64,000 bases of DNA from Vibrio tubiashii ATCC 19109 (lineage in GTDB: Bacteria; Pseudomonadota; Gammaproteobacteria; Enterobacterales; Vibrionaceae), in contig NZ_CP009354.1 in assembly GCF_000772105.1 (NCBI RefSeq), forward strand, positions 1,674,001-1,738,000, given 5' to 3'. Shown piece by piece: positions 1 to 64,000 of this stretch. The notes beneath the pieces are model-generated. The model was given only the letters and a program-made list of their open reading frames with translations, had not been told where the DNA came from and did no database searches. The translations under genes and the position numbers were made by a program. The stretch's first letter is position 1. Every line of letters starts with the position of its first letter.

Positions 1-498
1 TTACACTGAACGCACTAATCGATAGCGCCTCACCACACCTTCATTTTTATCCTCGTAGTTACCGAGGTATTCTCCGCCACTCTTTTCTATCACTTTCTGA
101 GAGCTTGGATTATCGATTGAGCACGTCACGATAACAGGATCGGTCACAACATGAGCGCGAACCCAGCCGAGCAAATAAGAAGCAACCCCTTTACCTCGGG
201 CAGATGGCCTAGTCTCGTAACCAATATGCCCAATCACATTTTCTACGTTAGCGTTACTTCCTCTCCTTACCCGAATCGCACCTAAAATCTTGTTATCCTT
301 AAGACAATAATATGTGGTACTGGGGAGATAGCCATTTGGTAATTCAGAGGTTTCTTGAGAACGTGATATCAAACCAGATAAGTAGCTTTCCGGGTCACGC
401 TCTACATTGGCATATTTAGGAATTCCGGATTCATAGCACTCTTTAGCATAACTCGCGAGCAAAGGCGCTAAGCCTAAGTTTGCTTCTACTACTTCCAT
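1..498 (-). CDS. GNAT-family N-acetyltransferase (cassette gene)
   Basis: The protein has the acetyl-CoA binding signature of GNAT enzymes: a beta strand GHIGYETRP followed by the pyrophosphate loop with R-x-x-G-x-G/A (RGKGVAS), then a C-terminal N-PSSQKVIEKSGG motif typical of the family. It is expected to be a soluble acetyl transferase; the substrate cannot be told. I place the start at the ATG in the frame MEVVEAN because the upstream extension overlaps the preceding gene and looks non-coding; an AGAGG lies about a dozen bases upstream. The stop codon sits at the window edge, so the attC that should follow is outside the window. It follows the DUF1330-like gene with a gap of only 7 bases and no attC between them, so they probably share one transcript. 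Confidence 0.85.
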   Translation of the reverse strand: MEVVEANLGLAPLLASYAKECYESGIPKYANVERDPESYLSGLISRSQETSELPNGYLPSTTYYCLKDNKILGAIRVRRGSNANVENVIGHIGYETRPSARGKGVASYLLGWVRAHVVTDPVIVTCSIDNPSSQKVIEKSGGEYLGNYEDKNEGVVRRYRLVRSV

Positions 499-505
499 GT
501 AATAA

Positions 506-808
506 TTAAACCTCTTTGTTGTAACTCGAAATAATCGTTGTATGAGATACAGCCGTATCAAAGAGTTGCTCCTTTACTTTCAAATACTCACTGTCTGTAA
601 AGAAATTTTCGGCAACGGATTGATCTGGAAACCGTATCGTAAAGACTCGATTAATGGGTTTATCGACTTCAGATCTGAGAACCTCTGAAACAATGAAGTC
701 AAAACCGAACTCGCCTCCATATGAAGTGAGGATAGGTTTCATAGCCGCTCTATAGTCTGAATATACTTCATTATCTGACACGTCTAGACCAACTAAGAAC
801 TCGTACAT
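506..808 (-). CDS. DUF1330-like / dimeric alpha-beta barrel small protein
   Basis: This 100-residue protein has a ferredoxin-like alpha/beta pattern, with a strand (YEFLVGLDVSD), a helix (YSDYRAAMKPIL), then GGEFGFDF and a strand VFTIRFPD followed by AENFFTDSEYLKVK. That order resembles the DUF1330/NIPSNAP/ABM type of small dimeric barrels. No catalytic residues can be assigned. It starts at an ATG preceded by an AGGAAA purine run and lies tightly between the GNAT gene and a LysE-type exporter with no attC on either side, which is unusual for an integron and suggests a multi-gene cassette or loss of attC sites. Family assignment rests on general appearance. Confidence 0.6.
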   Translation of the reverse strand: MYEFLVGLDVSDNEVYSDYRAAMKPILTSYGGEFGFDFIVSEVLRSEVDKPINRVFTIRFPDQSVAENFFTDSEYLKVKEQLFDTAVSHTTIISSYNKEV

Positions 809-845
809 ACTATCGTTTCCTATTTTCGTTGTTACTGTGTGAACG

Positions 846-1463
846 TCATTGTTGGCGACTAAACAACAAACTTGCCCCTGACATCGCCAAAAAGGTAGCG
901 CAACCTCTGTTGAATCGCTTTGTCATTTTAGGTTTAGTGAACCATCGCCTTAAATATATTCCGAATATGGCATAAATAGATATTGCGGCCATTTCTAGTA
1001 TCAGGAAAGTCACACCTAAAGCGAAAAACTGTTCCTTTACATTAGCCGAAACATCAACAAACTGCGGAAGGAATGCAGTGAAAATCAATATAGCTTTGGG
1101 GTTACCAGCTGCTAGAAAAAATTCTTGCTTCGCTAAACCCAACCGGCTTTGAGCATCTGAAAACTCCTTTATAGGGTTTGACTCTGAACGCCATAGGTTA
1201 AAAGCAATCCACAACAAATACGCTGCGCCTGCTATTTTTATGGTCAGAAAAAGGGTCTCGGAGGCATATAAAACGACTGCCAGGCCAGAAGCGGCTAACG
1301 CAATCATTACAGAAAACGCTGCTATTCGCCCAAGACCAGCAATGAAAGCAGACTTGAAGCCGTAACAACGAGCATTATTCATAGATAATAGGTTATTTGG
1401 GCCAGGCGTCATGTTTAGCGCAAAACACACAGGTATAAAAAACAGTAGCTTCCAGATTTCCAC
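846..1463 (-). CDS. LysE/RhtB-family amino-acid exporter
   Basis: A 205-residue inner-membrane protein with about six hydrophobic segments. The N-terminus contains the LysE/RhtB hallmark N-MTPGPNNLLSM near residues 17-28, and the middle holds KIAGAAYLLWIAFNLWRS and GNPKAILIFTAFLPQFV, both diagnostic of the family. These proteins export amino acids such as lysine, homoserine or threonine using the proton gradient; the substrate here is unknown. I use a GTG start because GGAG lies 8 bases upstream. It heads a close group with the DUF1330-like and GNAT genes, with a degenerate attC-like sequence upstream. Confidence 0.9.
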   Translation of the reverse strand: MEIWKLLFFIPVCFALNMTPGPNNLLSMNNARCYGFKSAFIAGLGRIAAFSVMIALAASGLAVVLYASETLFLTIKIAGAAYLLWIAFNLWRSESNPIKEFSDAQSRLGLAKQEFFLAAGNPKAILIFTAFLPQFVDVSANVKEQFFALGVTFLILEMAAISIYAIFGIYLRRWFTKPKMTKRFNRGCATFLAMSGASLLFSRQQ

Positions 1464-1482
1464 AATATTCGCTCCATGAAAT

Positions 1483-1593
1483 TAACGCTAGATTAAGGCT
1501 TTAGTACGGCTTCGACTAAAATCTTAAGCACTAAGGCCAATTTAAACAGAAAATACGAAGCTTTGGGAATCTGACTTAAACATTTCTTACGTT
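1483..1593 (-). repeat. degenerate attC-like site
   Basis: Reading the plus strand, TAACGCTAGATTAAGG at the left and TTTGGGAATCTGACTTAAAC...CGTTAG at the right align with the two ends of intact sites in this array (for example the one at 13,421). Both core sites carry changes and the TTTGTTA end has become TTACGTTA, so recombination is doubtful. Confidence 0.5.
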
Positions 1594-1610
1594 AGCTATC
1601 GATTATAACT

Positions 1611-1946
1611 CTATCTCGATGAGAATGAGATCTCAGGCATTTTGGCTTTAAAACCTACTTTTATTTCGCTACAACACAAACCAAACTCCCAAAGATCGTC
1701 TTCTTTCTGATACGAATCAAACCGGATTATGTCCCAGGGTAAGTTAAAGTCGGTACAGGAATCTTGAGTGCCGCTATCGGCTTCAATGTAGCTCATTTCT
1801 AGTTCACTAAAGACGGCTACGGCTTCATCTTCGAGGTTTTCCCAAGGTGCAACAACTAACGTTAATCCTCTCTCGGACAATGAAAAAGCTTTAAGAGCGT
1901 GTGTACCTAAAGATCTAAACAAACGTTCAGAAATTTCCTTACTCAT
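1611..1946 (-). CDS. hypothetical protein (111 aa)
   Basis: I do not recognise a family. The 111-residue product is soluble and acidic, with no signal peptide or membrane segment. It looks folded as alpha/beta (ALKAFSLSERGLTLVVAPWENLEDEAVAVFSELEMSY) followed by a Trp-rich stretch (LPWDIIRFDSYQKEDDLWEFGLCCSEIKVGF). A good ribosome site (GGAG, 6 bases spacing) precedes the ATG. Its start overlaps the stop of the upstream NAD-dependent epimerase gene by 4 bases, which implies translational coupling and a joint function or joint cassette. Confidence 0.6.
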   Translation of the reverse strand: MSKEISERLFRSLGTHALKAFSLSERGLTLVVAPWENLEDEAVAVFSELEMSYIEADSGTQDSCTDFNLPWDIIRFDSYQKEDDLWEFGLCCSEIKVGFKAKMPEISFSSR

Positions 1947-2788
1947 TCCAAGCTCCTATCACGGTTGTTAAGTGTGCTTTCTATATAGCTTCTGATGGAT
2001 TCTGTCGATTCCAGCAAAGCACTAATTGGAAGTTTGAGATTTAGCTTTTCGATTTCTACTGCCGAAGAACCATGGCTCTTCTCAAAGTCACTCCAACTAC
2101 TCTTGCTAACCTGTTTGACTATATTAAAGTCAAGTAGTAACTGGGAAAACGCTAGAGGACTATACCCCTCAGTCTCAGCAATAAAATGTTGTGCTGAGGG
2201 ATGTCGACTTTGTACCAGTGCCAAATAGAATCTAGCAATATCATTAACATGGATGTATTGGTTATAACCTCGAGAAGGTACCGCTACTTGGAAAGTCTTG
2301 TTGGGCAAAGAGTCTACAATTCGCTTTAACTGACAGTTTTCACCACCGTATACCAAACTAGGACAGTAAACTACATGCCACTTTTCTGTTATGGCGTAAT
2401 CTATTGTCATTGTATCTAGCTTCACAACGTCCAAAGGTTTCAGTTTAAAGTCTCTGAGATCGTCTTGAGATGCATTGCCGAATAGCCAAATGCCGGAGGT
2501 GTGGATTTTTGTCGCCCCTTTAGCCGCTAGGCTGTCCAGTTGCGTCAACAGTTTGAATTCCCTATCAGCAATTTCCTCTGGTGAAAATTCTGACCAATGT
2601 GGACGAGCGCAATTTATAACGATATCAAAGTAACCAGCAAACTCTGTTGACGCGTTTGCTAGCTTCCCACCATGCGCTACTACACCTCTAGACCGGCAAA
2701 AAGTTGAAACATTAAAGCAATTTTCGACAAATTTTTTAGTAACGTGGCTGCCAATATATCCATTGGCTCCAGCGATAAGTACTTTCAT
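1943..2788 (-). CDS. NAD(P)-dependent epimerase/dehydratase (extended SDR)
   Basis: The N-terminus MKVLIAGANGYIGSHV is a Rossmann nucleotide-binding motif GxxGxxG of extended short-chain dehydrogenases. Later features fit the epimerase family: INCARP near residue 60, a strand with HTSGIWLFG, then a region VVYCPSLVYGG, where the family normally has Y-x-x-x-K; here the Tyr-Lys pair is not obvious. The protein would act on a sugar-nucleotide or similar substrate in the cytoplasm, but the substrate is unknown. It starts with ATG after GGGGAAA and is translationally coupled to a 111-residue gene of unknown function. Confidence 0.8.
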   Translation of the reverse strand: MKVLIAGANGYIGSHVTKKFVENCFNVSTFCRSRGVVAHGGKLANASTEFAGYFDIVINCARPHWSEFSPEEIADREFKLLTQLDSLAAKGATKIHTSGIWLFGNASQDDLRDFKLKPLDVVKLDTMTIDYAITEKWHVVYCPSLVYGGENCQLKRIVDSLPNKTFQVAVPSRGYNQYIHVNDIARFYLALVQSRHPSAQHFIAETEGYSPLAFSQLLLDFNIVKQVSKSSWSDFEKSHGSSAVEIEKLNLKLPISALLESTESIRSYIESTLNNRDRSLE

Positions 2789-2824
2789 TGTTTCCCCTAG
2801 ACTTTAGAATACATACAACTCTGC

Positions 2825-2931
2825 GTTGGATAAGGCTTACTACCAAAAAAGTCAACCTAAGCCATAGTAATTACTAAACTCAGCCTAACGAAAATGCCAA
2901 TGGTTAGCCGTCACTCTTCAGCGATTTCTTA
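2825..2931 (-). repeat. degenerate attC-like site
   Basis: The right half (AAAATGCCAATGG...CACTCTTCAGCGATTTCTTATG on the plus strand) aligns with the right half of intact sites ending CACTCTTAAACAGTTTGTTATG. The left half is poorly preserved and lacks the TAACGCC core. It is probably not recombinogenic. Confidence 0.4.
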
Positions 2932-3091
2932 TGTTTTTACACAAATAATCATTCGATAACCAAAGTAGACCAGAGAAAAGAATTGCCCCAAATACTGTCG
3001 GTATTGAGAAACTAAGTCCTGTAGTTAAACTATGGCGAAGAAAGCCCTTCTTTCGTCGTCTCAACCAGTTTACTCGTTCAGTTCTCTTCAT
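2918..3091 (-). CDS. small membrane protein (57 aa)
   Basis: An open frame of 57 codons starts at an ATG with GAGGG just upstream and ends in TGA inside the degenerate attC, exactly where cassette genes of this array normally end. The product begins with a very basic stretch (MKRTERVNWLRRRKKGF) followed by one hydrophobic segment (about residues 26-46, FSIPTVFGAILFSGLLWL) and a short basic tail. That layout fits a single-pass inner-membrane protein with its N-terminus inside the cell. I recognise no family. The position relative to the attC remnant is the main support. Confidence 0.5.
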   Translation of the reverse strand: MKRTERVNWLRRRKKGFLRHSLTTGLSFSIPTVFGAILFSGLLWLSNDYLCKNIRNR

Positions 3092-3169
3092 TCCCTCAAT
3101 CCATTAGTATTTTTGAATAGGGTCATAACGTTAGTCATGTATTGTTGCGCAATGCTTTCAAGTGTTCGA

Positions 3170-3577
3170 CTAACTTGTACACCCTTCAGTATAAGCTGGC
3201 AAGTCGCTCTGTAATTGACACCAATTAGCCTTATAACCTATGTAGATCTGAGCATCGACTTTTACAGGTATATCAACATCAAATGCCGAAATAGCCAACT
3301 CGATGTTTTCTAGCGACTCACCTTCCACTCTGAACCCTAGACTCGAACCACAGTTGGAACAGAATGTTCTTGTAGTGCCATTTAATGCAACAAACTCTTT
3401 AAGGAAGTTCTTACCTGCAAGCCAGCTTAAGACTTTAACCCCAACTAAAGTACCAAATGCAGCACCGTGAAACTTTCGGCACATGGAGCAATGACAATTA
3501 GCTACTTTTTCACTAAACCCCTTAACTTTAAATCGTATACTTCCGCATAAACATGAACCTTCGAATCCTGTACTCAT
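3170..3577 (-). CDS. GFA-family (CENP-V/GFA) zinc protein
   Basis: The protein matches the GFA family (glutathione-dependent formaldehyde-activating enzyme-like, CENP-V fold). It has the ordered cysteine motifs GSCLCGSIRF, NCHCSMCRKFHGAAFG and RTFCSNCGSSLGFR, which bind two zinc ions in the family, and a C-terminal IYIGYKANW block. The family includes S-hydroxymethylglutathione synthases but most members have unknown substrates, so no specific reaction is claimed. I choose the ATG of MSTGFEGSCL because a GGAGG lies upstream and the 34 residues before it are translated attC. It is a separate cassette gene. Confidence 0.85.
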   Translation of the reverse strand: MSTGFEGSCLCGSIRFKVKGFSEKVANCHCSMCRKFHGAAFGTLVGVKVLSWLAGKNFLKEFVALNGTTRTFCSNCGSSLGFRVEGESLENIELAISAFDVDIPVKVDAQIYIGYKANWCQLQSDLPAYTEGCTS

Positions 3578-3599
3578 CCTGAATTTACCTCCTTGTTGC

Positions 3600-3720
3600 A
3601 TAACGCTTTGCTCAGGGGTAGATAACTGCCTGAACACCCAAACAATGCCACCGTTACCACTAAACTTAACCAAACCCAAAGTGACAAATGTTAGCCGTCT
3701 CCTTCGAGTAATTTTCGGCT
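3600..3720 (-). repeat. degenerate attC-like site
   Basis: Starts ATAACGCTTTGCTCAGG on the plus strand, resembling the TAACGCCCTGCTAAG end of intact sites. The right end (GTTAGCCGTCTCC...CGGCTAA) has lost the TTTGTTA sequence. Position between a GFA gene and a GNAT gene supports its origin as an attC. Confidence 0.4.
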
Positions 3721-4237
3721 AAGCACAGGTGTTAAGCCAGTAATACTGAACTATGCCTTTCTGTCCTGATACTTGCTTTTCTGCCTCAAGAACACCTTTG
3801 TTGTACTTGATAGCCTTTACTGAACCAAGGTTGGCCTTGTTTACCGTTACTAGTGCTTTATCAATGCCGATACTCTTAGCCTTCGGTAAGGTAAGTTCTA
3901 AAATACGCTTAGCGTACCCTTTTTTCCGTTCTGATGGCTTGATTCCATAACCAATATGACCGCCTAAAACCAATAATCCATCGTTCAGCTCATGTCTTAG
4001 ATTAGAGCACCCGACAACTTGGTCATTTTCGTCAATAAGCCAAAAAGAACTATGTGCGACAAAACCTGGAACCTCCTCGCCTCTTGAGTAAGCAGACAAC
4101 CTATCAAGCATCATAGAAAAGTCTTCATAATTTTCAGCTAACACGAATGGAACAAACGCCTCTTCTCTTTCAGAGAACTCACGTACCATTTCAATATATG
4201 ACTCTTGATATTCAACCCTTGGAGTTACTAACTTCAT
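3719..4237 (-). CDS. GNAT-family N-acetyltransferase
   Basis: This 172-residue protein has GNAT motifs: FWLIDENDQVVGCSNLRHEL, then LGGHIGYGIKPSERKKGYAKRILELTLPKAK, in which GYGIKPSERKKGYA is the acetyl-CoA pyrophosphate-binding loop, and LVTVNKANLGSVKAIKYNKG. It resembles the YjdJ-type small-molecule acetyltransferases. Substrate unknown, cytoplasmic. The start ATG is followed by the typical MKLVTPRVEYQESYIEM opening. It has its own cassette, with a decayed attC on each side. Confidence 0.88.
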   Translation of the reverse strand: MKLVTPRVEYQESYIEMVREFSEREEAFVPFVLAENYEDFSMMLDRLSAYSRGEEVPGFVAHSSFWLIDENDQVVGCSNLRHELNDGLLVLGGHIGYGIKPSERKKGYAKRILELTLPKAKSIGIDKALVTVNKANLGSVKAIKYNKGVLEAEKQVSGQKGIVQYYWLNTCA

Positions 4238-4255
4238 CCTGAATTCCTCTGATAT

Positions 4256-4372
4256 ATATCACGCTCTATTAAGGTGTGAACAACACAATACCGACCACCT
4301 TAAACACTAAATTCAATGCGTTTTGTAAAAATGCTAAGCGTTGCAATCACTCTTAAACGGGTTGTTATAACA
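4256..4372 (-). repeat. attC site with mutated core
   Basis: Most of the site is well preserved (CTATTAAGGTGTGAACAACAC...GCGTTGCAATCACTCTTAAACGGGTTGTTAT), but the crossover core reads ATCACGCTC instead of TAACGCCC on the plus strand. The T that should follow the G of the minus-strand core GTT is changed, which should impair cassette exchange. Confidence 0.7.
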
Positions 4373-4394
4373 ACGATCTCCTCGAGACAGATAT

Positions 4395-5339
4395 TTATGC
4401 ATTACCTTGTTCAAAAGCTAAAATATTCTCGAATGCTATTTTGAAGTACAGCTCATAACTATTTTGCTCTACGTACCCTAAATGGGGAGTAGCTGTGACA
4501 TTCGGCAATGACAGTAAAGGCTCGCCATCAAGCGATGCCGGTTCATTGTCAAATACATCAATGGCTGCTCGCTTAGTTGGTACGGCCACGAGCTCATTAT
4601 AGAGTGCGGAGCTTTCCACAAGCTCTGAGCGACTAATGTTTACAAATAAGGAGTCGGGTTTCATTAAGCTTAAGTCTGAAGCTGCTACGCTCGCCCTAGT
4701 TACTTCATTCAAACGTAAGTGAACTGACACGATATCCGAACCAGAGAAAAACGACTCCTTTGACGCGGCAGCTTCAAAGCCATGCGCAAGTGCAAGGTTT
4801 CTTGATTGCTCGCTACCCCAGACAACCACTGACATATCAAATGCTTTCGCATATTGAGCGATTCGTCGCCCAATTTTCCCGTAGCCCCATATACCAAGCT
4901 TCAAACCCTTTAGTGTACGACCTAAACCGAGTACACCCGAGTTTTGCCATTTGTCGTTTTGGAGATTGGATGAATAAGTTGGTATGTGGCGACTCGCCGC
5001 CATAATAAGTGCCCAAGCTAACTCCGAAGGAGCTACAGGTGAACCACGTCCCTCCAAAACCTTTACTCCATACTTTTCACATAGGTGAACGTCAATATGG
5101 TTGCTAACTTTACCTGTTTGGCTAATAACTTTCAGATTAGGTAGCTGTGCAAGCAGAGACTCTGTAATGACTGTCCGCTCTCGGATTAAAACAAGAACCT
5201 CTGTGCCTTTTAGCTTAGCAACCAGCTTTGCTTCAGGAAGTGTTTCGTTCAAGATGGACACATTGTGATGTGAGAGTAATTCAAAACAATCTAACGTTCT
5301 AACCACATCTTGGTAGTCATCTAAAACTGTTATGTTCAC
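4395..5339 (-). CDS. D-2-hydroxyacid dehydrogenase family protein
   Basis: A 314-residue NAD-dependent dehydrogenase. The nucleotide-binding domain contains LKLGIWGYGKIGRRIAQYAKAF (about residues 147-168, GxGxxG). Catalytic elements follow in order: SVHLRLNEVTRASV with Arg, NISRSELV and FDNEPAS (the Glu), and ATPHLGYVEQN with the acid-base His. These match D-3-phosphoglycerate dehydrogenase-like and other D-2-hydroxyacid dehydrogenases. The substrate is not determinable. The start is GTG with AAGGAG 6 bases upstream; the GTG lies just inside the cassette next to the attC core. Confidence 0.92.
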   Translation of the reverse strand: MNITVLDDYQDVVRTLDCFELLSHHNVSILNETLPEAKLVAKLKGTEVLVLIRERTVITESLLAQLPNLKVISQTGKVSNHIDVHLCEKYGVKVLEGRGSPVAPSELAWALIMAASRHIPTYSSNLQNDKWQNSGVLGLGRTLKGLKLGIWGYGKIGRRIAQYAKAFDMSVVVWGSEQSRNLALAHGFEAAASKESFFSGSDIVSVHLRLNEVTRASVAASDLSLMKPDSLFVNISRSELVESSALYNELVAVPTKRAAIDVFDNEPASLDGEPLLSLPNVTATPHLGYVEQNSYELYFKIAFENILAFEQGNA

Positions 5340-5355
5340 GGAAATCTCCTTGTTG

Positions 5356-5452
5356 TTATAACGCCCTGTTAAGTTGTTAACGACGCTTGCCTATATTTTG
5401 TGAGAAACGAAAACGGCAAGCGTTACAAATCCATCATGAATAATTTGTTAGG
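5356..5452 (-). repeat. attC site (short, about 95 bp)
   Basis: Bounded by TAACGCCCTGTTAAG and AATTTGTTAGG on the plus strand. The inner arms ACGCTTGCC and GGCAAGCGT are perfect inverted repeats that form the hairpin stem. It is shorter than the usual 120 bp sites here, since the central loop is reduced. Confidence 0.85.
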
Positions 5453-5837
5453 TATTGGATTTCGGTGCCATTGACGTTTTTAGGTATAGAGCCAATAACC
5501 CAAACACGAACTCCGCGACTAAATAAACGTACATTAGTGTATTAGGTTGATCGTCAACCAAGATACCTATTAGCCGACCAAACGCCATAGATAACAACGT
5601 AATAGCAACAATAATTAAAGCCAAAGTGATATCTTGCTTAATTTTGAGTACGAGTATTAAAGCTAGACCGATTGCGAACTGGGCACCACCATATGTAGCC
5701 CTAAAATCAATAGTTGCTGAGGTAGAATTGGGGCTTGAGCCTGTAATTAAGTTTGCCATTTCTATCGGGAACACAACAAAAATAGCTCCGTAGAACAAAA
5801 AGAATAGCGCAGTTAAGTAAACTAGTAATTTCGACAT
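5448..5837 (-). CDS. DUF4345-like membrane protein
   Basis: A 129-residue protein with four hydrophobic segments. The order FYGAIFVVFPIEMANLITG, RATYGGAQFAIGLALILVL, ALIIVAITLLSMAFGRLIGILVD and YLVAEFVFGLLALYL is the pattern of DUF4345 proteins, where RATYGG and FGRL are conserved. It is an inner-membrane protein of unknown function. I start at the ATG of MSKLLVYL because GGAG and AGGA directly precede it. The stop codon lies inside the attC end, as usual for this array. Confidence 0.75.
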   Translation of the reverse strand: MSKLLVYLTALFFLFYGAIFVVFPIEMANLITGSSPNSTSATIDFRATYGGAQFAIGLALILVLKIKQDITLALIIVAITLLSMAFGRLIGILVDDQPNTLMYVYLVAEFVFGLLALYLKTSMAPKSNT

Positions 5838-5849
5838 TCCTACTCCATT

Positions 5850-5962
5850 AGTAACGGTGAACAACGCTTACCACCCCACTTAAACTAACTGCCGTAAGCC
5901 CTGTACCAAATGAGAACTAACATTGCCGAATGTTGACAGTAAGTTATGAGCGGTTTGTTATG
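5850..5962 (-). repeat. attC site with variant core
   Basis: Left end GTAACGGTGAACAACGC, right end TGTTGACAGTAAGTTATGAGCGGTTTGTTATG on the plus strand. The GCC of the left core is missing and the arms are less complementary than in intact sites. Confidence 0.6.
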
Positions 5963-5963
5963 T

Positions 5964-6362
5964 TTAAAGCCACACGAGCCCACTGTATGGCTTCATTCTT
6001 AGAGTTTCTAACCTGCTTTCCAGCGAACCTGCATGTATCTCTAGTTTATGACCATCAGGGTCTAAAATATAGAGTGACTGCCCTTCACTTTTGTTCTCTT
6101 TCCAAACTTGTACACCCAATGAAACGACACGCTTCGAAAAGGCTTCAAATTCTTCAGCTGCAATATCAAAAGCGACGTGGGTATAGTCGGCTTTTGGGCA
6201 AGGTTCATCGAGTGAAAGACAAAACCAGAGCTCACCTACAGATAAATAAGCTCCCTTGTCCCACTTCACATGTGTAGTGAACCCCAAGACATCTCTATAA
6301 AACTGAAGAGAGGCCCCCAAGTCACGTACTGCAATAGTGATATGATTTAGCCCTAAAATCAC
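5964..6362 (-). CDS. fosA: FosA-family fosfomycin resistance thiol transferase
   Basis: The 132-residue protein follows FosA from end to end. Numbered from the GTG start, the three metal ligands of FosA are present as H7 (GLNHITIA), H62 (DYTHVAF) and E108 (HKLEIHAG). T9, Y39 and W46 are also present, as are the potassium-loop stretch NKSEGQSLYILDPDGHKLE and R117. FosA enzymes are cytoplasmic Mn(II)- and K(I)-dependent glutathione transferases that open the epoxide of fosfomycin. The GTG start has AGAGGAAG 4-5 bases upstream; the longer frame to TTG runs into attC sequence. Fos genes are known as integron cassettes elsewhere. Activity is inferred from the complete active site, not shown. Confidence 0.88.
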   Translation of the reverse strand: MILGLNHITIAVRDLGASLQFYRDVLGFTTHVKWDKGAYLSVGELWFCLSLDEPCPKADYTHVAFDIAAEEFEAFSKRVVSLGVQVWKENKSEGQSLYILDPDGHKLEIHAGSLESRLETLRMKPYSGLVWL

Positions 6363-6383
6363 CGCTTCCTCTATTAAACTTAA

Positions 6384-6490
6384 GCTTAACCTGCTGCCAA
6401 TACACAACACCTAAGAAGACTACCGAAATCATTAAACTCAACTCAAATCAAAACCGTCAAGTGTAACGGGTCGCCTTAATTGCTTGTTAA
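6384..6490 (-). repeat. degenerate attC-like site
   Basis: The right end GTCGCCTTAATTGCTTGTTAAG is a normal attC end; the left end CTTAACCTGCTGCC has lost the ACGCC core. The arms in between show little complementarity, so the site looks inactive. Confidence 0.45.
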
Positions 6491-6496
6491 GTGAAT

Positions 6497-7012
6497 TTAT
6501 AGATAAGCTGTATAAACGCAAACCTCACGCACGCCACCTTGAGTTTGAATTGTTTTGGTTCCTACATACGTTGTACCCAACTTACTTATGACTGACTTTG
6601 AACGCACATTGTCAGTTAGGTGCATTATTTTGAGTTTGCTGAGACCTAAATTCTCTCTCGCGTACTCGATTAGAGCTCTAGAGCCTTCCGTCGCATAACC
6701 AACGCCCCAAAAAGGAACACCCAACCAGTACCCTAGTGTCCCTTCACCTTCTTCAAGTCGAGGAAAACTGACCGCCCCAACCAATGTATTGCTATTCTTT
6801 AGAACCAAAGCGTAAACGACACCTTTACCACTGTTGAACAAACATTGGTGCGTCTTAATCCAGTCAATAGCATCTGTTAACTCGTATGGATGTGGGATAT
6901 TCGCTGTCATATCCGAGATGACTTTTTCACCCGCTAGTTCAGCAACTCTTGCTGCATCATGTTCGATGAAAGGCCTGAGAATTAGTCGATTCGTTTCTAT
7001 TGTTTTTTGCAT
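6497..7012 (-). CDS. RimJ/RimL-type GNAT acetyltransferase
   Basis: The opening IETNRLILRPFIEHDAARVAELAG is the classic N-terminus of the RimJ/RimL branch (Acetyltransf_3), followed by LGYWLGVPFWGVGYATEGSRALIEYA, the acetyl-CoA loop in the variant GVGYAT, and VRSKSVISKLG. Full length at 171 residues. RimJ-like enzymes acetylate protein N-termini or small molecules; the substrate here is unknown. On its 5' side only a 25 bp attC remnant separates it from another GNAT gene, so the two are now effectively one cassette. Confidence 0.88.
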   Translation of the reverse strand: MQKTIETNRLILRPFIEHDAARVAELAGEKVISDMTANIPHPYELTDAIDWIKTHQCLFNSGKGVVYALVLKNSNTLVGAVSFPRLEEGEGTLGYWLGVPFWGVGYATEGSRALIEYARENLGLSKLKIMHLTDNVRSKSVISKLGTTYVGTKTIQTQGGVREVCVYTAYL

Positions 7013-7025
7013 AAATTCCTATTCA

Positions 7026-7052
7026 CCTAGTGCCGCCTTAACGCTTTGTTAT
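7026..7052 (-). repeat. truncated attC remnant
   Basis: Only CCTAGTGCCGCCTTAACGCTTTGTTATG remains between two GNAT genes. This corresponds to the gene-proximal end of an attC; the rest of the stem and the crossover core are gone. Confidence 0.55.
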
Positions 7053-7495
7053 GAGGCAACTTGAAGAGACAAAGAAAGGAAGTTTTCATCGCTTTCAGTC
7101 ACCTTGTAACCAAGAGATTTGTAAAACCTTACCGCTGACTCGTTTCTAGTAAAGCTTGATAAGGTTACGTGACTACGCCCTTGCTCTAGCGCTATTTCGT
7201 GAACCATATTCATTACCCTGCCACCCAATTTCTGATTTTGAAATTCTGGAAACACAATGAGTAAATGTACATGAAGTGCATCGTCGTAAGGCTTGAAACA
7301 TAGCATTCCTACTCTCGTGTTATTGAGATAAGCCCAGTGAAACCAATGCGGCTCGTAGTCACTTTTTAAGCGATTGACCTGAAACTCATCACACCAACCA
7401 AAGACAGCATCAACATGCGAATAAAGTCCTTGTTTCACAACAGAAAACAGACTTTCAAACTCATCACTTTCTATTTGTACTAGTTGAATATCCAT
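7049..7495 (-). CDS. GNAT-family N-acetyltransferase
   Basis: The 148-residue protein carries LLIVFPEFQNQKLGGRVMNMVHEIAL, where QNQKLGGR is the Q/R-x-x-G-x-G/A acetyl-CoA loop of GNATs, and SSFTRNESAVRFYKSLGYKVTE, the typical C-terminal block ending in GY. The N-terminal half (SHVDAVFGWCDEFQVNRLKSDY...HWFHW) resembles YafP/ElaA-like branches. Substrate unknown. The ATG of MDIQLVQI is preferred (GAGG just upstream), because the earlier ATG is part of the attC core GTTATGA. Confidence 0.88.
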   Translation of the reverse strand: MDIQLVQIESDEFESLFSVVKQGLYSHVDAVFGWCDEFQVNRLKSDYEPHWFHWAYLNNTRVGMLCFKPYDDALHVHLLIVFPEFQNQKLGGRVMNMVHEIALEQGRSHVTLSSFTRNESAVRFYKSLGYKVTESDENFLSLSLQVAS

Positions 7496-7502
7496 ATGCC
7501 TC

Positions 7503-7621
7503 ATAACGCCCTGTTAAGGGGTGAACAACGCCTCCACCCAAACCTAAAGCATTGTGCCATAAACACTAAATTTGAAGTAGAATCAAAAGTGCCGAGCGTT
7601 GTGAATCCCTCTTAAATTGCT
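7503..7621 (-). repeat. attC site interrupted by IS110-family element
   Basis: Left end TAACGCCCTGTTAAGGGG and a stem arm GCGTTGTGAATCCCTCTTAAATTGCT are intact, but the final TGTTATG lies 1.2 kb away, at 8808-8814, beyond the inserted element. Joining 7621 to 8808 restores a normal site end AATTGCTTGTTATGCG. Confidence 0.85.
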
Positions 7622-7649
7622 TGTATGGATAATAAGCTCTCCAATCGGG

Positions 7650-7815
7650 TAAAGTGAGACCCAGACTTTAGCTGCAACTAAAGTTCTTCTATCTGATAGT
7701 TCGATTAAATGATGGCTCCTCTATCGAGAGACCGATAACAAGTTCGAACGTCAGATAGAACTCCAAGCACCACACTCGAATAGTCTTCTGGGTCTCGAGC
7801 CCGCATTTGCAAGCA
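7650..7815 (+). ncRNA. predicted bridge RNA of the IS110-family element
   Basis: The leader is rich in stems: a perfect hairpin ACTTTAG/CTAAAGT at 7665-7684; a long stem AGTTCTTCTATCTGA (7682-7696) with TCAGATAGAACT (7751-7762); inside it GTTCGA/TCGAAC and the apical CTCTATCGAGAG. The internal loop of this stem holds ATGGCT (7712-7717) on one side and ATAACAAG (7735-7742) on the other. ATAACAAG is exactly complementary to CTTGTTAT of the attC target, and ATGGCT differs by one base from ATTGCT left of the junction. Further on, ATAGTCT (7780-7786) repeats the right end of the element (8799-8805), as a donor guide should. This is the layout known for IS621-type bridge RNAs; the ends are approximate. 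Confidence 0.65.
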
Positions 7816-7830
7816 AGAGTTAAGCTTATT

Positions 7831-8787
7831 ATGAATACAAACACACTTCAAAACATTAATGTCGGCGTTGATACTGGCAAATCACAATTAGATATTTATA
7901 TCCGTCCGCTCGACATTTACTTCACCGTTCCTAACAATGACAAAGGCATTAAAGAAGCCGTCAGAGCTATCGCTAAACACCAACCTCAACGTGTCGTGAT
8001 TGAAGCTACTGGACGATTAGAAATGCCCTTCATCCTTGCTTGTGACCAAGCAAAGCTACCCTATGTCATCGCAAACCCTTTGAGAATAAAAAGGTTCGCT
8101 GGTGCTATTGGACAAAGAGCTAAGAACGACCGTTTAGACGCCGCGCTCATTGCCCACTATGCTGAAAAAGTTCAGCCTGACTTAACCGAGCTAAAAGCCG
8201 AAAATATCCGATTAATGAGTGACTTAGTATCAAGGCGAAATCAGTTACTCTCCATACAGACCATGGAAAGAAACCGACTACAAATATTGCCAAAGAACAT
8301 CGCCTCAACCATTACGCCCATCTTAACCGCTCTTAAAAATCAAATTGAAAAAGTAGAAGCCAAAATCTCAAAGCTCATCGATATCTCACCTGAATATCAG
8401 ACTAAGAATGAGATACTTCAAAGCATGCCTGGAGTCGGTAAAATACTGGCCGCATCCATCATCAGTAACGTCCCCGAACTTGGTTACATCACCAATAAAC
8501 AAGCCTCTAGCTTGATTGGTGTAGCCCCCATCGTTAGAGAAAGTGGTCGTTACAAAGGAAAGCGCATAATACAAGGAGGTCGGACTCAAGTTAGAACCGT
8601 TATGTATATGGCAATGATGTCTGCCATCCAATGTAACCCTGTTTTTAAGACTACATATGAACGATTACTTGCGGCAGGAAAACCCAAAAAAGTAGCCATA
8701 GTTGCCTGCATGAGAAAGATGGTTGTGATCTTAAACTCGATGCTCAGAGACGGTGTAATGTGGGATAACAATAGCGCCAAAAATTAA
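7831..8787 (+). CDS. IS110-family transposase (bridge-RNA-type recombinase)
   Basis: The 318-residue protein has the N-terminal RuvC-like DEDD domain of IS110 transposases: D14 in NVGVDTGKSQLD, E58 in VVIEATG, and D100/D103 in RAKNDRLDA. The C-terminal Tnp domain (transposase_20) follows, with LQSMPGVGKILAASIISNVPEL, LIGVAPIVRESGRYKGKR and GGRTQVRTVMYMA, in which a conserved Ser is the predicted nucleophile. Length is normal and the frame is open, so it is probably active. I use the ATG of MNTNTLQN, since the upstream extension is the structured leader. It is the only gene of the window's first 24 kb transcribed on the plus strand with strong support. Confidence 0.95.
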   Translation: MNTNTLQNINVGVDTGKSQLDIYIRPLDIYFTVPNNDKGIKEAVRAIAKHQPQRVVIEATGRLEMPFILACDQAKLPYVIANPLRIKRFAGAIGQRAKNDRLDAALIAHYAEKVQPDLTELKAENIRLMSDLVSRRNQLLSIQTMERNRLQILPKNIASTITPILTALKNQIEKVEAKISKLIDISPEYQTKNEILQSMPGVGKILAASIISNVPELGYITNKQASSLIGVAPIVRESGRYKGKRIIQGGRTQVRTVMYMAMMSAIQCNPVFKTTYERLLAAGKPKKVAIVACMRKMVVILNSMLRDGVMWDNNSAKN

Positions 8788-8827
8788 CTATTGACGCCAT
8801 AGTCTCTTGTTATGCGATTTTCACAAC

Positions 8828-9250
8828 TTACTCATACAAGTACATTTCATCTTCTACGTCAGACAAAAACTCTGTTAATTCCCACTCAAAGCCAGCTTTG
8901 TCGAAAAAATACGCCCTTTTTCGATATGCCTCTTCGGGAGCAAAAATACCTCTACGATAGCCTTGTTCAATCAGCCGGCTCTCTATAGCTTCAAGATCAT
9001 CCACAACCAAGCCAATATGGTTTAGACCGTAGTTTTTATACGTTTTTTGAAAATTTTGGGGAACAAGTGAGTCTAGATGAGGCTCTTGAAGTGCAAAATA
9101 GCTTTGCTTGTTGCCCACATGAACCCAACGATGTCTATCTGAAGTTTTAACATCTTTTCGTACATTAAAGTCCGGAGCTACAATAACTAAAAATGCCAAT
9201 GCAGCGTCAATATCTGGAACTGTAATATTTAAATGCTCGATCCTTGTCAT
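8828..9250 (-). CDS. VOC-family (glyoxalase-fold) protein
   Basis: Two beta-alpha-beta-beta-beta units are visible: RIEHLNITVPDIDAALAFL at the start and GLNHIGLVVDDLEAIESRLIEQGYRRG in the second half, followed by KRAYFFDKAGFEWELTEFLSD. The usual metal positions are H (EHLNI), H (NHIGL) and E (WELTEF), so the protein is a plausible metal-dependent lyase, dioxygenase or resistance protein; the substrate is unknown. I start at the ATG of MTRIEHL (AGGA about 11 bases upstream); a TTG 8 codons earlier is possible. Its attC is the one split by the IS110-family element. Confidence 0.85.
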   Translation of the reverse strand: MTRIEHLNITVPDIDAALAFLVIVAPDFNVRKDVKTSDRHRWVHVGNKQSYFALQEPHLDSLVPQNFQKTYKNYGLNHIGLVVDDLEAIESRLIEQGYRRGIFAPEEAYRKRAYFFDKAGFEWELTEFLSDVEDEMYLYE

Positions 9251-9350
9251 ATTCAAATATATCCTTTTTCTCAATGAGCTAAAGTATCAACTCAAAGCAA
9301 CCTAACACCTCAACTTAACTTGAGGTCAAGCTAAAATTTACTCCATCGCA

Positions 9351-9471
9351 TAACGCCCTGTTAAGGTGTGAGCAACACAATACCAAAGCCGCTGCATACC
9401 ACCTTAAACACTAAACGCAACGCATATTGAAAATGCCACGCGTTGCGAATCACTCTTAAACAGTTTGTTAA
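9351..9471 (-). repeat. attC site
   Basis: TAACGCCCTGTTAAGGTGTGAGCAAC at the left and CCACGCGTTGCGAATCACTC...CAGTTTGTTA at the right on the plus strand; arms CAACGC/GCGTTG pair. It belongs to the GTTAAGG-type subfamily common in this array. Confidence 0.93.
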
Positions 9472-10661
9472 ATTGCGGTATCCACCGATTTTAAACTCGA
9501 TGTATCAAAAAATTTCGAGTTGGAATTTTTGAACTCTTTAACTAATGGAGACATATAAAAGTGAGTTCCATCGGAAGCAATTTCACCTTGAGTATTGTTA
9601 AACAAAAGAATACTTGTTAAATGTCTTTGTTTGAAAATATTCCTTATTTTATTTTCAATTGATCGATTACCTTCAAAAAAAGAGAATACTTGACTATTCG
9701 ATATTTCTACAGATATACATGATGCTCTTGTAGATGGGAGTTGCTCTTTTGCTGCTCTTTTACAAACATTTTCAAACTCACGCTGTAATGACCCTTTAAC
9801 ATGAGTGGTGATAATTAAGCAAAACCGCCCACTATTTCCATTTGGGGATGAAGCGATACGACCTACCTCTACGCCATGATTTTTAATCGGTAAGTCTAAA
9901 TGACTATCTACATCACTTATATTTGCAACGTCATCATAAATCTGGCGATGGACTTTTATTTTACAATCTGATTCTTCACTAGGACTATGTAAAAGCTTTA
10001 TTATCTCTGTCACAAACTCCTCTTTAGTTGTTTTATTTTTTGGCACTCCCTGCTCAATCTCAATACTGTAGACTGTTACTTGATTATCAATGTTGCACAC
10101 TAAGCCATGATCTTGACTCAATATTGCTTTATATATATCACTTGCATCCTCACCTGAAACATATAACCCCTTGTCGTATGAAAAAGACTTACATTCCAAC
10201 TGGATGTGTTCGTTATCGTTTGTTTTTATTAAGAAGTCATATGTGTCCCCACTAATATCATTGTCCTTTATTTCTATCTCATGCCCTTGATTAGTGAGGT
10301 AAAAGCACATAAACAGCTCATAATTAATTGCTCGCATATCATTAGGTTGAAAGAAAGCAGATTGAAATCTTTTCAGGATTTGATTTTTATTATCTTTACC
10401 TAACGAACTATAGATATATAAAAATGCATTACATGTAGACATTGCTTCTGCAACAATTCCATGCTCATAATTATCTTTCAGCAAATCCCCCCTTGTCTCA
10501 TATAGGTGCAATCCATAAACAAGTGAATTGTTCATTAGCGTTGGTAATGAAGGAGATTTTCCTCCACTGATTATATTAGAGTATGACTTCACCCATGGTT
10601 TATCAGGTAGAACTTTCAACATATTTTCATATATATGCTTGTAATTTTTCTGTTTGGACAT
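9468..10661 (-). CDS. hypothetical protein with PD-(D/E)XK nuclease-like core
   Basis: This is the largest cassette gene (397 residues). I recognise no named family, but the middle shows a plausible restriction-endonuclease-like fold: a helix with E115 (RAINYELFMCFYLTNQGHEIEI), D142 in GDTYDFLIKT, then a strand with E156-x-K158 (HIQLECKSF). The E...D...ExK spacing and the surrounding strand pattern are those of PD-(D/E)XK nucleases. The flanks are charged and soluble, with no membrane segment. The base composition is clearly more AT-rich than neighbouring genes, which suggests recent transfer. A nuclease in a single mobile cassette is a reasonable candidate for phage or plasmid defence, but that is inference. 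Confidence 0.6.
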   Translation of the reverse strand: MSKQKNYKHIYENMLKVLPDKPWVKSYSNIISGGKSPSLPTLMNNSLVYGLHLYETRGDLLKDNYEHGIVAEAMSTCNAFLYIYSSLGKDNKNQILKRFQSAFFQPNDMRAINYELFMCFYLTNQGHEIEIKDNDISGDTYDFLIKTNDNEHIQLECKSFSYDKGLYVSGEDASDIYKAILSQDHGLVCNIDNQVTVYSIEIEQGVPKNKTTKEEFVTEIIKLLHSPSEESDCKIKVHRQIYDDVANISDVDSHLDLPIKNHGVEVGRIASSPNGNSGRFCLIITTHVKGSLQREFENVCKRAAKEQLPSTRASCISVEISNSQVFSFFEGNRSIENKIRNIFKQRHLTSILLFNNTQGEIASDGTHFYMSPLVKEFKNSNSKFFDTSSLKSVDTAI

Positions 10662-10682
10662 CCTATAATTCCTCTAGCAATT

Positions 10683-10802
10683 TAACGCCCTGCTAAGTGG
10701 CTGACAACAGGCCACAATAGGTAAACAAGCCACCTTAAACACCGAGCAAACTTTGAAGTAAATTCGCCGAGCGTTGGCAGTCCGTCTTGAGCAGTTTGTT
10801 AA
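10683..10802 (-). repeat. attC site
   Basis: TAACGCCCTGCTAAGTGGCTGACAAC at the left, GCCGAGCGTTGGCAGTCCGTCTTGAGCAGTTTGTTA at the right; member of the GCTAAGTGG-type subfamily. Confidence 0.93.
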
Positions 10803-10996
10803 GCGTTGTTTTGTTCCGATGGCCATTTCACGTAAGCAAAGAGCCATATTGCAATTATGTTGGCGATTGGTAATAGCATCACAATTGACCACCACTTTGA
10901 AAATCCAGCTTTCTTGAGAATTGGTCCAAAGACTAATAATGGGATCAGTATGATGAAAGACAGGATTATTAATTGCCATATGCTTATGCCACCCAT
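10799..10996 (-). CDS. small two-pass membrane protein
   Basis: 65 residues with two hydrophobic segments, IWQLIILSFIILIPLLVFGPIL and WWSIVMLLPIANIIAIWLFAYVKW, joined by a short basic loop KKAGFSK. The pattern K-x-G-F-S-x-W-W-x-x-x-x-L-x-P-x-x-N is seen in DUF805/YckC-like small membrane proteins, but I make no firm family claim. The ATG overlaps the stop of the upstream gene by one base (TAATG), so translation is probably coupled. No function is known. Confidence 0.65.
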   Translation of the reverse strand: MGGISIWQLIILSFIILIPLLVFGPILKKAGFSKWWSIVMLLPIANIIAIWLFAYVKWPSEQNNA

Positions 10997-11196
10997 TATT
11001 CAGTTTCCTTATTTTTCTTTTCGACGTTCCATTGAGAAAAAACTAAGATCAACGGACAAACAATAAACCCTATAAAAGGAATGAAAATCGTGAAGCTCAA
11101 ATTTGTATTTAGTCCTGCCCGTTTGTAAATCAAGTAAACCGGGTAAAAAAGCACAATCAAAGTAAACAATGCTTGTAGGAAAAGTTCTTCTATCAA
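10996..11196 (-). CDS. small two-pass membrane protein, coupled to the next gene
   Basis: 66 residues with hydrophobic segments LFLQALFTLIVLFYPVYLIY and FTIFIPFIGFIVCPLILVFSQW and a charged tail. The loop KRAGLNTNLSF before the second segment mirrors K-x-G-F-S-x-W-W in the partner protein, so the two look like diverged paralogues that may form a heteromer in the inner membrane. An AGG-rich ribosome site precedes the ATG. Both genes sit in one cassette. Confidence 0.65.
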   Translation of the reverse strand: MIEELFLQALFTLIVLFYPVYLIYKRAGLNTNLSFTIFIPFIGFIVCPLILVFSQWNVEKKNKETE

Positions 11197-11236
11197 AGGT
11201 AACCTCTTTTTACTCTGTATGATTCAAAAATACGCT

Positions 11237-11358
11237 TAACGCCCTGCTAAGTGGCTAGCAACGCATAACACGATACTTACACTAGCCGCCGTAAACACTG
11301 TACCAAAATAGAACCAAAATTGCCGAGCGTTGATAGTCCGCCTTGAGCAGTTTGTTAG
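11237..11358 (-). repeat. attC site
   Basis: TAACGCCCTGCTAAGTGGCTAGCAACGC at the left, GCCGAGCGTTGATAGTCCGCCTTGAGCAGTTTGTTAG at the right. Confidence 0.93.
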
Positions 11359-11731
11359 CTGCTACGAAGAAGGTTGAGTTGTTCGCCAAAGTGCCTACTT
11401 GAAATGCATTATTGGTTTCGAATGACAATTGTACATTGGACAGCTCGCGAACCAAAAAACAACTGATGAAACTTGCTTAGCAAAGAATGCTTTAGGCAAA
11501 CCTGACAGTCCAGTTCACGAAACCGATTTAGATATGGCGACGTCTCAACACCAGAGAAGCCACACCAAAGAACTCAACAAACGCACCACTCCAGTAAGCT
11601 GACTTTGGTTGATTCAACCACTTAACGAACAGTGCCACTGGCCAGATAGTTTGTACCTAAGGACTATCAAGTGCGAAGCTAGAGCACCGTATTCATGAGC
11701 ACTTAAGCCCTTAGTTTCTTTAAACACTAGC
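11359..11731. other. ORF-less cassette, copy 1 of a tandem family
   Basis: About 370 bases between two attC sites with no credible start-to-stop gene on either strand. Its sequence is clearly homologous to the next two cassettes. A minus-strand fragment encoding ALFVKWLNQPKSAYW runs on longer here than in the sister copies but has no start codon, so it may be the remnant of a gene. Confidence 0.7.
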
Positions 11732-11851
11732 TAACGCCCTGCTAAGTGGCTGACAACATAACACAAAACCTAAACAAGCCACCGTAAACACAGAGCAAAC
11801 TTTGAAGTAAATTCGCCGAGCGTTGGCAGTCCGTCTTAAGCAGATTGTTAG
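11732..11851 (-). repeat. attC site
   Basis: TAACGCCCTGCTAAGTGGCTGACAAC at the left, GCGTTGGCAGTCCGTCTTAAGCAGATTGTTAG at the right; nearly the same as the site at 10,683. Confidence 0.93.
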
Positions 11852-12224
11852 CTGCTACGAAGAAGGTTGAGTTTTTCACCCAAGTGCCTAACTTGAAATA
11901 CATTATTGCTTTTAAATGACAATGTAAATTGGACAGCTCACAAGCCAAAACCCAATTGATGAAATAGGCTTGGGAAAGAATGCTTTCGAAGAAGCCCACT
12001 ACCAAGTGCGCTAAGCAGATTTAGTCGCAGCAACGTTTCAACACCCAAGAAGCCACACCAAAGAACTAAACAAACACACCACTTCAGTAAGCCGACTTTG
12101 GTTGATTCAACCACTTTTCGAACAGTGCCACTGGCGAGATAGTTTGTACCTAAGGACTATCAGGCGTGAAGCGAGAGCCCCGTATTCATGAGCACTTAAG
12201 CCCTTAGTTCCTTTAAATACCAGC
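11852..12224. other. ORF-less cassette, copy 2 of a tandem family
   Basis: Aligns along nearly its whole length with copies 1 and 3 (for example GTTTGTACCTAAGGACTATC and GACTTTGGTTGATT are shared by all three). The minus-strand fragment that is open in copy 1 is stopped here after PKSAY, which argues against a conserved protein. Confidence 0.7.
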
Positions 12225-12346
12225 TAACGCCCTGCTAAGTGGCTAGCAACGCAATCCACGATACTTAAACTAGCCGCCGTAAACACTTTACCAAACTAGA
12301 TCCAAAATTGCCGAGCGTTGATAGTCCGCCTTGAGCAGTTTGTTAG
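12225..12346 (-). repeat. attC site
   Basis: TAACGCCCTGCTAAGTGGCTAGCAACGC at the left and GCGTTGATAGTCCGCCTTGAGCAGTTTGTTAG at the right; almost identical to the site at 11,237. Confidence 0.93.
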
Positions 12347-12718
12347 CTGCTTCGAAGAAGGTTAAGTTTTTCACCAAAATGCCAATTTTAGAAAGCATCA
12401 CTGGTTTCTTGTGCGATGGCCATTGAGCAGTTCTATAACCAAAACACAATTGATAAAACTTGCTTGGCAAAGAATGCGTTCGAAGAAGCCAACTGCCAAG
12501 TGCGCAAAGCAGATTTAGTCTCAGCGATGTTTCAACATCCTAGAAACCACAACAAAGAACTAAACAAACACACCATTTCAGTAAGCTGACTTTGGTTGAT
12601 TTAACCACTTTACGAACAGTGCCACTGGCGAGATAGTTTGTACCTAAGGACTATCAAGTGTGAAGCGAGAGCTCAGTAATCATGAACACTTAAGCCCGTA
12701 GTTTCTTTAAACACTAGC
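12347..12718. other. ORF-less cassette, copy 3 of a tandem family
   Basis: Third homologous copy; the half nearest 12,700 is better conserved among the three than the half nearest 12,350. A 60-codon minus-strand frame crosses the attC and is not shared by the sisters, so I do not call it a gene. Confidence 0.7.
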
Positions 12719-12840
12719 TAACGCCCTGTTAAGGGGTGAGCAACGCAATACAAAAGCCGCTGCATACCACCTTAAACACTAAAACCAACGCATAATAAAA
12801 ATGCCACGAGTTGCGAATCCCTCTTAAACAGATTGTTATG
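12719..12840 (-). repeat. attC site
   Basis: TAACGCCCTGTTAAGGGGTGAGCAACGC at the left and GAGTTGCGAATCCCTCTTAAACAGATTGTTATG at the right. Confidence 0.93.
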
Positions 12841-13366
12841 TGTTTTGACACAACTGCCTTGCTTTGTCAGTGCGGTTTATAATGTCAAAGCACTCTTGGT
12901 TTGTACAACTCACAACCTTATTTAACTCTCGTTCCGAATATTTATCTGCTAAGTGGCTGAACATTAATATCGAAGTATCATAGTACCGACACAAAGCTTC
13001 AATCTCGAACTGTCGAATTTGCACTTCTTTTTCAGCAACACCTTTTTCTAAAACGGCCTGCTCAGCAATAGCAAGTTTTTTGTTCAAATCACGCTCAATA
13101 TCGCTGATATACGCATTATTTTCATTGAACCTAGATAGCTTCAGCTGCTCTTCACGGTATTTCTCTGGAAAGTTTTTCTGAAGGAAAGAACTCACCTCTG
13201 GTTGAGTGCTTTGCCATAAGCCATCAAATTGCCACAAAATTATAAAAGCTATCATTAGTCGAATTGAAAGTTTGAGTACCCAATCGCCAAATCCAGATTT
13301 TTGGCTATTCACTTCGTTTTGCTTCGCATTTAGGTCACTTTCATGTGTTTTGTTTGTGTCATCCAT
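12836..13366 (-). CDS. hypothetical membrane protein with coiled coil
   Basis: 176 residues: a polar N-terminus rich in Asn, Glu and Lys, one or two hydrophobic segments around residues 28-47 (WVLKLSIRLMIAFIILWQF), then a long charged helical region (EEQLKLSRFNENNAYISDIERDLNKKLAIAEQAVLEKGVAEKEVQ) and a C-terminal part with several cysteines (LCRYY, SCTNQEC, RQLC). No family recognised. AGGAG lies upstream of the ATG. The layout of one anchor plus coiled coil recurs in other cassettes of this array. Confidence 0.65.
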   Translation of the reverse strand: MDDTNKTHESDLNAKQNEVNSQKSGFGDWVLKLSIRLMIAFIILWQFDGLWQSTQPEVSSFLQKNFPEKYREEQLKLSRFNENNAYISDIERDLNKKLAIAEQAVLEKGVAEKEVQIRQFEIEALCRYYDTSILMFSHLADKYSERELNKVVSCTNQECFDIINRTDKARQLCQNT

Positions 13367-13420
13367 ACCTAGCTCCTTTTGTTTTCAACTAAGTATAGAA
13401 TTGATATGAGCTTTTACACA

Positions 13421-13543
13421 TAACGCCGCGTTAAGTGGTGAGCAACGCAGACCACCTTACCTAACCCATTGTGCCGTAAACACTAAAGCTGAATCAAACC
13501 GAAAATGCCGAGCGTTGGGAATCCGTCTTAAACGCTTTGTTAG
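13421..13543 (-). repeat. attC site
   Basis: TAACGCCGCGTTAAGTGGTGAGCAACGC at the left and GCCGAGCGTTGGGAATCCGTCTTAAACGCTTTGTTAG at the right; the GCGTTAAG subfamily. Confidence 0.93.
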
Positions 13544-13566
13544 GCTACGCAGCTGATAAGTGCACA

Positions 13567-13959
13567 TCACTTACAACGATACATACCACAGATTTTATGT
13601 CCGTCTAGGTCCAAGAAGTAGCACAGATGTTTTTTACCCGTAGAGTTATCACGTAAGCCCGGAGGACCTTCAATGCTAGTAGCACCGTTTGCTATGGCAA
13701 CTGAATGGAACTCTTTTACTTGTTCTGGTGAGTCGCATGCAAACCCAATAGTTGAACCATTAGCTGCGCTTACTGGTTCACCGTTTATCGGCTCAGTGAG
13801 GCAAAATGTTGACCCATTGTGGAAATAGAAAAATCGTTTCTGCCCCGTATCATTCACGTTGTCCACTGACTCTTTGACCCCAATTACAGCTAGTACGGAA
13901 TCATAGAAACTTTTCGACCTTTCAATATCATCAGTCCCGATCATAATATGACTAAACAT
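13567..13959 (-). CDS. VOC-family (glyoxalase/bleomycin-resistance-like) protein
   Basis: A single-domain VOC protein of 130 residues beginning MFSHIMIGTDDIERSKSFYDSVLAVIG, followed by FFYFHNGSTFCLTEPINGEP, STIGFACDSPEQVKEFHSVAIANGATSIEGPPGLRDN and CYFLDLDGHKICGMYRCK. The last block, usually D-P-D-G-x-x-x-E, has G-M-Y in place of the metal-binding Glu, so a classical metal site may be absent. The ATG of MFSHIM has AAGGA 8 bases upstream; a second ATG six codons earlier is possible. Function unknown. Confidence 0.82.
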   Translation of the reverse strand: MFSHIMIGTDDIERSKSFYDSVLAVIGVKESVDNVNDTGQKRFFYFHNGSTFCLTEPINGEPVSAANGSTIGFACDSPEQVKEFHSVAIANGATSIEGPPGLRDNSTGKKHLCYFLDLDGHKICGMYRCK

Positions 13960-14039
13960 CTCAATGTCCTTATTCATGTTTAATAACGGATTACTTGTTG
14001 AGGCTCAGTGAATGAAACCTACGTAAAGACTTAGTAGCC

Positions 14040-14160
14040 TAACGCCCTGCTAAGTGGCTGACAACGCGGCCACCGCACTTAACCAAACCACCGTAAACAC
14101 TATACCTGACTTGAACCAAAATTGCCCCGCGTTGACAGTCCGTCTTTAGCAGCTTGTTAG
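14040..14160 (-). repeat. attC site
   Basis: TAACGCCCTGCTAAGTGGCTGACAACGC at the left and CCCCGCGTTGACAGTCCGTCTTTAGCAGCTTGTTAG at the right. Confidence 0.93.
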
Positions 14161-14534
14161 GGATGCTTATTACGAGTGCCTTTGCTGATTTGGAATACGG
14201 AGGTAGACCTACTAAATACCCATGCTGAGTGCACCGCAATGACCACTGAACTTCGAATCGCGCGCCCTACTAACCTGCGGTGGTTCACTGAACCCTATGT
14301 GCACCAAACCTGAAAACACCGATTCGATGAACTATCAGGGACAATGTTGAAATCAAGCACAAGTCTAAAACAGGACGGACTTTAAAACGATGAGCCGCTG
14401 AAGCTGATATGTGCCTACCAAACTAAGCTTTCACCTACCGATGTTCGAGCCACACAGACGATTAACTAACGACAAACACAAATCTTGAAGTGGCTAAATG
14501 CAGAGCTAACAAACCCACATTCTTTAAAGCAACC
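14161..14534. other. ORF-less cassette
   Basis: About 375 bases with stops in all frames on both strands and no convincing ribosome site. It is not visibly related to the tandem family at 11.4-12.7 kb. It may be a decayed gene, or carry only an RNA or promoter; the sequence gives no positive sign of either. Confidence 0.6.
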
Positions 14535-14655
14535 TAACGCCCTGTTAAGGGGTGAGCAACGCAATACCGAAGCCGCCGCATACCACCTTAAACACTAAAA
14601 CCAACGCATAGTGAAAATGCCACGCGTTGCGAATCCCTCTTGAACAGTTTGTTAG
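14535..14655 (-). repeat. attC site
   Basis: TAACGCCCTGTTAAGGGGTGAGCAACGC at the left and CCACGCGTTGCGAATCCCTCTTGAACAGTTTGTTAG at the right. Confidence 0.93.
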
Positions 14656-15134
14656 TGAGCGGACTCATTTGTTGCACTTAATGCTTTGTCAAACAACGCC
14701 ATATCTAATACGAAACTTTCAGTCATACCGTCAGACATAACTGAGGTCCAAAGTAGTTCTCTTTGAACCAATGATTCGATGGCAGCACTCGAGAGATCAA
14801 GTCGGTTTATTTGCGAAAACGTAAGGGTTGTCCCCCCTGCATCAACAAATGCGGCAACCACTAGTTTTTCATGCTCAGTGAGCCCGTTAAACGTACACTC
14901 TAGCGCACGCTCAATTGACTTTTGCTGCGCTCGGTCTTGATTCCATTTGTAAGAACTAGAAGCTGCAATTCGTATGATCGGGAAAGAAATCATTACGCTA
15001 AACAATGCAATAACCCAATCATTGAAGAACAGGTATGTTGATAAGCCAATTGCACCGGAAATTGATGTAGCAACCCCTCGACCAAAATCGCTCTCGGAAT
15101 ATATACGCTCAGCCCACTTTTCTAACGTTTCCAT
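14652..15134 (-). CDS. SieB-like membrane protein (possible superinfection exclusion)
   Basis: 160 residues. An N-terminal amphipathic part is followed by two hydrophobic segments (about residues 22-57, SGAIGLSTYLFFNDWVIALFSVMISFPIIRIAAS), a basic linker, then a small helical domain beginning LTEHEKLVVAAFVDAGGTTLTFSQ and ending AAIESLVQRELLWTS. This order of membrane hairpin plus a winged-helix-like domain with L-T-x-x-E-K and L-V-x-x-x-L-L resembles SieB/superinfection exclusion B proteins of phages. The similarity is by pattern only and the role in blocking phage is inference. It is alone in its cassette; the ribosome site is weak. Confidence 0.5.
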   Translation of the reverse strand: METLEKWAERIYSESDFGRGVATSISGAIGLSTYLFFNDWVIALFSVMISFPIIRIAASSSYKWNQDRAQQKSIERALECTFNGLTEHEKLVVAAFVDAGGTTLTFSQINRLDLSSAAIESLVQRELLWTSVMSDGMTESFVLDMALFDKALSATNESAH

Positions 15135-15168
15135 TTAAATCTCTAATATCAAATCGATCGAAGCTCAC

Positions 15169-15289
15169 TAACGCCCTGCTAAGTGGCTGACAACGCGACC
15201 ACCGCACTTAACCATACCACCGTAAACACTATACCCGACTTGAACTAAAATTGCCCCGCGTTGGCAGTCCGTCTTGAGCAGATTGTTAG
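15169..15289 (-). repeat. attC site
   Basis: TAACGCCCTGCTAAGTGGCTGACAACGC at the left and CCCCGCGTTGGCAGTCCGTCTTGAGCAGATTGTTAG at the right; close to the site at 14,040. Confidence 0.93.
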
Positions 15290-15607
15290 TTGGCTAGCGC
15301 GCACTGAAGTTTCCATTTTCCACAGTAGAATCAGCGAGCGCCCTAAATTAGTAGACTGGACAACTTAAACATCCAAAGCTCCCTTTGCAAAGGCAAGCTA
15401 AAAGCTACGATAGTCCATTGCATGCAAGAGTCACTGAAACCAGTAAACCTGATACGCCCGTTCTTCAAACCAGACACAAAACTAGAAAGGCAAGCTAGCC
15501 ACCAAGCCAATTCAATAACAGAGAAATTTCTGCTTGCCGAAGTACGGAGAACGGATGTAAACGACGCCTACAGAACCCGTACCTAAAACCAAGAAACAAA
15601 TACCAAC
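15290..15607. other. ORF-less cassette
   Basis: About 320 bases. The longest minus-strand frame crosses the neighbouring attC and joins two cassettes, so it cannot be a real gene. A possible short hydrophobic peptide of about 25 residues lies near the right end but has only a TTG start and no clear ribosome site. Confidence 0.6.
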
Positions 15608-15729
15608 TAACGACGTGTTAAGTGGTGAGCAACGCACCACCACACTTGATAAAACCACCTTAATCACTGCACTAGATTTTGCAACCAAAACTGCCGAGCG
15701 TTGAGAATCCAGCTTGAACACATTGTTAA
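15608..15729 (-). repeat. attC site
   Basis: TAACGACGTGTTAAGTGGTGAGCAACGC at the left (ACGACG in place of ACGCCC) and GCCGAGCGTTGAGAATCCAGCTTGAACACATTGTTA at the right. Confidence 0.9.
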
Positions 15730-16094
15730 TAAAGTACTTTCGGCGCGCTCTAGACCCAAACAAACCACTGAACTCAGCACCACAAACCAACCATATTTTT
15801 GCTGGCTGCTGACCCACTTTACTTTCCAAAGACCAAGCTGCAGCAAACACGAAGCCTAAGGTTACAAAGGACGAGCCACCCACTGAAGTCACGGACAGTT
15901 AATTGCCACAACGATGAAATTTTGGGAGCGAAGATGGTTGTTGGCATATTAGCGCTATCGATGATTTCAAATGGCATTTACGCCAAAGAAACGACGAACT
16001 CGAAACGAATTATTAACCTAGAACTGAACGGCTAAACCAACAGCTTATGACCAACTACTTGCCATAAAACACCATTCGTTTACAGCAAGCTTAT
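15730..16094. other. cassette without a minus-strand gene
   Basis: About 365 bases between attC sites. On the minus strand only frames reading through the attC exist. On the plus strand there is a small reading frame with a signal-like start (15934-16035). No similarity to the other ORF-less cassettes is evident. Confidence 0.55.
15934..16035 (+). CDS. possible 33-residue exported or membrane peptide
   Basis: A plus-strand frame with GGGAG 6 bases before an ATG encodes a 33-residue peptide, starting with a hydrophobic stretch MVVGILALSMISNGIYA that looks like a signal peptide ending in a plausible A-x-A-like cleavage region, then a charged tail ETTNSKRIINLELNG. It would be antiparallel to all other cassette genes. 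The frame is short and could be chance; no family recognised. Confidence 0.25.
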   Translation: MVVGILALSMISNGIYAKETTNSKRIINLELNG

Positions 16095-16216
16095 TAACGC
16101 CCTGTTAAGGTGTGAGCAACGCAATACCGATGCTTCCGCATGCCACCTTAAACACTAAACGTAACGCATAGTAAAAATGCCAAGCGTTGCGAATCACTCT
16201 TAAACAGTTTGTTATG
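16095..16216 (-). repeat. attC site
   Basis: TAACGCCCTGTTAAGGTGTGAGCAACGC at the left and CAAGCGTTGCGAATCACTCTTAAACAGTTTGTTATG at the right. Confidence 0.93.
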
Positions 16217-16314
16217 TGCAAACTTCCACCAAGTGGATGTCCCGCTATATATCAAGACTGGTACCAATACTTTTCTGTTAACTTCAAGCAATTTATACCA
16301 GCCAAAAATCATTG

Positions 16315-16587
16315 TTAAGGTAACGATATATCTTTATCCCAGAACAAAGATTCAACCTCTAAACAACTAATCTGATTCTTTAGAGAACTGACATCTACCC
16401 CCCAGCGACGACAAATAACCAACAAACGCCTAATGACATCACCTGAAACTGATGACTTGAAATGAATTTCTAGATTTAGACCAACACCAACTACCTTTTC
16501 AAACTCTGGTAATGAGTACAAACAAGCGAAAAATACTTCTTCGTCTTCTTGTCCGTAAAAACTTGGTCCTTGAATGGTTACTATCAT
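16315..16587 (-). CDS. hypothetical protein (90 aa)
   Basis: A small soluble acidic protein beginning MIVTIQGPSFYGQEDEEVFFACLYSLPEFEKVVGVG, then LNLEIHFKSSVSGDVIRRLLVICRRWGVDVSSL. The alternation of strands and helices suggests a small alpha/beta fold; no family is recognised. The ATG at 16587 has GGAG 7 bases upstream and is preferred to an ATG four codons earlier. The IS3-family element lies directly upstream, between this gene and the next attC, and may have displaced its promoter region or supply transcription. Confidence 0.6.
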   Translation of the reverse strand: MIVTIQGPSFYGQEDEEVFFACLYSLPEFEKVVGVGLNLEIHFKSSVSGDVIRRLLVICRRWGVDVSSLKNQISCLEVESLFWDKDISLP

Positions 16588-16657
16588 TTGTGACTCCACA
16601 CTCTAACCTATTTTAGACTGGCACTGGTGTACCCCACAAAAAGTAGACAGTACATAA

Positions 16658-17509
16658 CTACATACTCTCGTACTCAACTGGGCTGACATGCCCCAACGCT
16701 GAGTGTCTTCTTTTGCGATTGTAAAATACCTCGATGTATTCGAAGATGCCCATTCGGGCTTCTTCGACAGTTTGGTAATCTTCCGCGTATATCAGTTCGA
16801 CTTTCAGTCGACTGTAGAACGACTCCATCACCGCATTATCCCAACAGTTACCCTGCCGACTCATGCTCGGTACACCTCCATGCTTGCGCATGAAGTCTTG
16901 ATATTTATATGCTCTGTATTGTACACCACGGTCCGAGTGGATAATGATGCCCTTAGGCGGCTTACGTGACTCAAATGCCATTTTTAGCGCATTGGTGATG
17001 AGCTCGACGGTCATCGTTGTACCTAGCGACCAACCCACTATACGCCTTGAATGCAAGTCCATCACTGTCGCCAAGAACAGCCAATGCCTCTTCACCCAGA
17101 TATACGTGATGTCCGTAACCCACTTCTGATTTGGTATTTCAGACTCAAAGTCTCGGCGCAGTAAATTGTCAGCAACATTCGTCATCGCCGCCACATCCTT
17201 GCTGTATTTAAACCCTTTACCATTGCGTGCCCTGATACCTTTTTCCTTCATAATATCAGCCACATAATTCACGCAGCAGGCGTGGCCCGCTTCGTTTAGT
17301 TCTTCGGCTATTCGCACAGACCCGTAACGTGCCCGATATTGGGCAAAGGTACACATCACTAACTGCTCAAAGCGCTTTCGCCGCTTTGAACGTTCACTCG
17401 GCGTATGATGACACCACTTGTAGTAACCGCCTCGACTCACTTCTAACGCTCGGCACATTAAGCTAATGGAATACTCGCCTACGTAGCTTTCTATGAACTC
17501 GTACTTCAC
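16658..17509 (-). CDS. IS3-family transposase OrfB (DDE integrase domain)
   Basis: 283 residues with an HTH_21-like N-terminus (SERSKRRKRFEQLVMCTFAQYRARYGSVRIAEEL) and an rve integrase core. The three catalytic residues are the Asp in WVTDITYIW, the Asp in IIHSDRGVQY, and the Glu in DNAVMESFYSRLK, spaced normally, and the C-terminus ends YNRKRRHSALGHVSPVEYE. It begins at a GTG overlapping the orfA stop. In IS3 elements OrfAB is made by -1 frameshifting; a possible slippery run CAAAAG lies just before the orfA stop. The frame is intact, so the element may be active. Confidence 0.95.
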   Translation of the reverse strand: MKYEFIESYVGEYSISLMCRALEVSRGGYYKWCHHTPSERSKRRKRFEQLVMCTFAQYRARYGSVRIAEELNEAGHACCVNYVADIMKEKGIRARNGKGFKYSKDVAAMTNVADNLLRRDFESEIPNQKWVTDITYIWVKRHWLFLATVMDLHSRRIVGWSLGTTMTVELITNALKMAFESRKPPKGIIIHSDRGVQYRAYKYQDFMRKHGGVPSMSRQGNCWDNAVMESFYSRLKVELIYAEDYQTVEEARMGIFEYIEVFYNRKRRHSALGHVSPVEYESM

Positions 17510-17814
17510 TTTTGCTGCTTCGCGAAGTACGCCGAGACCTTCTTTAGGAATTCCATTTCATCTTTGAGTCGCTTGTTCTCGCGCCTAAGCGCTCGGAGTT
17601 CTTCGGACTCTTTCTTCGAATAGTCGACACCATCTAAGGTGTTAAACTGTTTATCCGATAGGCGTGTGAACTGACGCTTCCAGTTCCGGATTTGCTGGGC
17701 ACTGATGCCTAGCTCCTTGGCAACGGAAACTGCTGTTCGGCCAGGAAGACTGGCCAAGCGAACGGCTTCTTTACGGAACTCTTCGGTGTACGCTGGATTA
17801 CGATGTTTAGCCAT
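17506..17814 (-). CDS. IS3-family transposase OrfA (helix-turn-helix protein)
   Basis: 102 residues: a transposase_8 helix-turn-helix (YTEEFRKEAVRLASLPGRTAVSVAKELGISAQQIRNWKRQF) followed by a leucine-zipper coiled coil (EELRALRRENKRLKDEMEFLKKV). It binds the element's ends and multimerises with the fusion product OrfAB. GAGAGG precedes the ATG. It overlaps orfB by 4 bases. Confidence 0.95.
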   Translation of the reverse strand: MAKHRNPAYTEEFRKEAVRLASLPGRTAVSVAKELGISAQQIRNWKRQFTRLSDKQFNTLDGVDYSKKESEELRALRRENKRLKDEMEFLKKVSAYFAKQQK

Positions 17815-17885
17815 AAATCACCTCTCAATTAGACCCTAGGTCTAACTTAGTAAAGTGTCTACTAAACGTGGGGTACTCGGAAACA

Positions 17886-18008
17886 TAACGCCGCGTTAAG
17901 TGGTGAGCAACGCATACCACTGCACTTAAAGTATTGTGCCGTAAACACTTAAATTGAAGCAAACCAAAAGTGCCGAGCGTTGGGAATCCGTCTTAAACGC
18001 TTTGTTAT
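17886..18008 (-). repeat. attC site
   Basis: TAACGCCGCGTTAAGTGGTGAGCAACGC at the left and GCCGAGCGTTGGGAATCCGTCTTAAACGCTTTGTTAT at the right; close to the site at 13,421. Confidence 0.93.
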
Positions 18009-18025
18009 ATGCAACTTCACTTTCA

Positions 18026-18628
18026 CTATGTAGTAGCTAACTTTTCTAGTTCTTTTCGAATTTCAGCCAAGTCAGATTGTAGTTTTCTAGTACTAAGATC
18101 GGTCTCTTCTAAATACTTTCTAATATTTTTAGACCTAGCAATTAACTGTTTTCTATATTCAGGTGTTACGGTTTTATTTCCTATACCATTACCGAGTTCT
18201 TCCATTTCTTTGGAGCACTCATTGAGTTGTCCCACAAGTGTATTTTGCCCATCTATTTCTACTTCTAGAATTGCACTTATACAACTAATCTGTGCCTGTA
18301 ACAGGCTAATTCTTTGGTTTTTTTCTTCAAGAGCATTTGCTTTCTTTTGAAGCTCGTTTGCAAATTTCTGTTCATGCGCTTGCTCTTGATGAGACTTTGC
18401 TGATTGTAACAATGCCTTTTTAGTTTCTTTCAACTCATCTTTTTGAGTTTGATAAGTTTTTGCTAGATAGATCAGTGCAAGCAATGCAATAACTGGATTT
18501 AAGACCCCTCCTAAGTAATCACCAAATGCTCCCCAAACGCCCTGATCTGTAGAAAAAGCACCGAAGCCAAATTGATACAAGTACAACCCTAAGACACCAA
18601 CTGCCAAGCCTATTACTGCATATATCAT
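18026..18628 (-). CDS. membrane-anchored coiled-coil protein with PutAbiC-like N-terminus
   Basis: 200 residues. Two hydrophobic segments flank the motif WGAFGDYLGGVLNPVIALLA (residues 32-51), continuing LIYLAKTYQTQKDEL. This G-x-F-G-D-x-x-G-G-x-x-N-P block followed by a Q-x-x-E-L helix is the N-terminal signature of proteins annotated as putative phage abortive infection (PutAbiC) and of related membrane coiled-coil proteins. The rest (residues 65-200) is a long charged coiled coil with no enzymatic motif. An inner-membrane position with the coiled coil in the cytoplasm is likely. A role in abortive infection is inference. The ribosome site is distant (GAGGT about 15 bases upstream). Confidence 0.6.
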   Translation of the reverse strand: MIYAVIGLAVGVLGLYLYQFGFGAFSTDQGVWGAFGDYLGGVLNPVIALLALIYLAKTYQTQKDELKETKKALLQSAKSHQEQAHEQKFANELQKKANALEEKNQRISLLQAQISCISAILEVEIDGQNTLVGQLNECSKEMEELGNGIGNKTVTPEYRKQLIARSKNIRKYLEETDLSTRKLQSDLAEIRKELEKLATT

Positions 18629-18671
18629 GAATTCTAAATTTACCTCTTATTTGAGAGCTCGAACTTGCATA

Positions 18672-18792
18672 TAACGCCCTGTTAAGGTGTGAGCAACGCA
18701 ATACCGAAGCTCCCGCATACCACCTTAAACACTAAAACCAACGCATAGTAAAAATGCCACGCGTTGCGAATCACTCTTAAACAGTTTGTTAG
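18672..18792 (-). repeat. attC site
   Basis: TAACGCCCTGTTAAGGTGTGAGCAACGC at the left and CCACGCGTTGCGAATCACTCTTAAACAGTTTGTTAG at the right. Confidence 0.93.
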
Positions 18793-19547
18793 CCGTCATT
18801 TTCCACGCACTCTTGCTCTGAGTTTATGTGGTGAGAAAATGCTAATAACAAACTGTTGAACATTTCTTCGATACCAACGTCTTCAAGGTTGGTTGTTGGT
18901 TTAACCTTACTTTTAACTATTTTTCTAACTTTTATGTAGTGGACCACTCCACAAGCCCGAGATACAACCGTTAGCTCCTCGTCTAACAAAGCTAAAACCT
19001 CCCTTAGCCCATTATCGTGAGCTTCTGTTACTTGCTTTTGGAGGAAAGCACTGATGCTTTGATCGGTTGTGAACAAGTCCGTACTTTGCAGTTGTTCTAA
19101 ATACGACTTCTGGAGCATTACCATTTTAGTTGCAACGTCTTTACCTCGGAGTTGGAAAGCAAGAATAGGTTTGTCTTTAGCAAGCTCGTTAATCGTATTC
19201 GAATAGCCAGAAATAAATTCTTGCGATAACTCTGGAGTAATCTGCTCAATAAGTTGTGAAAAATACCCCAGCATCAATTCCTGATTCTGTCGTGGAATAA
19301 CTACACCTGCAATTCTCTTTTTATCAAAGTATTTCCGACATTCGTTGAGGTATTGTTCATATAATTCTGAGGGCGACATAGCTGACGCTAACACGTGTGC
19401 ACGAAACTCTAATAAATAGAACAATACCTGACGCGTCGTTCGTAGCTTTTCAGCTCGCACTTTGGCGTAATACCCGAAACCGCTAAAGACTGCACTTAAT
19501 GTGACTCCAGCGATCCCTATAAGGGCTGCGATAACTTGAACTTCCAA
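18789..19547 (-). CDS. hypothetical membrane protein (252 aa)
   Basis: The protein starts with a hydrophobic segment (VIAALIGIAGVTLSAVFSGFGYYAKV) followed by a long helical cytoplasmic or periplasmic domain with no recognised motif. I choose a TTG start (LEVQVIAALIG) because GGAGG lies 5 bases upstream and the longer frame begins inside the attC core; the same GGAGG region contains an out-of-frame ATG. The architecture, one N-terminal anchor plus a helical domain of about 220 residues, resembles the next cassette gene. Unknown function. Confidence 0.65.
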   Translation of the reverse strand: MEVQVIAALIGIAGVTLSAVFSGFGYYAKVRAEKLRTTRQVLFYLLEFRAHVLASAMSPSELYEQYLNECRKYFDKKRIAGVVIPRQNQELMLGYFSQLIEQITPELSQEFISGYSNTINELAKDKPILAFQLRGKDVATKMVMLQKSYLEQLQSTDLFTTDQSISAFLQKQVTEAHDNGLREVLALLDEELTVVSRACGVVHYIKVRKIVKSKVKPTTNLEDVGIEEMFNSLLLAFSHHINSEQECVENDG

Positions 19548-19564
19548 TTTTCCTCCATGACGGC

Positions 19565-19684
19565 TAACGCCCAATTAAGTTGTGAGCAACGCTGCTACCT
19601 TACTAAAACACTGCGCCGTAATCACCAAACAAGTTGAAACCGAAAGTGCCGAGCGTTGCGAATCAGCTTGAATTGCTTGTTATG
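19565..19684 (-). repeat. attC site
   Basis: TAACGCCCAATTAAGTTGTGAGCAACGC at the left and GCCGAGCGTTGCGAATCAGCTTGAATTGCTTGTTATG at the right. Its end ATTGCTTGTTATG is the same sequence that the IS110-family element interrupts at 7,620. Confidence 0.93.
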
Positions 19685-20339
19685 TGTGTAGCTCTTTGCT
19701 CATGGTTCTAGCTTTAACTTGAATAGCTAGTACGGCATTGTTTATGTCGGTTAGAATATCAGTGTATTCTTCCATATGTACCTCGCTTACCTGCGGATTT
19801 GAAATCCCTTTTTGACGATTAGCCCCAATATCGGATAAACCTTCAGCCAACCAGCTTTTATACTTAGCGATGGATTTCCTCAGTTCGTTGTGCTCGTCAT
19901 CCAAGCCTGGAAAGTATAGATTTTGAATTAACTGTGCCTTATTCCAAACCTGATCATCATATTCATGCGATTGATTAAAAAAACGGACTTCCACTTCTTT
20001 ATGAAACGAATCCGTCAACCCCATAACTAGAAGCATATATTGTTCAAGTTTAGACCTGCGAATTTGGGATATTTCCTTCTTGTTCCAAGACTGGAACTCT
20101 AAGTCAGTTCTTATTTTTTCTGTAACGCTAGCAGTGAGTTCAGTTTGGACTTTAATCGTGTTCAAACTTGACTCAATTGCAGAAAACTTGGCTTTCTCAG
20201 AGTATAAAGTTTTAAAAAACGCCACTAGAGAAGCTAGTATCAATGCTAACAAAATCACGACTACATAGTATTCGAGTTCAGACCAAACAGTTTGGTCTAT
20301 TAAAGCTTGCGCTAGTTTATTAACAGTATCTTCGTTCAT
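19680..20339 (-). CDS. hypothetical membrane protein with coiled coil (219 aa)
   Basis: One hydrophobic segment at residues 23-43 (YYVVVILLALILASLVAFFKTLY), then a heptad-like region (EKAKFSAIESSLNTIKVQTELTASVTEKIRTDLEFQSWNKKEISQIRRSKLEQYMLL) and a helical C-terminal domain. No catalytic motif or family recognised. AGGT lies 5 bases before the ATG. Together with the genes at 12,836, 18,026 and 18,789 it forms a set of anchor-plus-coiled-coil cassette proteins. Confidence 0.65.
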   Translation of the reverse strand: MNEDTVNKLAQALIDQTVWSELEYYVVVILLALILASLVAFFKTLYSEKAKFSAIESSLNTIKVQTELTASVTEKIRTDLEFQSWNKKEISQIRRSKLEQYMLLVMGLTDSFHKEVEVRFFNQSHEYDDQVWNKAQLIQNLYFPGLDDEHNELRKSIAKYKSWLAEGLSDIGANRQKGISNPQVSEVHMEEYTDILTDINNAVLAIQVKARTMSKELHT

Positions 20340-20356
20340 TATTTACCTCGAACACA

Positions 20357-20476
20357 TAACGCCCAATTAACGTGTGAGCAGCGCAGCCACTGAACTAAAC
20401 CACTGCGCTGTAAACACGAAACTCAACCCGAAGTGAGAGCGCCAAGCGTTGCGAATCACTGTTGAATTGTTTGTTA
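20357..20476 (-). repeat. attC site
   Basis: TAACGCCCAATTAACGTGTGAGCAGCGC at the left and CCAAGCGTTGCGAATCACTGTTGAATTGTTTGTTATG at the right; almost identical to the site at 22,427. Confidence 0.93.
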
Positions 20477-20936
20477 TGTTTTACCACAAGTTACTGACTT
20501 AATTGAGAAAGAACTGCGATTTCCGACTAATTTTCTGAACTAAACCACAAGGTAAGAACCGACTTGGCCACCAAAGACGACCAACCAAAAACGAATAATT
20601 CCACTTCCCTACCCAATGAGGCAACCCGACCAAGAAACAACGAGCTCACTATCTTTCCAACCAAAGCGCAAAACAATGCTGAATTGCCGAGGCAACTGCC
20701 AAGCCGAAATGCTAATTGACTAAGAACCTAGAAGCGACTTTGAACCAGTTAAACTAGAAGCCAACCGCCACGACCTGACAATGAAGCAACCCGCGGACAT
20801 TGGCATGTTTTACGGGCTGAGAGATTCAAGAATTTAGACCGACAATGCGGATTTGCTGAGTCTACTAGGGACGAATTGCCAGAGGGACAAAGAACTAGAG
20901 CCCAAGACCTTTAAGCCTTTGAAATACAAGTAAACA
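20477..20936. other. ORF-less cassette, duplicate A
   Basis: About 460 bases, homologous along its whole length to the cassette at 22,547-23,006. A reading frame open in the duplicate is stopped here by TAA and lacks the start codon, so the pair is unlikely to encode a conserved protein on that strand. Confidence 0.7.
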
Positions 20937-21055
20937 TAACGCCCAATTAAGTTGTGAGCAACGCTGCCACCTTACCTAAACACTGCACCGTAATCACCAA
21001 ACCAATTGAAACCGAAAGCGCCGAGCGTTGCGAATCAGCTTGAATTGTTTGTTAT
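20937..21055 (-). repeat. attC site
   Basis: TAACGCCCAATTAAGTTGTGAGCAACGC at the left and GCCGAGCGTTGCGAATCAGCTTGAATTGTTTGTTAT at the right. Confidence 0.93.
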
Positions 21056-21061
21056 ACGAAT

Positions 21062-21745
21062 TTACCAGACGTGCTCCATACCCTGCCATGTTAAGAACTT
21101 ACCACTTTGCTCTAGGGTCAGGTTACGAGCAAGTTTAACAATACCTGACGCACTTTCTTCAACAGTAATGTCAGCATCTTTGCCCCCCATATCCGTTTTA
21201 ACCCAGCCCGGATGAATTGGGCAAACGACAATTCCTTTTGGCTTCAATTCTAACGCCAACACTTGCATAACTTTGTTAACCGCTGCTTTTGAGCTTCGAT
21301 ACGCATACATGCCATAGCTTTCTCGGTTTAATGCACCCATTTGACTTGAAATCGTGATAATACGAGGGTTAGCAGTGGTTTCTAGAAGCCCTAAGAGAGC
21401 TCGGCTAACCATAAGAGGGGCTATTGAGTTTACGGCAAAGGTGTTGAGCCACTCTTTCGAGTTGATGGCCTCCATTGATTGTTCATCTGATCCAATAACA
21501 CCTGCATTATTAATAAGTATGTCTAGTTGAACATTTGATAGCTTAGAAGCCAAATTAAGTATTGAGATTTCGTCAGTGACCTCTAGTTCATACAATGTCA
21601 ATGAACGATTAACGAGCAGGCTTTTTAATTGCGTTGAAGGCTCACCACGATAAGTCGAGATGACTTTGTAACCTAAAGCTAAAAACTGGCGAGTTAACTC
21701 AAGTCCAATTCCCCTTGAAGCACCAGTAATTAAGACTGTTTCCAT
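21062..21745 (-). CDS. short-chain dehydrogenase/reductase
   Basis: A classical SDR of 227 residues: TGASRGIG cofactor motif at residues 7-14, NNAG at about 80-83, the catalytic Ser in RIITISSQMGAL and Y-x-x-x-K in MYAYRSSKAAVN, and the PGWVKTDMGG block after the active site. It resembles the C-factor-like/carbonyl reductase branch. It reduces or oxidises a small carbonyl/alcohol with NAD(P)H; the substrate is unknown. The start METVLITGASRG is preceded by AAGGAAA; the longer frame is translated attC sequence. Confidence 0.92.
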   Translation of the reverse strand: METVLITGASRGIGLELTRQFLALGYKVISTYRGEPSTQLKSLLVNRSLTLYELEVTDEISILNLASKLSNVQLDILINNAGVIGSDEQSMEAINSKEWLNTFAVNSIAPLMVSRALLGLLETTANPRIITISSQMGALNRESYGMYAYRSSKAAVNKVMQVLALELKPKGIVVCPIHPGWVKTDMGGKDADITVEESASGIVKLARNLTLEQSGKFLTWQGMEHVW

Positions 21746-21767
21746 TTGCTGAATTTCCTTATTCGTA

Positions 21768-21888
21768 TAACGCCCTGCTAAGTGGCTGACAACGCGACCA
21801 CCGCACTTAACCAAACCACCGTAAACACTACACCCGACTTGAACCAAAATTGCCCCGCGTTGACAGTCCGTCTTAAGCAGTTTGTTAG
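21768..21888 (-). repeat. attC site
   Basis: TAACGCCCTGCTAAGTGGCTGACAACGC at the left and CCCCGCGTTGACAGTCCGTCTTAAGCAGTTTGTTAG at the right. Confidence 0.93.
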
Positions 21889-21905
21889 CTATAATGCGCA
21901 ATTTT

Positions 21906-22406
21906 TTATTTGGACATGTATTCTAGAGTTTCTCTATTTAACTCTATCGATGTGGATATAGGGTCAACCAATATTGCTTCATAGTCATTAGATCGTAACA
22001 CTAACTCCCAAACATTCTTCCCTTTAACAACTACCCCAGTTACAGGGAAGTCAAAAAACTGCTTTAACTCATTCCAGTTGCTAAAAATAGGTAACAATGA
22101 CTTCCCAGACTCATCTTCAATTGAAAGCAAATCCCATTCCGAATCGACATCCTTGAACACGTACCCTTGTGAATCTGGCTCCGTTATTTGACGACTTGGA
22201 TTTGAAGCAATCAGATATGACGCGTTTGTAAGACTTTCCATCAATTTCTCTCTAGTAGCGTCATTGCTATTATCCTTAAACGCTTGAACTGCAGCAGTAA
22301 GCGAAGAATTGTCTAATGCTATGTTGTACTTTTCTACTTCAGAAGCTGATACCCATATTGGTGTACCCAACAAAAGAAACCAGCTAATTAATTTGAAACA
22401 TTTCAC
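21906..22406 (-). CDS. exported SseB-domain-like protein
   Basis: 166 residues. The N-terminus KCFKLISWFLLLGTPIWVSA is a signal peptide. The mature part resembles the SseB N-terminal domain: SLTAAVQAFKDNSNDATREKLMESLTNASYLIAS, then WDLLSIEDESGKSLLPIFSNWNELKQFF, VTGVVVKGKNVWEL, and a strand EAILVDPISTSIELNRETL, the place where SseB proteins have the conserved N-P. I use a GTG start with AAGGAG 6 bases upstream. The match is by pattern. SseB proteins are usually cytoplasmic, so an exported one is odd. Role unknown. Confidence 0.6.
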   Translation of the reverse strand: MKCFKLISWFLLLGTPIWVSASEVEKYNIALDNSSLTAAVQAFKDNSNDATREKLMESLTNASYLIASNPSRQITEPDSQGYVFKDVDSEWDLLSIEDESGKSLLPIFSNWNELKQFFDFPVTGVVVKGKNVWELVLRSNDYEAILVDPISTSIELNRETLEYMSK

Positions 22407-22426
22407 CTTAAACTCCTTGATATAGC

Positions 22427-22546
22427 TAACGCCCAATTAACGTGTGAGCAGCGCAAACACTGAACTTGAACACTGCGCCGTAAACACTTAACTCAACCCG
22501 AAGTGAGAGCGCCAAGCGTTGCGAATCACTGTTGAATTGTTTGTTA
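22427..22546 (-). repeat. attC site
   Basis: TAACGCCCAATTAACGTGTGAGCAGCGC at the left and CCAAGCGTTGCGAATCACTGTTGAATTGTTTGTTATG at the right; twin of the site at 20,357. Confidence 0.93.
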
Positions 22547-23006
22547 TGTTTTACCACAAACACATGATTTAATTGAGAAAGAACTACTATTTCTGACTAG
22601 TTTTCTGAAGTAAACCACAAGGCTAGAACCAACTTGACCGCCAAAGGCGACCAACCAGAAACGAATAATTCCATTTCCCTACCCAATGAGGCAACCCGAC
22701 TAAGCACCAACAAGCGCCCTATCTTTCCAACCAAAGCGCAAGACAATGACAGGTTGCCGAGACAACTGCCAAGGTAGAATGCCAATTCACTAAGAACCTC
22801 AAAGCGACTTTGGGCCAGTAAAACAAAAAGCCAACCGCCACGACCTGACAATGAAGCAACCCACGAACATTGACATGTTTTACGGGCTGAGAGATTCAAA
22901 AACTTAGGCCGACAATGCGGATTTGCTGAGTCTACTAGGGACGAATTGCCAGAGGGACAAAGAACTAGAGCCTGAGACATTTAAGCCTTTGAAATACAAG
23001 TAAACA
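22547..23006. other. ORF-less cassette, duplicate B
   Basis: About 460 bases, the diverged copy of the cassette at 20,477. A 127-codon minus-strand frame is open in this copy, but its composition (rich in Ser, Leu and Cys) and its disruption in the other copy argue that it is a chance frame. Confidence 0.7.
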
Positions 23007-23128
23007 TAACGCCCTGCTAAGTGGCTAGCAACTCTTACCACCACACTTAAACTAACCACCGTAAACACTGCACCAAACGAGAACTAAAATTGCCGAGCGT
23101 TGATAGTCCGTCTTAAGCAGTTTGTTAG
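23007..23128 (-). repeat. attC site
   Basis: TAACGCCCTGCTAAGTGGCTAGCAACTC at the left and GCCGAGCGTTGATAGTCCGTCTTAAGCAGTTTGTTAG at the right. Confidence 0.93.
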
Positions 23129-23137
23129 CTACGTACA

Positions 23138-23824
23138 CTAGACTGCTGGCTCAATAGATAAAAGCAAAATCTCTCCATCTACGAAACCAACATTTACTTC
23201 AACCCCATCTAAACTCAAGTTGTAAGGTTTCTTCGCCTTGAGGCTTTCATAGATACTATGTAACAATTGCTTTGCGTTGGTCCCTTCCGTTAACTGAAAA
23301 ATTGAACCAAGATACATATATTGAGTTAGTGCCACATCTTTAGCACAGTCTTCTATCCTATCGTAAGGAGATTTCAATTTAAGCTCAGCTACCATTTCAC
23401 GCTTATTTTTCATAACCGTTAAAATATCTACTTTGGCACAAGCATTGGGGTAAATATATTCATATACCTTAAACTCACCCTCCGTCGTACCAATATAACT
23501 ATTCAATTGAGACACCGTATCAATTCTAAGTTCATGTCCAATAGTGCCTTCAATATCTTTTATTTTGTTCAGTTCTTTTTCAAGGCTTAGTCGATCACTT
23601 TCACTAAGAGATGCTAAGTATTCTGAAACCAAAGACACCTTAACGTCTGATTTAGCTACCTGTAACTCAGGCTTAGCTGCGAATGCCAATTCATTATAAT
23701 AGTTAAATAGATTTATGATGCTTACTTTTGTCGTTCTCACATCCGAGCGATTTTCATTTTCTGCTTGTGCATCAAAAGTCAACATTAGCAACGCTAATAG
23801 TATAGTTTTCAGTCCATTAGACAT
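23138..23824 (-). CDS. hypothetical exported protein (228 aa)
   Basis: The N-terminus MSNGLKTILLALLMLTFDAQA is a signal peptide with a likely cleavage after AQA. The mature protein is charged and helical, with a stretch YEYIYPNACAKVDILTVMKNKREMVAELKLKSPYD that resembles the E-x-K strand of nuclease-like folds (VAELKLK after KVDIL), but an exported nuclease of this type would be unusual, so I do not call it. Two Cys (NACAK, EDCAK) could form a disulphide. AAGGAT precedes the ATG by 10 bases. No family recognised. Confidence 0.65.
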   Translation of the reverse strand: MSNGLKTILLALLMLTFDAQAENENRSDVRTTKVSIINLFNYYNELAFAAKPELQVAKSDVKVSLVSEYLASLSESDRLSLEKELNKIKDIEGTIGHELRIDTVSQLNSYIGTTEGEFKVYEYIYPNACAKVDILTVMKNKREMVAELKLKSPYDRIEDCAKDVALTQYMYLGSIFQLTEGTNAKQLLHSIYESLKAKKPYNLSLDGVEVNVGFVDGEILLLSIEPAV

Positions 23825-23871
23825 TTTTTATTATCCTTAACCTAATTTAATTTTCGGTGCATAAATGTAGC

Positions 23872-23994
23872 TAAACGCCCTGCTAAGTGGCTAACAACGC
23901 ATAGCGCGATACTTAAACTAACCGCCGTAAACACTTTACCAGACTAGAACCAAAACCGCCGAGCGTTGATAGTCCGTCTTAAGCAGATTGTTAG
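23872..23994 (-). repeat. attC site with variant core
   Basis: Left end TAAACGCCCTGCTAAGTGGCTAACAACGC carries an extra A in the core (TAAACG instead of TAACG); right end GCCGAGCGTTGATAGTCCGTCTTAAGCAGATTGTTAGG. It is the first attC on the attI side. Confidence 0.88.
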
Positions 23995-23996
23995 GT

Positions 23997-24554
23997 TTAT
24001 TGGCAAAGGAGTCTTATGTTTCCTGTCTTTTCATCATATTCATGATTTGGAATAAGCAGTGGTAGTTTTGACAACTCCAAACCTTTTGATTTTGCTCCCC
24101 ACTTAACAGGCCTACCTGTCGTGTCATAGTAAACTTGATTATCGTAGTCGATAAAACCAGGCTGCCAACCATCGCCAAGGTAACTTAGGTCTTCTGATTC
24201 ATCGAACAATTCTGGGCTAATCAGAGTTACGATCGCTCCATTAACAGGGCTGCGGTCCCAAAAAACAAAATACTCAGGAACAACTGAACGTTCTGCTTCA
24301 GAAACGTAATTGAGGGGATATTTGTCTTTAGGCCACCAAGAAGGATATCGTTCATCAAAAATATTACCACTATGTTTTTTAGCTTTAGCGGTTTCCACCC
24401 TACTTCGTCTGTAAACATTGACCCTTAGCTCTCCTTGCTGAACTCTCACCATTTGACCTGCTTCCAATCTATTTGATTGGATAATTGTCTCTGAGCAATA
24501 TTCTGAAGTTACGGGATTACCATGCGCTATAAACGCAGTAAACACTCCCATCAA
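23997..24554 (-). CDS. hypothetical exported protein, first cassette
   Basis: About 185 residues, with a hydrophobic N-terminus and then a soluble part with several Trp and Pro (ERYPSWWPKDKYPLNYVSEAERSVVPEYFVFW, GDGWQPGFIDYDNQVYYDTTGRP). No family recognised. The start is uncertain: the hydrophobic leader continues upstream as INRLLVLMGVFTAFIAHG, and a good ribosome site AAGGAG sits before an ATT/ATC codon, not before ATG, GTG or TTG. The TTG-ATG pair used here has no ribosome site. It lies next to the array boundary and would be the cassette most exposed to a promoter from outside. Confidence 0.6.
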   Translation of the reverse strand: MMGVFTAFIAHGNPVTSEYCSETIIQSNRLEAGQMVRVQQGELRVNVYRRSRVETAKAKKHSGNIFDERYPSWWPKDKYPLNYVSEAERSVVPEYFVFWDRSPVNGAIVTLISPELFDESEDLSYLGDGWQPGFIDYDNQVYYDTTGRPVKWGAKSKGLELSKLPLLIPNHEYDEKTGNIRLLCQ

Positions 24555-24586
24555 TACTAGTAATCTGTTGATAATAACTCCTTAAA

Positions 24587-24593
24587 ACCTAAC
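24587..24593 (-). other. integron core site at the attI-proximal junction
   Basis: GTTAGGT on the minus strand fits the core GTTRRRY. To its left lies the first cassette, to its right no attC stem exists. This is the expected structure of an attI-cassette junction, although the attI accessory sites cannot be verified by eye. Confidence 0.55.
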
Positions 24594-24810
24594 AGTTCTT
24601 AGCTAGAACAATTCTATAAAAAACTACAGAACCAATCTGCGTTAAAACTTAAGTTCCCCTCACGTTACCAAACCAACTTACGAAATAACAGTTACTTACA
24701 TCAAACATAGAAACTTACGAATCACAAAATGCAGAATTGTTCTATCTAGCATGATTTGCATCCTGCTTTCGACAATGTGTGTATTTATACAGTACCAATA
24801 TTTGAACTAC

Positions 24811-24843
24811 AAAAAAGCCCCGCATTAGGTAATGCGAGGCTTT
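24811..24843 (-). terminator. rho-independent terminator of ybiT
   Basis: On the minus strand AAGCCTCGCATT-ACCT-AATGCGGGGCTT forms a strong stem followed by TTTTTG, 25 bases after the ybiT stop. Confidence 0.9.
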
Positions 24844-24867
24844 CAGTAACCAGATTTGAAGCTAATC

Positions 24868-26460
24868 TTAGCCTACAATGCCACGCGCTTTTAGGAACTC
24901 TGCGTAAGTGCCTTTAAAGTCGGTAATCTTGTTATCTTTGATCTCGATGATACGAGTTGCCAACGAGTCTACAAATACACGGTCGTGAGATACGAAGAAT
25001 AACGTACCTTTGTATTGCTCTAGTGCAGTGTTTAGAGATTCGATAGATTCCATATCCATGTGGTTGGTTGGTTCATCCATCAACAACATGTTTGGTTTAT
25101 GCATCATAAGCTTACCTAGAAGCATACGGCCTTGCTCACCACCAGAAAGTACTTTTACTGATTTTTTGATGTCATCTTGCGAAAACAGCATACGACCTAA
25201 GAAGCTACGAATAACTTGCTCGTCATCGCCTTCTTGACGCCACTGTCCCATCCAATCCATAAGGTTTAGATCTTCTTCAAAATCAGCGGCATGGTCTTGC
25301 GCATAGTAACCAATATTAGAGTTTTCTGACCACTTGAACTCACCCGTGCGTGGCTCTAGTACACCCGCAAGAGTGTTGAGTAGCGTTGTTTTGCCTACAC
25401 CGTTCTCACCAATGATGGCAACACGCTCACCCACTTCAAAGATCGCATTGAAATCGCTAAACAAATCGTCTTCGAAACCTTGGCTAAGGTTTTCTACGAT
25501 AAGTGCGTTACGGAATAACTCTTTCGATTGCTCAAAGCGGATGAATGGGTTTTGGCGGCTTGATGCTTTCACTTCTTCAAGCTGAATCTTATCAATCTGC
25601 TTAGCACGAGAAGTGGCTTGTTTAGCCTTAGATGCGTTAGCAGAGAAACGAGCAACGAAGGTTTGCAACTCGGCAATTTGCGCTTTTTTCTTCGCGTTGT
25701 CAGACAATAGGCGGTCGCGTGCTTGCGATGCCGCTGTCATGTACTCATCATAGTTACCAGGGTATACACGCAGCTCACCGTAGTCTAAGTCTGCCATGTG
25801 TGTACAAACTGAGTTCAAGAAGTGACGGTCGTGCGAGATGATGATCATCGTGCAGTTACGTTGGTTTAGCGTCTCTTCCAACCAGCGGATAGTATCCATG
25901 TCCAAGTTGTTGGTTGGTTCGTCGAGTAGCATGATGTGCGGGTCAGCAAATAGAACCTGTGCAAGAAGTACACGAAGTTTCCAACCAGGGGCAACTTCGC
26001 TCATTAAACCGTAGTGTTGCTCTTCAGGAATACCAACAGCAAGGAGTAACTCGCCTGCTTTTGCGTCGGCCATGTAACCGTCCATTTCTGCAAATTGAAC
26101 TTCTAGGTCAGCAACAAGCATGCCCTCTTCTTCGCTCATTTCAGGCAAAGAATAAATGCGATCGCGCTCTTTTTTTACTTCCCACAGTTCTTTGTAACCC
26201 ATGATAACGGTATCAATCACGGTGAACTCTTCGTAAGCAAACTGATCCTGGTTTAGCTTCGCTACGCGCTCGTTAGGGTCATAACTTACATTACCACCTG
26301 TAGGGTCAAGCTCTCCGCTTAGAATTTTCATGAACGTTGATTTACCACAGCCGTTCGCACCGATAAGGCCGTAACGGTTACCTTCACCAAACTTAACAGA
26401 GATGTTTTCAAAAAGTGGCTTAGCGCCAAATTGCTGTGTGATGTTGTTAGTGGAAATCAA
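24868..26460 (-). CDS. ybiT: ABC-F family ATPase YbiT
   Basis: 530 residues, the same length as E. coli YbiT, and similar throughout. Two ATP-binding cassettes are present: the first with [24 protein letters not shown] and [10 protein letters not shown], the second with [23 protein letters not shown] and [11 protein letters not shown]. They are joined by a charged linker ([43 protein letters not shown]), the arm that enters the ribosomal E site in ABC-F proteins. No membrane domain. ABC-F proteins relieve ribosome stalling. The gene is a monocistronic core gene with its own terminator. Confidence 0.95.
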
Positions 26461-26642
26461 TGTCGTTACCTATAAAATATGAAAAACCGCGCCACACTAC
26501 TGTTTACTGAGACGAACTTCAAGTTTTGTTTTTCTCACATCGAATAAGGCGATTGTCTCAGTCATCTTATCTAACATTTTAAAGTTGGATTCAGGTTGCA
26601 GTTCTATATAATCGCTGACAGTTCCAACAACTAATCAAAACC

Positions 26643-26933
26643 ATGAATAAGACACTTTTCTTGCTTGTTGCCTCAATGCCTTTTACTGCATCCTTTGCAA
26701 TTGCCAAAAATACGTTTAATGCCAACCCAGTGTGGGGAAACGATACCTATGGGCATTTACAAACAGGTGACATCGTTTATCAAGATGATGAAATCATCTG
26801 CTTACATGGAAAATCGAATAAGTGCTACGACAAAAAAGTGATCATGGAGTGCGGAATGCCGCCCGAGTCGTTACCAGAAAAGCTCAAATATCAGGAGTGT
26901 AAAGACACCTTAGCCGAAGAGCCAAATAAGTAG
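26643..26933 (+). CDS. hypothetical exported protein (96 aa)
   Basis: The N-terminus MNKTLFLLVASMPFTASFAIA is a signal peptide. The mature part of about 75 residues is polar, with the stretch NPVWGNDTYGHLQTGDIVYQDDEIICLHGKSNKCYDKKVIMECGMPPE and four Cys (IIC, NKC, MEC, QEC) that could form two disulphides in the periplasm. I do not recognise a family. Single gene followed by a strong two-way terminator. Confidence 0.75.
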   Translation: MNKTLFLLVASMPFTASFAIAKNTFNANPVWGNDTYGHLQTGDIVYQDDEIICLHGKSNKCYDKKVIMECGMPPESLPEKLKYQECKDTLAEEPNK

Positions 26934-26967
26934 AAAAACGGTCAGCATCATTGCTGACCGTTTTTTT
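26934..26967. terminator. bidirectional terminator
   Basis: AAAAACGGTCAGC-ATCATT-GCTGACCGTTTTTTT is a perfect stem with A-tract and T-tract on the two sides, serving both the small exported protein gene (plus) and the sensor kinase gene (minus). Confidence 0.92.
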
Positions 26968-28996
26968 ATAGGTTCATAACTTTGAGCTGAGGTTCAGCGC
27001 GTTCGGGAAGGTAAATACTGAACTGGCTTCCTTTACCCCATTCAGAGTCAACTCTGAGTTCACCACCAGACTGGCTGAGAATACTTTGTGAGACAGAAAG
27101 ACCTAAGCCGGTTCCATCCCGCTTAGTGGTGTAAAACGGTGAGAAGATTCGTTTTAGGTTCTCGGGCTTAATACCGCAGCCTTCATCTTTAACATGAATG
27201 ACAGCACCACGAGTCTGCCCTTCTTCTACCCAGTCTTCGCTTGAGACGATTAGTCGACCTTTCCCTTGCATTGCATGAATACCGTTCATTTGCAGATTGA
27301 CCAAAATTTGCAGTAGCTGATGGCGATTCACTTCAACGGATGCTTGCGCGTTTAACTCTGTTTCAAACGTCACTTCACGTTTCTTTGCACCTGTTTTAAC
27401 CAGTGTAACGCTCTCTTCAATGATGGGATTCACACGCTGCCAAGTGATCTCATCCTGTACACCGCCTTGTCTACTGTACTGCAGCAGACTACGTGTAATA
27501 TTGCGGATGCGGTCTATCTGCGCGTGAATTGCTTCAATCTCTTCTTTTACTCGAGATGACTCATCACCTAACTCAAACTGCATCAGTTCAACATTACCTA
27601 AGATCACAGCTGTTGGGTTATTGATCTCGTGTGCAATACCAGCAGTAAGCTCACCTAAAGCAGCCAGTTTTTCATTAACAACCAATTTGTCACGTGTCTG
27701 ATTCAGTAGTTGGATATGTAACTCTAGCTCTTGCGTTTTCTCTTCGAGGCTCGCTGTTCGATCTTGGACTTTACACTCTAGTTCATTCGCAGCCCGTTGA
27801 ATTTCATTCTTCCGCTGCCTAAGAAGGTCGAGCATGTTGTCGAATTGTTTGGCAAGCTGAGCAAGTTCATGCCCTTCGTCTAAGCCCAAAGGCCCAATGC
27901 GAGTCTCTTTGCCCAACTGAATCATTTTTACTACACGGTGAATGTGTTCAATCGGTATGAAAAGATCCCGAGAGCCTCGATAAACAAGCAAACTAGAGAT
28001 AAACAGTAAGAAGAGCGTCGTAATAGAGATCTCTGCGATATTAGTCATGTAAGTGGTTACGAATGGCCACAACAAATACCCCGTATACAGCATACCAATC
28101 ACGTTGTTGTACTGGTCATATAAAGGCTGATAGGCAGTGATGTACCATGCATCGTACACAAACGCTAAGTTTGTCCACTCATGTCCTTCTACCAGAACCG
28201 CTTGTTTCACTTCATCAGAAACGCGAGTACCGATGGCTCTACCTAGTCGGTCGTTACTGTCTAAAGGGACGTTGGTGCTAACACGTAAGTCATCTAAAAA
28301 TACAGTCAAAGTGCCGACAGGGCGCAAACTATCTTGCTTTGACGGATAGATAAGATCACGAATCGTATCAACCAACACCGTACTGTTGTTAAGCAGTAAC
28401 CCTCCATCTAAAAAGCCAATGATATCGTTGGTTTGGCTGCGGATAGGGATTACTGTACGACTCACTAGCCCCCTGCTTTCAACGGAATTGTTCTCGAGAA
28501 TCGGCGTTTGAGCACGCTTAACTAAGTCATTGCCCAACTCAGCCAATTCCTGCTGAGTTAACACGTCGAAAAAGGATTCTCGATGAGTCAGATCCATAAA
28601 TCTAAATTTATTTTCCATGCTGTCAACACGATGGAAACGCAGAAAATCGAGCTTATATTTTTCTCGTTGTCTCGATACCCAACTAGATAGATCCAACTCG
28701 CTGACTTCTTTGCTACGGACTCGTGAAACGAATTCAAAAGAACTTGCAAACGATTTAACATGATTCGCCTGCTTCTCTTGAATCAGTTCGATGCTATTTT
28801 CTGCCACGCCAAGTCTTTCAGACACATCAACTAATGCGCTTTGCCATGTGTAATGGATCGACCAATAAATGGTGATACCTATAAGCGCGACCAAAGTCAG
28901 AACGATAGGCGCAGAGGTTAAGATCATCAGGCGATAACGAACCATGGTTTTGAATCGATAACGCCATTTTGACCATAGAGAGGTGCTATTCGGCAT
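26966..28996 (-). CDS. membrane sensor histidine kinase (DctB-like, Cache-type)
   Basis: 676 residues: transmembrane segment near residues 23-44, a large periplasmic domain of about 280 residues with Cache-like features (RDLIYPSKQD, GTLTVFLDDLRVSTNV, WYITAYQPLYDQYNNVIGMLYTGY), a second membrane segment near 325-340, HAMP, a coiled coil, then HisKA with the phosphorylatable His in GELTAGIAHEINNPTAVILGN and HATPase with NLQMNGIHAM, DEGCGI and GTGLGLSVS. It should phosphorylate the sigma-54 activator encoded upstream, which it overlaps by 11 bases. The signal may be related to the tungstate/molybdate locus next door. Confidence 0.92.
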   Translation of the reverse strand: MPNSTSLWSKWRYRFKTMVRYRLMILTSAPIVLTLVALIGITIYWSIHYTWQSALVDVSERLGVAENSIELIQEKQANHVKSFASSFEFVSRVRSKEVSELDLSSWVSRQREKYKLDFLRFHRVDSMENKFRFMDLTHRESFFDVLTQQELAELGNDLVKRAQTPILENNSVESRGLVSRTVIPIRSQTNDIIGFLDGGLLLNNSTVLVDTIRDLIYPSKQDSLRPVGTLTVFLDDLRVSTNVPLDSNDRLGRAIGTRVSDEVKQAVLVEGHEWTNLAFVYDAWYITAYQPLYDQYNNVIGMLYTGYLLWPFVTTYMTNIAEISITTLFLLFISSLLVYRGSRDLFIPIEHIHRVVKMIQLGKETRIGPLGLDEGHELAQLAKQFDNMLDLLRQRKNEIQRAANELECKVQDRTASLEEKTQELELHIQLLNQTRDKLVVNEKLAALGELTAGIAHEINNPTAVILGNVELMQFELGDESSRVKEEIEAIHAQIDRIRNITRSLLQYSRQGGVQDEITWQRVNPIIEESVTLVKTGAKKREVTFETELNAQASVEVNRHQLLQILVNLQMNGIHAMQGKGRLIVSSEDWVEEGQTRGAVIHVKDEGCGIKPENLKRIFSPFYTTKRDGTGLGLSVSQSILSQSGGELRVDSEWGKGSQFSIYLPERAEPQLKVMNL

Positions 28997-30434
28997 AGCT
29001 CGATTCCTCGCTATCCCACTCTTTAAACTTACGCTCTAACGTTTTGCGCGCAACACCCAAATCTCGCGCAGCGGCAGATTTGTTGCCATCGTGAAAATCA
29101 ACCAACTGTTGGATATGGGCTTTCTCAACTTGCTTTAGTGGCCAACTGTTTGGATAACCTTCGCCTTGATTAGACGGCGTTGTCAGTTCAATCACCTCTG
29201 CGCCACTTGAGACGGTCATGGTAACGGAAGGTTTTAATGTGTCGCCATGGATCTCTCGCCAGTAGTGCGCAGGTGGCTTACCAAGCAAGATGCAACGTTC
29301 AATAAGGTTTTTTAGTTCGCGGATGTTGCCTGGCCAATCGTACTCGTTCATTGCCAGAATATCTTCATGTGCCCAGTTTGGGTTTGGCATGCCTAGCTCA
29401 GATGCGAGCATTTTGGTGAAAAATGGCACAAGTTCAATCAGATCGGCTTTGCGCTCTCTTAAAGGCATGACATCAATTTTAAGGACATTAAGTCGATAGA
29501 ATAAGTCTGCGCGGAAATTTCCCTTGTTAACCTCTTCTTGTAAGTTACGGTTGGTTGCTGCCACAACTCTAACGTCAACCGATATCTCTTTTTCACCACC
29601 AACTGGGCGGATTGTTCGCTGTTCTAAAACACGTAATAAGGCAGACTGCATTGCGAGCGGCATTTCACCAATTTCGTCTAAGAAGAGCGTGCCACCATTT
29701 GCAACACGGAACAAACCTTCACGGCTTTTCTTAGCCCCTGTAAATGCTCCGGCATTGTGACCAAACAGCTCACTTTCAAGCAGTTCAGGCGCAATTGCGC
29801 CACAGTTGATGGGTACAAAAGGCCCACTGCGTTGACTTGCTTCATGAATACCTCGGGCTACTAGCTCTTTACCCGTTCCCGACTCGCCCTCTACTAATAC
29901 GGAGGCGCGTGACGGCGCAAACTGAGTGATGAGCTGCTTTAACTGTGCGGTCTTTTCAGAACCTCCAACAATGTCAGTCGCGACATGGCGTTTAAACTCA
30001 TGACGCAACGCAAACTGGTGACGTTCTTCTAAGCGCTTATCAATACAGCGCTGCACGGCTTGCAACATTTGCTCGAGGTTGAACGGCTTAAGAATAAAAT
30101 CAGACGCCCCTAGCTTGAGTGCGGAAATCGCGGTTTCTAAGTCTGCGTAGCCCGTCATAAAGATAATGTCGGCTTTTTTATCAGGGTCATTAAAAGCTTC
30201 TTCCCATTCGATTCCCGAACGCCCAGGTAAGTTGATATCCAGAACAATCAAATCGTAATGGTTAGCACTACGAAGCTGCTCAGCATCTTCTATACTCCCG
30301 ACACAATCTACTTTTGAAAACCATTTACTCAACGCTTTGTTCAGTATGGTTTGCATTCCGATCTCGTCATCAACAACGAGAACGGAAAACGCTTGATATT
30401 GTGAAGCTTTATTAGGATCGAATGATGGAGGCAT
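28986..30434 (-). CDS. sigma-54-dependent response regulator (DctD/NtrC type)
   Basis: About 482 residues with three domains: receiver with acidic VVDDE, D66 in LIVLDINLPGRSG and Lys in ILKPF; AAA+ domain with Walker A GESGTGKE, GAFTGA (the sigma-54 contact loop) and GGTLFLDEIGEM; and a Fis-type HTH at the C-terminus (GNKSAAARDLGVARKTLERKF). Phosphorylated, it would drive a sigma-54 promoter from enhancer sites. The ATG of MPPSFDP is used; a GTG three codons upstream is possible. It is divergent from tupA, whose upstream region contains a good sigma-54 promoter. Confidence 0.93.
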   Translation of the reverse strand: MPPSFDPNKASQYQAFSVLVVDDEIGMQTILNKALSKWFSKVDCVGSIEDAEQLRSANHYDLIVLDINLPGRSGIEWEEAFNDPDKKADIIFMTGYADLETAISALKLGASDFILKPFNLEQMLQAVQRCIDKRLEERHQFALRHEFKRHVATDIVGGSEKTAQLKQLITQFAPSRASVLVEGESGTGKELVARGIHEASQRSGPFVPINCGAIAPELLESELFGHNAGAFTGAKKSREGLFRVANGGTLFLDEIGEMPLAMQSALLRVLEQRTIRPVGGEKEISVDVRVVAATNRNLQEEVNKGNFRADLFYRLNVLKIDVMPLRERKADLIELVPFFTKMLASELGMPNPNWAHEDILAMNEYDWPGNIRELKNLIERCILLGKPPAHYWREIHGDTLKPSVTMTVSSGAEVIELTTPSNQGEGYPNSWPLKQVEKAHIQQLVDFHDGNKSAAARDLGVARKTLERKFKEWDSEESSYAE

Positions 30435-30461
30435 GATGACCACTTTTCATATAGGGTAATT

Positions 30462-30523
30462 GGGACAGAGTGTACCAAGTTTATCCGTTAACGCCTCAAT
30501 AAATGTGAGACATTTTGTCCCCC
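30462..30523. promoter_or_regulatory. candidate enhancer sites for the adjacent sigma-54 activator
   Basis: Two related imperfect palindromes lie 60-130 bases upstream of the tupA sigma-54 promoter: GGGACA-GAG-TGTACC (30462-30475) and GAGACA-TTT-TGTCCC (30508-30522). Both have the GACA...TGT half sites and sit at normal enhancer distances. Assignment is inference from position and symmetry. Confidence 0.5.
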
Positions 30524-30580
30524 ATCAAGTTTTAACTAGGTAAGTTATTGATATTTCGTTTGAAAACTATCACATATTTT

Positions 30581-30596
30581 TGGCATTAAGATTGCT
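30581..30596 (+). promoter_or_regulatory. sigma-54 (-24/-12) promoter of tupA
   Basis: TGGCATTAAGATTGCT matches the consensus TGGCAC-N5-TTGCW, with exactly 10 bases between the GG and GC. It is about 100 bases upstream of the tupA ATG and points toward it. Confidence 0.8.
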
Positions 30597-30693
30597 TTCT
30601 ATGCATGCCGACTTATAACACGAATCTTATGGCATAGATTCAATATCTCTTAATTTGAATAGCCCAAATTATAGAAAACGGATTTATAACAAT

Positions 30694-31509
30694 ATGAAAA
30701 AACTCACTTTTACATTAGCAACTGCGTCTTTGGCTCTAGTTAGCTATTCGGCATCCTCGGCTGATAACTCTCACGTGCGTTTGGCAACAACGACAAGTAC
30801 CTACCACTCTGGCCTACTTGACTACCTACTTCCTGAATTTGAAAAAGACACGGGTTACAAAGTCGATGTGATCGCAGCCGGTACGGGTAAATCGCTCAAA
30901 ATGGGTGAAAACGGTGATGTTGATTTGGTCATGACTCACGCCCCGAAAGCCGAAGCAAACTTCGTTGAAAAGGGTTATGGCGTTCTACCTCGTAAGCTGA
31001 TGCACAACGACTTTGTTATTGTCGGCCCTCACGCCGATCCAGCCAAAGTGGCAAAGCAGAAAGATGTCGCTGAAGTGTTTAAAAACATCGCCAATATGGA
31101 TGCGACGTTTGTCTCTCGCGGTGATGATTCAGGTACTCATAAAAAAGAGAAAGGGATCTGGGAACAAACCAAAATGGAGCCAAATTTCGGTGGCTACCGT
31201 AGTGTCGGTCAAGGTATGGGGCCAACGCTCAACATGGCGAACGAAATGCAAGGCTACACCATGACTGACCGTGGCACTTGGCTCGCATACAACAACAAAC
31301 TTGATCTCGAGATTTTGTTCCAAGGTGACAAAAAGCTATTTAACCCATATCAGGTCATCTTGGTTAACCCAGAACGCTACCCAAGCATTAATTACCAAGG
31401 TGCAAAAGAGTTTAGTGATTGGCTAGTGAACCCACGTGGGCAAAAACTGATTAACGACTTTAAACTTAATGGCAAACAACTGTTTGTTGCTAACGCAAAC
31501 GAGAAATAG
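30694..31509 (+). CDS. tupA: tungstate ABC transporter, substrate-binding protein TupA
   Basis: 271 residues with a signal peptide (MKKLTFTLATASLALVSYSASSA). The mature N-terminus HVRLATTTSTYHSGLLDYLLP has the TTTS motif typical of TupA tungstate-binding proteins; further conserved blocks are VIAAGTGKSLKMGENGDVDLVMTHAP and SRGDDSGTHKKE, which supply the oxyanion ligands, and VGQGMGPTLNMANEMQGYTMTDRGTW. It binds tungstate (possibly molybdate) in the periplasm and delivers it to TupBC. First gene of the operon tupA-tupB-tupC with mobA and mobB-moeA behind. I use the ATG at 30694, as the upstream extension lacks coding character. Confidence 0.95.
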   Translation: MKKLTFTLATASLALVSYSASSADNSHVRLATTTSTYHSGLLDYLLPEFEKDTGYKVDVIAAGTGKSLKMGENGDVDLVMTHAPKAEANFVEKGYGVLPRKLMHNDFVIVGPHADPAKVAKQKDVAEVFKNIANMDATFVSRGDDSGTHKKEKGIWEQTKMEPNFGGYRSVGQGMGPTLNMANEMQGYTMTDRGTWLAYNNKLDLEILFQGDKKLFNPYQVILVNPERYPSINYQGAKEFSDWLVNPRGQKLINDFKLNGKQLFVANANEK

Positions 31510-31515
31510 AACTCG

Positions 31516-32214
31516 ATGAGCCTTTGGCAAACAACGCTAGATGCGCTCACACTATTGGTGAGCTTCGATAAAGAGCTTTGGGAGATCGTTGCGGTCTCCT
31601 TCAGCGTCTCTTTGTCCGCAATTTCAATTGTTCTTTTCCCCGCAATCATTTTCTCATTTGTATTGGCTTATACAGATTTTAAAGGCAAATGGTTGTTCCT
31701 ATCATTGATTAATACGCTACAAGCAATTCCGACGGTTGTGATTGGTTTATTGCTATACATGCTACTGTCACGCGCAGGTCCTTTAGGCGACTGGCAGATG
31801 CTGTTTACTCAAAAAGCGATGATTGTTGGTCAAATGCTGATTGGTTTTCCGGTGTTAGTGTCAATGATGCACGGCGCATTGCAGTCTAGCGATCGAAGAG
31901 CAGTTGAAACCTCAATTACATTGGGCGCTTCTATACCGCGAATTATTGCCACCATGGTGTGGGAAACACGTTTTCCACTCTTGGCGGCAGCAATAGCGGC
32001 GTTTTCTCGCATTGTGACCGAAGTGGGTTGTTCAACCATGGTTGGCGGCAACATTATGGGAATCACTCGTAACATCCCTACAGCGATTGCGATGGAGAGC
32101 CACAAAGGGGCGTTCGCTCAAGGGGTTGCTTTGGGCATCGTCTTGCTTACATTGGCACTGGTACTAAACTTCATGCTGACTAGTATGCGCGGCAAAGGTT
32201 ACTTAAGGACTTAA
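31516..32214 (+). CDS. tupB: tungstate ABC transporter, permease TupB
   Basis: 232 residues with five to six membrane segments. The EAA-type loop that contacts the ATPase is visible in RRAVETSITLGASIPRIIATMVWETRFPLLAA. TupB/ModB-like permeases form a homodimeric channel in the inner membrane. The start follows the tupA stop by 6 bases. Confidence 0.93.
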   Translation: MSLWQTTLDALTLLVSFDKELWEIVAVSFSVSLSAISIVLFPAIIFSFVLAYTDFKGKWLFLSLINTLQAIPTVVIGLLLYMLLSRAGPLGDWQMLFTQKAMIVGQMLIGFPVLVSMMHGALQSSDRRAVETSITLGASIPRIIATMVWETRFPLLAAAIAAFSRIVTEVGCSTMVGGNIMGITRNIPTAIAMESHKGAFAQGVALGIVLLTLALVLNFMLTSMRGKGYLRT

Positions 32215-32223
32215 GGGCGCTGT

Positions 32224-32955
32224 ATGACAATTAAGATCACGGCACTGCAACTTTCGATGCGCTTTAAAGAGCGTGTACTGTTCCACATCCCTACTCTCTC
32301 TATTGGTCCAAACGACGCTATCTACCTTAGAGGTGATAATGGCGTCGGCAAAACCACACTACTCAAGATCTTGTCTGGGTTAATGAAACCATCGACAGGA
32401 AAAGTAAGCGCACCGAGCGATACCTGGTTACACCGACTGTTTCCCCGCTCTGGTCGTAAAGGCGTGATCTACCTTCATCAGTCTCCGTACCTTTTCGACG
32501 GAACGGTTTATGAAAATGTCGTCTACGGTATCCGCTTCGAAAAAGATGCAGCAAAAGATAAGCGAGCTCAAGTTATCACTGCACTTCGCATGGTAGGCTT
32601 AGAAACTTTAGCAGACGAGCATATTTCAGTCTTGTCCGGTGGAGAGAAACAACGTGTGGCGATGGCACGGGCATGGATACTTAAACCTTCGATTCTTTTG
32701 ATGGACGAGCCGAGTGCGTCACTTGACCAAGAATCGATTGAGCGTTTAGTGGTCATGGCGAAAGATCTTTTAGATCGCGGTTCAAGCTTAGTCATCACCA
32801 GTCACCAACAAAATGCATTGACTGAGCTTTGTAATAAGCAATGGGTGATTAGTGGCCTTGAGCTGAAAGAATACTCGAACAATGACTTTGAGCTAAATAA
32901 TGTCGTTGTTTTGAAAGATAAATCATTAGATACAAAAGTAAGTAGTAGAGGATAG
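32224..32955 (+). CDS. tupC: tungstate ABC transporter, ATP-binding protein TupC
   Basis: 243 residues with Walker A GDNGVGKTT (residues 38-46), Q-loop (LHQSPYLFDGT), signature LSGGEKQRVAMARAW, Walker B ILLMDEPSASLD and the switch His in VITSHQ. It powers TupAB. The last 30 residues are a low-similarity tail beyond the usual end. Confidence 0.93.
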   Translation: MTIKITALQLSMRFKERVLFHIPTLSIGPNDAIYLRGDNGVGKTTLLKILSGLMKPSTGKVSAPSDTWLHRLFPRSGRKGVIYLHQSPYLFDGTVYENVVYGIRFEKDAAKDKRAQVITALRMVGLETLADEHISVLSGGEKQRVAMARAWILKPSILLMDEPSASLDQESIERLVVMAKDLLDRGSSLVITSHQQNALTELCNKQWVISGLELKEYSNNDFELNNVVVLKDKSLDTKVSSRG

Positions 32956-33063
32956 TCTACGACTAGCTGTAACACATAATGCACTAAGCCTGTGGGCTTG
33001 AAAGAGATAATAGATTTGCTAGAGTGCAAGCCCAATAACAAAATAATATCAGATACGACAACT

Positions 33064-33648
33064 ATGCTTCATGCAAAAGAGACAAGCTGGGTAATTTTAG
33101 CTGGTGGTCAAGCAAGCCGTATGGGAGGGCAAGATAAAGGTCTTGTCTTACTCAATGATAAGCCATTGATCCAACACGTGATCAAAAGACTAACACCTCA
33201 AACTGAACGCATCTTGATTAATGCCAATCGCAACCATGAGGCATACCAGAAATTTGGCGAGGTCTTTTCTGACCAATTTCAAGACTTCCCTGGCCCAATG
33301 GGCGGTATTCATGCAGGACTCATCAACGCGCCAACCGATTGGGTAGGTTTTGTACCATGCGATAGCCCACAAATTAACCGTGATTTGGTAGAGCGCTTTT
33401 GCCAGTCGGTAACCAATAGCACCGACATTTTAGTGGCTCATGACGGTGACCATCAACAGCCTGTTTTCACCTTGTACCATAAGCGTGTCTTACCCAAACT
33501 GACCGCTTTTCTTGAGCGAGGAGATCGTAAGATCATTCTTTTATACAAAGAGTGCAACACTGAATATGTCGATTTTAGCGACTCACCAAACTGCTTTGTA
33601 AACTTAAATACCCCAGAAGAACTGGCCCAATTCGGAACCATCAGCTGA
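33064..33648 (+). CDS. mobA: molybdenum cofactor guanylyltransferase MobA
   Basis: 194 residues. The N-terminal signature [29 protein letters not shown] is the GTP-binding motif L-A-G-G-x-x-x-R-M-G-x-D-K of Mob[16 protein letters not shown] holds the Mg-binding Asp, and [10 protein letters not shown] is the C-terminal N-x-N-T-P-E-E-L motif. It transfers GMP from GTP to molybdenum cofactor, producing the form used by DMSO-reductase-type enzymes. I use the ATG of MLHAKETSW; an earlier GTG gives a low-quality extension. Its stop overlaps the next gene by one base. Confidence 0.95.
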
Positions 33649-35417
33649 TGACTTTAAATCTTCCTATCCCTATTCTAGGTTTTGCCGCGTATTCAGGTAC
33701 GGGGAAAACAACACTGTTAGAAGCACTTCTGCCAAAGTTAACAGAAGCGGGTCTACGTATCGGTATGCTGAAACACGCACACCATAATTTTGATGTTGAT
33801 AAAGAAGGCAAAGATAGTTACCGACTAAGAAAAGCCGGCGCTTCGCAAATGTTGATCTCCTCAAGAAACCGTTTTGCGTTAATGACTGAAACGCCTGAGC
33901 AGGAATCTGAGTTTGCCTATCTGTTATCACGCTTCGACACGGATAAGCTTGATGTTATTTTAGTTGAAGGCTGCAAAAACATCGCCTTTCCTAAGATTGA
34001 ACTTCATCGCGCAGCAGTAGGTAAACCTTGGCTATACAACAATGATGACAACATCATCGCAATTGCGGCAGACTCAATTGTTGAAGATAGCGACCTACCG
34101 CAAATGAGCATCAATGATTTAGATGCGATCGCGCGATTTGTCACCGAGTATGTACGAAGCCAAGCAGAACCAAAGAAAAACGAAGCGGCTTGTTGTGATA
34201 CTCTCTCCCCTGCTTTCCTATCAGTAGAGCAAGGACGCGAGAAGATTCTTTCGCTGGTTAACCCTGTACCTGAATCCGAATTATGCCCTATCACACAAGC
34301 ATCTGGCCGGGTGTTATTTGAAGATATCATCTCTCCGGTCAACGTCCCACAATACACAAACTCAGCGATGGATGGCTTTGCAATTCGTGGTGAAGATGCC
34401 GATTTAGATAGCTTTGAAGTCGTCGCTGAAGTTTTTGCTGGTCACGCCTACGATCATTCGCTAGAAAAAGGTCAAGCGGTTAAGATCATGACAGGAGCCC
34501 CTACTCCAGAAGGTGGCGACACCGTCATTATGCGCGAACAAGCTCAACATAATGGTGACATTGTCACATTTTCTGCAAGCATCAAAGTGGGACAGAATGT
34601 ACGACAGGCTGGAGAAGACTTAGCAATAGGCTCTTCCGTATTTACCACCGGTCAGCGAATCGCCTCACCAGAGATGGGAATGATCGCTTCACTGGGAATG
34701 GCCGAATGCAGCGTTTATCGCAAACTTAAGGTCGCCATTTTCTCTACTGGTGATGAAGTCCAAGACCCTGGTAGCGAGCAAAAGCAAAACTCCATTTATG
34801 ATTCGAACCGTTTCACCATCATGGGGATGCTAGAGACCTTAGGCTGTGAGATTCTCGACTTCGGTATTATCGAAGATGATGAAGCCCTGATGATAGAAGC
34901 GTTAGAAAATGCAGCTTCACAAGCGGATGTCGTCATGACTTCTGGTGGAGTTTCTGTCGGTGACGCCGATTACATTAAACTTGCATTAGAGAAACTTGGT
35001 CAAATCGATTTCTGGCGAATCAACATGAGACCAGGTCGTCCGCTCGCCTTTGGTCAAATACAAAACAAGCCGTTTTTCGGTTTACCGGGTAACCCTGTCG
35101 CAGTCATGGTTTCGTTCATCAACTTTGTAGAACCAGCTTTAAGAAAAATGCAGGGAGAGCAAGGCTGGCAACCTCTTAAAGTTAACGCGATAGCCACAGA
35201 GAGTCTGCGTTCTCGCCAAGGCCGCACTGAATTCAGCCGTGGCATCTATGAACTCGATCATCGCGGTCAATTGACGGTTCGAACAACAGGCAAACAAGGA
35301 TCAGGAATTTTACGCTCTATGAGTGAAGCGAACTGCTTGATTGAGATTTCACCAGCGATAGATACAGTTAAAGTTGGTGAAAGCGTGACAATCATCCCGC
35401 TTCAAGGCAGAATCTAG
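33648..35417 (+). CDS. MobB-MoeA fusion (molybdenum cofactor biosynthesis)
   Basis: 589 residues comprising two enzymes. Residues 1-170 are MobB: P-loop AAYSGTGKTTLLEALLPKL, GMLKHAHHNFDVDKEGKDSYRLRKAGA and VILVEGCK. Residues 190-589 are MoeA: QASGRVLFEDIISPVNVPQYTNSAMDGFAI, IMTGAPTPEGGDTVIMRE, FSTGDEV, TSGGVSVGDADYI with the catalytic Asp, and FGLPGNPVAVMVSF. MoeA inserts molybdate into adenylylated molybdopterin; MobB supports MobA. Fusion next to mobA and a tungstate importer groups uptake with cofactor assembly. Confidence 0.95.
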   Translation: MTLNLPIPILGFAAYSGTGKTTLLEALLPKLTEAGLRIGMLKHAHHNFDVDKEGKDSYRLRKAGASQMLISSRNRFALMTETPEQESEFAYLLSRFDTDKLDVILVEGCKNIAFPKIELHRAAVGKPWLYNNDDNIIAIAADSIVEDSDLPQMSINDLDAIARFVTEYVRSQAEPKKNEAACCDTLSPAFLSVEQGREKILSLVNPVPESELCPITQASGRVLFEDIISPVNVPQYTNSAMDGFAIRGEDADLDSFEVVAEVFAGHAYDHSLEKGQAVKIMTGAPTPEGGDTVIMREQAQHNGDIVTFSASIKVGQNVRQAGEDLAIGSSVFTTGQRIASPEMGMIASLGMAECSVYRKLKVAIFSTGDEVQDPGSEQKQNSIYDSNRFTIMGMLETLGCEILDFGIIEDDEALMIEALENAASQADVVMTSGGVSVGDADYIKLALEKLGQIDFWRINMRPGRPLAFGQIQNKPFFGLPGNPVAVMVSFINFVEPALRKMQGEQGWQPLKVNAIATESLRSRQGRTEFSRGIYELDHRGQLTVRTTGKQGSGILRSMSEANCLIEISPAIDTVKVGESVTIIPLQGRI

Positions 35418-35428
35418 CCCACAGAGAC

Positions 35429-35456
35429 GAGGTCAGCCATGCTGACCTCTTTAGTT
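35429..35456 (+). terminator. rho-independent terminator after mobB-moeA
   Basis: GAGGTCAGC-CAT-GCTGACCTC is a perfect stem followed by TTTAGTTTT, 11 bases after the stop. Confidence 0.88.
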
Positions 35457-35476
35457 TTATCGATTTGGAATTATTT

Positions 35477-35737
35477 ATGGCTCGCACAATCCTCTATACC
35501 TACAAAGATGAAGAGAAAACGTTAACCTTCTCATACCAGCAACATCGCAACATTCATGAAGCGGTAGCTGAAGCTGAAGGCATTGATATCTCTGAGTACT
35601 TGAAAATGGAGCAACAAATCGAAGCGATTTCTGATACTAAAGCGGTACGTAATTACCGTGACAACCACTTTAAGAAGCTTGGCTTTGGGCGTATCACCCT
35701 TGAGTCCAAAACTAGACCCCATTTTTCTGAAAAGTGA
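35477..35737 (+). CDS. DUF2960 family protein
   Basis: 86 residues from the ATG of MARTILYTYKDEEKTLTFSYQQHRNIHEAVAEAEGIDISEYLKMEQQIEA, with the C-terminus FKKLGFGRITLES. This sequence pattern I recall from DUF2960, a small cytoplasmic protein family of Vibrionales with unknown function. The longer frame to an upstream ATG is less plausible, as no purine-rich site precedes it. Confidence 0.65.
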   Translation: MARTILYTYKDEEKTLTFSYQQHRNIHEAVAEAEGIDISEYLKMEQQIEAISDTKAVRNYRDNHFKKLGFGRITLESKTRPHFSEK

Positions 35738-35839
35738 AGTAAATAAAAGCTCTCTTTCGGCTGTGTATAGAATCACCCTGCAGCAAAAAGAAAACCTAGG
35801 GGTTGGAAAAAAGAACAAGTAATACCTATCGGGATAAAT

Positions 35840-35867
35840 AAAAGGGCTGCAATCGCAGCCCTTTCTA
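35840..35867 (-). terminator. rho-independent terminator of nagK
   Basis: On the minus strand AAAGGGCTGC-GATT-GCAGCCCTTTT with TTTATTTA following; it lies 20 bases after the nagK stop. Confidence 0.85.
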
Positions 35868-35884
35868 ATCTAATGTCAGTTACA

Positions 35885-36793
35885 TTACTTAATGTTAAGG
35901 AATGCTGCACCACGTACGCCGCCTGAATCACCGTGCTTCGCTTTGATGATTTTAGGGCACTTCGCTACAGAAAGAAGGTACTTAGGTACGCGCTTTGGCA
36001 TTTCTTCGTAGATTAGTTCGAAGTTAGAAAGACCGCCACCTAGTGCAACAACGTGAGGATCATTTGCTGTGAAGATGTTGGCAAAACAGATTGCAAGCAG
36101 CTCCATAAAGCGCTCTACATGCTCAAAAGCTTTCGCCTCTCCAGCTTCATAAGCTTTAATGATTTCAATAGCTTTCTTTTCTTCACCGAAGTAGTGTGCG
36201 TAGATCAGTTCAAAACCACGGCCTGACAGGTAACTGTCTAAGCAACCTTTTTTACCGCAGCCACAGCCTAGTAGCGGTGCATTGTCACCAAGGTGGAACC
36301 AAGCATCAATTGGCAAGCGCATATGACCTAGCTCACCCGCAACGTGATTTCGGCCAGAGAATACCGCGCCATCATAAATCAAGCCGCCGCCAAAGCCGGT
36401 ACCAAGAATCAACCCCATCACTGACGGCTCATCTTTTAATTCTTCGTCCCATGCTTCTGAAAGCGCAAAACAGTTCGCATCGTTTTCAATTTTAACGCTA
36501 CGGCCAATCTTAGCTTCAAGATCCGCGCGCAAAGGCTTTCCTTTTGCCGCAGGCACATTGACTGTTAGAACTGTCGCGTCATCGGCATCTTCCATACCCG
36601 GAAGACCGAGACCGATCTTGCCTTCGCAACCAAATTCTTGATCGTATTTGTTTACCAGTCTAGCAATGGTCTCAACCAAAAGTGCATAGTCATCCGTTGG
36701 CGTTGGTACTCGCTCAGTCGCAACTCGCTCTAGTTTTTCGTTAAATGCACCAAATTCAATCTTAGTGCCACCAACGTCAAAGCCGTAGTACAT
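35885..36793 (-). CDS. nagK: N-acetylglucosamine kinase (ROK family)
   Basis: 302 residues of ROK type: N-terminal phosphate loop [14 protein letters not shown], catalytic Asp in [24 protein letters not shown], the GHMR motif [10 protein letters not shown], and the zinc site [20 protein letters not shown]. The pattern and length match NagK, which phosphorylates N-acetyl-D-glucosamine released in chitin or cell-wall recycling. The start MYYGFDVGG is standard for the family and has a GGAGAGAAGAG stretch just before it; the 16 upstream residues are not conserved. Confidence 0.92.
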
Positions 36794-36937
36794 CTCTTCT
36801 CTCCCAGAAAAATAACTCAAAAATTGGTTTAATTGACTCATTATCCATATAGCTACGCCTACAAACTGTGATTTGGAACAGATTTAGCTCGGAGGCAAAG
36901 CCAACTGCGCAGCCCGTATACAACCAGATCGCAATAA

Positions 36938-37678
36938 TTAGAGGGGTTTCTCGTTTCTCAGCTCGTCAATGAAACGATTCAAAGCTGGTTTTGCTTCATC
37001 TGGCCTGTTTCTCGTCTTACTGTTCATATAGCTTTCGCGAAATACGGCAAACCAACTCGACAAAGTTTGAGCCAGTTTTTCTTCACCAAACTGTTCAAAC
37101 ACTAAACTGGCTACTTCAGCGGTAGCAAGGTGCTGTTCGTTGTCTGAACGGCGCATCATGTATTGCGATACTGTATCCGGATTAATCGAAATTACAGGTA
37201 ACGCATCTAAATACGGTGATTTGTTGAAGATTCGCCTTGCCTCTCGCCAACTGCCATCTATAAAGATCAATAGAGGCGTTTTCTCCTCACAAAACCTTGA
37301 TGCTTCTTGTTTGATCAATCGAGTAGGTTCATTAACATATTCATCGGGGAATACAACAATCGGTTGATACTTGGGGTTATTGAGTAGAGCAAGCATCTCT
37401 GACGAAGGCTCAGTGCGGCTCCATTGATAGGCATAACCGTCTTTGACCACATCTAGAATCAAGCGACCTGTATTGCTCGGCTTAAACACTTCGTTTTCTG
37501 ACAGTAGCAACATCGCCGCAACGCCACTCTCTATATCGGGTTGATGGGCACACAAACAGTCCTTTTCCGCAACTTGGCAGTACTTGCATCGAACAACTTT
37601 ACTCCCCCGCGCAACAAAAGGCTTGGTTGAACGGTCTAAACGTTGTTGATACAGGTGATGAAAGGCATGGATTCTCAT
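36938..37678 (-). CDS. DTW-domain tRNA-uridine aminocarboxypropyltransferase
   Basis: 246 residues. The N-terminal zinc cluster C31-x2-C34 ... C41-x-C43 (RCKYCQVAEKDCLC) and the DTW block LLIFIDGSWREARRIFNKSPYLDALPVISI (D-G-S-W in place of D-T-W) identify the family of TapT/TuaA proteins that make acp3U in tRNA. Also conserved are SNTGRLILD and VFPDE. I use the ATG of MRIHAFHHLYQQR; the longer frame overlaps the divergent hydroxylase gene. Confidence 0.88.
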   Translation of the reverse strand: MRIHAFHHLYQQRLDRSTKPFVARGSKVVRCKYCQVAEKDCLCAHQPDIESGVAAMLLLSENEVFKPSNTGRLILDVVKDGYAYQWSRTEPSSEMLALLNNPKYQPIVVFPDEYVNEPTRLIKQEASRFCEEKTPLLIFIDGSWREARRIFNKSPYLDALPVISINPDTVSQYMMRRSDNEQHLATAEVASLVFEQFGEEKLAQTLSSWFAVFRESYMNSKTRNRPDEAKPALNRFIDELRNEKPL

Positions 37679-37747
37679 AGCGTATCGTAGATAATGAACA
37701 GGGTGAGCCAGTTTACTCACCAAACCAGCAGTTGCAAGGAATACACA

Positions 37748-38536
37748 ATGCAAAATCCTGAAATGATTCGCTTGAGCTTTTTTCTTTCCGTATTGGTTCT
37801 GTGCGGGTTATGGGAGTGGTTAGCGCCACGCAAACAACTGACCCAAAATAAGCTCTACCGGTGGTTGAATAACCTAGGGTTAATCGCATTTAACTCAGTT
37901 TGCTTGAGCCTACTCATGCCTATTCTGGCGTTTGAATCGGCTATATACGCTGTAGACAACAGCTGGGGACTACTCAATCAATTCCAATTGCCTTTGTACT
38001 TTGAGATCATCATCTCAGTGGTACTGCTAGATCTCGCTATTTACTTGCAGCACTTGGTATTCCATCGCGTCCCAATGTTATGGCGTTTACATAGAATGCA
38101 TCATGCTGACCAAGATATTGATGTCACAACAGGTACGCGGTTCCACCCTATCGAAATCATCTTATCGATGTGGATTAAGATTGGTTTAGTTTTGTCGCTC
38201 GGCATATCCCCTATTGCTGTTATCGTGTTTGAAATCATCCTTAATGCCAGTGCGATGTTCAATCACAGCAATGCCTATCTACCACTAAAGCTAGATAAGC
38301 TATTGAGGAGAGTGATCGTCACCCCTGACATGCACCGTGTTCATCATTCCGTCATTGAAAAAGAGGCCCATTCCAATTTTGGTTTCTTCTTGTCAGTATG
38401 GGATCAAGGCTTCGGAACTTACCGTGAACAACCCATTCTAGGGCATGAATCAGTAAAGATCGGTATCCCACTGTTTCAATCCAAACAGGAGCAGAGACTC
38501 GATAAGATGCTGACTCAACCATTCAGACAAGAATAA
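37748..38536 (+). CDS. membrane fatty-acid/sterol hydroxylase superfamily protein
   Basis: 262 residues with four membrane segments and the three histidine clusters of the family: LQHLVFHRVPMLWRLHRMHHADQD, TGTRFHPIE and NHSNAYLP...DMHRVHHSV. These ligate two irons used for C-H hydroxylation of lipids. Substrate unknown. AAGGA precedes the ATG. It is divergent from the DTW gene and ends at a shared terminator. Confidence 0.92.
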   Translation: MQNPEMIRLSFFLSVLVLCGLWEWLAPRKQLTQNKLYRWLNNLGLIAFNSVCLSLLMPILAFESAIYAVDNSWGLLNQFQLPLYFEIIISVVLLDLAIYLQHLVFHRVPMLWRLHRMHHADQDIDVTTGTRFHPIEIILSMWIKIGLVLSLGISPIAVIVFEIILNASAMFNHSNAYLPLKLDKLLRRVIVTPDMHRVHHSVIEKEAHSNFGFFLSVWDQGFGTYREQPILGHESVKIGIPLFQSKQEQRLDKMLTQPFRQE

Positions 38537-38562
38537 AAAAGGCGCACTGCGCTCCTTTTTTG
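38534..38562. terminator. bidirectional terminator
   Basis: AAAAAAGGCGCACTGCGCTCCTTTTTT: a stem of AAGG-GCGC with GCGC-CTT (one bulge) with A and T tracts on both sides, between the hydroxylase gene and the convergent chemoreceptor gene. Confidence 0.8.
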
Positions 38563-38583
38563 TGTCATTTCAATTTGCTCTAA

Positions 38584-40614
38584 TTAAACTGCGTATTTGT
38601 GTAACATCGATTGTTGTTGACCTGCTATTTCAGCCACTTGCTGGGAGTTTTCCACCATAGACTCAAGTTGCAGCTTGGTACTACCACCCTGCTCAGAAAC
38701 GCGAGTAATAGACTCACTGACATGTGCAGTTGCTCGCTCTTGTTCCTCTGTTGCAACAGAGACTTGTTCAACGCGCGCTTTGATATGTTCAACTGCCGTT
38801 TCTATCTCCGCAAACGTCGTTTTTACCAACTCACTCGATTCCAAGGCGTTCGCCATTTCTTGTCTTGATTCTTCAACCGCCACACGAGAACGCTCGGCCG
38901 CTCCAACCAGTTGGTTCATACGATCTCGAATATTGGTTGTTTGGTTCGATGTATCGCTGGCCAGTTTGCGCACCTCATCTGCCACTACAGCGAAACCTCT
39001 GCCCTGCTCCCCAGCACGCGCAGCCTCAATCGCCGCATTCAAAGCCAGTAGGTTGGTGTTTTCTGCGATCCCAGAGATCAAGTCGACCATTTCGCGAATC
39101 TGTCTAACACGCTTATCTAGCTCTACCATTGAGGACTCATTCACATTCAATGTCGTTTCCAAAGCCTGTAAACGGGCTTGGTTCTCTTCTATTGCTGTTA
39201 CGCCTTGGCTCGATAGTGCAACTGCCGATTTTGATTCTTCATATGACTCGGCCGTAATGGTTGAAATTTCACGAATCGAAGCTTCAAGTTGGTTAACGGT
39301 AGTGACCATACTTGCTAAAGAGTCATTTTGTTCACTTAAGCTATTGTTTGATTCCTCTGCCGCTCCATGGCTAATTTCTGCGGTTTGATAAAGGGTTTCA
39401 CAATTACGTGTCACTGTCGAAATTGATTCGTTGGTTGAAATCATTACTTGGTTCAGCTTTGAGGCAATCTCTTTCATTTCCAGTGGGCCGAGTAATTTCG
39501 CCTTACCCGTAAGATCGTGATTGGTCATCTTATTTAAGTTGCTTAGGATGTTGCTCAACCCTCGGTTAATCCAGTGCTTGAGAGAAAGCCACGCAATGAG
39601 AATGACGACAACCAACAGTACCCCACTAACCAACAGCACAACCGTTATTGTCTCCATGGTGCCAGTCACGACACTCTGGCTGTCATCAATAAGTGCCTCG
39701 GCAGTCGATGAGATTTGGTTTAACGTCGCGATGACTTGATTTGCTGTGATGACAACGTCTTCAACTTGCTTAGACTGTGTCGTAACTAATTGCAGCTTGG
39801 AAAGGATTTGGTCAACGATGCCATCTTTACCAAAGCCTGATAACACCATATCGTAACCAGCCGTTAAGCTCGCAAAATCCACGACATCAGGGTGCCACTC
39901 TTTAAAATCATCGTAGGCTAAATTCACCCCAGCTAAGCGATTTTTCATTTCACGATATTCATCTTGAGCTTTTGACAGATCAGATTGCATCATCAGCTGA
40001 ACAAACGAGCTTTCCATAGAGCTTACATTAGCGATAAATCGGTTAGCCGCGTCGGCTGACTCGGGGTTGTCACCGACAAGAAAAGAGCTTATTCGATTCA
40101 TTTCTGGGCCTACAGATCCGAGCCCATAACGAAAGCCATCCATTTCTGCGTCAATTTTTTCCTGCCTAGTCAGGATGTCTTGCTGCGTACTCATCACACT
40201 TGCGCTCAATGCGTTGAGTGATTGAATTGAATCCAAAAGCTGATCGGTCTGCTGAGTCGAAATGGTCTGACTCAAACTAGAGGATACATCAAGAATTTGT
40301 TTGGTAAGCTGCGCAATGTTTGACCCTAGTGAGGTGATTTGCTGTCGAATATCCTCAAGCGTTTGGTTGTCTTGGGTTTGCGTGACATAACTCAACTGCT
40401 TTGCTTGTTCCAATATGTTTTGAGTTAACTGCGCATTGGTCATCGCGAGTGGTAATGCTTGTTCAGATAAACCAGAAAATTGTAAGTGAATTCGTTCTAA
40501 GCCCTTAATGCTCGTGACAGAAAGTAAAATCACCAGTAAGGTAATCGTTATAAACACCGCACTGATTGTATGTATCAGCGATAGTTTGAGTTTGCCTTTT
40601 TTCAGAGTGTCCAT
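38584..40614 (-). CDS. methyl-accepting chemotaxis protein
   Basis: 676 residues: N-terminal membrane segment ([19 protein letters not shown]), a long helical periplasmic sensor of about 300 residues, a second membrane segment near 322-342 ([20 protein letters not shown]), HAMP, and the cytoplasmic signalling hairpin with the invariant tip [33 protein letters not shown]. It couples to CheA/CheW for taxis. The ligand is unknown. Single gene, core-type codon use. Confidence 0.95.
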
Positions 40615-40699
40615 TTAGAAACAAGGTCCTAGTACTAGAGTTATCAGTGAGGCATATTATGTCTGTATTGTTACGCTTAGATTTCAACGAAGGTTATTA

Positions 40700-41215
40700 A
40701 TGAAGCATCTAGTTTTTAGTGCGAGTCACTTCAAAACGGCTCTTTTATGCCTAGCCATTGCGGGTTGCAGTAGCCAACCCAAACCTGAATTTAGTACACA
40801 ACACAGCGCTGCGCTGACGGCACAAGAAGAGATCACAAAAAATTCATTACTGGATGTTTATAAAGTCTGGAAGGGTGTGCCTTACCGCTTGGGTGGCTCG
40901 ACCTTAAGTGGCGTTGATTGTTCAGCGTTTGTCCAAACAACCTACAAAGATGCTCTAGGACTACAGTTGCCACGCACCACATTAGCGCAAGTTAAGTTAG
41001 GAAATGAAATTGATTATTCAGATGCGCATGTCGGTGACTTAGTCTTTTTTAGAACGGCACCGAAGGTCAGACATGTAGGTGTGTATATCGGCAACAAGCA
41101 GTTTATGCATGCATCGACATCGAAAGGGGTAATCATTTCAAGATTGGATAACCCTTATTGGGCTTCAAAATATTGGCATTTCAGACGAGTCACCTACTCG
41201 CCTGAAATGAACTGA
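40700..41215 (+). CDS. NlpC/P60-family lipoprotein endopeptidase
   Basis: 171 residues with a lipoprotein signal ending in the lipobox LAIAGCSS. The NlpC/P60 domain has catalytic Cys in GVDCSAFVQTTY, His in VRHVGVYIGNKQFMHAS, and further conserved GVPYRLGGSTLSGVDCS. It resembles E. coli MepS/NlpC, outer-membrane-anchored enzymes that cut peptidoglycan cross-links. Single gene, divergent from the chemoreceptor gene. Confidence 0.92.
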   Translation: MKHLVFSASHFKTALLCLAIAGCSSQPKPEFSTQHSAALTAQEEITKNSLLDVYKVWKGVPYRLGGSTLSGVDCSAFVQTTYKDALGLQLPRTTLAQVKLGNEIDYSDAHVGDLVFFRTAPKVRHVGVYIGNKQFMHASTSKGVIISRLDNPYWASKYWHFRRVTYSPEMN

Positions 41216-41219
41216 ATCA

Positions 41220-41564
41220 CTAATCGTATTTAGCAACCGCTGAATCAAATAAATTCTTAACTAAGGCGATATACTCGTCCAAAAAGCCAATCTGTTCGTT
41301 GGTTGCAGGTTTTGCCCAAACACCAGCAAGGACTTCACCTAAATCTTCAACGACTGAGTCTGCTTCTTTTAGTAGTTGGAAGCGAACACTAGAATGCAAT
41401 TCCGGGTTTTGCTCAAAGATCGCCATAATGTTGCTCGCGACCATATCAGTAACGACATCTTCCACGCTTTCCGTCCCGATATCGCCATCTTCCGATGCGA
41501 ACACATCCAGATTAAAAGCCAAATGCTCAATTAAAGCCAAGTAACCATCGGTTTCAACAACCAC
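41220..41564 (-). CDS. DUF3802 family protein
   Basis: 114 residues, acidic and helical: MVVETDGYLALIEHLAFNLDVFAS...VEDVVTDMVASNIMAIFEQNPELHSSVRFQLLKEADSVVEDLGEVLAGVWA. I recall this as DUF3802, a conserved gammaproteobacterial family of unknown function found in Vibrio and Shewanella. It ends 4 bases from the convergent lipoprotein gene. Confidence 0.75.
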   Translation of the reverse strand: MVVETDGYLALIEHLAFNLDVFASEDGDIGTESVEDVVTDMVASNIMAIFEQNPELHSSVRFQLLKEADSVVEDLGEVLAGVWAKPATNEQIGFLDEYIALVKNLFDSAVAKYD

Positions 41565-41905
41565 AGCCCATCTCCGTTATAAATTATGTCGTTGACTAAC
41601 ATCTTTAATACTAAGTCATATCAATCGATATATACAACCAAAGTCGAATAGGTTGCTGACTTCCTGCACAAATTCAGTAAAACGCCTTCGTTAAAACTAG
41701 CATAGGATCAATCTTAATGACGTTTAAAATGGCTTAACAAGTAGAATTTCCACTAAAGTAATAAACTCTTAGTGGAGCGAGCTCACATTTTTACGCTGCT
41801 AGTTGTTAATACGTCTAAATGATTGAATTTTTTGCACTATGAATCAGTATTCATTCCAAGCTTCTTCTACACTATTAGCAAAGCAACGAAATTCTAGGAT
41901 GATTT
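41565..41905. other. intergenic region between DUF3802 and fructosamine-kinase genes
   Basis: About 340 AT-rich bases with no open frame. It must hold the divergent promoters of both genes; I can see no clear operator, terminator or RNA in it. Confidence 0.6.
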
Positions 41906-42772
41906 ATGTGGCAGGCCATTTCTAAGCAGCTTTCCGAAACCTTGATGTTTTCTTATGACATTGTAGAAAAAGAAAAAGTCCAAGGTGGTGATATTAGTGA
42001 TTGCTATATGGTTTCAGACGGTGAGCAACGCTACTTTGTAAAACTCAACAAGCGAGATTTTCTGCCTAAGTTTGATATAGAAGCGGAAAACATCCGTATA
42101 TTGCGCGAAAGTAACACCGTTTTTGTCCCTGAGTTAATCCTTACAGGCAAGTCCAAAGAACACTCTTTTATCATTCTCAACTATTTACCTACTAAGCCTC
42201 TTGATGACAGTAAGAACAGTTATGCGTTTGGCCAGCAATTAGCCCGCTTACATCAGTGGGGCGAGCAAAAAGAGTATGGTTTCGACCAAGACAACTATAT
42301 CGGTGCTACTCTCCAGCCTAACAAGTGGAACCGCAAGTGGTCTCGATTTTTCTCAGAACAACGAATCGGTTGGCAACTCCAACTGCTGAGAGAAAAAGGC
42401 ATCAATCTCGTCGATATCAACGAGTTTACCCAACTAGTCCATGATAGATTAGCTAACCACCAACCTAAGCCTTCATTGCTCCACGGCGACTTATGGCATG
42501 GCAATGCTGCAAATTCTGTATTTGGCCCTATTTGTTATGATCCAGCGTGTTATTGGGGCGATCGTGAGTGTGACATTGCAATGACCGAGTTATTCGAAGG
42601 GTTCCAACCGGAGTTTTATCAAGGTTATGAAAGTGTTGCTCCGTTAGACTTTAGCTACAGCGAACGAAAAGACATTTATAACCTTTATCATGTGCTCAAT
42701 CATTACAATCAATTTGGTGGTCACTATTTGGACCAATCAGAAAGACTGATAAAGCAAATACTTTCATACTAA
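41906..42772 (+). CDS. fructosamine kinase family protein
   Basis: 288 residues of the fructosamine-kinase/YniA branch of aminoglycoside-phosphotransferase-like kinases. Visible motifs: VQGGDISDCYMVSDGEQRYFVKLN (N-lobe with the Lys), AFGQQLARLHQWG, catalytic LLHGDLWHGN, metal-binding ICYDPACYWGDRECDIAMTELFEGF. It phosphorylates ketosamines formed by glycation in deglycation repair; bacterial members act on small sugar amines. An AGGA purine site lies 6 bases before the ATG. Confidence 0.9.
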   Translation: MWQAISKQLSETLMFSYDIVEKEKVQGGDISDCYMVSDGEQRYFVKLNKRDFLPKFDIEAENIRILRESNTVFVPELILTGKSKEHSFIILNYLPTKPLDDSKNSYAFGQQLARLHQWGEQKEYGFDQDNYIGATLQPNKWNRKWSRFFSEQRIGWQLQLLREKGINLVDINEFTQLVHDRLANHQPKPSLLHGDLWHGNAANSVFGPICYDPACYWGDRECDIAMTELFEGFQPEFYQGYESVAPLDFSYSERKDIYNLYHVLNHYNQFGGHYLDQSERLIKQILSY

Positions 42773-43018
42773 ATATAAATACTTCAATATTTACAATTGG
42801 TTACCACCTCTCAATTTATTCGTTGTCAAATATTTTCACTATCAATAGTGAAGTACGGGGCAACGAATTTTTGTTTTCCTTACCTAAATCATGTTTTGTA
42901 CTTAATTCAGGTCTAATAGAAACTTCTCCGCTTAAGATTAAAGTGTCTACAGGGGCTCTCCTTTCTAGTAAGGAGGCAGTTAGGCACTGGTTTTCGATGA
43001 GTTGTAAGGAAAGAAGTT

Positions 43019-43222
43019 ATGCGAAAATATACAGAGAAGATGGTTTCATGCCCTCACTGCGGACATTCAATTGGAATTACATTAGATGCTTCAAACGGTA
43101 GCCAAAATTTTTACGATGACTGCCCAGCATGTTGTCACGCGATTCACTTAAGTATGACGGTTGACGAGCAGATGGATAAAATCGAACTCCTCGTGGATGC
43201 AGATGACGAACAGATTTTTTAA
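43019..43222 (+). CDS. CPXCG-motif cysteine-rich protein
   Basis: 67 residues with two CxxC knuckles: VSCPHCGHSI and DDCPACCHAI, so it should bind one zinc. The remainder (LSMTVDEQMDKIELLVDADDEQIF) is acidic. This matches the small CPXCG-motif family, function unknown. AAGGA precedes the ATG. Confidence 0.82.
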   Translation: MRKYTEKMVSCPHCGHSIGITLDASNGSQNFYDDCPACCHAIHLSMTVDEQMDKIELLVDADDEQIF

Positions 43223-43248
43223 AAAAGCGCCGTAAGGCGCTTTTTTTA
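43221..43248 (+). terminator. rho-independent terminator
   Basis: AAAAAAGCGCC-GTAA-GGCGCTTTTTTT, directly after the CPXCG gene; with T-tracts on both strands it may also stop transcription of the convergent ribE gene. Confidence 0.92.
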
Positions 43249-43267
43249 AGTCAATGGAATAAAAGCA

Positions 43268-43876
43268 TTAAACCCTACTTGCTAATACTCGCTCTACAGT
43301 ATCAACAATTGCTTGAGTTTGAGGATCAAACTCAACATTAATCTTATCCCCAATTTTTCGTTGACCAAACAGTGTTCTTTCTAACGTTTCTGGAATTAGG
43401 TGGACCGAGAAACGGTTCTCTTCAACTTCACCAATGGTTAAAGAACATCCATCTAGCCCGATGTAGCCTTTGGCTAGCACATATTTGATCATTTCAGCTG
43501 GGATACTAAACCAAATAGTTCGGTTGTTAGGCGTATCAATAACGTCAACGACCTCTCCCATCAATGAGATATGACCAGACATAGAGTGCCCACCAATCTC
43601 ATCGCCAAATTTGGCAGCACGCTCAATATTCACTGAGGCCCCGACTTTGAGCTCGCCGAGATTGGTCAGTGCTAATGTAGCCTGCATAAGATCAAAGTCG
43701 AGCAAATCACCATTAATCTTGGTCACTGTAAGGCAACAGCCATTGTGAGCAACTGAAGCACCGATGGTTAATCCCTCACCCATTTCCTGCGATAGCTTAA
43801 CTGTGTGAGTCTGAAATTTTTCTTTTCTCTCTATGGCAATGACTTCCGCCATTCCCTGAACAATTCCTGTGAACAT
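43268..43876 (-). CDS. ribE: riboflavin synthase alpha subunit
   Basis: 202 residues in two lumazine-binding barrels. The N-terminus [12 protein letters not shown] is invariant in the family; each half has a LTV/LTI block, [19 protein letters not shown] and [23 protein letters not shown], and [18 protein letters not shown]. It dismutates two 6,7-dimethyl-8-ribityllumazine to riboflavin. Divergent from norM, as in other Vibrio. Confidence 0.96.
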
Positions 43877-44028
43877 CAATCATTTCCGCGAGTTTTTGAT
43901 GGTGCTTAGTGTGACATTTCTTTATCATCACGCACAATCATTTTCTCTTTTGTTCTCACGTTTCAATCACAAGAGATAGTCATTCGAACAACTTGTCATT
44001 GTTATTATCTAGTTTTGGAGTTTCCCTT

Positions 44029-45399
44029 TTGCATCGCTATAAAACAGAAGCCAATACATTAATAAAATTAGCGACCCCTGTACTTATTGCTTCAGTAGCA
44101 CAAACAGGTATGGGCTTCGTCGATACGGTAATGGCCGGCGGCGTGAGTGCTACCGATATGGCCGCCGTTTCGATTGCTGCAAGCATTTGGCTACCTTCTA
44201 TCTTATTTGGAGTCGGGCTATTAATGGCGTTGGTGCCCGTTGTTGCCCAACTTAATGGTTCCGGTAGGCAACATAAAGTGCCATTTGAGATTCAACAAGG
44301 GATCGCAATGGCTTTGCTTATTTCGGTGCCTATTGGCGCGGTGTTACTGCAAACCAAATCCATTTTGGGATTAATGGACGTTGAGCCATTAATGGGGCAG
44401 AAAACCATCGGCTACATGCACGCCGTGATCTTCGCAGTACCCGCCTTTTTGCTATTTCAAGCTTTGCGCAGCTTAACCGATGGTATGTCTCTAACCAAAC
44501 CCGCGATGGTGATTGGGTTTATTGGTCTTTTGCTTAATATTCCCCTTAACTGGATCTTCGTATACGGTAAATTTGGTGCGCCTGCGTTAGGCGGTGTTGG
44601 CTGTGGTGTCGCAACCGCTATTGTTTATTGGGTAATGTTCGCGATGTTACTGTTTTATGTCATGACATCCGAACGTCTTGCTAAAGTAAAGGTATTTGAG
44701 CGATTCCATAAGCCAGACATTAAAGCTCTGATTCGTTTGTTTAAGCTTGGGTTCCCAGTCGCAGCCGCAATGTTTTTCGAAGTAACCCTATTTGCGGTTG
44801 TCGCTCTGCTTGTTGCACCACTGGGGCCATTAGTGGTTGCGGCGCATCAGGTAGCGATTAACTTTTCATCCTTGGTGTTCATGTTACCAATGAGTGTTGG
44901 CGCTGCCACTAGCATTCGTGTCGGGCACCGCCTTGGTGAAGCAAACGTAGAAGGCGCAACAATTGCTTCAAGAGTCGGTCTGCTAGTTGCAGTCGCATTG
45001 GCTCTAATCACCGCCCTACTAACTGTACTGTTTAGGGAGCAAGTCGCTCTACTATACACAGATAACAAAGCCGTCATTGAGTTAGCACTTCAGCTTCTTC
45101 TATTAGCAGCCGTTTATCAGGTGACGGATGCCGTGCAAGTTGTCGCGGCAGGCGCGCTGCGTGGATATAAAGACATGGCTGCGATATTCAATCGTACTTT
45201 CATTGCCTACTGGATTCTTGGCTTACCACTTGGCTATATCCTTGCGATGACAGATTGGATTGTTGAACCAATGGGCGCTCACGGATTCTGGATGGGCTTT
45301 ATAATTGGTCTCTCCGCAGCGGCAATTATGCTTGGTATTCGTTTACGCTGGATGCACAGGCTAAGTGATGAAGTTCAACTTGAGCTAGCGTCAAAATAA
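44029..45399 (+). CDS. norM: Na+-driven multidrug efflux pump NorM (MATE)
   Basis: 456 residues, the length of Vibrio parahaemolyticus NorM, with 12 membrane segments. The sequence LIKLATPVLIASVAQTGMGFVDTVMAGGVSATDMAAVSIAASIW and the internal FPVAAAMFFEVTLFAVVALLVAPLG are typical; Asp36-equivalent VDTVMAG is present, part of the Na+ site. I choose the TTG start of LHRYKTEANTLIKL because GGAG lies 8 bases upstream and the family starts with MHRYK. It exports cationic drugs and fluoroquinolones. Confidence 0.93.
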   Translation: MHRYKTEANTLIKLATPVLIASVAQTGMGFVDTVMAGGVSATDMAAVSIAASIWLPSILFGVGLLMALVPVVAQLNGSGRQHKVPFEIQQGIAMALLISVPIGAVLLQTKSILGLMDVEPLMGQKTIGYMHAVIFAVPAFLLFQALRSLTDGMSLTKPAMVIGFIGLLLNIPLNWIFVYGKFGAPALGGVGCGVATAIVYWVMFAMLLFYVMTSERLAKVKVFERFHKPDIKALIRLFKLGFPVAAAMFFEVTLFAVVALLVAPLGPLVVAAHQVAINFSSLVFMLPMSVGAATSIRVGHRLGEANVEGATIASRVGLLVAVALALITALLTVLFREQVALLYTDNKAVIELALQLLLLAAVYQVTDAVQVVAAGALRGYKDMAAIFNRTFIAYWILGLPLGYILAMTDWIVEPMGAHGFWMGFIIGLSAAAIMLGIRLRWMHRLSDEVQLELASK

Positions 45400-45405
45400 A
45401 ACAAG

Positions 45406-45431
45406 AAAAGGCCCACATAATGGGCCTTTGA
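45406..45431. terminator. bidirectional terminator
   Basis: AAAAGGCCCA-CATAA-TGGGCCTTTG between norM and the convergent ligase gene. Confidence 0.85.
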
Positions 45432-45460
45432 TTTATCTGATATTCGCTTTGTTGGCTTCA

Positions 45461-46312
45461 CTACTCTGGTCGCTCTCTCATGTATCTCGCAAATCTAGGC
45501 AAACCACTACTGGTGTAGCCGTTATAGCGGAAAGTGATTTTTGAACCAATCTCAGGTGGATTCATTCTCTGTACATCACTAAAGCCACTACCTATGTAGA
45601 ACTGCTCTCCTGATTCAAGCTGTACAAGTAAAGCCCCCATCTGTCCTTTATACTTGCCATTGCCAACTTTATAACCAATAACGAGCGCTTCCGCATCCTG
45701 ATGCTTTTTCAGTTTTAATAAATCGCTGCTGCGACCTGCTTGATATCGACTACATATCTTTCGTAGCATTAACCCTTCACCTTTTGAGCTATCGACAGAA
45801 TCCAGATAACTAAATAGCTCTTGCTCATCCAAAATCGGCGTGTGTTCGATGTAACGAATATGATCGCGTTCAAGTGAATTGACTAAATGCACTAGATTGA
45901 AGTAGCGCTTCTTATAGTCGCCAGCAGAGTGCGGGACATCAAACAGCATAAACTTAATTTTTTTCCAACTGGCATCGTTGGGAACCTTATCTAACACTGT
46001 TTGCTGAACTAAATGAAAATTCCCACGCCCCGCCCACAACTCTCCTTCTAGTGGGTAGTCTGGCAGCGCCTCTGTAAACCAGTGCGGTGCTGATATCGGA
46101 TTTCCATTTCGTGTAATCAGCTTATTACCATTCCAAATCGCACGAATCCCGTCTAGCTTTTCACTTTTCCAGTAATCTGATACATCTATGTTTGCCTCGT
46201 ATGAGGCGGCAAGCGTTACTGGCAAAAAATCCGCAGCGACGTCTCTTGCTTGTGCTGTTCCCATCATTGCAGACATTACACTTACAGCGACTAGCGACAG
46301 TCTGATGTTCAT
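45461..46312 (-). CDS. exported ATP-dependent DNA ligase
   Basis: 283 residues beginning with a signal peptide (MNIRLSLVAVSVMSAMMGTAQA). The nucleotidyltransferase domain holds the catalytic Lys in KSEKLDGIRAIWNG (motif I KxDGxR), EGELWAGRG (motif III region), EGLMLRK (motif IV), LLKLKKHQDAEALVIGY (motif V), and a small OB-fold end (GKYKGQMGALLVQLESGEQF). It is like the minimal ligases of Vibrio, Haemophilus and Neisseria that are predicted to act in the periplasm, where they may assist DNA uptake. That role is inference. Confidence 0.9.
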   Translation of the reverse strand: MNIRLSLVAVSVMSAMMGTAQARDVAADFLPVTLAASYEANIDVSDYWKSEKLDGIRAIWNGNKLITRNGNPISAPHWFTEALPDYPLEGELWAGRGNFHLVQQTVLDKVPNDASWKKIKFMLFDVPHSAGDYKKRYFNLVHLVNSLERDHIRYIEHTPILDEQELFSYLDSVDSSKGEGLMLRKICSRYQAGRSSDLLKLKKHQDAEALVIGYKVGNGKYKGQMGALLVQLESGEQFYIGSGFSDVQRMNPPEIGSKITFRYNGYTSSGLPRFARYMRERPE

Positions 46313-46482
46313 ATCATTTATCCATAATCAACAATGGATAAATATTTACCGATATGCAGCGTGACGAGCAAGAATGGTGACTAACCCGTTCGAGTGATCT
46401 CTAACTGTGAGTTAAATAATGGAACACGTTATTACATTGAAAAATGACTAACTTACCACTCATCTCACTTTCATACTTTTGC

Positions 46483-46519
46483 TTGTCATTTTGAGATTAT
46501 GAATTTCTCATTTTGAGAA
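46483..46519 (+). promoter_or_regulatory. SypG-binding elements (SBE) upstream of sypA
   Basis: TTCTCA-TTT-TGAGAAA at 46505 fits the known SBE consensus TTCTCA-N3-TGMDW in full, and TTGTCA-TTT-TGAGAT at 46483 fits with one change. They lie 60-85 bases upstream of the sigma-54 promoter, on the same face, spaced 22 bases. Confidence 0.8.
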
Positions 46520-46567
46520 AACAACACAACCAAGTCATAAGTGACTGATATTTAATGATTTAAAGTT

Positions 46568-46583
46568 TGGCACATTATCTGCT
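46568..46583 (+). promoter_or_regulatory. sigma-54 promoter of sypA
   Basis: TGGCACATTATCTGCT: the -24 GG and -12 GC are separated by 10 bases as required. The predicted start is about 20-25 bases before the sypA ATG. Confidence 0.8.
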
Positions 46584-46616
46584 CTATACATATCAACACA
46601 CTGAGGAGATAAGATT

Positions 46617-46937
46617 ATGGAACTTCGTAAAATTGAAACTAACGACACAATCGTAACTTGGGTAATTAACGGCAATCTAGATGCAGACGGTAGCCGACAT
46701 GCCCAGCCACACATCGACGAGATTCTTGCGGAGAACTCTTCTCGTGAAATTGAAATCGACTTCAGCCAAGTTCAATTTCTCGATTCGTCTGGCGTTGGCG
46801 CTATCGTTTACCTCTACAAACGTCTTGTCGAACGTCAACGCAATATGCGCATCGAAAACGTCTCTGGTCAACCATTAGAGATTATGAACTTGCTCAGAAT
46901 TAACCAAGCTATACCGGTTAACTCTCAAACTCACTAA
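46617..46937 (+). CDS. sypA: SypA, STAS-domain biofilm regulator
   Basis: 106 residues forming a single STAS domain: IVTWVINGNLDADGSR, EIEIDFSQVQFLDSSGVGAIVYLYKRL and MRIENVSGQPLEIMNLLRI. The D-S-S-G motif carries the Ser (S57/S58) that in Vibrio fischeri is phosphorylated and dephosphorylated by SypE to switch biofilm formation off and on. First gene of the syp operon, directly after the sigma-54 promoter. No SypE is encoded in the usual place here, so control of this Ser is an open question. Confidence 0.92.
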   Translation: MELRKIETNDTIVTWVINGNLDADGSRHAQPHIDEILAENSSREIEIDFSQVQFLDSSGVGAIVYLYKRLVERQRNMRIENVSGQPLEIMNLLRINQAIPVNSQTH

Positions 46938-46970
46938 TAAAAATAATAAACACTAACAAAGGACGTTGGC

Positions 46971-47810
46971 ATGAACTTCTCTATCAAACACATAGCCCTA
47001 GCTGTATCTATAGCATCCGTTGTTGGATGTTCTAGCTACCCAGAAGAAGGGCGTGGCGGAATGGGTGAAAACTACATTCAATCCAATTTCACCCCTGTTA
47101 TGCCGGATGAACCGCTTGGCCCTGAACACGGTCTGCGTTTCGACTGGCAACTGACAAAGCTTCATCTAGATTCGCTCATTCGAGAAGGGGCTCGTTGGTG
47201 TTTTCCAGCTGCTGTTGTACAAGCACTTGAGAAACAAAACCGAATTGCCCGAGAGCTGGAAGGCGGCCTTCTGTTAGATGCAGCCAATGATATTGTCATC
47301 CAGCGCAAACGACTTAACGAGCTTGAGCTGCAACTCGACTACGTTACCTCGCAAGCCAAATGTGTACCGCCAATGGATGAAAACGCATTCCAACAACGCT
47401 TGGCGATGATAGACAAATTGTACAACCTGCTTAATGTCGACAACCAATTCGCATTCAATTCAACGGAAGTGAATCCTAAGTACATGGGACACTTGGCACG
47501 CGCAGCGAACATTTTGAATGAAAATAATAGCCTCAATCTTAAAGTCACTGGTCATGCAGATTCTGTTGGCGATGTTCAGTACAACCAAAAACTGGCCATG
47601 GGTCGAGCTAAACAAGTGAAACGTTATCTGATTATCTTCGGATTAAACCCATCAAGAGTTGAGACTCAATCCGTGGGTGACACGCTTCCTCTTTATGATG
47701 GCGAGTCAGAAGGTGTACGCCTAACCAACCGCCGAGTAAGTATTGAAGTGGTTGATACACAAGAACAAGCTGAGCAGCGTTTGCAAGGAGGTTACAATGA
47801 AATGGACTAA
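46971..47810 (+). CDS. sypB: SypB, OmpA-like outer-membrane lipoprotein
   Basis: 279 residues with a lipoprotein signal ending in SIASVVGCSSYP. The C-terminal OmpA domain (about 165-265) has NLKVTGHADSVGDVQYNQKLAMGRAKQVKRYLI and VETQSVGDTLPLYDG...NRRVSIEVV, which binds peptidoglycan. It belongs to the polysaccharide export apparatus. It overlaps sypC by 14 bases. Confidence 0.9.
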   Translation: MNFSIKHIALAVSIASVVGCSSYPEEGRGGMGENYIQSNFTPVMPDEPLGPEHGLRFDWQLTKLHLDSLIREGARWCFPAAVVQALEKQNRIARELEGGLLLDAANDIVIQRKRLNELELQLDYVTSQAKCVPPMDENAFQQRLAMIDKLYNLLNVDNQFAFNSTEVNPKYMGHLARAANILNENNSLNLKVTGHADSVGDVQYNQKLAMGRAKQVKRYLIIFGLNPSRVETQSVGDTLPLYDGESEGVRLTNRRVSIEVVDTQEQAEQRLQGGYNEMD

Positions 47811-49890
47811 CTATATCGCCCTATTCCTACTGACCTCACTTTGCTCTTTTGCCCAAGCAAATGAAGAACGTGTGCAGATTGGCGACCTTATCCAAGTTAA
47901 CCTTCCTGGGGAGTCATCATTAAACAAAGGCTTCCAAGTTGATAAACGTGGCCGAATTACACTACCTGAAGTTGGCGCTCTGTACGTCGCAGGTTATAGC
48001 GAACCTCAGCTAGAGCAAGCGGTAAAGGATGCGCTAGAAAAAGTGTATCGTGATCTCTCCTCTGCTTCTGTTTACATCGCTGAGCAACAAATCCTTATCT
48101 CCGTGCAAGGCTATGTCAACTCGCCGGGCGAATACACTTTATCTAAAACCTCTGATATCCAAATGGCGATTCACGCCGCAGGTGGTCTTCGTGCCGGTGC
48201 CCAGTTAAACAACCTTTTCATTAAACGCGGCAAAGATAAGATCAAATTTAACTATAAAACCTTTCTAGACACGGGTGATGAGACCCTACTCCCTGAACTT
48301 GAGTCACTTGATACCATCTTTATCCCGGCGTCTCCGCTTGTGGGTAATATTGAGCAGGAGTTTGACGCTAACAAACTGGCTAATGCTGGTGACAGCGCTG
48401 ATGGTCGAACAGCGATTAAAGTGTTTGGTGAGGTTAACGCGCCGGGTTCATTCAGTTTCAAAGCAAACACGGATCTGGTTGATGTCATCATGCGTGCAGG
48501 TGGTGTAACTCGCTATGCATCTGTTGAACAAATCCGAGTCATTTCTGATAACACACCTAAGCTATTCAACCTTAAAACCTACCTTGATAGTGGTGATGTA
48601 TCGCTATTGCCAACCCTCACACCAGGCACAACGATCTTCGTTCCTAAACAAGAAGAAGAGATCAAAGCGGGCGCTAACGTTGTTTACATCATGGGTGAAG
48701 TAGCAAGCCCTGGTGCTTATGAAGGCAAAAAGAACGCATCGTTCATGGATATTCTCGCTAATGCAGGTGGCCCTACGCGTTATGCAGAATCTCGCCAAAT
48801 TCGCGTAATCAAAGCTGACGGGAAAGTGATCAAATTCGACTTAACTGCATTCACCGAAGGTTTAACTCGTAAAAGTCCACCAGCTATAGGCCCTGGTGAC
48901 GCGATTTTCGTCCCTGAAAAAACCGATATGAATGAGAAATCATGGCTGAAGATTGCACCTAGCCGCGCTGTAAGCGTTATCGGCGAAGTGGTTCGCCCAG
49001 GTCGTGTAGAATGGTCAGATGAAATGGATCTAATGGACCTTCTCTCTCATGTGGGTGGCCCTACACTACGCGCTGACACCTCAAAAATCGAGGTCGTAAC
49101 AGCGGGTAACAAGTTACATATCTTTAATCTGGACGAGTTCATTTTAAACGGTGCACCTAATAGCGAACTGCCAAACATATCTGCCGGTGCTATCGTTCGC
49201 GTGCACGATCTTCCACAAGATCCATCGGATAATAAGTCTCAATGGGTACGTCAGAGCTCAGATGCCTCTATCTATGTATTTGGTCAAGTGAATGCACCGG
49301 GTCGATACCGCTTTACCAAAGATATGCACTTCCTCGATATTTTGTCAGCCGCGGATGGCCCAACCAAAGACGCTGATATTCATAACATCCGTATTACCCA
49401 TCGCGATAAAACCTATTCAAAAGTGAGCAAACTTAACCTGTCACTTTACTTTGAAACAGGAGATGAAAGCCTGCTGCCAAATGTGACTATGGGTGACACT
49501 ATTTACATCCCTGAAAAAGACAAAATCTGGCTAGACCGCTCGAAGGAATCAACGGTGCGTGTACTAGGTGCAGTCAATAACCCAGGCCGATATGTCTTTG
49601 ACGATAACATGACAGTGCTGGATCTACTCGCGGAAGCTGGCGGTCCGTCAGAGCGTGCCTATCTAGAGAAGATCTCGATTGTGAACATGTCTTGTTGTCA
49701 GGGACAAGCGAGAACATTTGACCTGATTGATTTCAGTAAAACGGCAAACATTTACAAGCTTCCCGTGTTGCGTGCTGGCGATACCATCTACGTGCCAGAT
49801 CGCAACGAAAGCTTCCTTGAAAAAGCGCGTGTTGGTTTAGAAGACATTTTGCGCCTAACGACAACCATCGTTCTAATAGGAGCACTGTAA
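47797..49890 (+). CDS. sypC: SypC, polysaccharide export protein with six SLBB domains
   Basis: 697 residues from the ATG of MKWTNYIALFLLTSLCSFAQA, a signal peptide preceded by AGGAGG. The N-terminal Poly_export domain (IGDLIQVNLPGESSLNKGFQVDKRGRITLPEVGALYVAGYS) is followed by six SLBB repeats, each of the form V-x-G-x-V-x-x-P-G and a later A-G-G-x-x-x-x-A (for example VFGEVNAPGSFSF, IMGEVASPGAYEG, VIGEVVRPGRVEW, VFGQVNAPGRYRF, VLGAVNNPGRYVF). It resembles Wza and forms the outer-membrane channel. The longer frame upstream overlaps sypB coding and is not used. Confidence 0.93.
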   Translation: MKWTNYIALFLLTSLCSFAQANEERVQIGDLIQVNLPGESSLNKGFQVDKRGRITLPEVGALYVAGYSEPQLEQAVKDALEKVYRDLSSASVYIAEQQILISVQGYVNSPGEYTLSKTSDIQMAIHAAGGLRAGAQLNNLFIKRGKDKIKFNYKTFLDTGDETLLPELESLDTIFIPASPLVGNIEQEFDANKLANAGDSADGRTAIKVFGEVNAPGSFSFKANTDLVDVIMRAGGVTRYASVEQIRVISDNTPKLFNLKTYLDSGDVSLLPTLTPGTTIFVPKQEEEIKAGANVVYIMGEVASPGAYEGKKNASFMDILANAGGPTRYAESRQIRVIKADGKVIKFDLTAFTEGLTRKSPPAIGPGDAIFVPEKTDMNEKSWLKIAPSRAVSVIGEVVRPGRVEWSDEMDLMDLLSHVGGPTLRADTSKIEVVTAGNKLHIFNLDEFILNGAPNSELPNISAGAIVRVHDLPQDPSDNKSQWVRQSSDASIYVFGQVNAPGRYRFTKDMHFLDILSAADGPTKDADIHNIRITHRDKTYSKVSKLNLSLYFETGDESLLPNVTMGDTIYIPEKDKIWLDRSKESTVRVLGAVNNPGRYVFDDNMTVLDLLAEAGGPSERAYLEKISIVNMSCCQGQARTFDLIDFSKTANIYKLPVLRAGDTIYVPDRNESFLEKARVGLEDILRLTTTIVLIGAL

Positions 49891-50585
49891 TGATTATTCC
49901 AGCGACACATACAGAAATTGAGCAGATATACCTAACAGCAGAGATGAGCGAATGCCGTTCCCTTTGCATCACGGCATGCCAATCAGGTGACGGCGTCACA
50001 TCCGTAGTTGCAGCGCTTGCAGAAAGATACTTGCTTGCCGGTCACAGAACCTTAGTTGTCGATCTTAATACCTTTCATCCCGCTTTCGAGTGTATAGACA
50101 TTGCACCTAGCGATGATGACAACGTAGGCCTGCTAGTTGAACATGCCTCAACACATCAAATGTTTACCGGGTTAACGGTACCTAACAACCAATCTGCCCT
50201 TCTGGCTTACAAAGACCCTGCGCAGTTGCAAAATGCCGTCACTCAATGGCTAACGCAATATGACCGCGTGATTTGCGATACCTCTCCATTGCTGCATATC
50301 AACAGAGGTAATATTCCTGCACAAGTTGTCGCGAGTGCCTGTGACCAGACAGCTCTCGTAATCATGGGTGGGAAGACTTCTTCAGGCCAGCTAGAAAAAG
50401 CATTGCAACTTATAAATAACCCATCGATATCACTACTTGGCTCAGTGCTAAACCTAAAACAGCAAGCAACACTCGCACAAGAAATGGTTCGCGAATTGAA
50501 TCGACTTAAATTTATACCTAAGTCTTGGCGCGACAAGTGGGCAAGTAAAATCTTAACTAACGAGTTTCTGGCCCAGTCAGCATAG
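49890..50585 (+). CDS. sypD: SypD, CpsD/CapB-type P-loop protein with altered Walker A
   Basis: 231 residues in the order of tyrosine autokinases: RSLCITACQSGDGVTSVVAALAERYLLAGHRTLVVDLNTFHP, then YDRVICDTSPLL (Walker B region) and VIMGGKTSSGQL, GSVLNLK. The Walker A should be G-E-G-K-S/T, but here it is G-D-G-V-T-S, so the phosphate-binding Lys is missing. No Tyr cluster is seen at the C-terminus. It may have lost kinase activity and act as a structural partner of SypO. One-base ATG/TAA overlap with sypC. Confidence 0.85.
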   Translation: MIIPATHTEIEQIYLTAEMSECRSLCITACQSGDGVTSVVAALAERYLLAGHRTLVVDLNTFHPAFECIDIAPSDDDNVGLLVEHASTHQMFTGLTVPNNQSALLAYKDPAQLQNAVTQWLTQYDRVICDTSPLLHINRGNIPAQVVASACDQTALVIMGGKTSSGQLEKALQLINNPSISLLGSVLNLKQQATLAQEMVRELNRLKFIPKSWRDKWASKILTNEFLAQSA

Positions 50586-50593
50586 GAGTTTCT

Positions 50594-51394
50594 ATGAGAA
50601 CAACGACACTTTCTCTATCTACCCTCTTGCTATCAACGGCTACCTTAGCTGATACACTCACATTTGGTGTTGTCCCTCAGCAATCAGCAAGTAGGCTTGC
50701 CAAGCAATGGGGACCATTAGTAGACACTCTCAAAGAGCAAACAGGTTACGAAATTACTTTCAGTACAGCGCCAAATATTCCAGAGTTTGAGAAGCGTTTG
50801 TCTGAAGGTGAATATGATTTGGCTTACATGAATCCTTATCACTACACCGTTTTTAGCCAAGTCAGTGGGTATAGAGCGATAGCAAAAGCCAAAGACAAGC
50901 GGATAAAAGGAATCATTGTCGCGAGAAAGTCGAATGACTATCAATCGCTTGAAGATTTACAAGGTCAAACTCTTGCTTTTCCCTCCCCAGCAGCTTTTGC
51001 GGCTACTGTCCTAACTCAAAGTGACTTAAAAAATGCCGATGTTGAATTCGAATCGGACTATGTCTCTTCACACGACTCAGTCTACCTCTCGGTTGCGAAA
51101 GGTTTCTATCCTGCAGGTGGCGGCGTGATGCGGACATTCAACACATTGCCAGACGTCGTTAAGTCGCAGTTGGAACCAATCTGGATCACTAAGCCTTATA
51201 CCCCACATGCTATCGCTTACCATCCCAGGCTAAGAAATGACCAAGCCAATGCCATTCAGGCTGCGTTAGTTTCACTGCAAAATACGTCCCAAGGTGGACA
51301 GCAGCTCAAATCTTTAAACATAAAAGGATTTGAGCCAGCTAGCGATTCAGATTGGGATGACGTAAGAGCACTAAATATTAAGATACTTGAGTAA
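50594..51394 (+). CDS. periplasmic phosphonate-binding-like protein in the sypE position
   Basis: 266 residues: signal peptide (MRTTTLSLSTLLLSTATLA), then LTFGVVPQQSASRLAKQWGPLVDTLKEQTGYEITFSTAPNIPEFEKRLSEGEYDLAYMNPYHYTVF, the hallmark of PhnD-type binding proteins, and LQGQTLAFPSPAAFAATVL, SVYLSVAKGFYPAGGGVMRTF. There is no permease or ATPase nearby, and it lies 12 bases from the sensor kinase gene sypF. I infer that it binds a ligand for SypF rather than feeding transport. Vibrio fischeri has sypE in this place, so the gene differs from the reference locus. Confidence 0.88.
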   Translation: MRTTTLSLSTLLLSTATLADTLTFGVVPQQSASRLAKQWGPLVDTLKEQTGYEITFSTAPNIPEFEKRLSEGEYDLAYMNPYHYTVFSQVSGYRAIAKAKDKRIKGIIVARKSNDYQSLEDLQGQTLAFPSPAAFAATVLTQSDLKNADVEFESDYVSSHDSVYLSVAKGFYPAGGGVMRTFNTLPDVVKSQLEPIWITKPYTPHAIAYHPRLRNDQANAIQAALVSLQNTSQGGQQLKSLNIKGFEPASDSDWDDVRALNIKILE

Positions 51395-51406
51395 CTGGAG
51401 GCAGCT

Positions 51407-53719
51407 ATGACATTGCGTTCGAAGACGATATTGGGTATTGCCGTTATTGAGATCACTGTGCTCGTTATTCTGGTGTTGAGTGCGATGAGCTTTCTCTCTG
51501 ATTCAAATGAGAAACAGCTCCTACAACGTGCCAACTCAAGCGCTGTTATGTTTACCCATGCGGCTAAAGATGCCGTGTTATCAACGGATATCGCTACACT
51601 CGAAGATCTTGTTCAAGAGTTTATGACTTTAGAAGATGTGGCTTATGTTCGGGTACTACGTAATGGTCAAGAGATGGCGTGCGCCGGTGATAAGCAACTT
51701 CTTCAGCGCTCAATGCTTAGCGACAGCTCTTTGAACGATGTCGACGACGGGATTTTCGATCTGCGTACTCCTATTGAAAGCAATGGCACAGTTTTCGGCT
51801 ACGTAGATATTGGTTTTGAAACGAATGCGATTAAAACCATGCTCGATGAGGCGCAAAAAGCCATCATTAGTATTGCAACCATTGAAGTGGTCTTGGTCGC
51901 TATCTTTTCATTTATTCTTGGTACCTATCTTACGCGCAACCTTTCTCGTTTAACCGCAGCCGCAAACACAGTCGGTCAGCATGGCCCCGGATTCCAACTT
52001 AACGAGCATTCAAAAGATGAACTTGGTGAAGTAACCAAAGCTTTCGATGAAATGTCAGCCAAACTGGAAAGAGACTATCAAGTCCTTACCGAAGCAAGAG
52101 AAGGTGCAGAACAAGCCAATGATTCTAAAAGTCGCTTCTTAGCCTCAATGTCCCACGAGATACGTACACCGATGAATGGTGTGCTTGGGATTTTAAATAT
52201 ACTGGAAGAAACAAAACTCACCGATGAGCAGAAAAAACTAGTCAACACCGCAACCGAATCAGGTCATTTCTTGTTATCCGTCATCAATGACATTCTTGAT
52301 TTTACACGGATGGAGTCCAATACACTGATTTTGGAAGACAAACCATTCGATTTCCGCCACTGTGTTGAAAGTGTCGTCGATTCTTTCTCTCCCACCGCAT
52401 CAAACCAAAACTTAATACTCCATTGTTATATTGAGGGGACGGTTCCGAGTAAGGTTAGTGGTGACAAAAATCGAGTGAAGCAAATCCTGCTTAATTTAAT
52501 TGGCAACGCAATCAAGTTTACCCATGAAGGCAGCGTCACAATTAAAGTCCGCTCTGAGGCTGTTACACAAAACAAAGCGAAAATCGTCTGTCAGATTCAG
52601 GACACTGGCATAGGGATCAGCAAAAGTGCTATCGAGTATCTGTTCGATGAATTTACTATGGTTGATCAAACATACTCTCGCAGTAAAGAAGGCTCTGGTC
52701 TTGGCCTAGCGATTTGCCGACGTTTGTGTAACCTGATGGATGGCGAAGTCAGCGTAGAAAGTGAGCCGGGTATAGGAAGCACGTTTACTTTTGATATTAC
52801 GCTAGCGATCGCCGATGACTTAATTACTTCGCCGACTACAACGCCAAAACGTCAAGAGTTACTCCGCCCAGATGCCCGTATTCTTGTCGCTGAAGACAAC
52901 AAAGCAAACCAACTCGTCATCCGCGAAATGTTTAAACGCGTTGGTCTCTCAATCGATATTGCTGAAAATGGTAAACACGCCGTATCCATGGTGCAAGAGT
53001 ATCAATATGACCTGATATTTATGGACATTTCCATGCCAGAAATGGACGGTATGGAAGCTTGCCAAGCCATTCGACATCTTGAAGACGATCATACCGCTAA
53101 CTTACCTATTATTGCACTGACGGCTCACTCCCTCGCCGGTGATAAAGAGAAGTTTCTTGCATCAGGTATGGACGATTACTTGTCAAAACCTCTTAGGTTG
53201 TCACAACTAATTGAAAAAATTAATCTATTCTTAAATAACGATAGTGTTGAAGATGAAGCTCAAAGAATAGAACCATCACGATTGAATGAGCAACATAATA
53301 CATATAAAAAGACACAACAGAACTTAAGCAATCAACGTAAGGAAACGGCGGGTTTGGAACTGGTAGACGAACAAATTTTACAGCAAATGATCGAAGATAC
53401 GAGCGCGGAAGTTATCCCTTTGCTAATCGACCACTACGTTGAAGAATCTGAGCAGCGCCTGGCGAAGATTTATAAGGCCATGGATGACAAAGACAAAGAG
53501 ACGTTAGAGTTTGAAGCCCACACATTGGGCAGTTCTTCACTCGCTCTGGGTAATCGCACATTGTCTAATCTCGCGAGAAAAATCGAACACATGTGTTTGG
53601 ATGGTCAGAAGGAACAAGCATTCTCCTTTAAGCAAGAGCTGGAACATCTCGCCCAACAATCATTGCAAGCACTCGAAGAGCGCAAACAACAAGGGTTCAG
53701 CGAACCGACACAACTATAA
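51407..53719 (+). CDS. sypF: SypF, hybrid sensor kinase with receiver and HPT domains
   Basis: 770 residues: membrane segments near 8-30 and 155-175, a periplasmic sensor of about 125 residues, HAMP, HisKA with H250 (FLASMSHEIRTP), HATPase (NAIKF, DTGIGIS, GSGLGLAI), receiver with D540 (LIFMDISMPEMDGM) and a C-terminal HPT domain with H705 (FEAHTLGSSSLALG). The His numbers equal those I recall for Vibrio fischeri SypF. It relays phosphate through the HPT domain to SypG. GGAGG lies 6 bases before the ATG. Confidence 0.95.
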   Translation: MTLRSKTILGIAVIEITVLVILVLSAMSFLSDSNEKQLLQRANSSAVMFTHAAKDAVLSTDIATLEDLVQEFMTLEDVAYVRVLRNGQEMACAGDKQLLQRSMLSDSSLNDVDDGIFDLRTPIESNGTVFGYVDIGFETNAIKTMLDEAQKAIISIATIEVVLVAIFSFILGTYLTRNLSRLTAAANTVGQHGPGFQLNEHSKDELGEVTKAFDEMSAKLERDYQVLTEAREGAEQANDSKSRFLASMSHEIRTPMNGVLGILNILEETKLTDEQKKLVNTATESGHFLLSVINDILDFTRMESNTLILEDKPFDFRHCVESVVDSFSPTASNQNLILHCYIEGTVPSKVSGDKNRVKQILLNLIGNAIKFTHEGSVTIKVRSEAVTQNKAKIVCQIQDTGIGISKSAIEYLFDEFTMVDQTYSRSKEGSGLGLAICRRLCNLMDGEVSVESEPGIGSTFTFDITLAIADDLITSPTTTPKRQELLRPDARILVAEDNKANQLVIREMFKRVGLSIDIAENGKHAVSMVQEYQYDLIFMDISMPEMDGMEACQAIRHLEDDHTANLPIIALTAHSLAGDKEKFLASGMDDYLSKPLRLSQLIEKINLFLNNDSVEDEAQRIEPSRLNEQHNTYKKTQQNLSNQRKETAGLELVDEQILQQMIEDTSAEVIPLLIDHYVEESEQRLAKIYKAMDDKDKETLEFEAHTLGSSSLALGNRTLSNLARKIEHMCLDGQKEQAFSFKQELEHLAQQSLQALEERKQQGFSEPTQL

Positions 53720-53741
53720 AGGCTTAAGATAGGACATCGTA

Positions 53742-55211
53742 ATGAAACCAAAAGTATTACTTATTGAAGACTCGACTTCGCTTGCGATTTTGTACAAGCA
53801 GTATGTAAAAGATGAGCCTTATGACTTGTTTCATGTCGAGACAGGTCGAGAAGCTATCGCCTTTATAGAAAGAAACGTTCCGCAACTGGTGATTCTAGAT
53901 CTCAAATTACCCGATATGGACGGCGAACAGATTCTCGATTGGATAAATGATAACCAGGTGCCGACATCAGTTGTTATCGCAACCGCACATGGCTCTGTCG
54001 ACCTCGCGGTTAACCTGGTTCAAAAAGGTGCGAAAGACTTTCTTGAAAAGCCGATCAATGCCGACCGTTTAAAAACCTCCATCGCGCTGCACCTGCAGCA
54101 AGTCAAACTCGAACACCTTGTGGAAGATATTGAAAGCAAGTTCGACAGAAACCGCTTTCATGGTTTTATTGGTTCAAGCTTACCAATGCAAGGTGTCTAT
54201 AAGATCATTGACTCGGTCGCGCCAACGACAGCTAGCGTGTTCATTGTCGGCGAAAGCGGTACCGGTAAAGAAGTTTGCGCCGAAGCGATTCACAAAGAAA
54301 GTAAACGCAAAGACAAGCCGTTTGTCGCTATCAACTGTGGCGCTATTCCAAAAGACCTGATGGAAAGTGAAATATTTGGTCATGTCAAAGGCGCGTTTAC
54401 TGGCGCGACAGCTGACAGAAAAGGCGCTGCATCGATGGCAAATGGCGGTACGCTGTTTTTAGATGAGCTTTGTGAGATGGAATTAGAAATGCAGAAGAAA
54501 CTGTTAAGATTCCTCCAAACTGGCACCTTCACTCCACTCGGCGCAAACAAAGAAATGAAGGTTGACGTCCGCATTATCTGTGCGACTAACCGAGATCCTT
54601 TAGTTGAAGTTGAAGAAGGACGATTTAGGGAAGATCTCTATTATCGTGTCCACGTCGTTCCACTTGATATGCCGCCTCTAAGGGAGCGCGGCACTGACAT
54701 CCTTACTTTAGCAACGCACTTCCTTAAACTTTATGCCAAAGAAGATGGGAAAAAGTTCAACGCGATTCATCGCGATGCGGAATCAACATTGAAGCGTTAC
54801 ACTTGGCCCGGTAACGTACGCCAATTGCAAAACATTGTACGCAACATTGTGGTACTTAATGACGACAGCCATCTACGTCTAGAACATTTACCGGATCAGG
54901 TCACAACGAGTCGCAAATTGAAATCTAGCATTTCACCTAAACCCGCGCCCGCTGTAACGCCGCCTCCCCCTCCAGCCAGTGAGGAAGCGTTGGAAGGCAA
55001 TACTATTCAACCAATCTCTGCCAATTCGCAAGCAGATAAACCTGTCACTATCCGACCAATGTGGCAAATCGAACGAGAAGCCATTCAGCAAGCCATTGAC
55101 TATTGTGATGGTAACGTTCTCAACGCCGCAGTGTTATTGGAGTTAAGCCCTTCAACAGTTTATCGCAAGAAACAAGCTTGGGAAGCAGAAGATGAGCAAC
55201 AACTCGTCTGA
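53742..55211 (+). CDS. sypG: SypG, sigma-54-dependent response regulator
   Basis: 489 residues: receiver with D53 (LVILDLKLPDMDGE), AAA+ with Walker A GESGTGKE, GAFTGA, GGTLFLDELCEM and R-finger region, a Pro-rich linker (PAVTPPPPPASE) and a Fis-type HTH (VLNAAVLLELSPSTVYRKK). It activates the syp promoters from TTCTCA-N3-TGA sites. Overlaps sypH by 20 bases. Confidence 0.95.
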   Translation: MKPKVLLIEDSTSLAILYKQYVKDEPYDLFHVETGREAIAFIERNVPQLVILDLKLPDMDGEQILDWINDNQVPTSVVIATAHGSVDLAVNLVQKGAKDFLEKPINADRLKTSIALHLQQVKLEHLVEDIESKFDRNRFHGFIGSSLPMQGVYKIIDSVAPTTASVFIVGESGTGKEVCAEAIHKESKRKDKPFVAINCGAIPKDLMESEIFGHVKGAFTGATADRKGAASMANGGTLFLDELCEMELEMQKKLLRFLQTGTFTPLGANKEMKVDVRIICATNRDPLVEVEEGRFREDLYYRVHVVPLDMPPLRERGTDILTLATHFLKLYAKEDGKKFNAIHRDAESTLKRYTWPGNVRQLQNIVRNIVVLNDDSHLRLEHLPDQVTTSRKLKSSISPKPAPAVTPPPPPASEEALEGNTIQPISANSQADKPVTIRPMWQIEREAIQQAIDYCDGNVLNAAVLLELSPSTVYRKKQAWEAEDEQQLV

Positions 55212-56220
55212 TGAAGTTTGGCTGGTTATTGATAGCTTAACTTTTGGTGGTATTGAAACTCATGTGCTTGAGCTTGCTAAAGGGCTCAAGCAGTTTCAAG
55301 TTCCAGTGACGGTACTATTTCTTTGCACATACCCTCAAAGACAACTACTTGAAGAAAAGCTTGAAACCAACCAAATTCCTACTAAGCATCTAGACGGTGA
55401 TGGCCATAGCTATTTCATAACACTGCTTCATCTCGTTCGGATGCATAGACCTGCCCTTTTACACGCTCATGGATACAAGGCGAGTATTACAACTAAGCTG
55501 ATTCGTTTGTTAACGGGTGTAAGACAGATTTCAACCTACCATGCGGGCGAGACTCCTTCGGGCAAGGTATGGTTGTATGACTTTATTGACCGCTTCACTT
55601 CGTTTGTTTCAAATCACTCGATTGCTGTTAGTGACAAAATTGCTGAAAAACTTGTTTCTAGAACGATTTGTTTTAATAACTTCATTGATACAAGAGAAAC
55701 TCAGCATTCTAAGGGACAGCAGATCGCTTTTGTCGGTCGACTCTGCCACGAAAAAGGACCAGACAGATTTATCGAGCTAGCTAACGCGAATTACCAACTC
55801 AAGTTCGATATCTATGGTTCAGGCGTTCTCGAAGATGAACTCAAACAACTTGCGACTGATAATGTTCGTTTTCACGGTCACCAGAACAACATGAATGCCA
55901 TTTGGCCCAATGTTGGTGTTTTGATCATTTGCTCTCGATATGAAGGCTTGCCAATGACGGCTTTGGAGGCCATGGCACGCGGCATACCCGTCTTCTCTCT
56001 CAAAGTCGGGAACATGCCCAGCTTAATTGCTCATCAAACAAACGGTTATTTGGTCAATAACATGGATGAGTTAGGCTTGGCTTTAACCACTTTCCTTACC
56101 CAGAATGAAAAACAAACAGCCCAATTAAAACAACAGGCAGTCGAAACCATAGAGCAGAGTTATTCTCAATCAGCGGTCATTCCCCAGATACTCGAGCTGT
56201 ACTTTCCTAGGGCGTGTTGA
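55192..56220 (+). CDS. sypH: SypH, GT4-family glycosyltransferase
   Basis: 342 residues, GT-B fold: N-terminal SLTFGGIETHVLELAKGLKQF, LLHAHGYKAS, STYHAGETP, then the C-terminal nucleotide-sugar domain with IAFVGRLCHEKGPDRFIELA, VRFHGHQNNMNAI and SRYEGLPMTALEAMARGIPVFS (E-x7-E). It adds one sugar of the repeat unit from a nucleotide sugar at the cytoplasmic face. Confidence 0.92.
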   Translation: MSNNSSDEVWLVIDSLTFGGIETHVLELAKGLKQFQVPVTVLFLCTYPQRQLLEEKLETNQIPTKHLDGDGHSYFITLLHLVRMHRPALLHAHGYKASITTKLIRLLTGVRQISTYHAGETPSGKVWLYDFIDRFTSFVSNHSIAVSDKIAEKLVSRTICFNNFIDTRETQHSKGQQIAFVGRLCHEKGPDRFIELANANYQLKFDIYGSGVLEDELKQLATDNVRFHGHQNNMNAIWPNVGVLIICSRYEGLPMTALEAMARGIPVFSLKVGNMPSLIAHQTNGYLVNNMDELGLALTTFLTQNEKQTAQLKQQAVETIEQSYSQSAVIPQILELYFPRAC

Positions 56221-56264
56221 CCCTTTCGCGGTTAAATTTTACTCGAAAGGTCAACTCACCCTAT
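56211..56264. repeat. long imperfect inverted repeat after sypH
   Basis: AGGGCGTGTTGACCCTTTCG pairs with CGAAAGGTCAACTCACCCT across a 15-base loop. It overlaps the sypH stop. It may act as a transcription stop or be a short interspersed repeat; no T-tract of length follows. Confidence 0.65.
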
Positions 56265-56276
56265 TGTTCAATCTGA

Positions 56277-56291
56277 TTGTCAAATTGAGAA
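56277..56291 (+). promoter_or_regulatory. SypG-binding element upstream of sypI
   Basis: TTGTCA-AAT-TGAGAAA fits TTCTCA-N3-TGMDW with one change (T-T-G). It lies 70 bases upstream of the sypI sigma-54 promoter. Confidence 0.75.
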
Positions 56292-56360
56292 ATAACCTAC
56301 CATTTATTCTGACGATAAATATTATCCCATAAAAACATCAACTTATATTAACCTCTTTAT

Positions 56361-56376
56361 TGGCACTCCATTTGCG
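56361..56376 (+). promoter_or_regulatory. sigma-54 promoter of sypI
   Basis: TGGCACTCCATTTGCG fits TGGCAC-N5-TTGCW almost fully, with the required 10 bases between GG and GC. Confidence 0.88.
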
Positions 56377-56437
56377 TTATTTAACTCAATAAACCTATTA
56401 ATCCGTTTTTTTGAGACAGTTACGTAAGGGGTCGGCA

Positions 56438-57643
56438 ATGAAAAAGAAGATTCTATTTGTACATTATGGTGATGATTGGATTCGAGGTAGTGAGAAGTGC
56501 CTACTGGATCTAATAAAATACCTGCGTAACCGCCGCTATGAAGCATTTGTTTGGACAAATAATCGCGAGCTTTCAAAGCAGCTTGAGTTGTTCAATGTGC
56601 CTAACGAACTAGATAACTTTCCATTGTTACTAGGTTGGAAAGCACCTAAATACAACGTTTCAGACTGGATGGAACTGATCAACCATGGACGCAAAATAAT
56701 TGAACGCGAACAGATTGATTTGGTTCATATTAATAGTGGTGCACCTTGCCAATGGATGCTAGCTGCTGCAAGGCTAAGTAATGTGCCTGTCGTCACCCAG
56801 TTACACTGCTCTTATCCTACTAGAGATAGATTAACTCTTGGTCTTCACCTATCTCCGCATATCATTTCAGTCAGTAAATCAGTAAGTGAATCTTTAGTAA
56901 GAGATGGCTACCCACAAGAACGAGTGTCCGTTGTTCACAATGGGATTGACGTTCAAGCCCTATCTAATCAATCCCCTGTTGACCTCCGCATTGAGCTTGG
57001 TATTCCCAAAGAAGACTTTGTTTTCGCTACGGTTGGCTCACTCATTCATCGTAAAGGGGTAGATAGAATTCTTACCGCGTTACGTCACGTCACCTTGGAG
57101 TACCCAAATGTACGCTTAGTGGTGATTGGCGATGGGCCGATGTCATCAAAGCTTCAACAGCAAGCCGACTACCTGCATTTGTCAGACAACGTTCACTTCG
57201 TTGGCGAGAAGTCCAATGTAGTTGGCTGGCTAAAAGGTTGTGATGCGTTCATTAGTGGCGCACGGAGTGAAGCTTTTGGTTTGGTTATCGCAGAAGCTGC
57301 TCTAGCTAAGCTTCCAATCGTTGCTCCTTTTGAAGGAGGCATTCCAGAGTTTATCCAACACGGTCAAACAGGGGTATTGTATCCAAATAATGGTGTCGCT
57401 CCTATTGCCAAAGCAATGCGCATTTTAGTTAACAACCCTAAGCTTTGTGCACGCCTTGCCAACCAAGCTCACGAGTCAATTGTTAAGCACCACGACATTT
57501 CCGTTAGCTGCGCCAAGATTGAGCGTTTGTATCTAACGCTTCTTGATCAACCTCAGCAGTCAAAGCGCTCGTACCTAAACACGTTACTGCCAATTAAGAC
57601 TTACGTAGCGAATCGCCTTTCATTAGGAGGTCAGCATGGCTAG
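56438..57643 (+). CDS. sypI: SypI, GT4-family glycosyltransferase
   Basis: 401 residues, GT-B fold: FVHYGDDWIRGSEKCLLDLIKYL, VHINSGAPCQW, TQLHCSYPTRDRLTLG, VVHNGIDVQALS, FATVGSLIHRKGVDRILTAL, GDGPMSSKLQQQ, VHFVGEKSNVVGWLKGCDAFISGARSEAFGLVIAEAALAKLPIVAP (E-x7-E). Start MKKKILFVHYG with AAGGGG upstream. Overlaps sypJ by 8 bases. Confidence 0.93.
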   Translation: MKKKILFVHYGDDWIRGSEKCLLDLIKYLRNRRYEAFVWTNNRELSKQLELFNVPNELDNFPLLLGWKAPKYNVSDWMELINHGRKIIEREQIDLVHINSGAPCQWMLAAARLSNVPVVTQLHCSYPTRDRLTLGLHLSPHIISVSKSVSESLVRDGYPQERVSVVHNGIDVQALSNQSPVDLRIELGIPKEDFVFATVGSLIHRKGVDRILTALRHVTLEYPNVRLVVIGDGPMSSKLQQQADYLHLSDNVHFVGEKSNVVGWLKGCDAFISGARSEAFGLVIAEAALAKLPIVAPFEGGIPEFIQHGQTGVLYPNNGVAPIAKAMRILVNNPKLCARLANQAHESIVKHHDISVSCAKIERLYLTLLDQPQQSKRSYLNTLLPIKTYVANRLSLGGQHG

Positions 57644-58817
57644 CAATAAGAACAAAACATTGATATTTGACCCCATCACGTTCAAAGGTGGTTCTAAGAT
57701 CGCGACCAGTGACGCGCTTAATGTTTGCCGAATCGCCAGCAATGAATTTATTGTGTTGACCGTTGACCCAGAGTTCTGGAAAGCGACAGAATTCTATGCC
57801 AAACACAATGTCACTTTACGCAAAGTTTCTGCGGTTTCTTGGCTGATGAAAAAGCATAACGGTGCCTTCTACTGGTTAAACCAACTCTACCTTTTGCTCA
57901 TTATGCTCAAAACCTTGGTGATGGAACGTGGTATAGCCAAAATAGTGGGAGCTTCCGGTCCTGGAATCGACATGCCAATGTACTTGCTTAAAGCTTTCTT
58001 AAACATTGAAGTCACCCAATTTATCCACGGTAATGTGGGGCTATCACGCTCTATCGGCTACTGCCTGACAATAGCAGATGCAGTTTTCTATTTGCCATCT
58101 ACTCGCAAAAGTCTAAAGGTTGCACTTGAAGCTTATCTTCAACACGCAACAAAGATTGAAGATACCTCCGCCTTGGCTGAAAGCTATTTAAAATCCTCCA
58201 GCTATCAGTCTTTTGTCAATGGCATCCCTGCGCAGCGTTGGCCTACAGAATGTCAAAAGAGTGTTCCTATCTGCTTCTGGGCCGCTTCGCTATTAAAGTG
58301 GAAAGGTCTCGATACGCTTATAGAAGCCTCCAAACTTGCCGCTCGCTGTAAACCTATCGCGCTTAATGTTTGCTTTATTCGTCCCGTCGACACCTGTCTA
58401 CCAGTGTCTGTGGCGCCAGTGTTACTAAAGCACACAGAATGGTACGAAGATCCTGACAATCTTGATGAAATCAGAAGCCAGTCTAACATCTTTGTCTCTA
58501 CCAGCTGTAACGAACCCTTCGGTCTTTCAATCCTAGAAGCATTAGCCGCCGGTATGTGCGTAGTGATCCCACAAGACGGCTCCTTTTGGGATCAGCAATT
58601 AACGCACAATGAAAATTGCATCAAGTATCAACCAAACAACGCAGATTCATTGTGTGATGCTCTGCTTTACGCAACGAACGATAGCCAAGCATTTGAACGT
58701 TGCTGCACAAAAGCACGAGTCGTCGCTGAACAATACAAAGCTGAATACCGCTATCAGAGATTTGCGCAGCATATAAACGGTGACATTGTCACATCAATGA
58801 TTCGTGCTTGTGACTAG
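57636..58817 (+). CDS. sypJ: SypJ, glycosyltransferase
   Basis: 393 residues, GT-B-like. FDPITFKGGSKIATSDALNV near the start, IHGNVGLSRS, FVNGIPAQRWP, then WAASLLKWKGLDTLIEASKLA and STSCNEPFGLSILEALAAGMCVVIPQDG with the E-x7-E of retaining GT4 enzymes. GGAGG precedes the ATG by 5 bases. Sugar specificity unknown. Confidence 0.9.
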   Translation: MASNKNKTLIFDPITFKGGSKIATSDALNVCRIASNEFIVLTVDPEFWKATEFYAKHNVTLRKVSAVSWLMKKHNGAFYWLNQLYLLLIMLKTLVMERGIAKIVGASGPGIDMPMYLLKAFLNIEVTQFIHGNVGLSRSIGYCLTIADAVFYLPSTRKSLKVALEAYLQHATKIEDTSALAESYLKSSSYQSFVNGIPAQRWPTECQKSVPICFWAASLLKWKGLDTLIEASKLAARCKPIALNVCFIRPVDTCLPVSVAPVLLKHTEWYEDPDNLDEIRSQSNIFVSTSCNEPFGLSILEALAAGMCVVIPQDGSFWDQQLTHNENCIKYQPNNADSLCDALLYATNDSQAFERCCTKARVVAEQYKAEYRYQRFAQHINGDIVTSMIRACD

Positions 58818-58859
58818 GGTCTTTTGACCGAAAAATGGATAACTGATTGGAGATTCGCT

Positions 58860-60287
58860 ATGAACACAGAACATATTAAAAGCATTAGCCTATACGCCGT
58901 CAGCTTGTTCTTAATTAAAGGTGTATCCTTGTTCACATTGCCTTTGATGGCACACTACTTATTGCCATCTCAAATCGGCCACTTAGAGCTACTAGGCGTC
59001 ACGACCGTGTTTTTCAGCCTCATCGTCGGTCTCGCCATGCATGAAAACCTTTATCGCTTTATCGGCACAGTCAGTAGTAAAGTCGTTAGAAAGAGAAAGG
59101 CATCTCAACTGTACAGCGCAACACTTCTTCTCTCTATGTCTCTTAGCGTTTTGTTGCTCATAGGTTACTACTTATTGCCTTTCAAAGCGGATTCGATCAC
59201 TCATGAACAAGTCCTATTTATTGCGTTGGTCCTCTGCTATGAAGCTCCTTTAGCGATAAGTCTAGCGTGGTTGAGGCTGCACAATCAGGCAGGGTTGTTT
59301 TTTAAGATTTGTGTCAGCACTGTTATTGCCCAAGTGTCATTACTTATCATTGCGTTATTACATAAGCCTGATGTGACGTTGATATTCGCGCTTAACGTCA
59401 TTTGCACATTCGTACAGTTTCTGTTTCTTCATATCTATATCAACTTCCCGCTTATGCTGCCTAACAAAGAGCGCATGAAACGATACATTCGATACTCGGC
59501 ACCGTTAATGTTATCTGGGGTTGTTGCTTTCGGATTAAGTGGCGCAGAGAGATGGTTGATTGCAGGAGCAACAAACTTAGAAACTTTGGGTATGTATGCT
59601 ATCGCAGCTAAGTTTGCGTTGGCTGTCGGTATCCTAATTCAACCTTTCCATATGTGGTGGATGCCAAAAAGATTTGAGGCAATGGACAACAAAGGCGCCG
59701 GTTACGTCGCCAATGTCACGACGCAAGGCGTGGTATTGTTGTGCGTCATTTCGGCTACCGTCGCTTGGTTAAGCCAAATTTTTATTACAATCGCCCTACC
59801 CGAATCCTACCAACCCGCGGTCGCTTTGGTAGGTATGACCATTACTATGATGCTTTTCAAAGAGCTCGTTGAGCTGACGAACTTCGGTATTTTGTACAAG
59901 AAAAATACCACTCAACTGTTATATATCAACGTTACATCAACAGTTTTAGCCTTCATCGTTTGCTTCGCTTCCATAGAGTCAGGTATAGAGGCAATACTTT
60001 GGGGACTGATTGCTGGGCAGCTTTGCCGTTTCGCTCTCACCATTTGGTTTAGTCAACAAGCGCACTACCTCGCTTATCCGTCGAGCAACATTTTTGCCCT
60101 TCTGATGCTGACTGCACTATTTCTTTTAACCAGCCGTTACCACCAAAATATAGAAGTTTCGGCATTAATGTTGCTTCTTCAACCCTTAGGTGTCGTTGCT
60201 TTTGCAATTCGCTTTAAATTGATCTCGGGGGTTTCTTTGAAGAGCTTAACTCATACCGTCAATAACTACCTTGGTAAGTCACTATGA
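58860..60287 (+). CDS. sypK: SypK, Wzx-type polysaccharide flippase
   Basis: 475 residues with about 12-14 membrane segments and few charges. The N-terminus SISLYAVSLFLIKGVSLFTLPLMAHYLLPSQIGHLELLG and MLSGVVAFGLSGAERWLIAGATNLETLGMYAIAAKFA are typical of O-antigen/capsule flippases (Polysacc_synt). It moves the lipid-linked unit across the inner membrane. The ATG with GGAG 7 bases upstream is used. Overlaps sypL by 4 bases. Confidence 0.9.
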   Translation: MNTEHIKSISLYAVSLFLIKGVSLFTLPLMAHYLLPSQIGHLELLGVTTVFFSLIVGLAMHENLYRFIGTVSSKVVRKRKASQLYSATLLLSMSLSVLLLIGYYLLPFKADSITHEQVLFIALVLCYEAPLAISLAWLRLHNQAGLFFKICVSTVIAQVSLLIIALLHKPDVTLIFALNVICTFVQFLFLHIYINFPLMLPNKERMKRYIRYSAPLMLSGVVAFGLSGAERWLIAGATNLETLGMYAIAAKFALAVGILIQPFHMWWMPKRFEAMDNKGAGYVANVTTQGVVLLCVISATVAWLSQIFITIALPESYQPAVALVGMTITMMLFKELVELTNFGILYKKNTTQLLYINVTSTVLAFIVCFASIESGIEAILWGLIAGQLCRFALTIWFSQQAHYLAYPSSNIFALLMLTALFLLTSRYHQNIEVSALMLLLQPLGVVAFAIRFKLISGVSLKSLTHTVNNYLGKSL

Positions 60288-61681
60288 ACAGTGTGAACCA
60301 AGCTAGTGCTAACAGAGCTGCGCCAATCTTGTTCATGACATTGCTTAGCTTTGGATTAGCAATGCTATGGTACGTGGTGCCTCACCCTGCGATTGTGTTG
60401 GTCTTATGTTTTGTTCCCTTAGGTGCTCTGTTTGTACTCAATCAAACATTTTGGCTTGTTAGCTTATTCGTTTTGTTTTCTTTCTTTCGCATTCATGAAG
60501 CTATTCCAGCACTTTACTCGCTCAAGATCCCGCTATTGCTCTCGTTGGGCGCTCTTTCTGCGCTCATGTGGCATACATTGGTAAGCCGACAATTACAAAC
60601 ATTCTGGCACCCAAGTATGACGTGGTTAGCCCTGTTTTGGGGGCTAGTGGTTATTGGCGTTGTACTCTCATCAAATCCAGGTATCGCCATTACCTACTTT
60701 AAGAATATCTACTGGAAAATCATTGTCATGACACTGGCAATCGCCTGGTTAGTTAATACGGAAGACGCCGTTCGAAAAATAGCGACGCTAATTATTTTGG
60801 CTGGCGGGCTCATTGCCGTCGTTGCTTTATATAATTCGTCAGCAGGCATCGGATTGGTGGAAGGCACTCGGGTTACCATAGGTCGCCAACTTGGATCTGT
60901 TCTTGGTGACCCAAATGATTTGTCGCTCGTGTTGATGTTCCCTCTCGCGTTCGCCATTAGCTTCGCAACGACTAAAGGAATTGGCGTTTCACGCATTCTA
61001 GGAATCGTAGGGCTTGTTCTCGCAATGGCTGCTGTCATCGCGACTCAAAGTCGTGGCGGGCTATTAGGCTCAGTCGCCGTATTTGGTATTTTCGGTCTGC
61101 GACTCATCCGCTCAAAATCACTACTCATTTTCATCGGAGTCATTTGTTTAGCGGTTTTATTTGCGGTCGCTGGTATTTCAGATCGACAATCCGGTGGCGC
61201 TGCAGAAGAAGGTATCGATGCATCCGCAATGGGTCGTCTGTATGCGTGGGAAGCAGCATTCAAGATGGCACTGGATAATCCCTTCAGTGGTGTTGGTCTT
61301 AATAACTTCTATTCAAATTACTACTACTACAGCTCTCATTGGGACGGGCTCAACCACGCTGTACACAGTACATGGTTTGGTGTTCTGGCAGAGATGGGCT
61401 TCCTTGGCCTGATCGTCTTCATCGGTATCATCATTTCATTGATTAAAACCAGTAGGCAAACACTTTCAATTCTGGCTGAGTTAAAGGACTCTGTATCTCC
61501 GTATCTGACCGCCACGGCGCTTGCCGTCTATGCTGGCGTAATAGGTACTGTTGTCTCTGGTACCTTCCTTACTCAAGGCTTTACCTGGCCAATTTACATA
61601 CTTGCTGCGCTATGTATTGCCATCTCTCGAATTACTCAAAAACGTTCTCAATTTGAGAATCTTAACAAGACGAAAGAATGA
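60284..61681 (+). CDS. sypL: SypL, O-antigen ligase/polymerase-like membrane protein
   Basis: 465 residues with 10-12 membrane segments. The Wzy_C/O-antigen ligase signature is present: the loop RLYAWEAAFKMALDNPFSGVGLNNFYSNYYYYSS with NPFxGVGxNNF, and HAVHSTWFGVLAEMGFLGLIVFIGIII after it, as well as LGDPNDLSLVLMFPLAFA. It polymerises or joins the sugar unit on the periplasmic side. Confidence 0.9.
   Translation: MNSVNQASANRAAPILFMTLLSFGLAMLWYVVPHPAIVLVLCFVPLGALFVLNQTFWLVSLFVLFSFFRIHEAIPALYSLKIPLLLSLGALSALMWHTLVSRQLQTFWHPSMTWLALFWGLVVIGVVLSSNPGIAITYFKNIYWKIIVMTLAIAWLVNTEDAVRKIATLIILAGGLIAVVALYNSSAGIGLVEGTRVTIGRQLGSVLGDPNDLSLVLMFPLAFAISFATTKGIGVSRILGIVGLVLAMAAVIATQSRGGLLGSVAVFGIFGLRLIRSKSLLIFIGVICLAVLFAVAGISDRQSGGAAEEGIDASAMGRLYAWEAAFKMALDNPFSGVGLNNFYSNYYYYSSHWDGLNHAVHSTWFGVLAEMGFLGLIVFIGIIISLIKTSRQTLSILAELKDSVSPYLTATALAVYAGVIGTVVSGTFLTQGFTWPIYILAALCIAISRITQKRSQFENLNKTKE
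61645..61660 (+). promoter_or_regulatory. SypG-binding element upstream of sypM
   Basis: TTCTCA-ATT-TGAGAAT fits the SBE consensus in full. It lies inside the 3' end of sypL, 60 bases upstream of a TGGCAC box. Confidence 0.75.
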
Positions 61682-61718
61682 CTAGACTTATCTCATTGTT
61701 TTTACTTAATTTATATTT

Positions 61719-61734
61719 TGGCACGTTACGTGAA
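61719..61734 (+). promoter_or_regulatory. possible sigma-54 promoter of sypM
   Basis: TGGCACGTTACGTGAA has a perfect -24 element but GA instead of GC at -12, so strength is doubtful; it is 40 bases before sypM. Confidence 0.5.
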
Positions 61735-61771
61735 ATAGTCTCTGCATAATTCAAATGTAAGGGACGCAATC

Positions 61772-62518
61772 ATGTTGGCTCAGCAATTAAACCACTTCAA
61801 AGTTTGGCTACAACACAATGAGAATCCTGCGTATCGCAAATTGTTTCTCATTTTGAAAGCAATTCGCGCATGCGATATTCCAACTCCCAAACTATTTAAC
61901 AAGTTCGTTGGTCTACTCTACTCTGCATTTAGCTCTCTATGGGGAAACCTTTTACGCGTTTCAGTACACACTCCCGCCTTTAAAGGGCGACTATCAAAAT
62001 ACGGCAGAGGACTTTACCTGTTTGGTGGTGTGCCTTTTGTCTCTGGTCCCTTAACTATCTCCTTAGGCGATGATTGTCGTATTTCAGGACAAACTACTTT
62101 TAGTGCTCGACCTCAATCTGACAATCCTCAGCTCATTGTTGGTAGCAACGTTGATATTGGATGGCAAAGCACATTCGCAATTGGCCATAAAATCGTGATT
62201 GGTGACAATGTTCGTATTGCTGGTCGAGCTTTTCTCTTCGGCTATTCGGGTCACTCTTTAGATGCGGCTATGCGGGCAAAAGGTTTTGGAGATCTAGATT
62301 GCGACGTCGGCGATATCATCCTCGAAAACGACGTATGGCTTGGTACAAACGTGACGGTTTGCCCAAATGTCACTATTGGTGAAGGCACTATCGTTGGCAC
62401 CGGAAGTGTTGTTACCAAGGATCTCCCTCCCTATGTGGTAGTAGCAGGCAATCCAGCAAGAGTAATTCGTTCACTTGCTGACTCTTCAACTAGTAATGAG
62501 GAAAGTCGTCATGCGTGA
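61772..62518 (+). CDS. sypM: SypM, left-handed beta-helix acetyltransferase
   Basis: 248 residues: a helical N-terminal third, then hexapeptide repeats (ISLGDDCRISGQTTF, LIVGSNVDIGWQSTFAIGHKIVIGDNVRIAG) and the catalytic and end motifs ILENDVWLGTNVTVCPNVTIGEGTIVGTGSVVTKDLPPYVVVAGNPARVIR. Acetylates a sugar of the polysaccharide using acetyl-CoA. Overlaps sypN by 8 bases. Confidence 0.92.
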   Translation: MLAQQLNHFKVWLQHNENPAYRKLFLILKAIRACDIPTPKLFNKFVGLLYSAFSSLWGNLLRVSVHTPAFKGRLSKYGRGLYLFGGVPFVSGPLTISLGDDCRISGQTTFSARPQSDNPQLIVGSNVDIGWQSTFAIGHKIVIGDNVRIAGRAFLFGYSGHSLDAAMRAKGFGDLDCDVGDIILENDVWLGTNVTVCPNVTIGEGTIVGTGSVVTKDLPPYVVVAGNPARVIRSLADSSTSNEESRHA

Positions 62519-63626
62519 TCTTATTGTTTTCGGTGAAGACTTCGGCGGTTTGCCATCAAGTACTCAACACCTAGTAATTCGTTTGGCTAAGCAGCGTAAA
62601 GTGCTGTGGGTAAATTCGATTGGCCTGCGTCAGCCTAAACTGACGATGCACGATTTCAAGCGAGCAGCGAACAAGCTATTAGGTAAAAGTAAGGGGGGCT
62701 TTAGTCGCCATAACGAACAACCGTCGAATATCAGTGTCGTTAACCTAAAAACGATTCCAGCACCTCGTTCTTGGTTCGCGCGTCAAATAGCTAAAACGAT
62801 GATTTGCTCTCAGTTGAAACCCGTGATTAAAAAGCTTGGCTTAAACAAGCCCATCTTATGGAGTTCACTCCCTACCACCGCTGATCTGTGTGGAACACTG
62901 GATGAATCTGCCATTGTTTATTATTGTGGCGATGATTTTTCATCTCTTGCAGGTGTTGACCACGACGTAGTGGCAACGCACGAAAGTAAACTTGTCGAAC
63001 ATGCAGATTTAATTCTCGCGGCGAGTGCAAAACTACTGACTAAATTTCCTCAGTCTAAAACACATTATCTACCTCATGGGGTCGATACGCATCTGTTCAG
63101 CACTCCAGTGAGTCGTGCCATCGACTTACCTTCAGCAGAAAATAAAATTGCTGGTTTCTATGGCAGTTTGTCTAACTGGTTAGATTATGAACTTATTGAT
63201 CAAGTGTGCTTAGCCAATCCAACTTGGCAGTTCGTGTTTATCGGTCCATTGGAACTGCCGTCTAATCCTTTGCCAAAATTGCCGAATGTACACTACCTTG
63301 GCCCAAAACCTCATACTGAACTGCCAGGTTACAGCCAACATTGGGATGTTAGCCTATTGCCATTTAGATCTAATGGGCAAATCGCCTCATGCAGCCCGTT
63401 AAAACTGCTTGAGTACCTAGCAGCAGGAAGCTCGGTTATTGCGACGCCCTTCCCTGCACTTTCTCCATATAGAGAGCAAGTCAACGTAGTGACTAACGCT
63501 CAGCAGTTTACTGACGCCTTAAATGGCCTAGATTTAGATTCAAGCATTGGTGAGCAGCAATCTGTTGCATCGGAAAGCTGGGATGCTCGTACAGTTAAGC
63601 TTAATAGTATGTTGGAGTCATTATGA
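62511..63626 (+). CDS. sypN: SypN, glycosyltransferase
   Basis: 371 residues. MRDLIVFGEDFGGLPSSTQHLVIRLAKQRKVLWVNSIGLRQPK is the typical start; YYCGDDFSSLAGVDHD, YLPHGVDTHLFS, IAGFYGSLSNWLDYELI, FIGPL, VHYLGPKPHTELPGYSQHWDVSLLPFRSN and LKLLEYLAAGSSVIATPF (E-x-L-A-A-G) follow, a GT-B enzyme of the TuaH/GT4-like branch. The ATG with GAGGAAAG 6 bases upstream is used. Confidence 0.9.
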   Translation: MRDLIVFGEDFGGLPSSTQHLVIRLAKQRKVLWVNSIGLRQPKLTMHDFKRAANKLLGKSKGGFSRHNEQPSNISVVNLKTIPAPRSWFARQIAKTMICSQLKPVIKKLGLNKPILWSSLPTTADLCGTLDESAIVYYCGDDFSSLAGVDHDVVATHESKLVEHADLILAASAKLLTKFPQSKTHYLPHGVDTHLFSTPVSRAIDLPSAENKIAGFYGSLSNWLDYELIDQVCLANPTWQFVFIGPLELPSNPLPKLPNVHYLGPKPHTELPGYSQHWDVSLLPFRSNGQIASCSPLKLLEYLAAGSSVIATPFPALSPYREQVNVVTNAQQFTDALNGLDLDSSIGEQQSVASESWDARTVKLNSMLESL

Positions 63627-64000
63627 ATGAGCTAAAAATGAGGTTCATCGTCATACTCAACTCAGCATGGCGACAGCGCTACGTAATCGTAGTACCTATT
63701 CTCATCCTTCCTTTTGTTGGCTACTTCATTGGAAAAGTCGCACCAACAAATTACGTGTCGCATACTTCTATGCTGATACAGGAAACGGCGAAGATGAACC
63801 CTTTCCTAGAGGATATCGCCGTATCAACGATGCTAAAAGAGCGGCTCAATGCGCTCAGCACCTTGCTTAAAAGTCGTCACGTATTGACGGCTGTCGCGAA
63901 AGAGCATGGTTTGATCGATGACTCGATGGCTCCTGCAGAGCGTGATTACATTATAAGTAAACTTTCAAGCAGCCTTACTGTGACTCAACCAGGTAAGGAT
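63623..64000 (+). CDS. sypO: SypO, Wzz-type chain-length protein (cut by window end)
   Basis: First 126 residues only. MNELKMRFIVILNSAWRQRYVIVVPILILPFVGYFIGKVAP is the first membrane segment, followed by YVSHTSMLIQETAKMNPFLEDIAVSTMLKERLNALSTLLKSRHVLTAVAKEHGL, which is the Wzz/GumC-type coiled-coil periplasmic domain. It would regulate chain length and couple to SypD and SypC. Overlaps sypN by 4 bases. Confidence 0.9.
   Translation, partial: MNELKMRFIVILNSAWRQRYVIVVPILILPFVGYFIGKVAPTNYVSHTSMLIQETAKMNPFLEDIAVSTMLKERLNALSTLLKSRHVLTAVAKEHGLIDDSMAPAERDYIISKLSSSLTVTQPGKD

Follow-up and report, generated by a model that had tools for sequence, protein, structure and literature searches.

An IS110-group element in the end of a Vibrio attC, with a predicted bridge RNA whose guides covary with target and donor

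Introduction

The window, a 64,000-nucleotide stretch of the Vibrio tubiashii ATCC 19109 genome, holds an insertion sequence that lies exactly in the end of an integron attC site, and the question it raises is what directs such an element there. An earlier note, made from the sequence alone, had claimed that this is an IS110-group element whose 5' leader forms a bridge RNA programmed for attC. Passages of PMC11187229 describe seekRNA-directed targeting of attC by ISKpn4 and ISPst6 of the IS1111 group, an upstream position and another guide order for IS110-type seekRNA, and natural redirection in both groups, and part of PMC11208160 predicts bridge RNAs across the IS110 family. Shewanella integrons also hold IS110 elements, none of them interrupting an attC according to the relevant section of PMC9229058. 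We report here that covariation between guides and flanking sequence supports the central claim of the earlier note, with the left target guide in another place than it proposed, and that the element is very probably an integron parasite of the IS110 group, guided by a bridge RNA and working as IS621 does.

Results

The element and its insertion site

The features of the locus are collected in Table 1. The match to attC model R1, trained on 14 further attCs from the window, runs up to the insertion, and the junction is found unbroken in two other genomes; the insertion in an attC end thus stands as first described. The joined flanks of the window copy align without a break to genome G222 over all 178 bases (92%) and to genome G150 (87%). 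Around the empty site of G222, the same cassette start lies at the right and a related attC at the left; its junction reads CTCTTAAATTGTTTGTTATGCGATTTTCAC, and the window reads CTCTTAAATTGCT, then the element, then TGTTATGCGATTTTCAC. Compared with this empty site, the insertion is clean, with no duplication beyond the core. The right boundary moves inward from the 8815 given earlier, to 8807. The element parts the attC stem from a GTTATGC box, which we take to be the R' box of the site.

A second copy, on another contig of the same genome, is 100% identical as printed (679.7 versus 682.5 bits) and also follows an attC (R1, 101.1 bits), 12 kb from the sole gene of this genome that scores above an integron-integrase family cut-off. 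That gene is on a contig other than the window's. Between 1479 and 23997 the window has 28 attC-model matches, all on the plus strand (E up to 0.05, some of them weak). In a circular element, TTGACG near the right end and GATAAT near the left end may form a promoter across the junction.

Table 1. Features of the element, its leader and its insertion site (positions in the window)
Feature	Positions	Strand	Basis
attC as far as the insertion point; its match ends in letters of the element's left end	7500-7629	+	model R1, 98.7 bits
Core CT, left junction (target copy)	7620-7621	+	junction comparison
IS110-group element	7622-8807	+	1186 bp, one core copy counted; empty site in G222 and G150
Predicted bridge RNA; last codon is ATG	7654-7833	+	model R2 (24 leaders, the window's among its training rows), 194.2 bits, only R2 match in window
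Alternative outer stem, 7655-7663 / 7789-7797	7655-7797	+	98.2% of cells paired; in single-sequence fold
First hairpin	7665-7684	+	5/7 pairs changed on both sides
Target stem, 7691-7702 / 7746-7756, enclosing target loop	7691-7756	+	7/11 pairs changed on both sides
Left target guide (LTG), TTAAATGAT	7705-7713	+	offset scan, swap test
Apical hairpin of target loop, 7714-7721 / 7726-7733	7714-7733	+	covariation analysis, helix 3
Right target guide (RTG), ATAACAAG	7735-7742	+	exact complement of CTTGTTAT, 8806-8813
Donor loop, stems 7765-7768 / 7824-7827 and 7774-7777 / 7817-7820	7765-7827	+	94.8-99% of cells paired, apical hairpin included; mostly invariant, little covariation support
Left donor guide (LDG), ATAGTCT	7780-7786	+	equals element's right end, 8799-8805
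Donor apical hairpin, 7790-7793 / 7799-7802	within 7765-7827	+	as for the donor loop
Right donor guide (RDG), CATTTGCAAG	7804-7813	+	likeness to IS621 CCGTATTTGCAAGG in the same place
CAAGCAA, RDG end and handshake bases	7810-7816	+	exact complement of target TTGCTTG, 7617-7623; covariation
Transposase gene, 318 aa	7831-8787	+	IS621-like catalytic residues D14, E58, D100, D103, S238
-35-like TTGACG	8791-8796	+	17 bp from GATAAT (7628-7633) in a circle
Core CT, right junction (donor copy)	8806-8807	+	tracks RTG form in 100/102 elements
GTTATGC box of attC, parted from its stem by the element	8809-8815	+	sequence

The transposase and the group to which it belongs

The transposase scores above the Pfam cut-offs for both DEDD_Tnp_IS110 and Transposase_20 (64.6 and 71.3 bits), and NCBIfam NF033542 assigns it to the IS110 family (202.7 bits, cut-off 140). 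Among solved structures, only ISCro4 and IS621 match it by sequence. In the alignment with IS621, 90 of 314 residues are identical, and its five catalytic residues (Table 1) fall on D11, E60, D102, D105 and S241, the D, E, D, D and Ser named as catalytic in the pertinent part of PMC11208158.

One could suppose that the element is simply a member of the known group of IS1111 elements that insert in attC. Members of that group carry their non-coding stretch downstream of the gene and have the other guide order (from passages of PMC11187229), whereas here 209 bp of non-coding sequence lie upstream of the ATG and 20 bp downstream of the stop, the guides (7705-7813) precede the ATG at 7831, and the match to the bottom strand comes first in the RNA. 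IS1111 members also have subterminal inverted repeats of 7-17 bp (in a portion of PMC11208160), whereas inspection of the donor surroundings found no more than CCATA/TATGG. Membership in that group is therefore extremely unlikely, and leader position, repeats and guide order support the earlier assignment to the IS110 group; the tree described below has IS621 alone as its outgroup.

Relatives

A scan of genome contigs gave 40 loci. Within the genus, 60 of 227 genomes carry the transposase (E ≤ 1e-60), as do 63 of 296 drawn from the family and 29 of 394 drawn from the order (E ≤ 1e-90); the three sets overlap. A loose leader pattern matched 149 of 160 loci, some spuriously; a stricter parse took 149 leader copies to 127 non-redundant ones, of which 113 had a left flank and 112 were also free of N. 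Since we required the left end to resemble TTGTATGG before accepting a left flank, the sample lacks decayed left ends. The tree holds 85 elements, with rows shorter than 290 residues and repeated protein-guide pairs excluded; it is a quick one, in which 29 of 83 inner branches are poorly supported. Two elements of different lineages, L048 and L121 (87% and 75% identical to the window element), stand 1 kb apart in G063:C1:2031424-2034303, each with its own left flank. At the left junction of L004 and the right junctions of L102 and L011, a T-run is one T longer than in relatives.

The leader folds as a conserved RNA

The long 5' leader with a nested fold that the earlier note had described is borne out both by energy and by comparison. 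Folded as a single sequence, it reaches -64.4 kcal/mol (z -4.9). Across 24 diverse leaders, 98.1% of the cells in proposed pairs are standard pairs and 13 pairs are changed on both sides; none of 500 shuffles reaches any of five measures, and pairing falls to 25-45% when the partner strand is slid by 1-3 columns. The target stem and the first hairpin account for 12 of the 13 doubly changed pairs. The donor stem is hardly tested by covariation because it is mostly invariant, and in the apical hairpin of the target loop 6 of 7 pairs never vary over the 24 leaders.

The leader has a second, competing pairing that is kept as well as the main fold. In this alternative stem, GAGACCC (7657-7663) near the 5' end pairs with GGGTCTC in the apical strand of the donor loop, so that the donor apical hairpin and this stem are mutually exclusive. 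The pairing may be an RNA switch. Rfam has no match to the whole window at gathering scores, nor to 7400-9500 at E up to 1. As for the covariance-model check that had been proposed, LDG and RDG fall on their IS621 counterparts when R2 is run against the IS621 leader; the match is the best in that locus and in the right place, but it is weak (8.4 bits, E 0.043).

The left target guide covaries with the flank

If the leader carries a guide for the left half of the target, the bases of that guide should match an element's own flank better than the flanks of other elements. In a scan of 102 unique guide-flank pairs, own matches exceed permuted ones at just two adjacent offsets, 2 and 3 (z 5.2 and 10.6), with no signal at the nine other offsets (z -2.5 to 0.7). 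Because the signal is confined to these two offsets, we place the LTG at 7705-7713; the match occurs in two registers. ATGGCT (7712-7717), where the earlier note had put this guide, corresponds to offset 6 (z -1.3) and lies mostly inside the conserved apical hairpin, of which GGCT is a part. In the window copy, the LTG agrees with the flank TTAAATTGC at 6 of 9 positions, the three core-proximal ones being mismatched.

The match extends to guides of quite different sequence. For the 32 guides without TTRAAYG, the own match is 5.47/8 against 3.51 in permutations, and 0 of 5000 permutations are as high; examples, as guide and flank, are L011 (TATCCTTAT, TATCCTTATTG), L021 (CATTGCTT, CATTGCTTTG), L020 (GAATGCC, GAATGCCTTG) and L145 (TTGATGCAT, TTGATGCATTTG). 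A swap test, designed against the effect of shared ancestry, took closest relatives in 42 disjoint pairs (identity 0.63-0.97), the two guides of each pair differing at no fewer than 3 of 8 positions, and exchanged their flanks. Here, the own flank was the better match in 37 pairs, equal in 4 and worse in 1 (sign test, 1.4e-10). The covariation of loop bases with flanking sequence that the earlier note had asked for is thus present across related elements. On the tree, the 43 guide 8-mers require at least 52 changes. L011, L031 and L100 share the guide ATCCTTAT and stand in two separate places of the tree. The guide of L012, TTCATGGC, is a redirected one whose site lacks a GTTA box (flank TTCATGACC, right flank TTGCATGG); the same insertion is found in L148.

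Such a likeness could also arise in the opposite direction, if the flank were copied into the leader by recombination after insertion. In L006/L050 and L076, attC sequence is joined directly to the guide strand, which shows that recombination between flank and guide takes place. Against copying as the general source of the match, however, stand copies that share one guide and lie in different sites, each of which matches (L145, L146 and L149; L110 to L116). We regard it as highly unlikely that copying accounts for the likeness, although recombination with the flank may be one route by which guides are renewed. L006/L050 and L076 also lack the element's left end, as if flank and guide had recombined over short identity.

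The right target guide, the core and the handshake bases

The RTG was confirmed where the earlier note had found it, as an exact complement of the right target. It is nearly constant across relatives, as is the GTTA box that it reads. One position varies: the RTG base after AACAA tracks the right-end base before TTG (G/C in 46 elements, A/T in 54, with 2 exceptions among 102). The left-junction base is only loosely tied to the form of the RTG (C in 28 of 45, T in 29 of 48). This pattern fits a core of CT or TT whose left copy comes from the target and whose right copy comes from the donor, as a top-strand cut 3' of the core, as in IS621, would give. The CT core proposed earlier is supported, but the family includes a TT as well as a CT form, and at the left junction it is the target that sets the first core base. 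TTG, the letters common to both junctions, had also been considered as the core and was dropped for CT/TT after the junction comparison and in light of the IS621 papers. Cores of TT, AT and GT also support recombination by IS621, and the two bases after each right guide of IS621 pair with the other DNA after exchange (both from sections of PMC11208158).

The corresponding handshake bases in our elements behave in part as this would predict. Of the three bases that come after CAA in the RDG, the first covaries with the first core base of the target (0.545 versus 0.441, 0/5000, n = 110), also when unique combinations are taken (0.535 versus 0.363, 10/5000, n = 43). The second base covaries more weakly (1/5000; unique combinations, 220/5000), and the third shows no clear covariation (123/5000; unique combinations, 1187/5000). 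In 66 of 91 elements, donor position 7 can pair with the base that follows the RTG, being its complement (38% in permutations); this signal follows two large lineages and may have its source in ancestry.

The donor guides

The LDG is where the earlier note had put it, and the identity to the right end extends to relatives: in 97 of 102 elements the 7-mers of LDG and right end are the same, compared with 34% in permutations. The 7-mers are ATAGTCG (40), ATAGTCT (37), ATACTCG (10), ATAGTCA (8) and ATAGCCC (2). In L056, L075, L076, L083 and L154, LDG and right end differ by one base, and these elements are perhaps recombinant. The right donor guide, which had not been found by eye, could be located through its likeness to the IS621 RDG, whose pairing is described in part of PMC11208158.

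Targets and hosts

Counted over the 198 model matches outside the window, 65 of 113 insertions directly follow a match to the Vibrio attC model. An anchored arm test for attC palindromes, which recovers 34 of these 65 model-positive sites at p ≤ 0.05, was passed at the same level by 16 of the 47 testable model-negative insertions. A duplex-energy test, whose place the arm test took, was rejected for lack of power; 6 of the 65 model-positive sites passed its 2% level, with controls from attC-holding loci. The 81 attC-like insertions match their guides at 5.89/8 against 3.21 in background (47 of 81 at p ≤ 0.05). The 31 insertions not classed as attC do so at 5.58/8 against 3.14 in 1218 background TTGTT[AG] sites, 18 of them at p ≤ 0.05 (17 with another random background). 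Some of these 31 are attCs, because the arm test is insensitive (34 of 65).

That most classified insertions are in attCs (65 of 113 by the model) is what would be expected if the element recognised attC by its folded hairpin, possibly together with the integron integrase, and the likeness to the guide were a secondary matter. Yet insertions outside recognised attCs, such as L072, L112 and L066, still match the guide, and the match is to linear sequence and follows changes of the guide in the swap test. Hairpin reading thus appears very unlikely to us, and it is the guide rather than the hairpin that, on these comparisons of sequence, seems to be decisive for target choice. The earlier note had held that the same loop bases in unrelated sites would tell against its reading; in the main such cases were not found, as non-attC insertions also match, with 7 poor matches among 112 insertions (at most 3/8: L026, L073, L096, L094, L120, L133 and L159).

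Redirected guides might also each follow an array in the host, an idea tried with four patterns in 14 genomes, the patterns being picked after the guides were seen. Elements of genus g11 carry the guide TTGATGCAT, and three g11 genomes have 70, 40 and 68 occurrences of the site that it matches, against 0 in four genomes of the window's genus and 1 in seven others. A copy of the g11 element (L144) lies in a Vibrio-type attC of the same genome (118.2 bits). No array was seen for ATCCTTAT (1 match in G442; the 11 in G271 are in a genome whose elements have a different guide). The broad Vibrio pattern was uninformative, since control counts were about equally high in several genomes. CTGATGC gave a weak result, with 4 matches in G414, two of them less than 3 kb from its element.

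Discussion

In the mechanism that we favor, the 5' leader would be expressed as a bridge RNA, and its target loop would pair with both halves of the attC 3' end. In the variable half, of TTAAAYG type, the LTG would pair with the lower strand; in the other half, made up of the core and the widespread GTTA box, the RTG would pair with the upper strand. The right guide would stay on this common box while the left guide shifts. The donor loop would pair with the joined ends of a circular intermediate, the LDG with the right end and the RDG with the left, and the DEDD/Ser recombinase would catalyze strand exchange at the CT or TT core. The transposase would then be a natural recombinase that reads integron sites, and attC function would presumably be lost upon insertion. 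Several observations weigh against this mechanism: the core-proximal mismatches of the window's LTG, the two registers of the match between guide and flank, the seven insertions that fit their guides poorly, the weak model score of the IS621 leader, host arrays for one of four patterns, and donor stem pairs that scarcely vary.

A more far-reaching proposal, which we advance tentatively and rate at a little under an even chance, is that a clade of IS110 elements in marine gammaproteobacteria is a specialized integron parasite with a split guide. The RTG would be held on the GTTA box common to most attCs, whereas the LTG and the donor-loop handshake bases would evolve after the attC family at hand, and the alternative pairing of 7655-7663 with 7789-7797 may act as a switch that puts the RNA in an idle or in a bridging state.

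Three known systems invite comparison. First, the element is like IS621 in its transposase fold, catalytic residues, LTG-RTG-LDG-RDG order, nearly identical RDG and CT core, but IS621 targets REP sequences, whereas here we find attC targets, CT and TT lineages and an extra conserved outer stem. Second, the IS1111 elements ISKpn4, ISPst6 and ISPa21 are likewise inserted in one attC end under RNA guidance (parts of PMC11187229 and PMC11616780), but their guide RNA is downstream and reversed in order, and here it is upstream. Third, ISEc21 and ISMch6 of the IS110 family have an upstream RNA and a target that changes with the bottom-strand guide (as far as described in a passage of PMC11187229); that is one case with three altered bases, whereas the 85 elements of our tree have 43 guide 8-mers, with at least 52 changes among them. 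A literature search, with subscription papers and ISfinder outside its range, found no paper on an IS110-group lineage that targets attC. Both attC targeting and natural redirection are already known in relatives, and by all signs this is the IS110 mechanism at work on attC, where it has left a rich natural record of reprogramming.

If our reading is right, these elements would amount to a large natural collection of recombinases in which the RNA guide has been re-aimed many times within one narrow class of targets. They would also be a ready data set on what bridge-RNA reprogramming tolerates in registers, wobble pairs, core changes and handshake bases. For the integrons themselves, insertion parts the attC stem from the R' box, and therefore cassettes may be locked in place, an effect that has been suggested for ISPa21 of the IS1111 group (in a part of PMC11616780). 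Beside the IS1111 elements that insert in attC, the lineage described here would then be a second RNA-guided attack on integrons.
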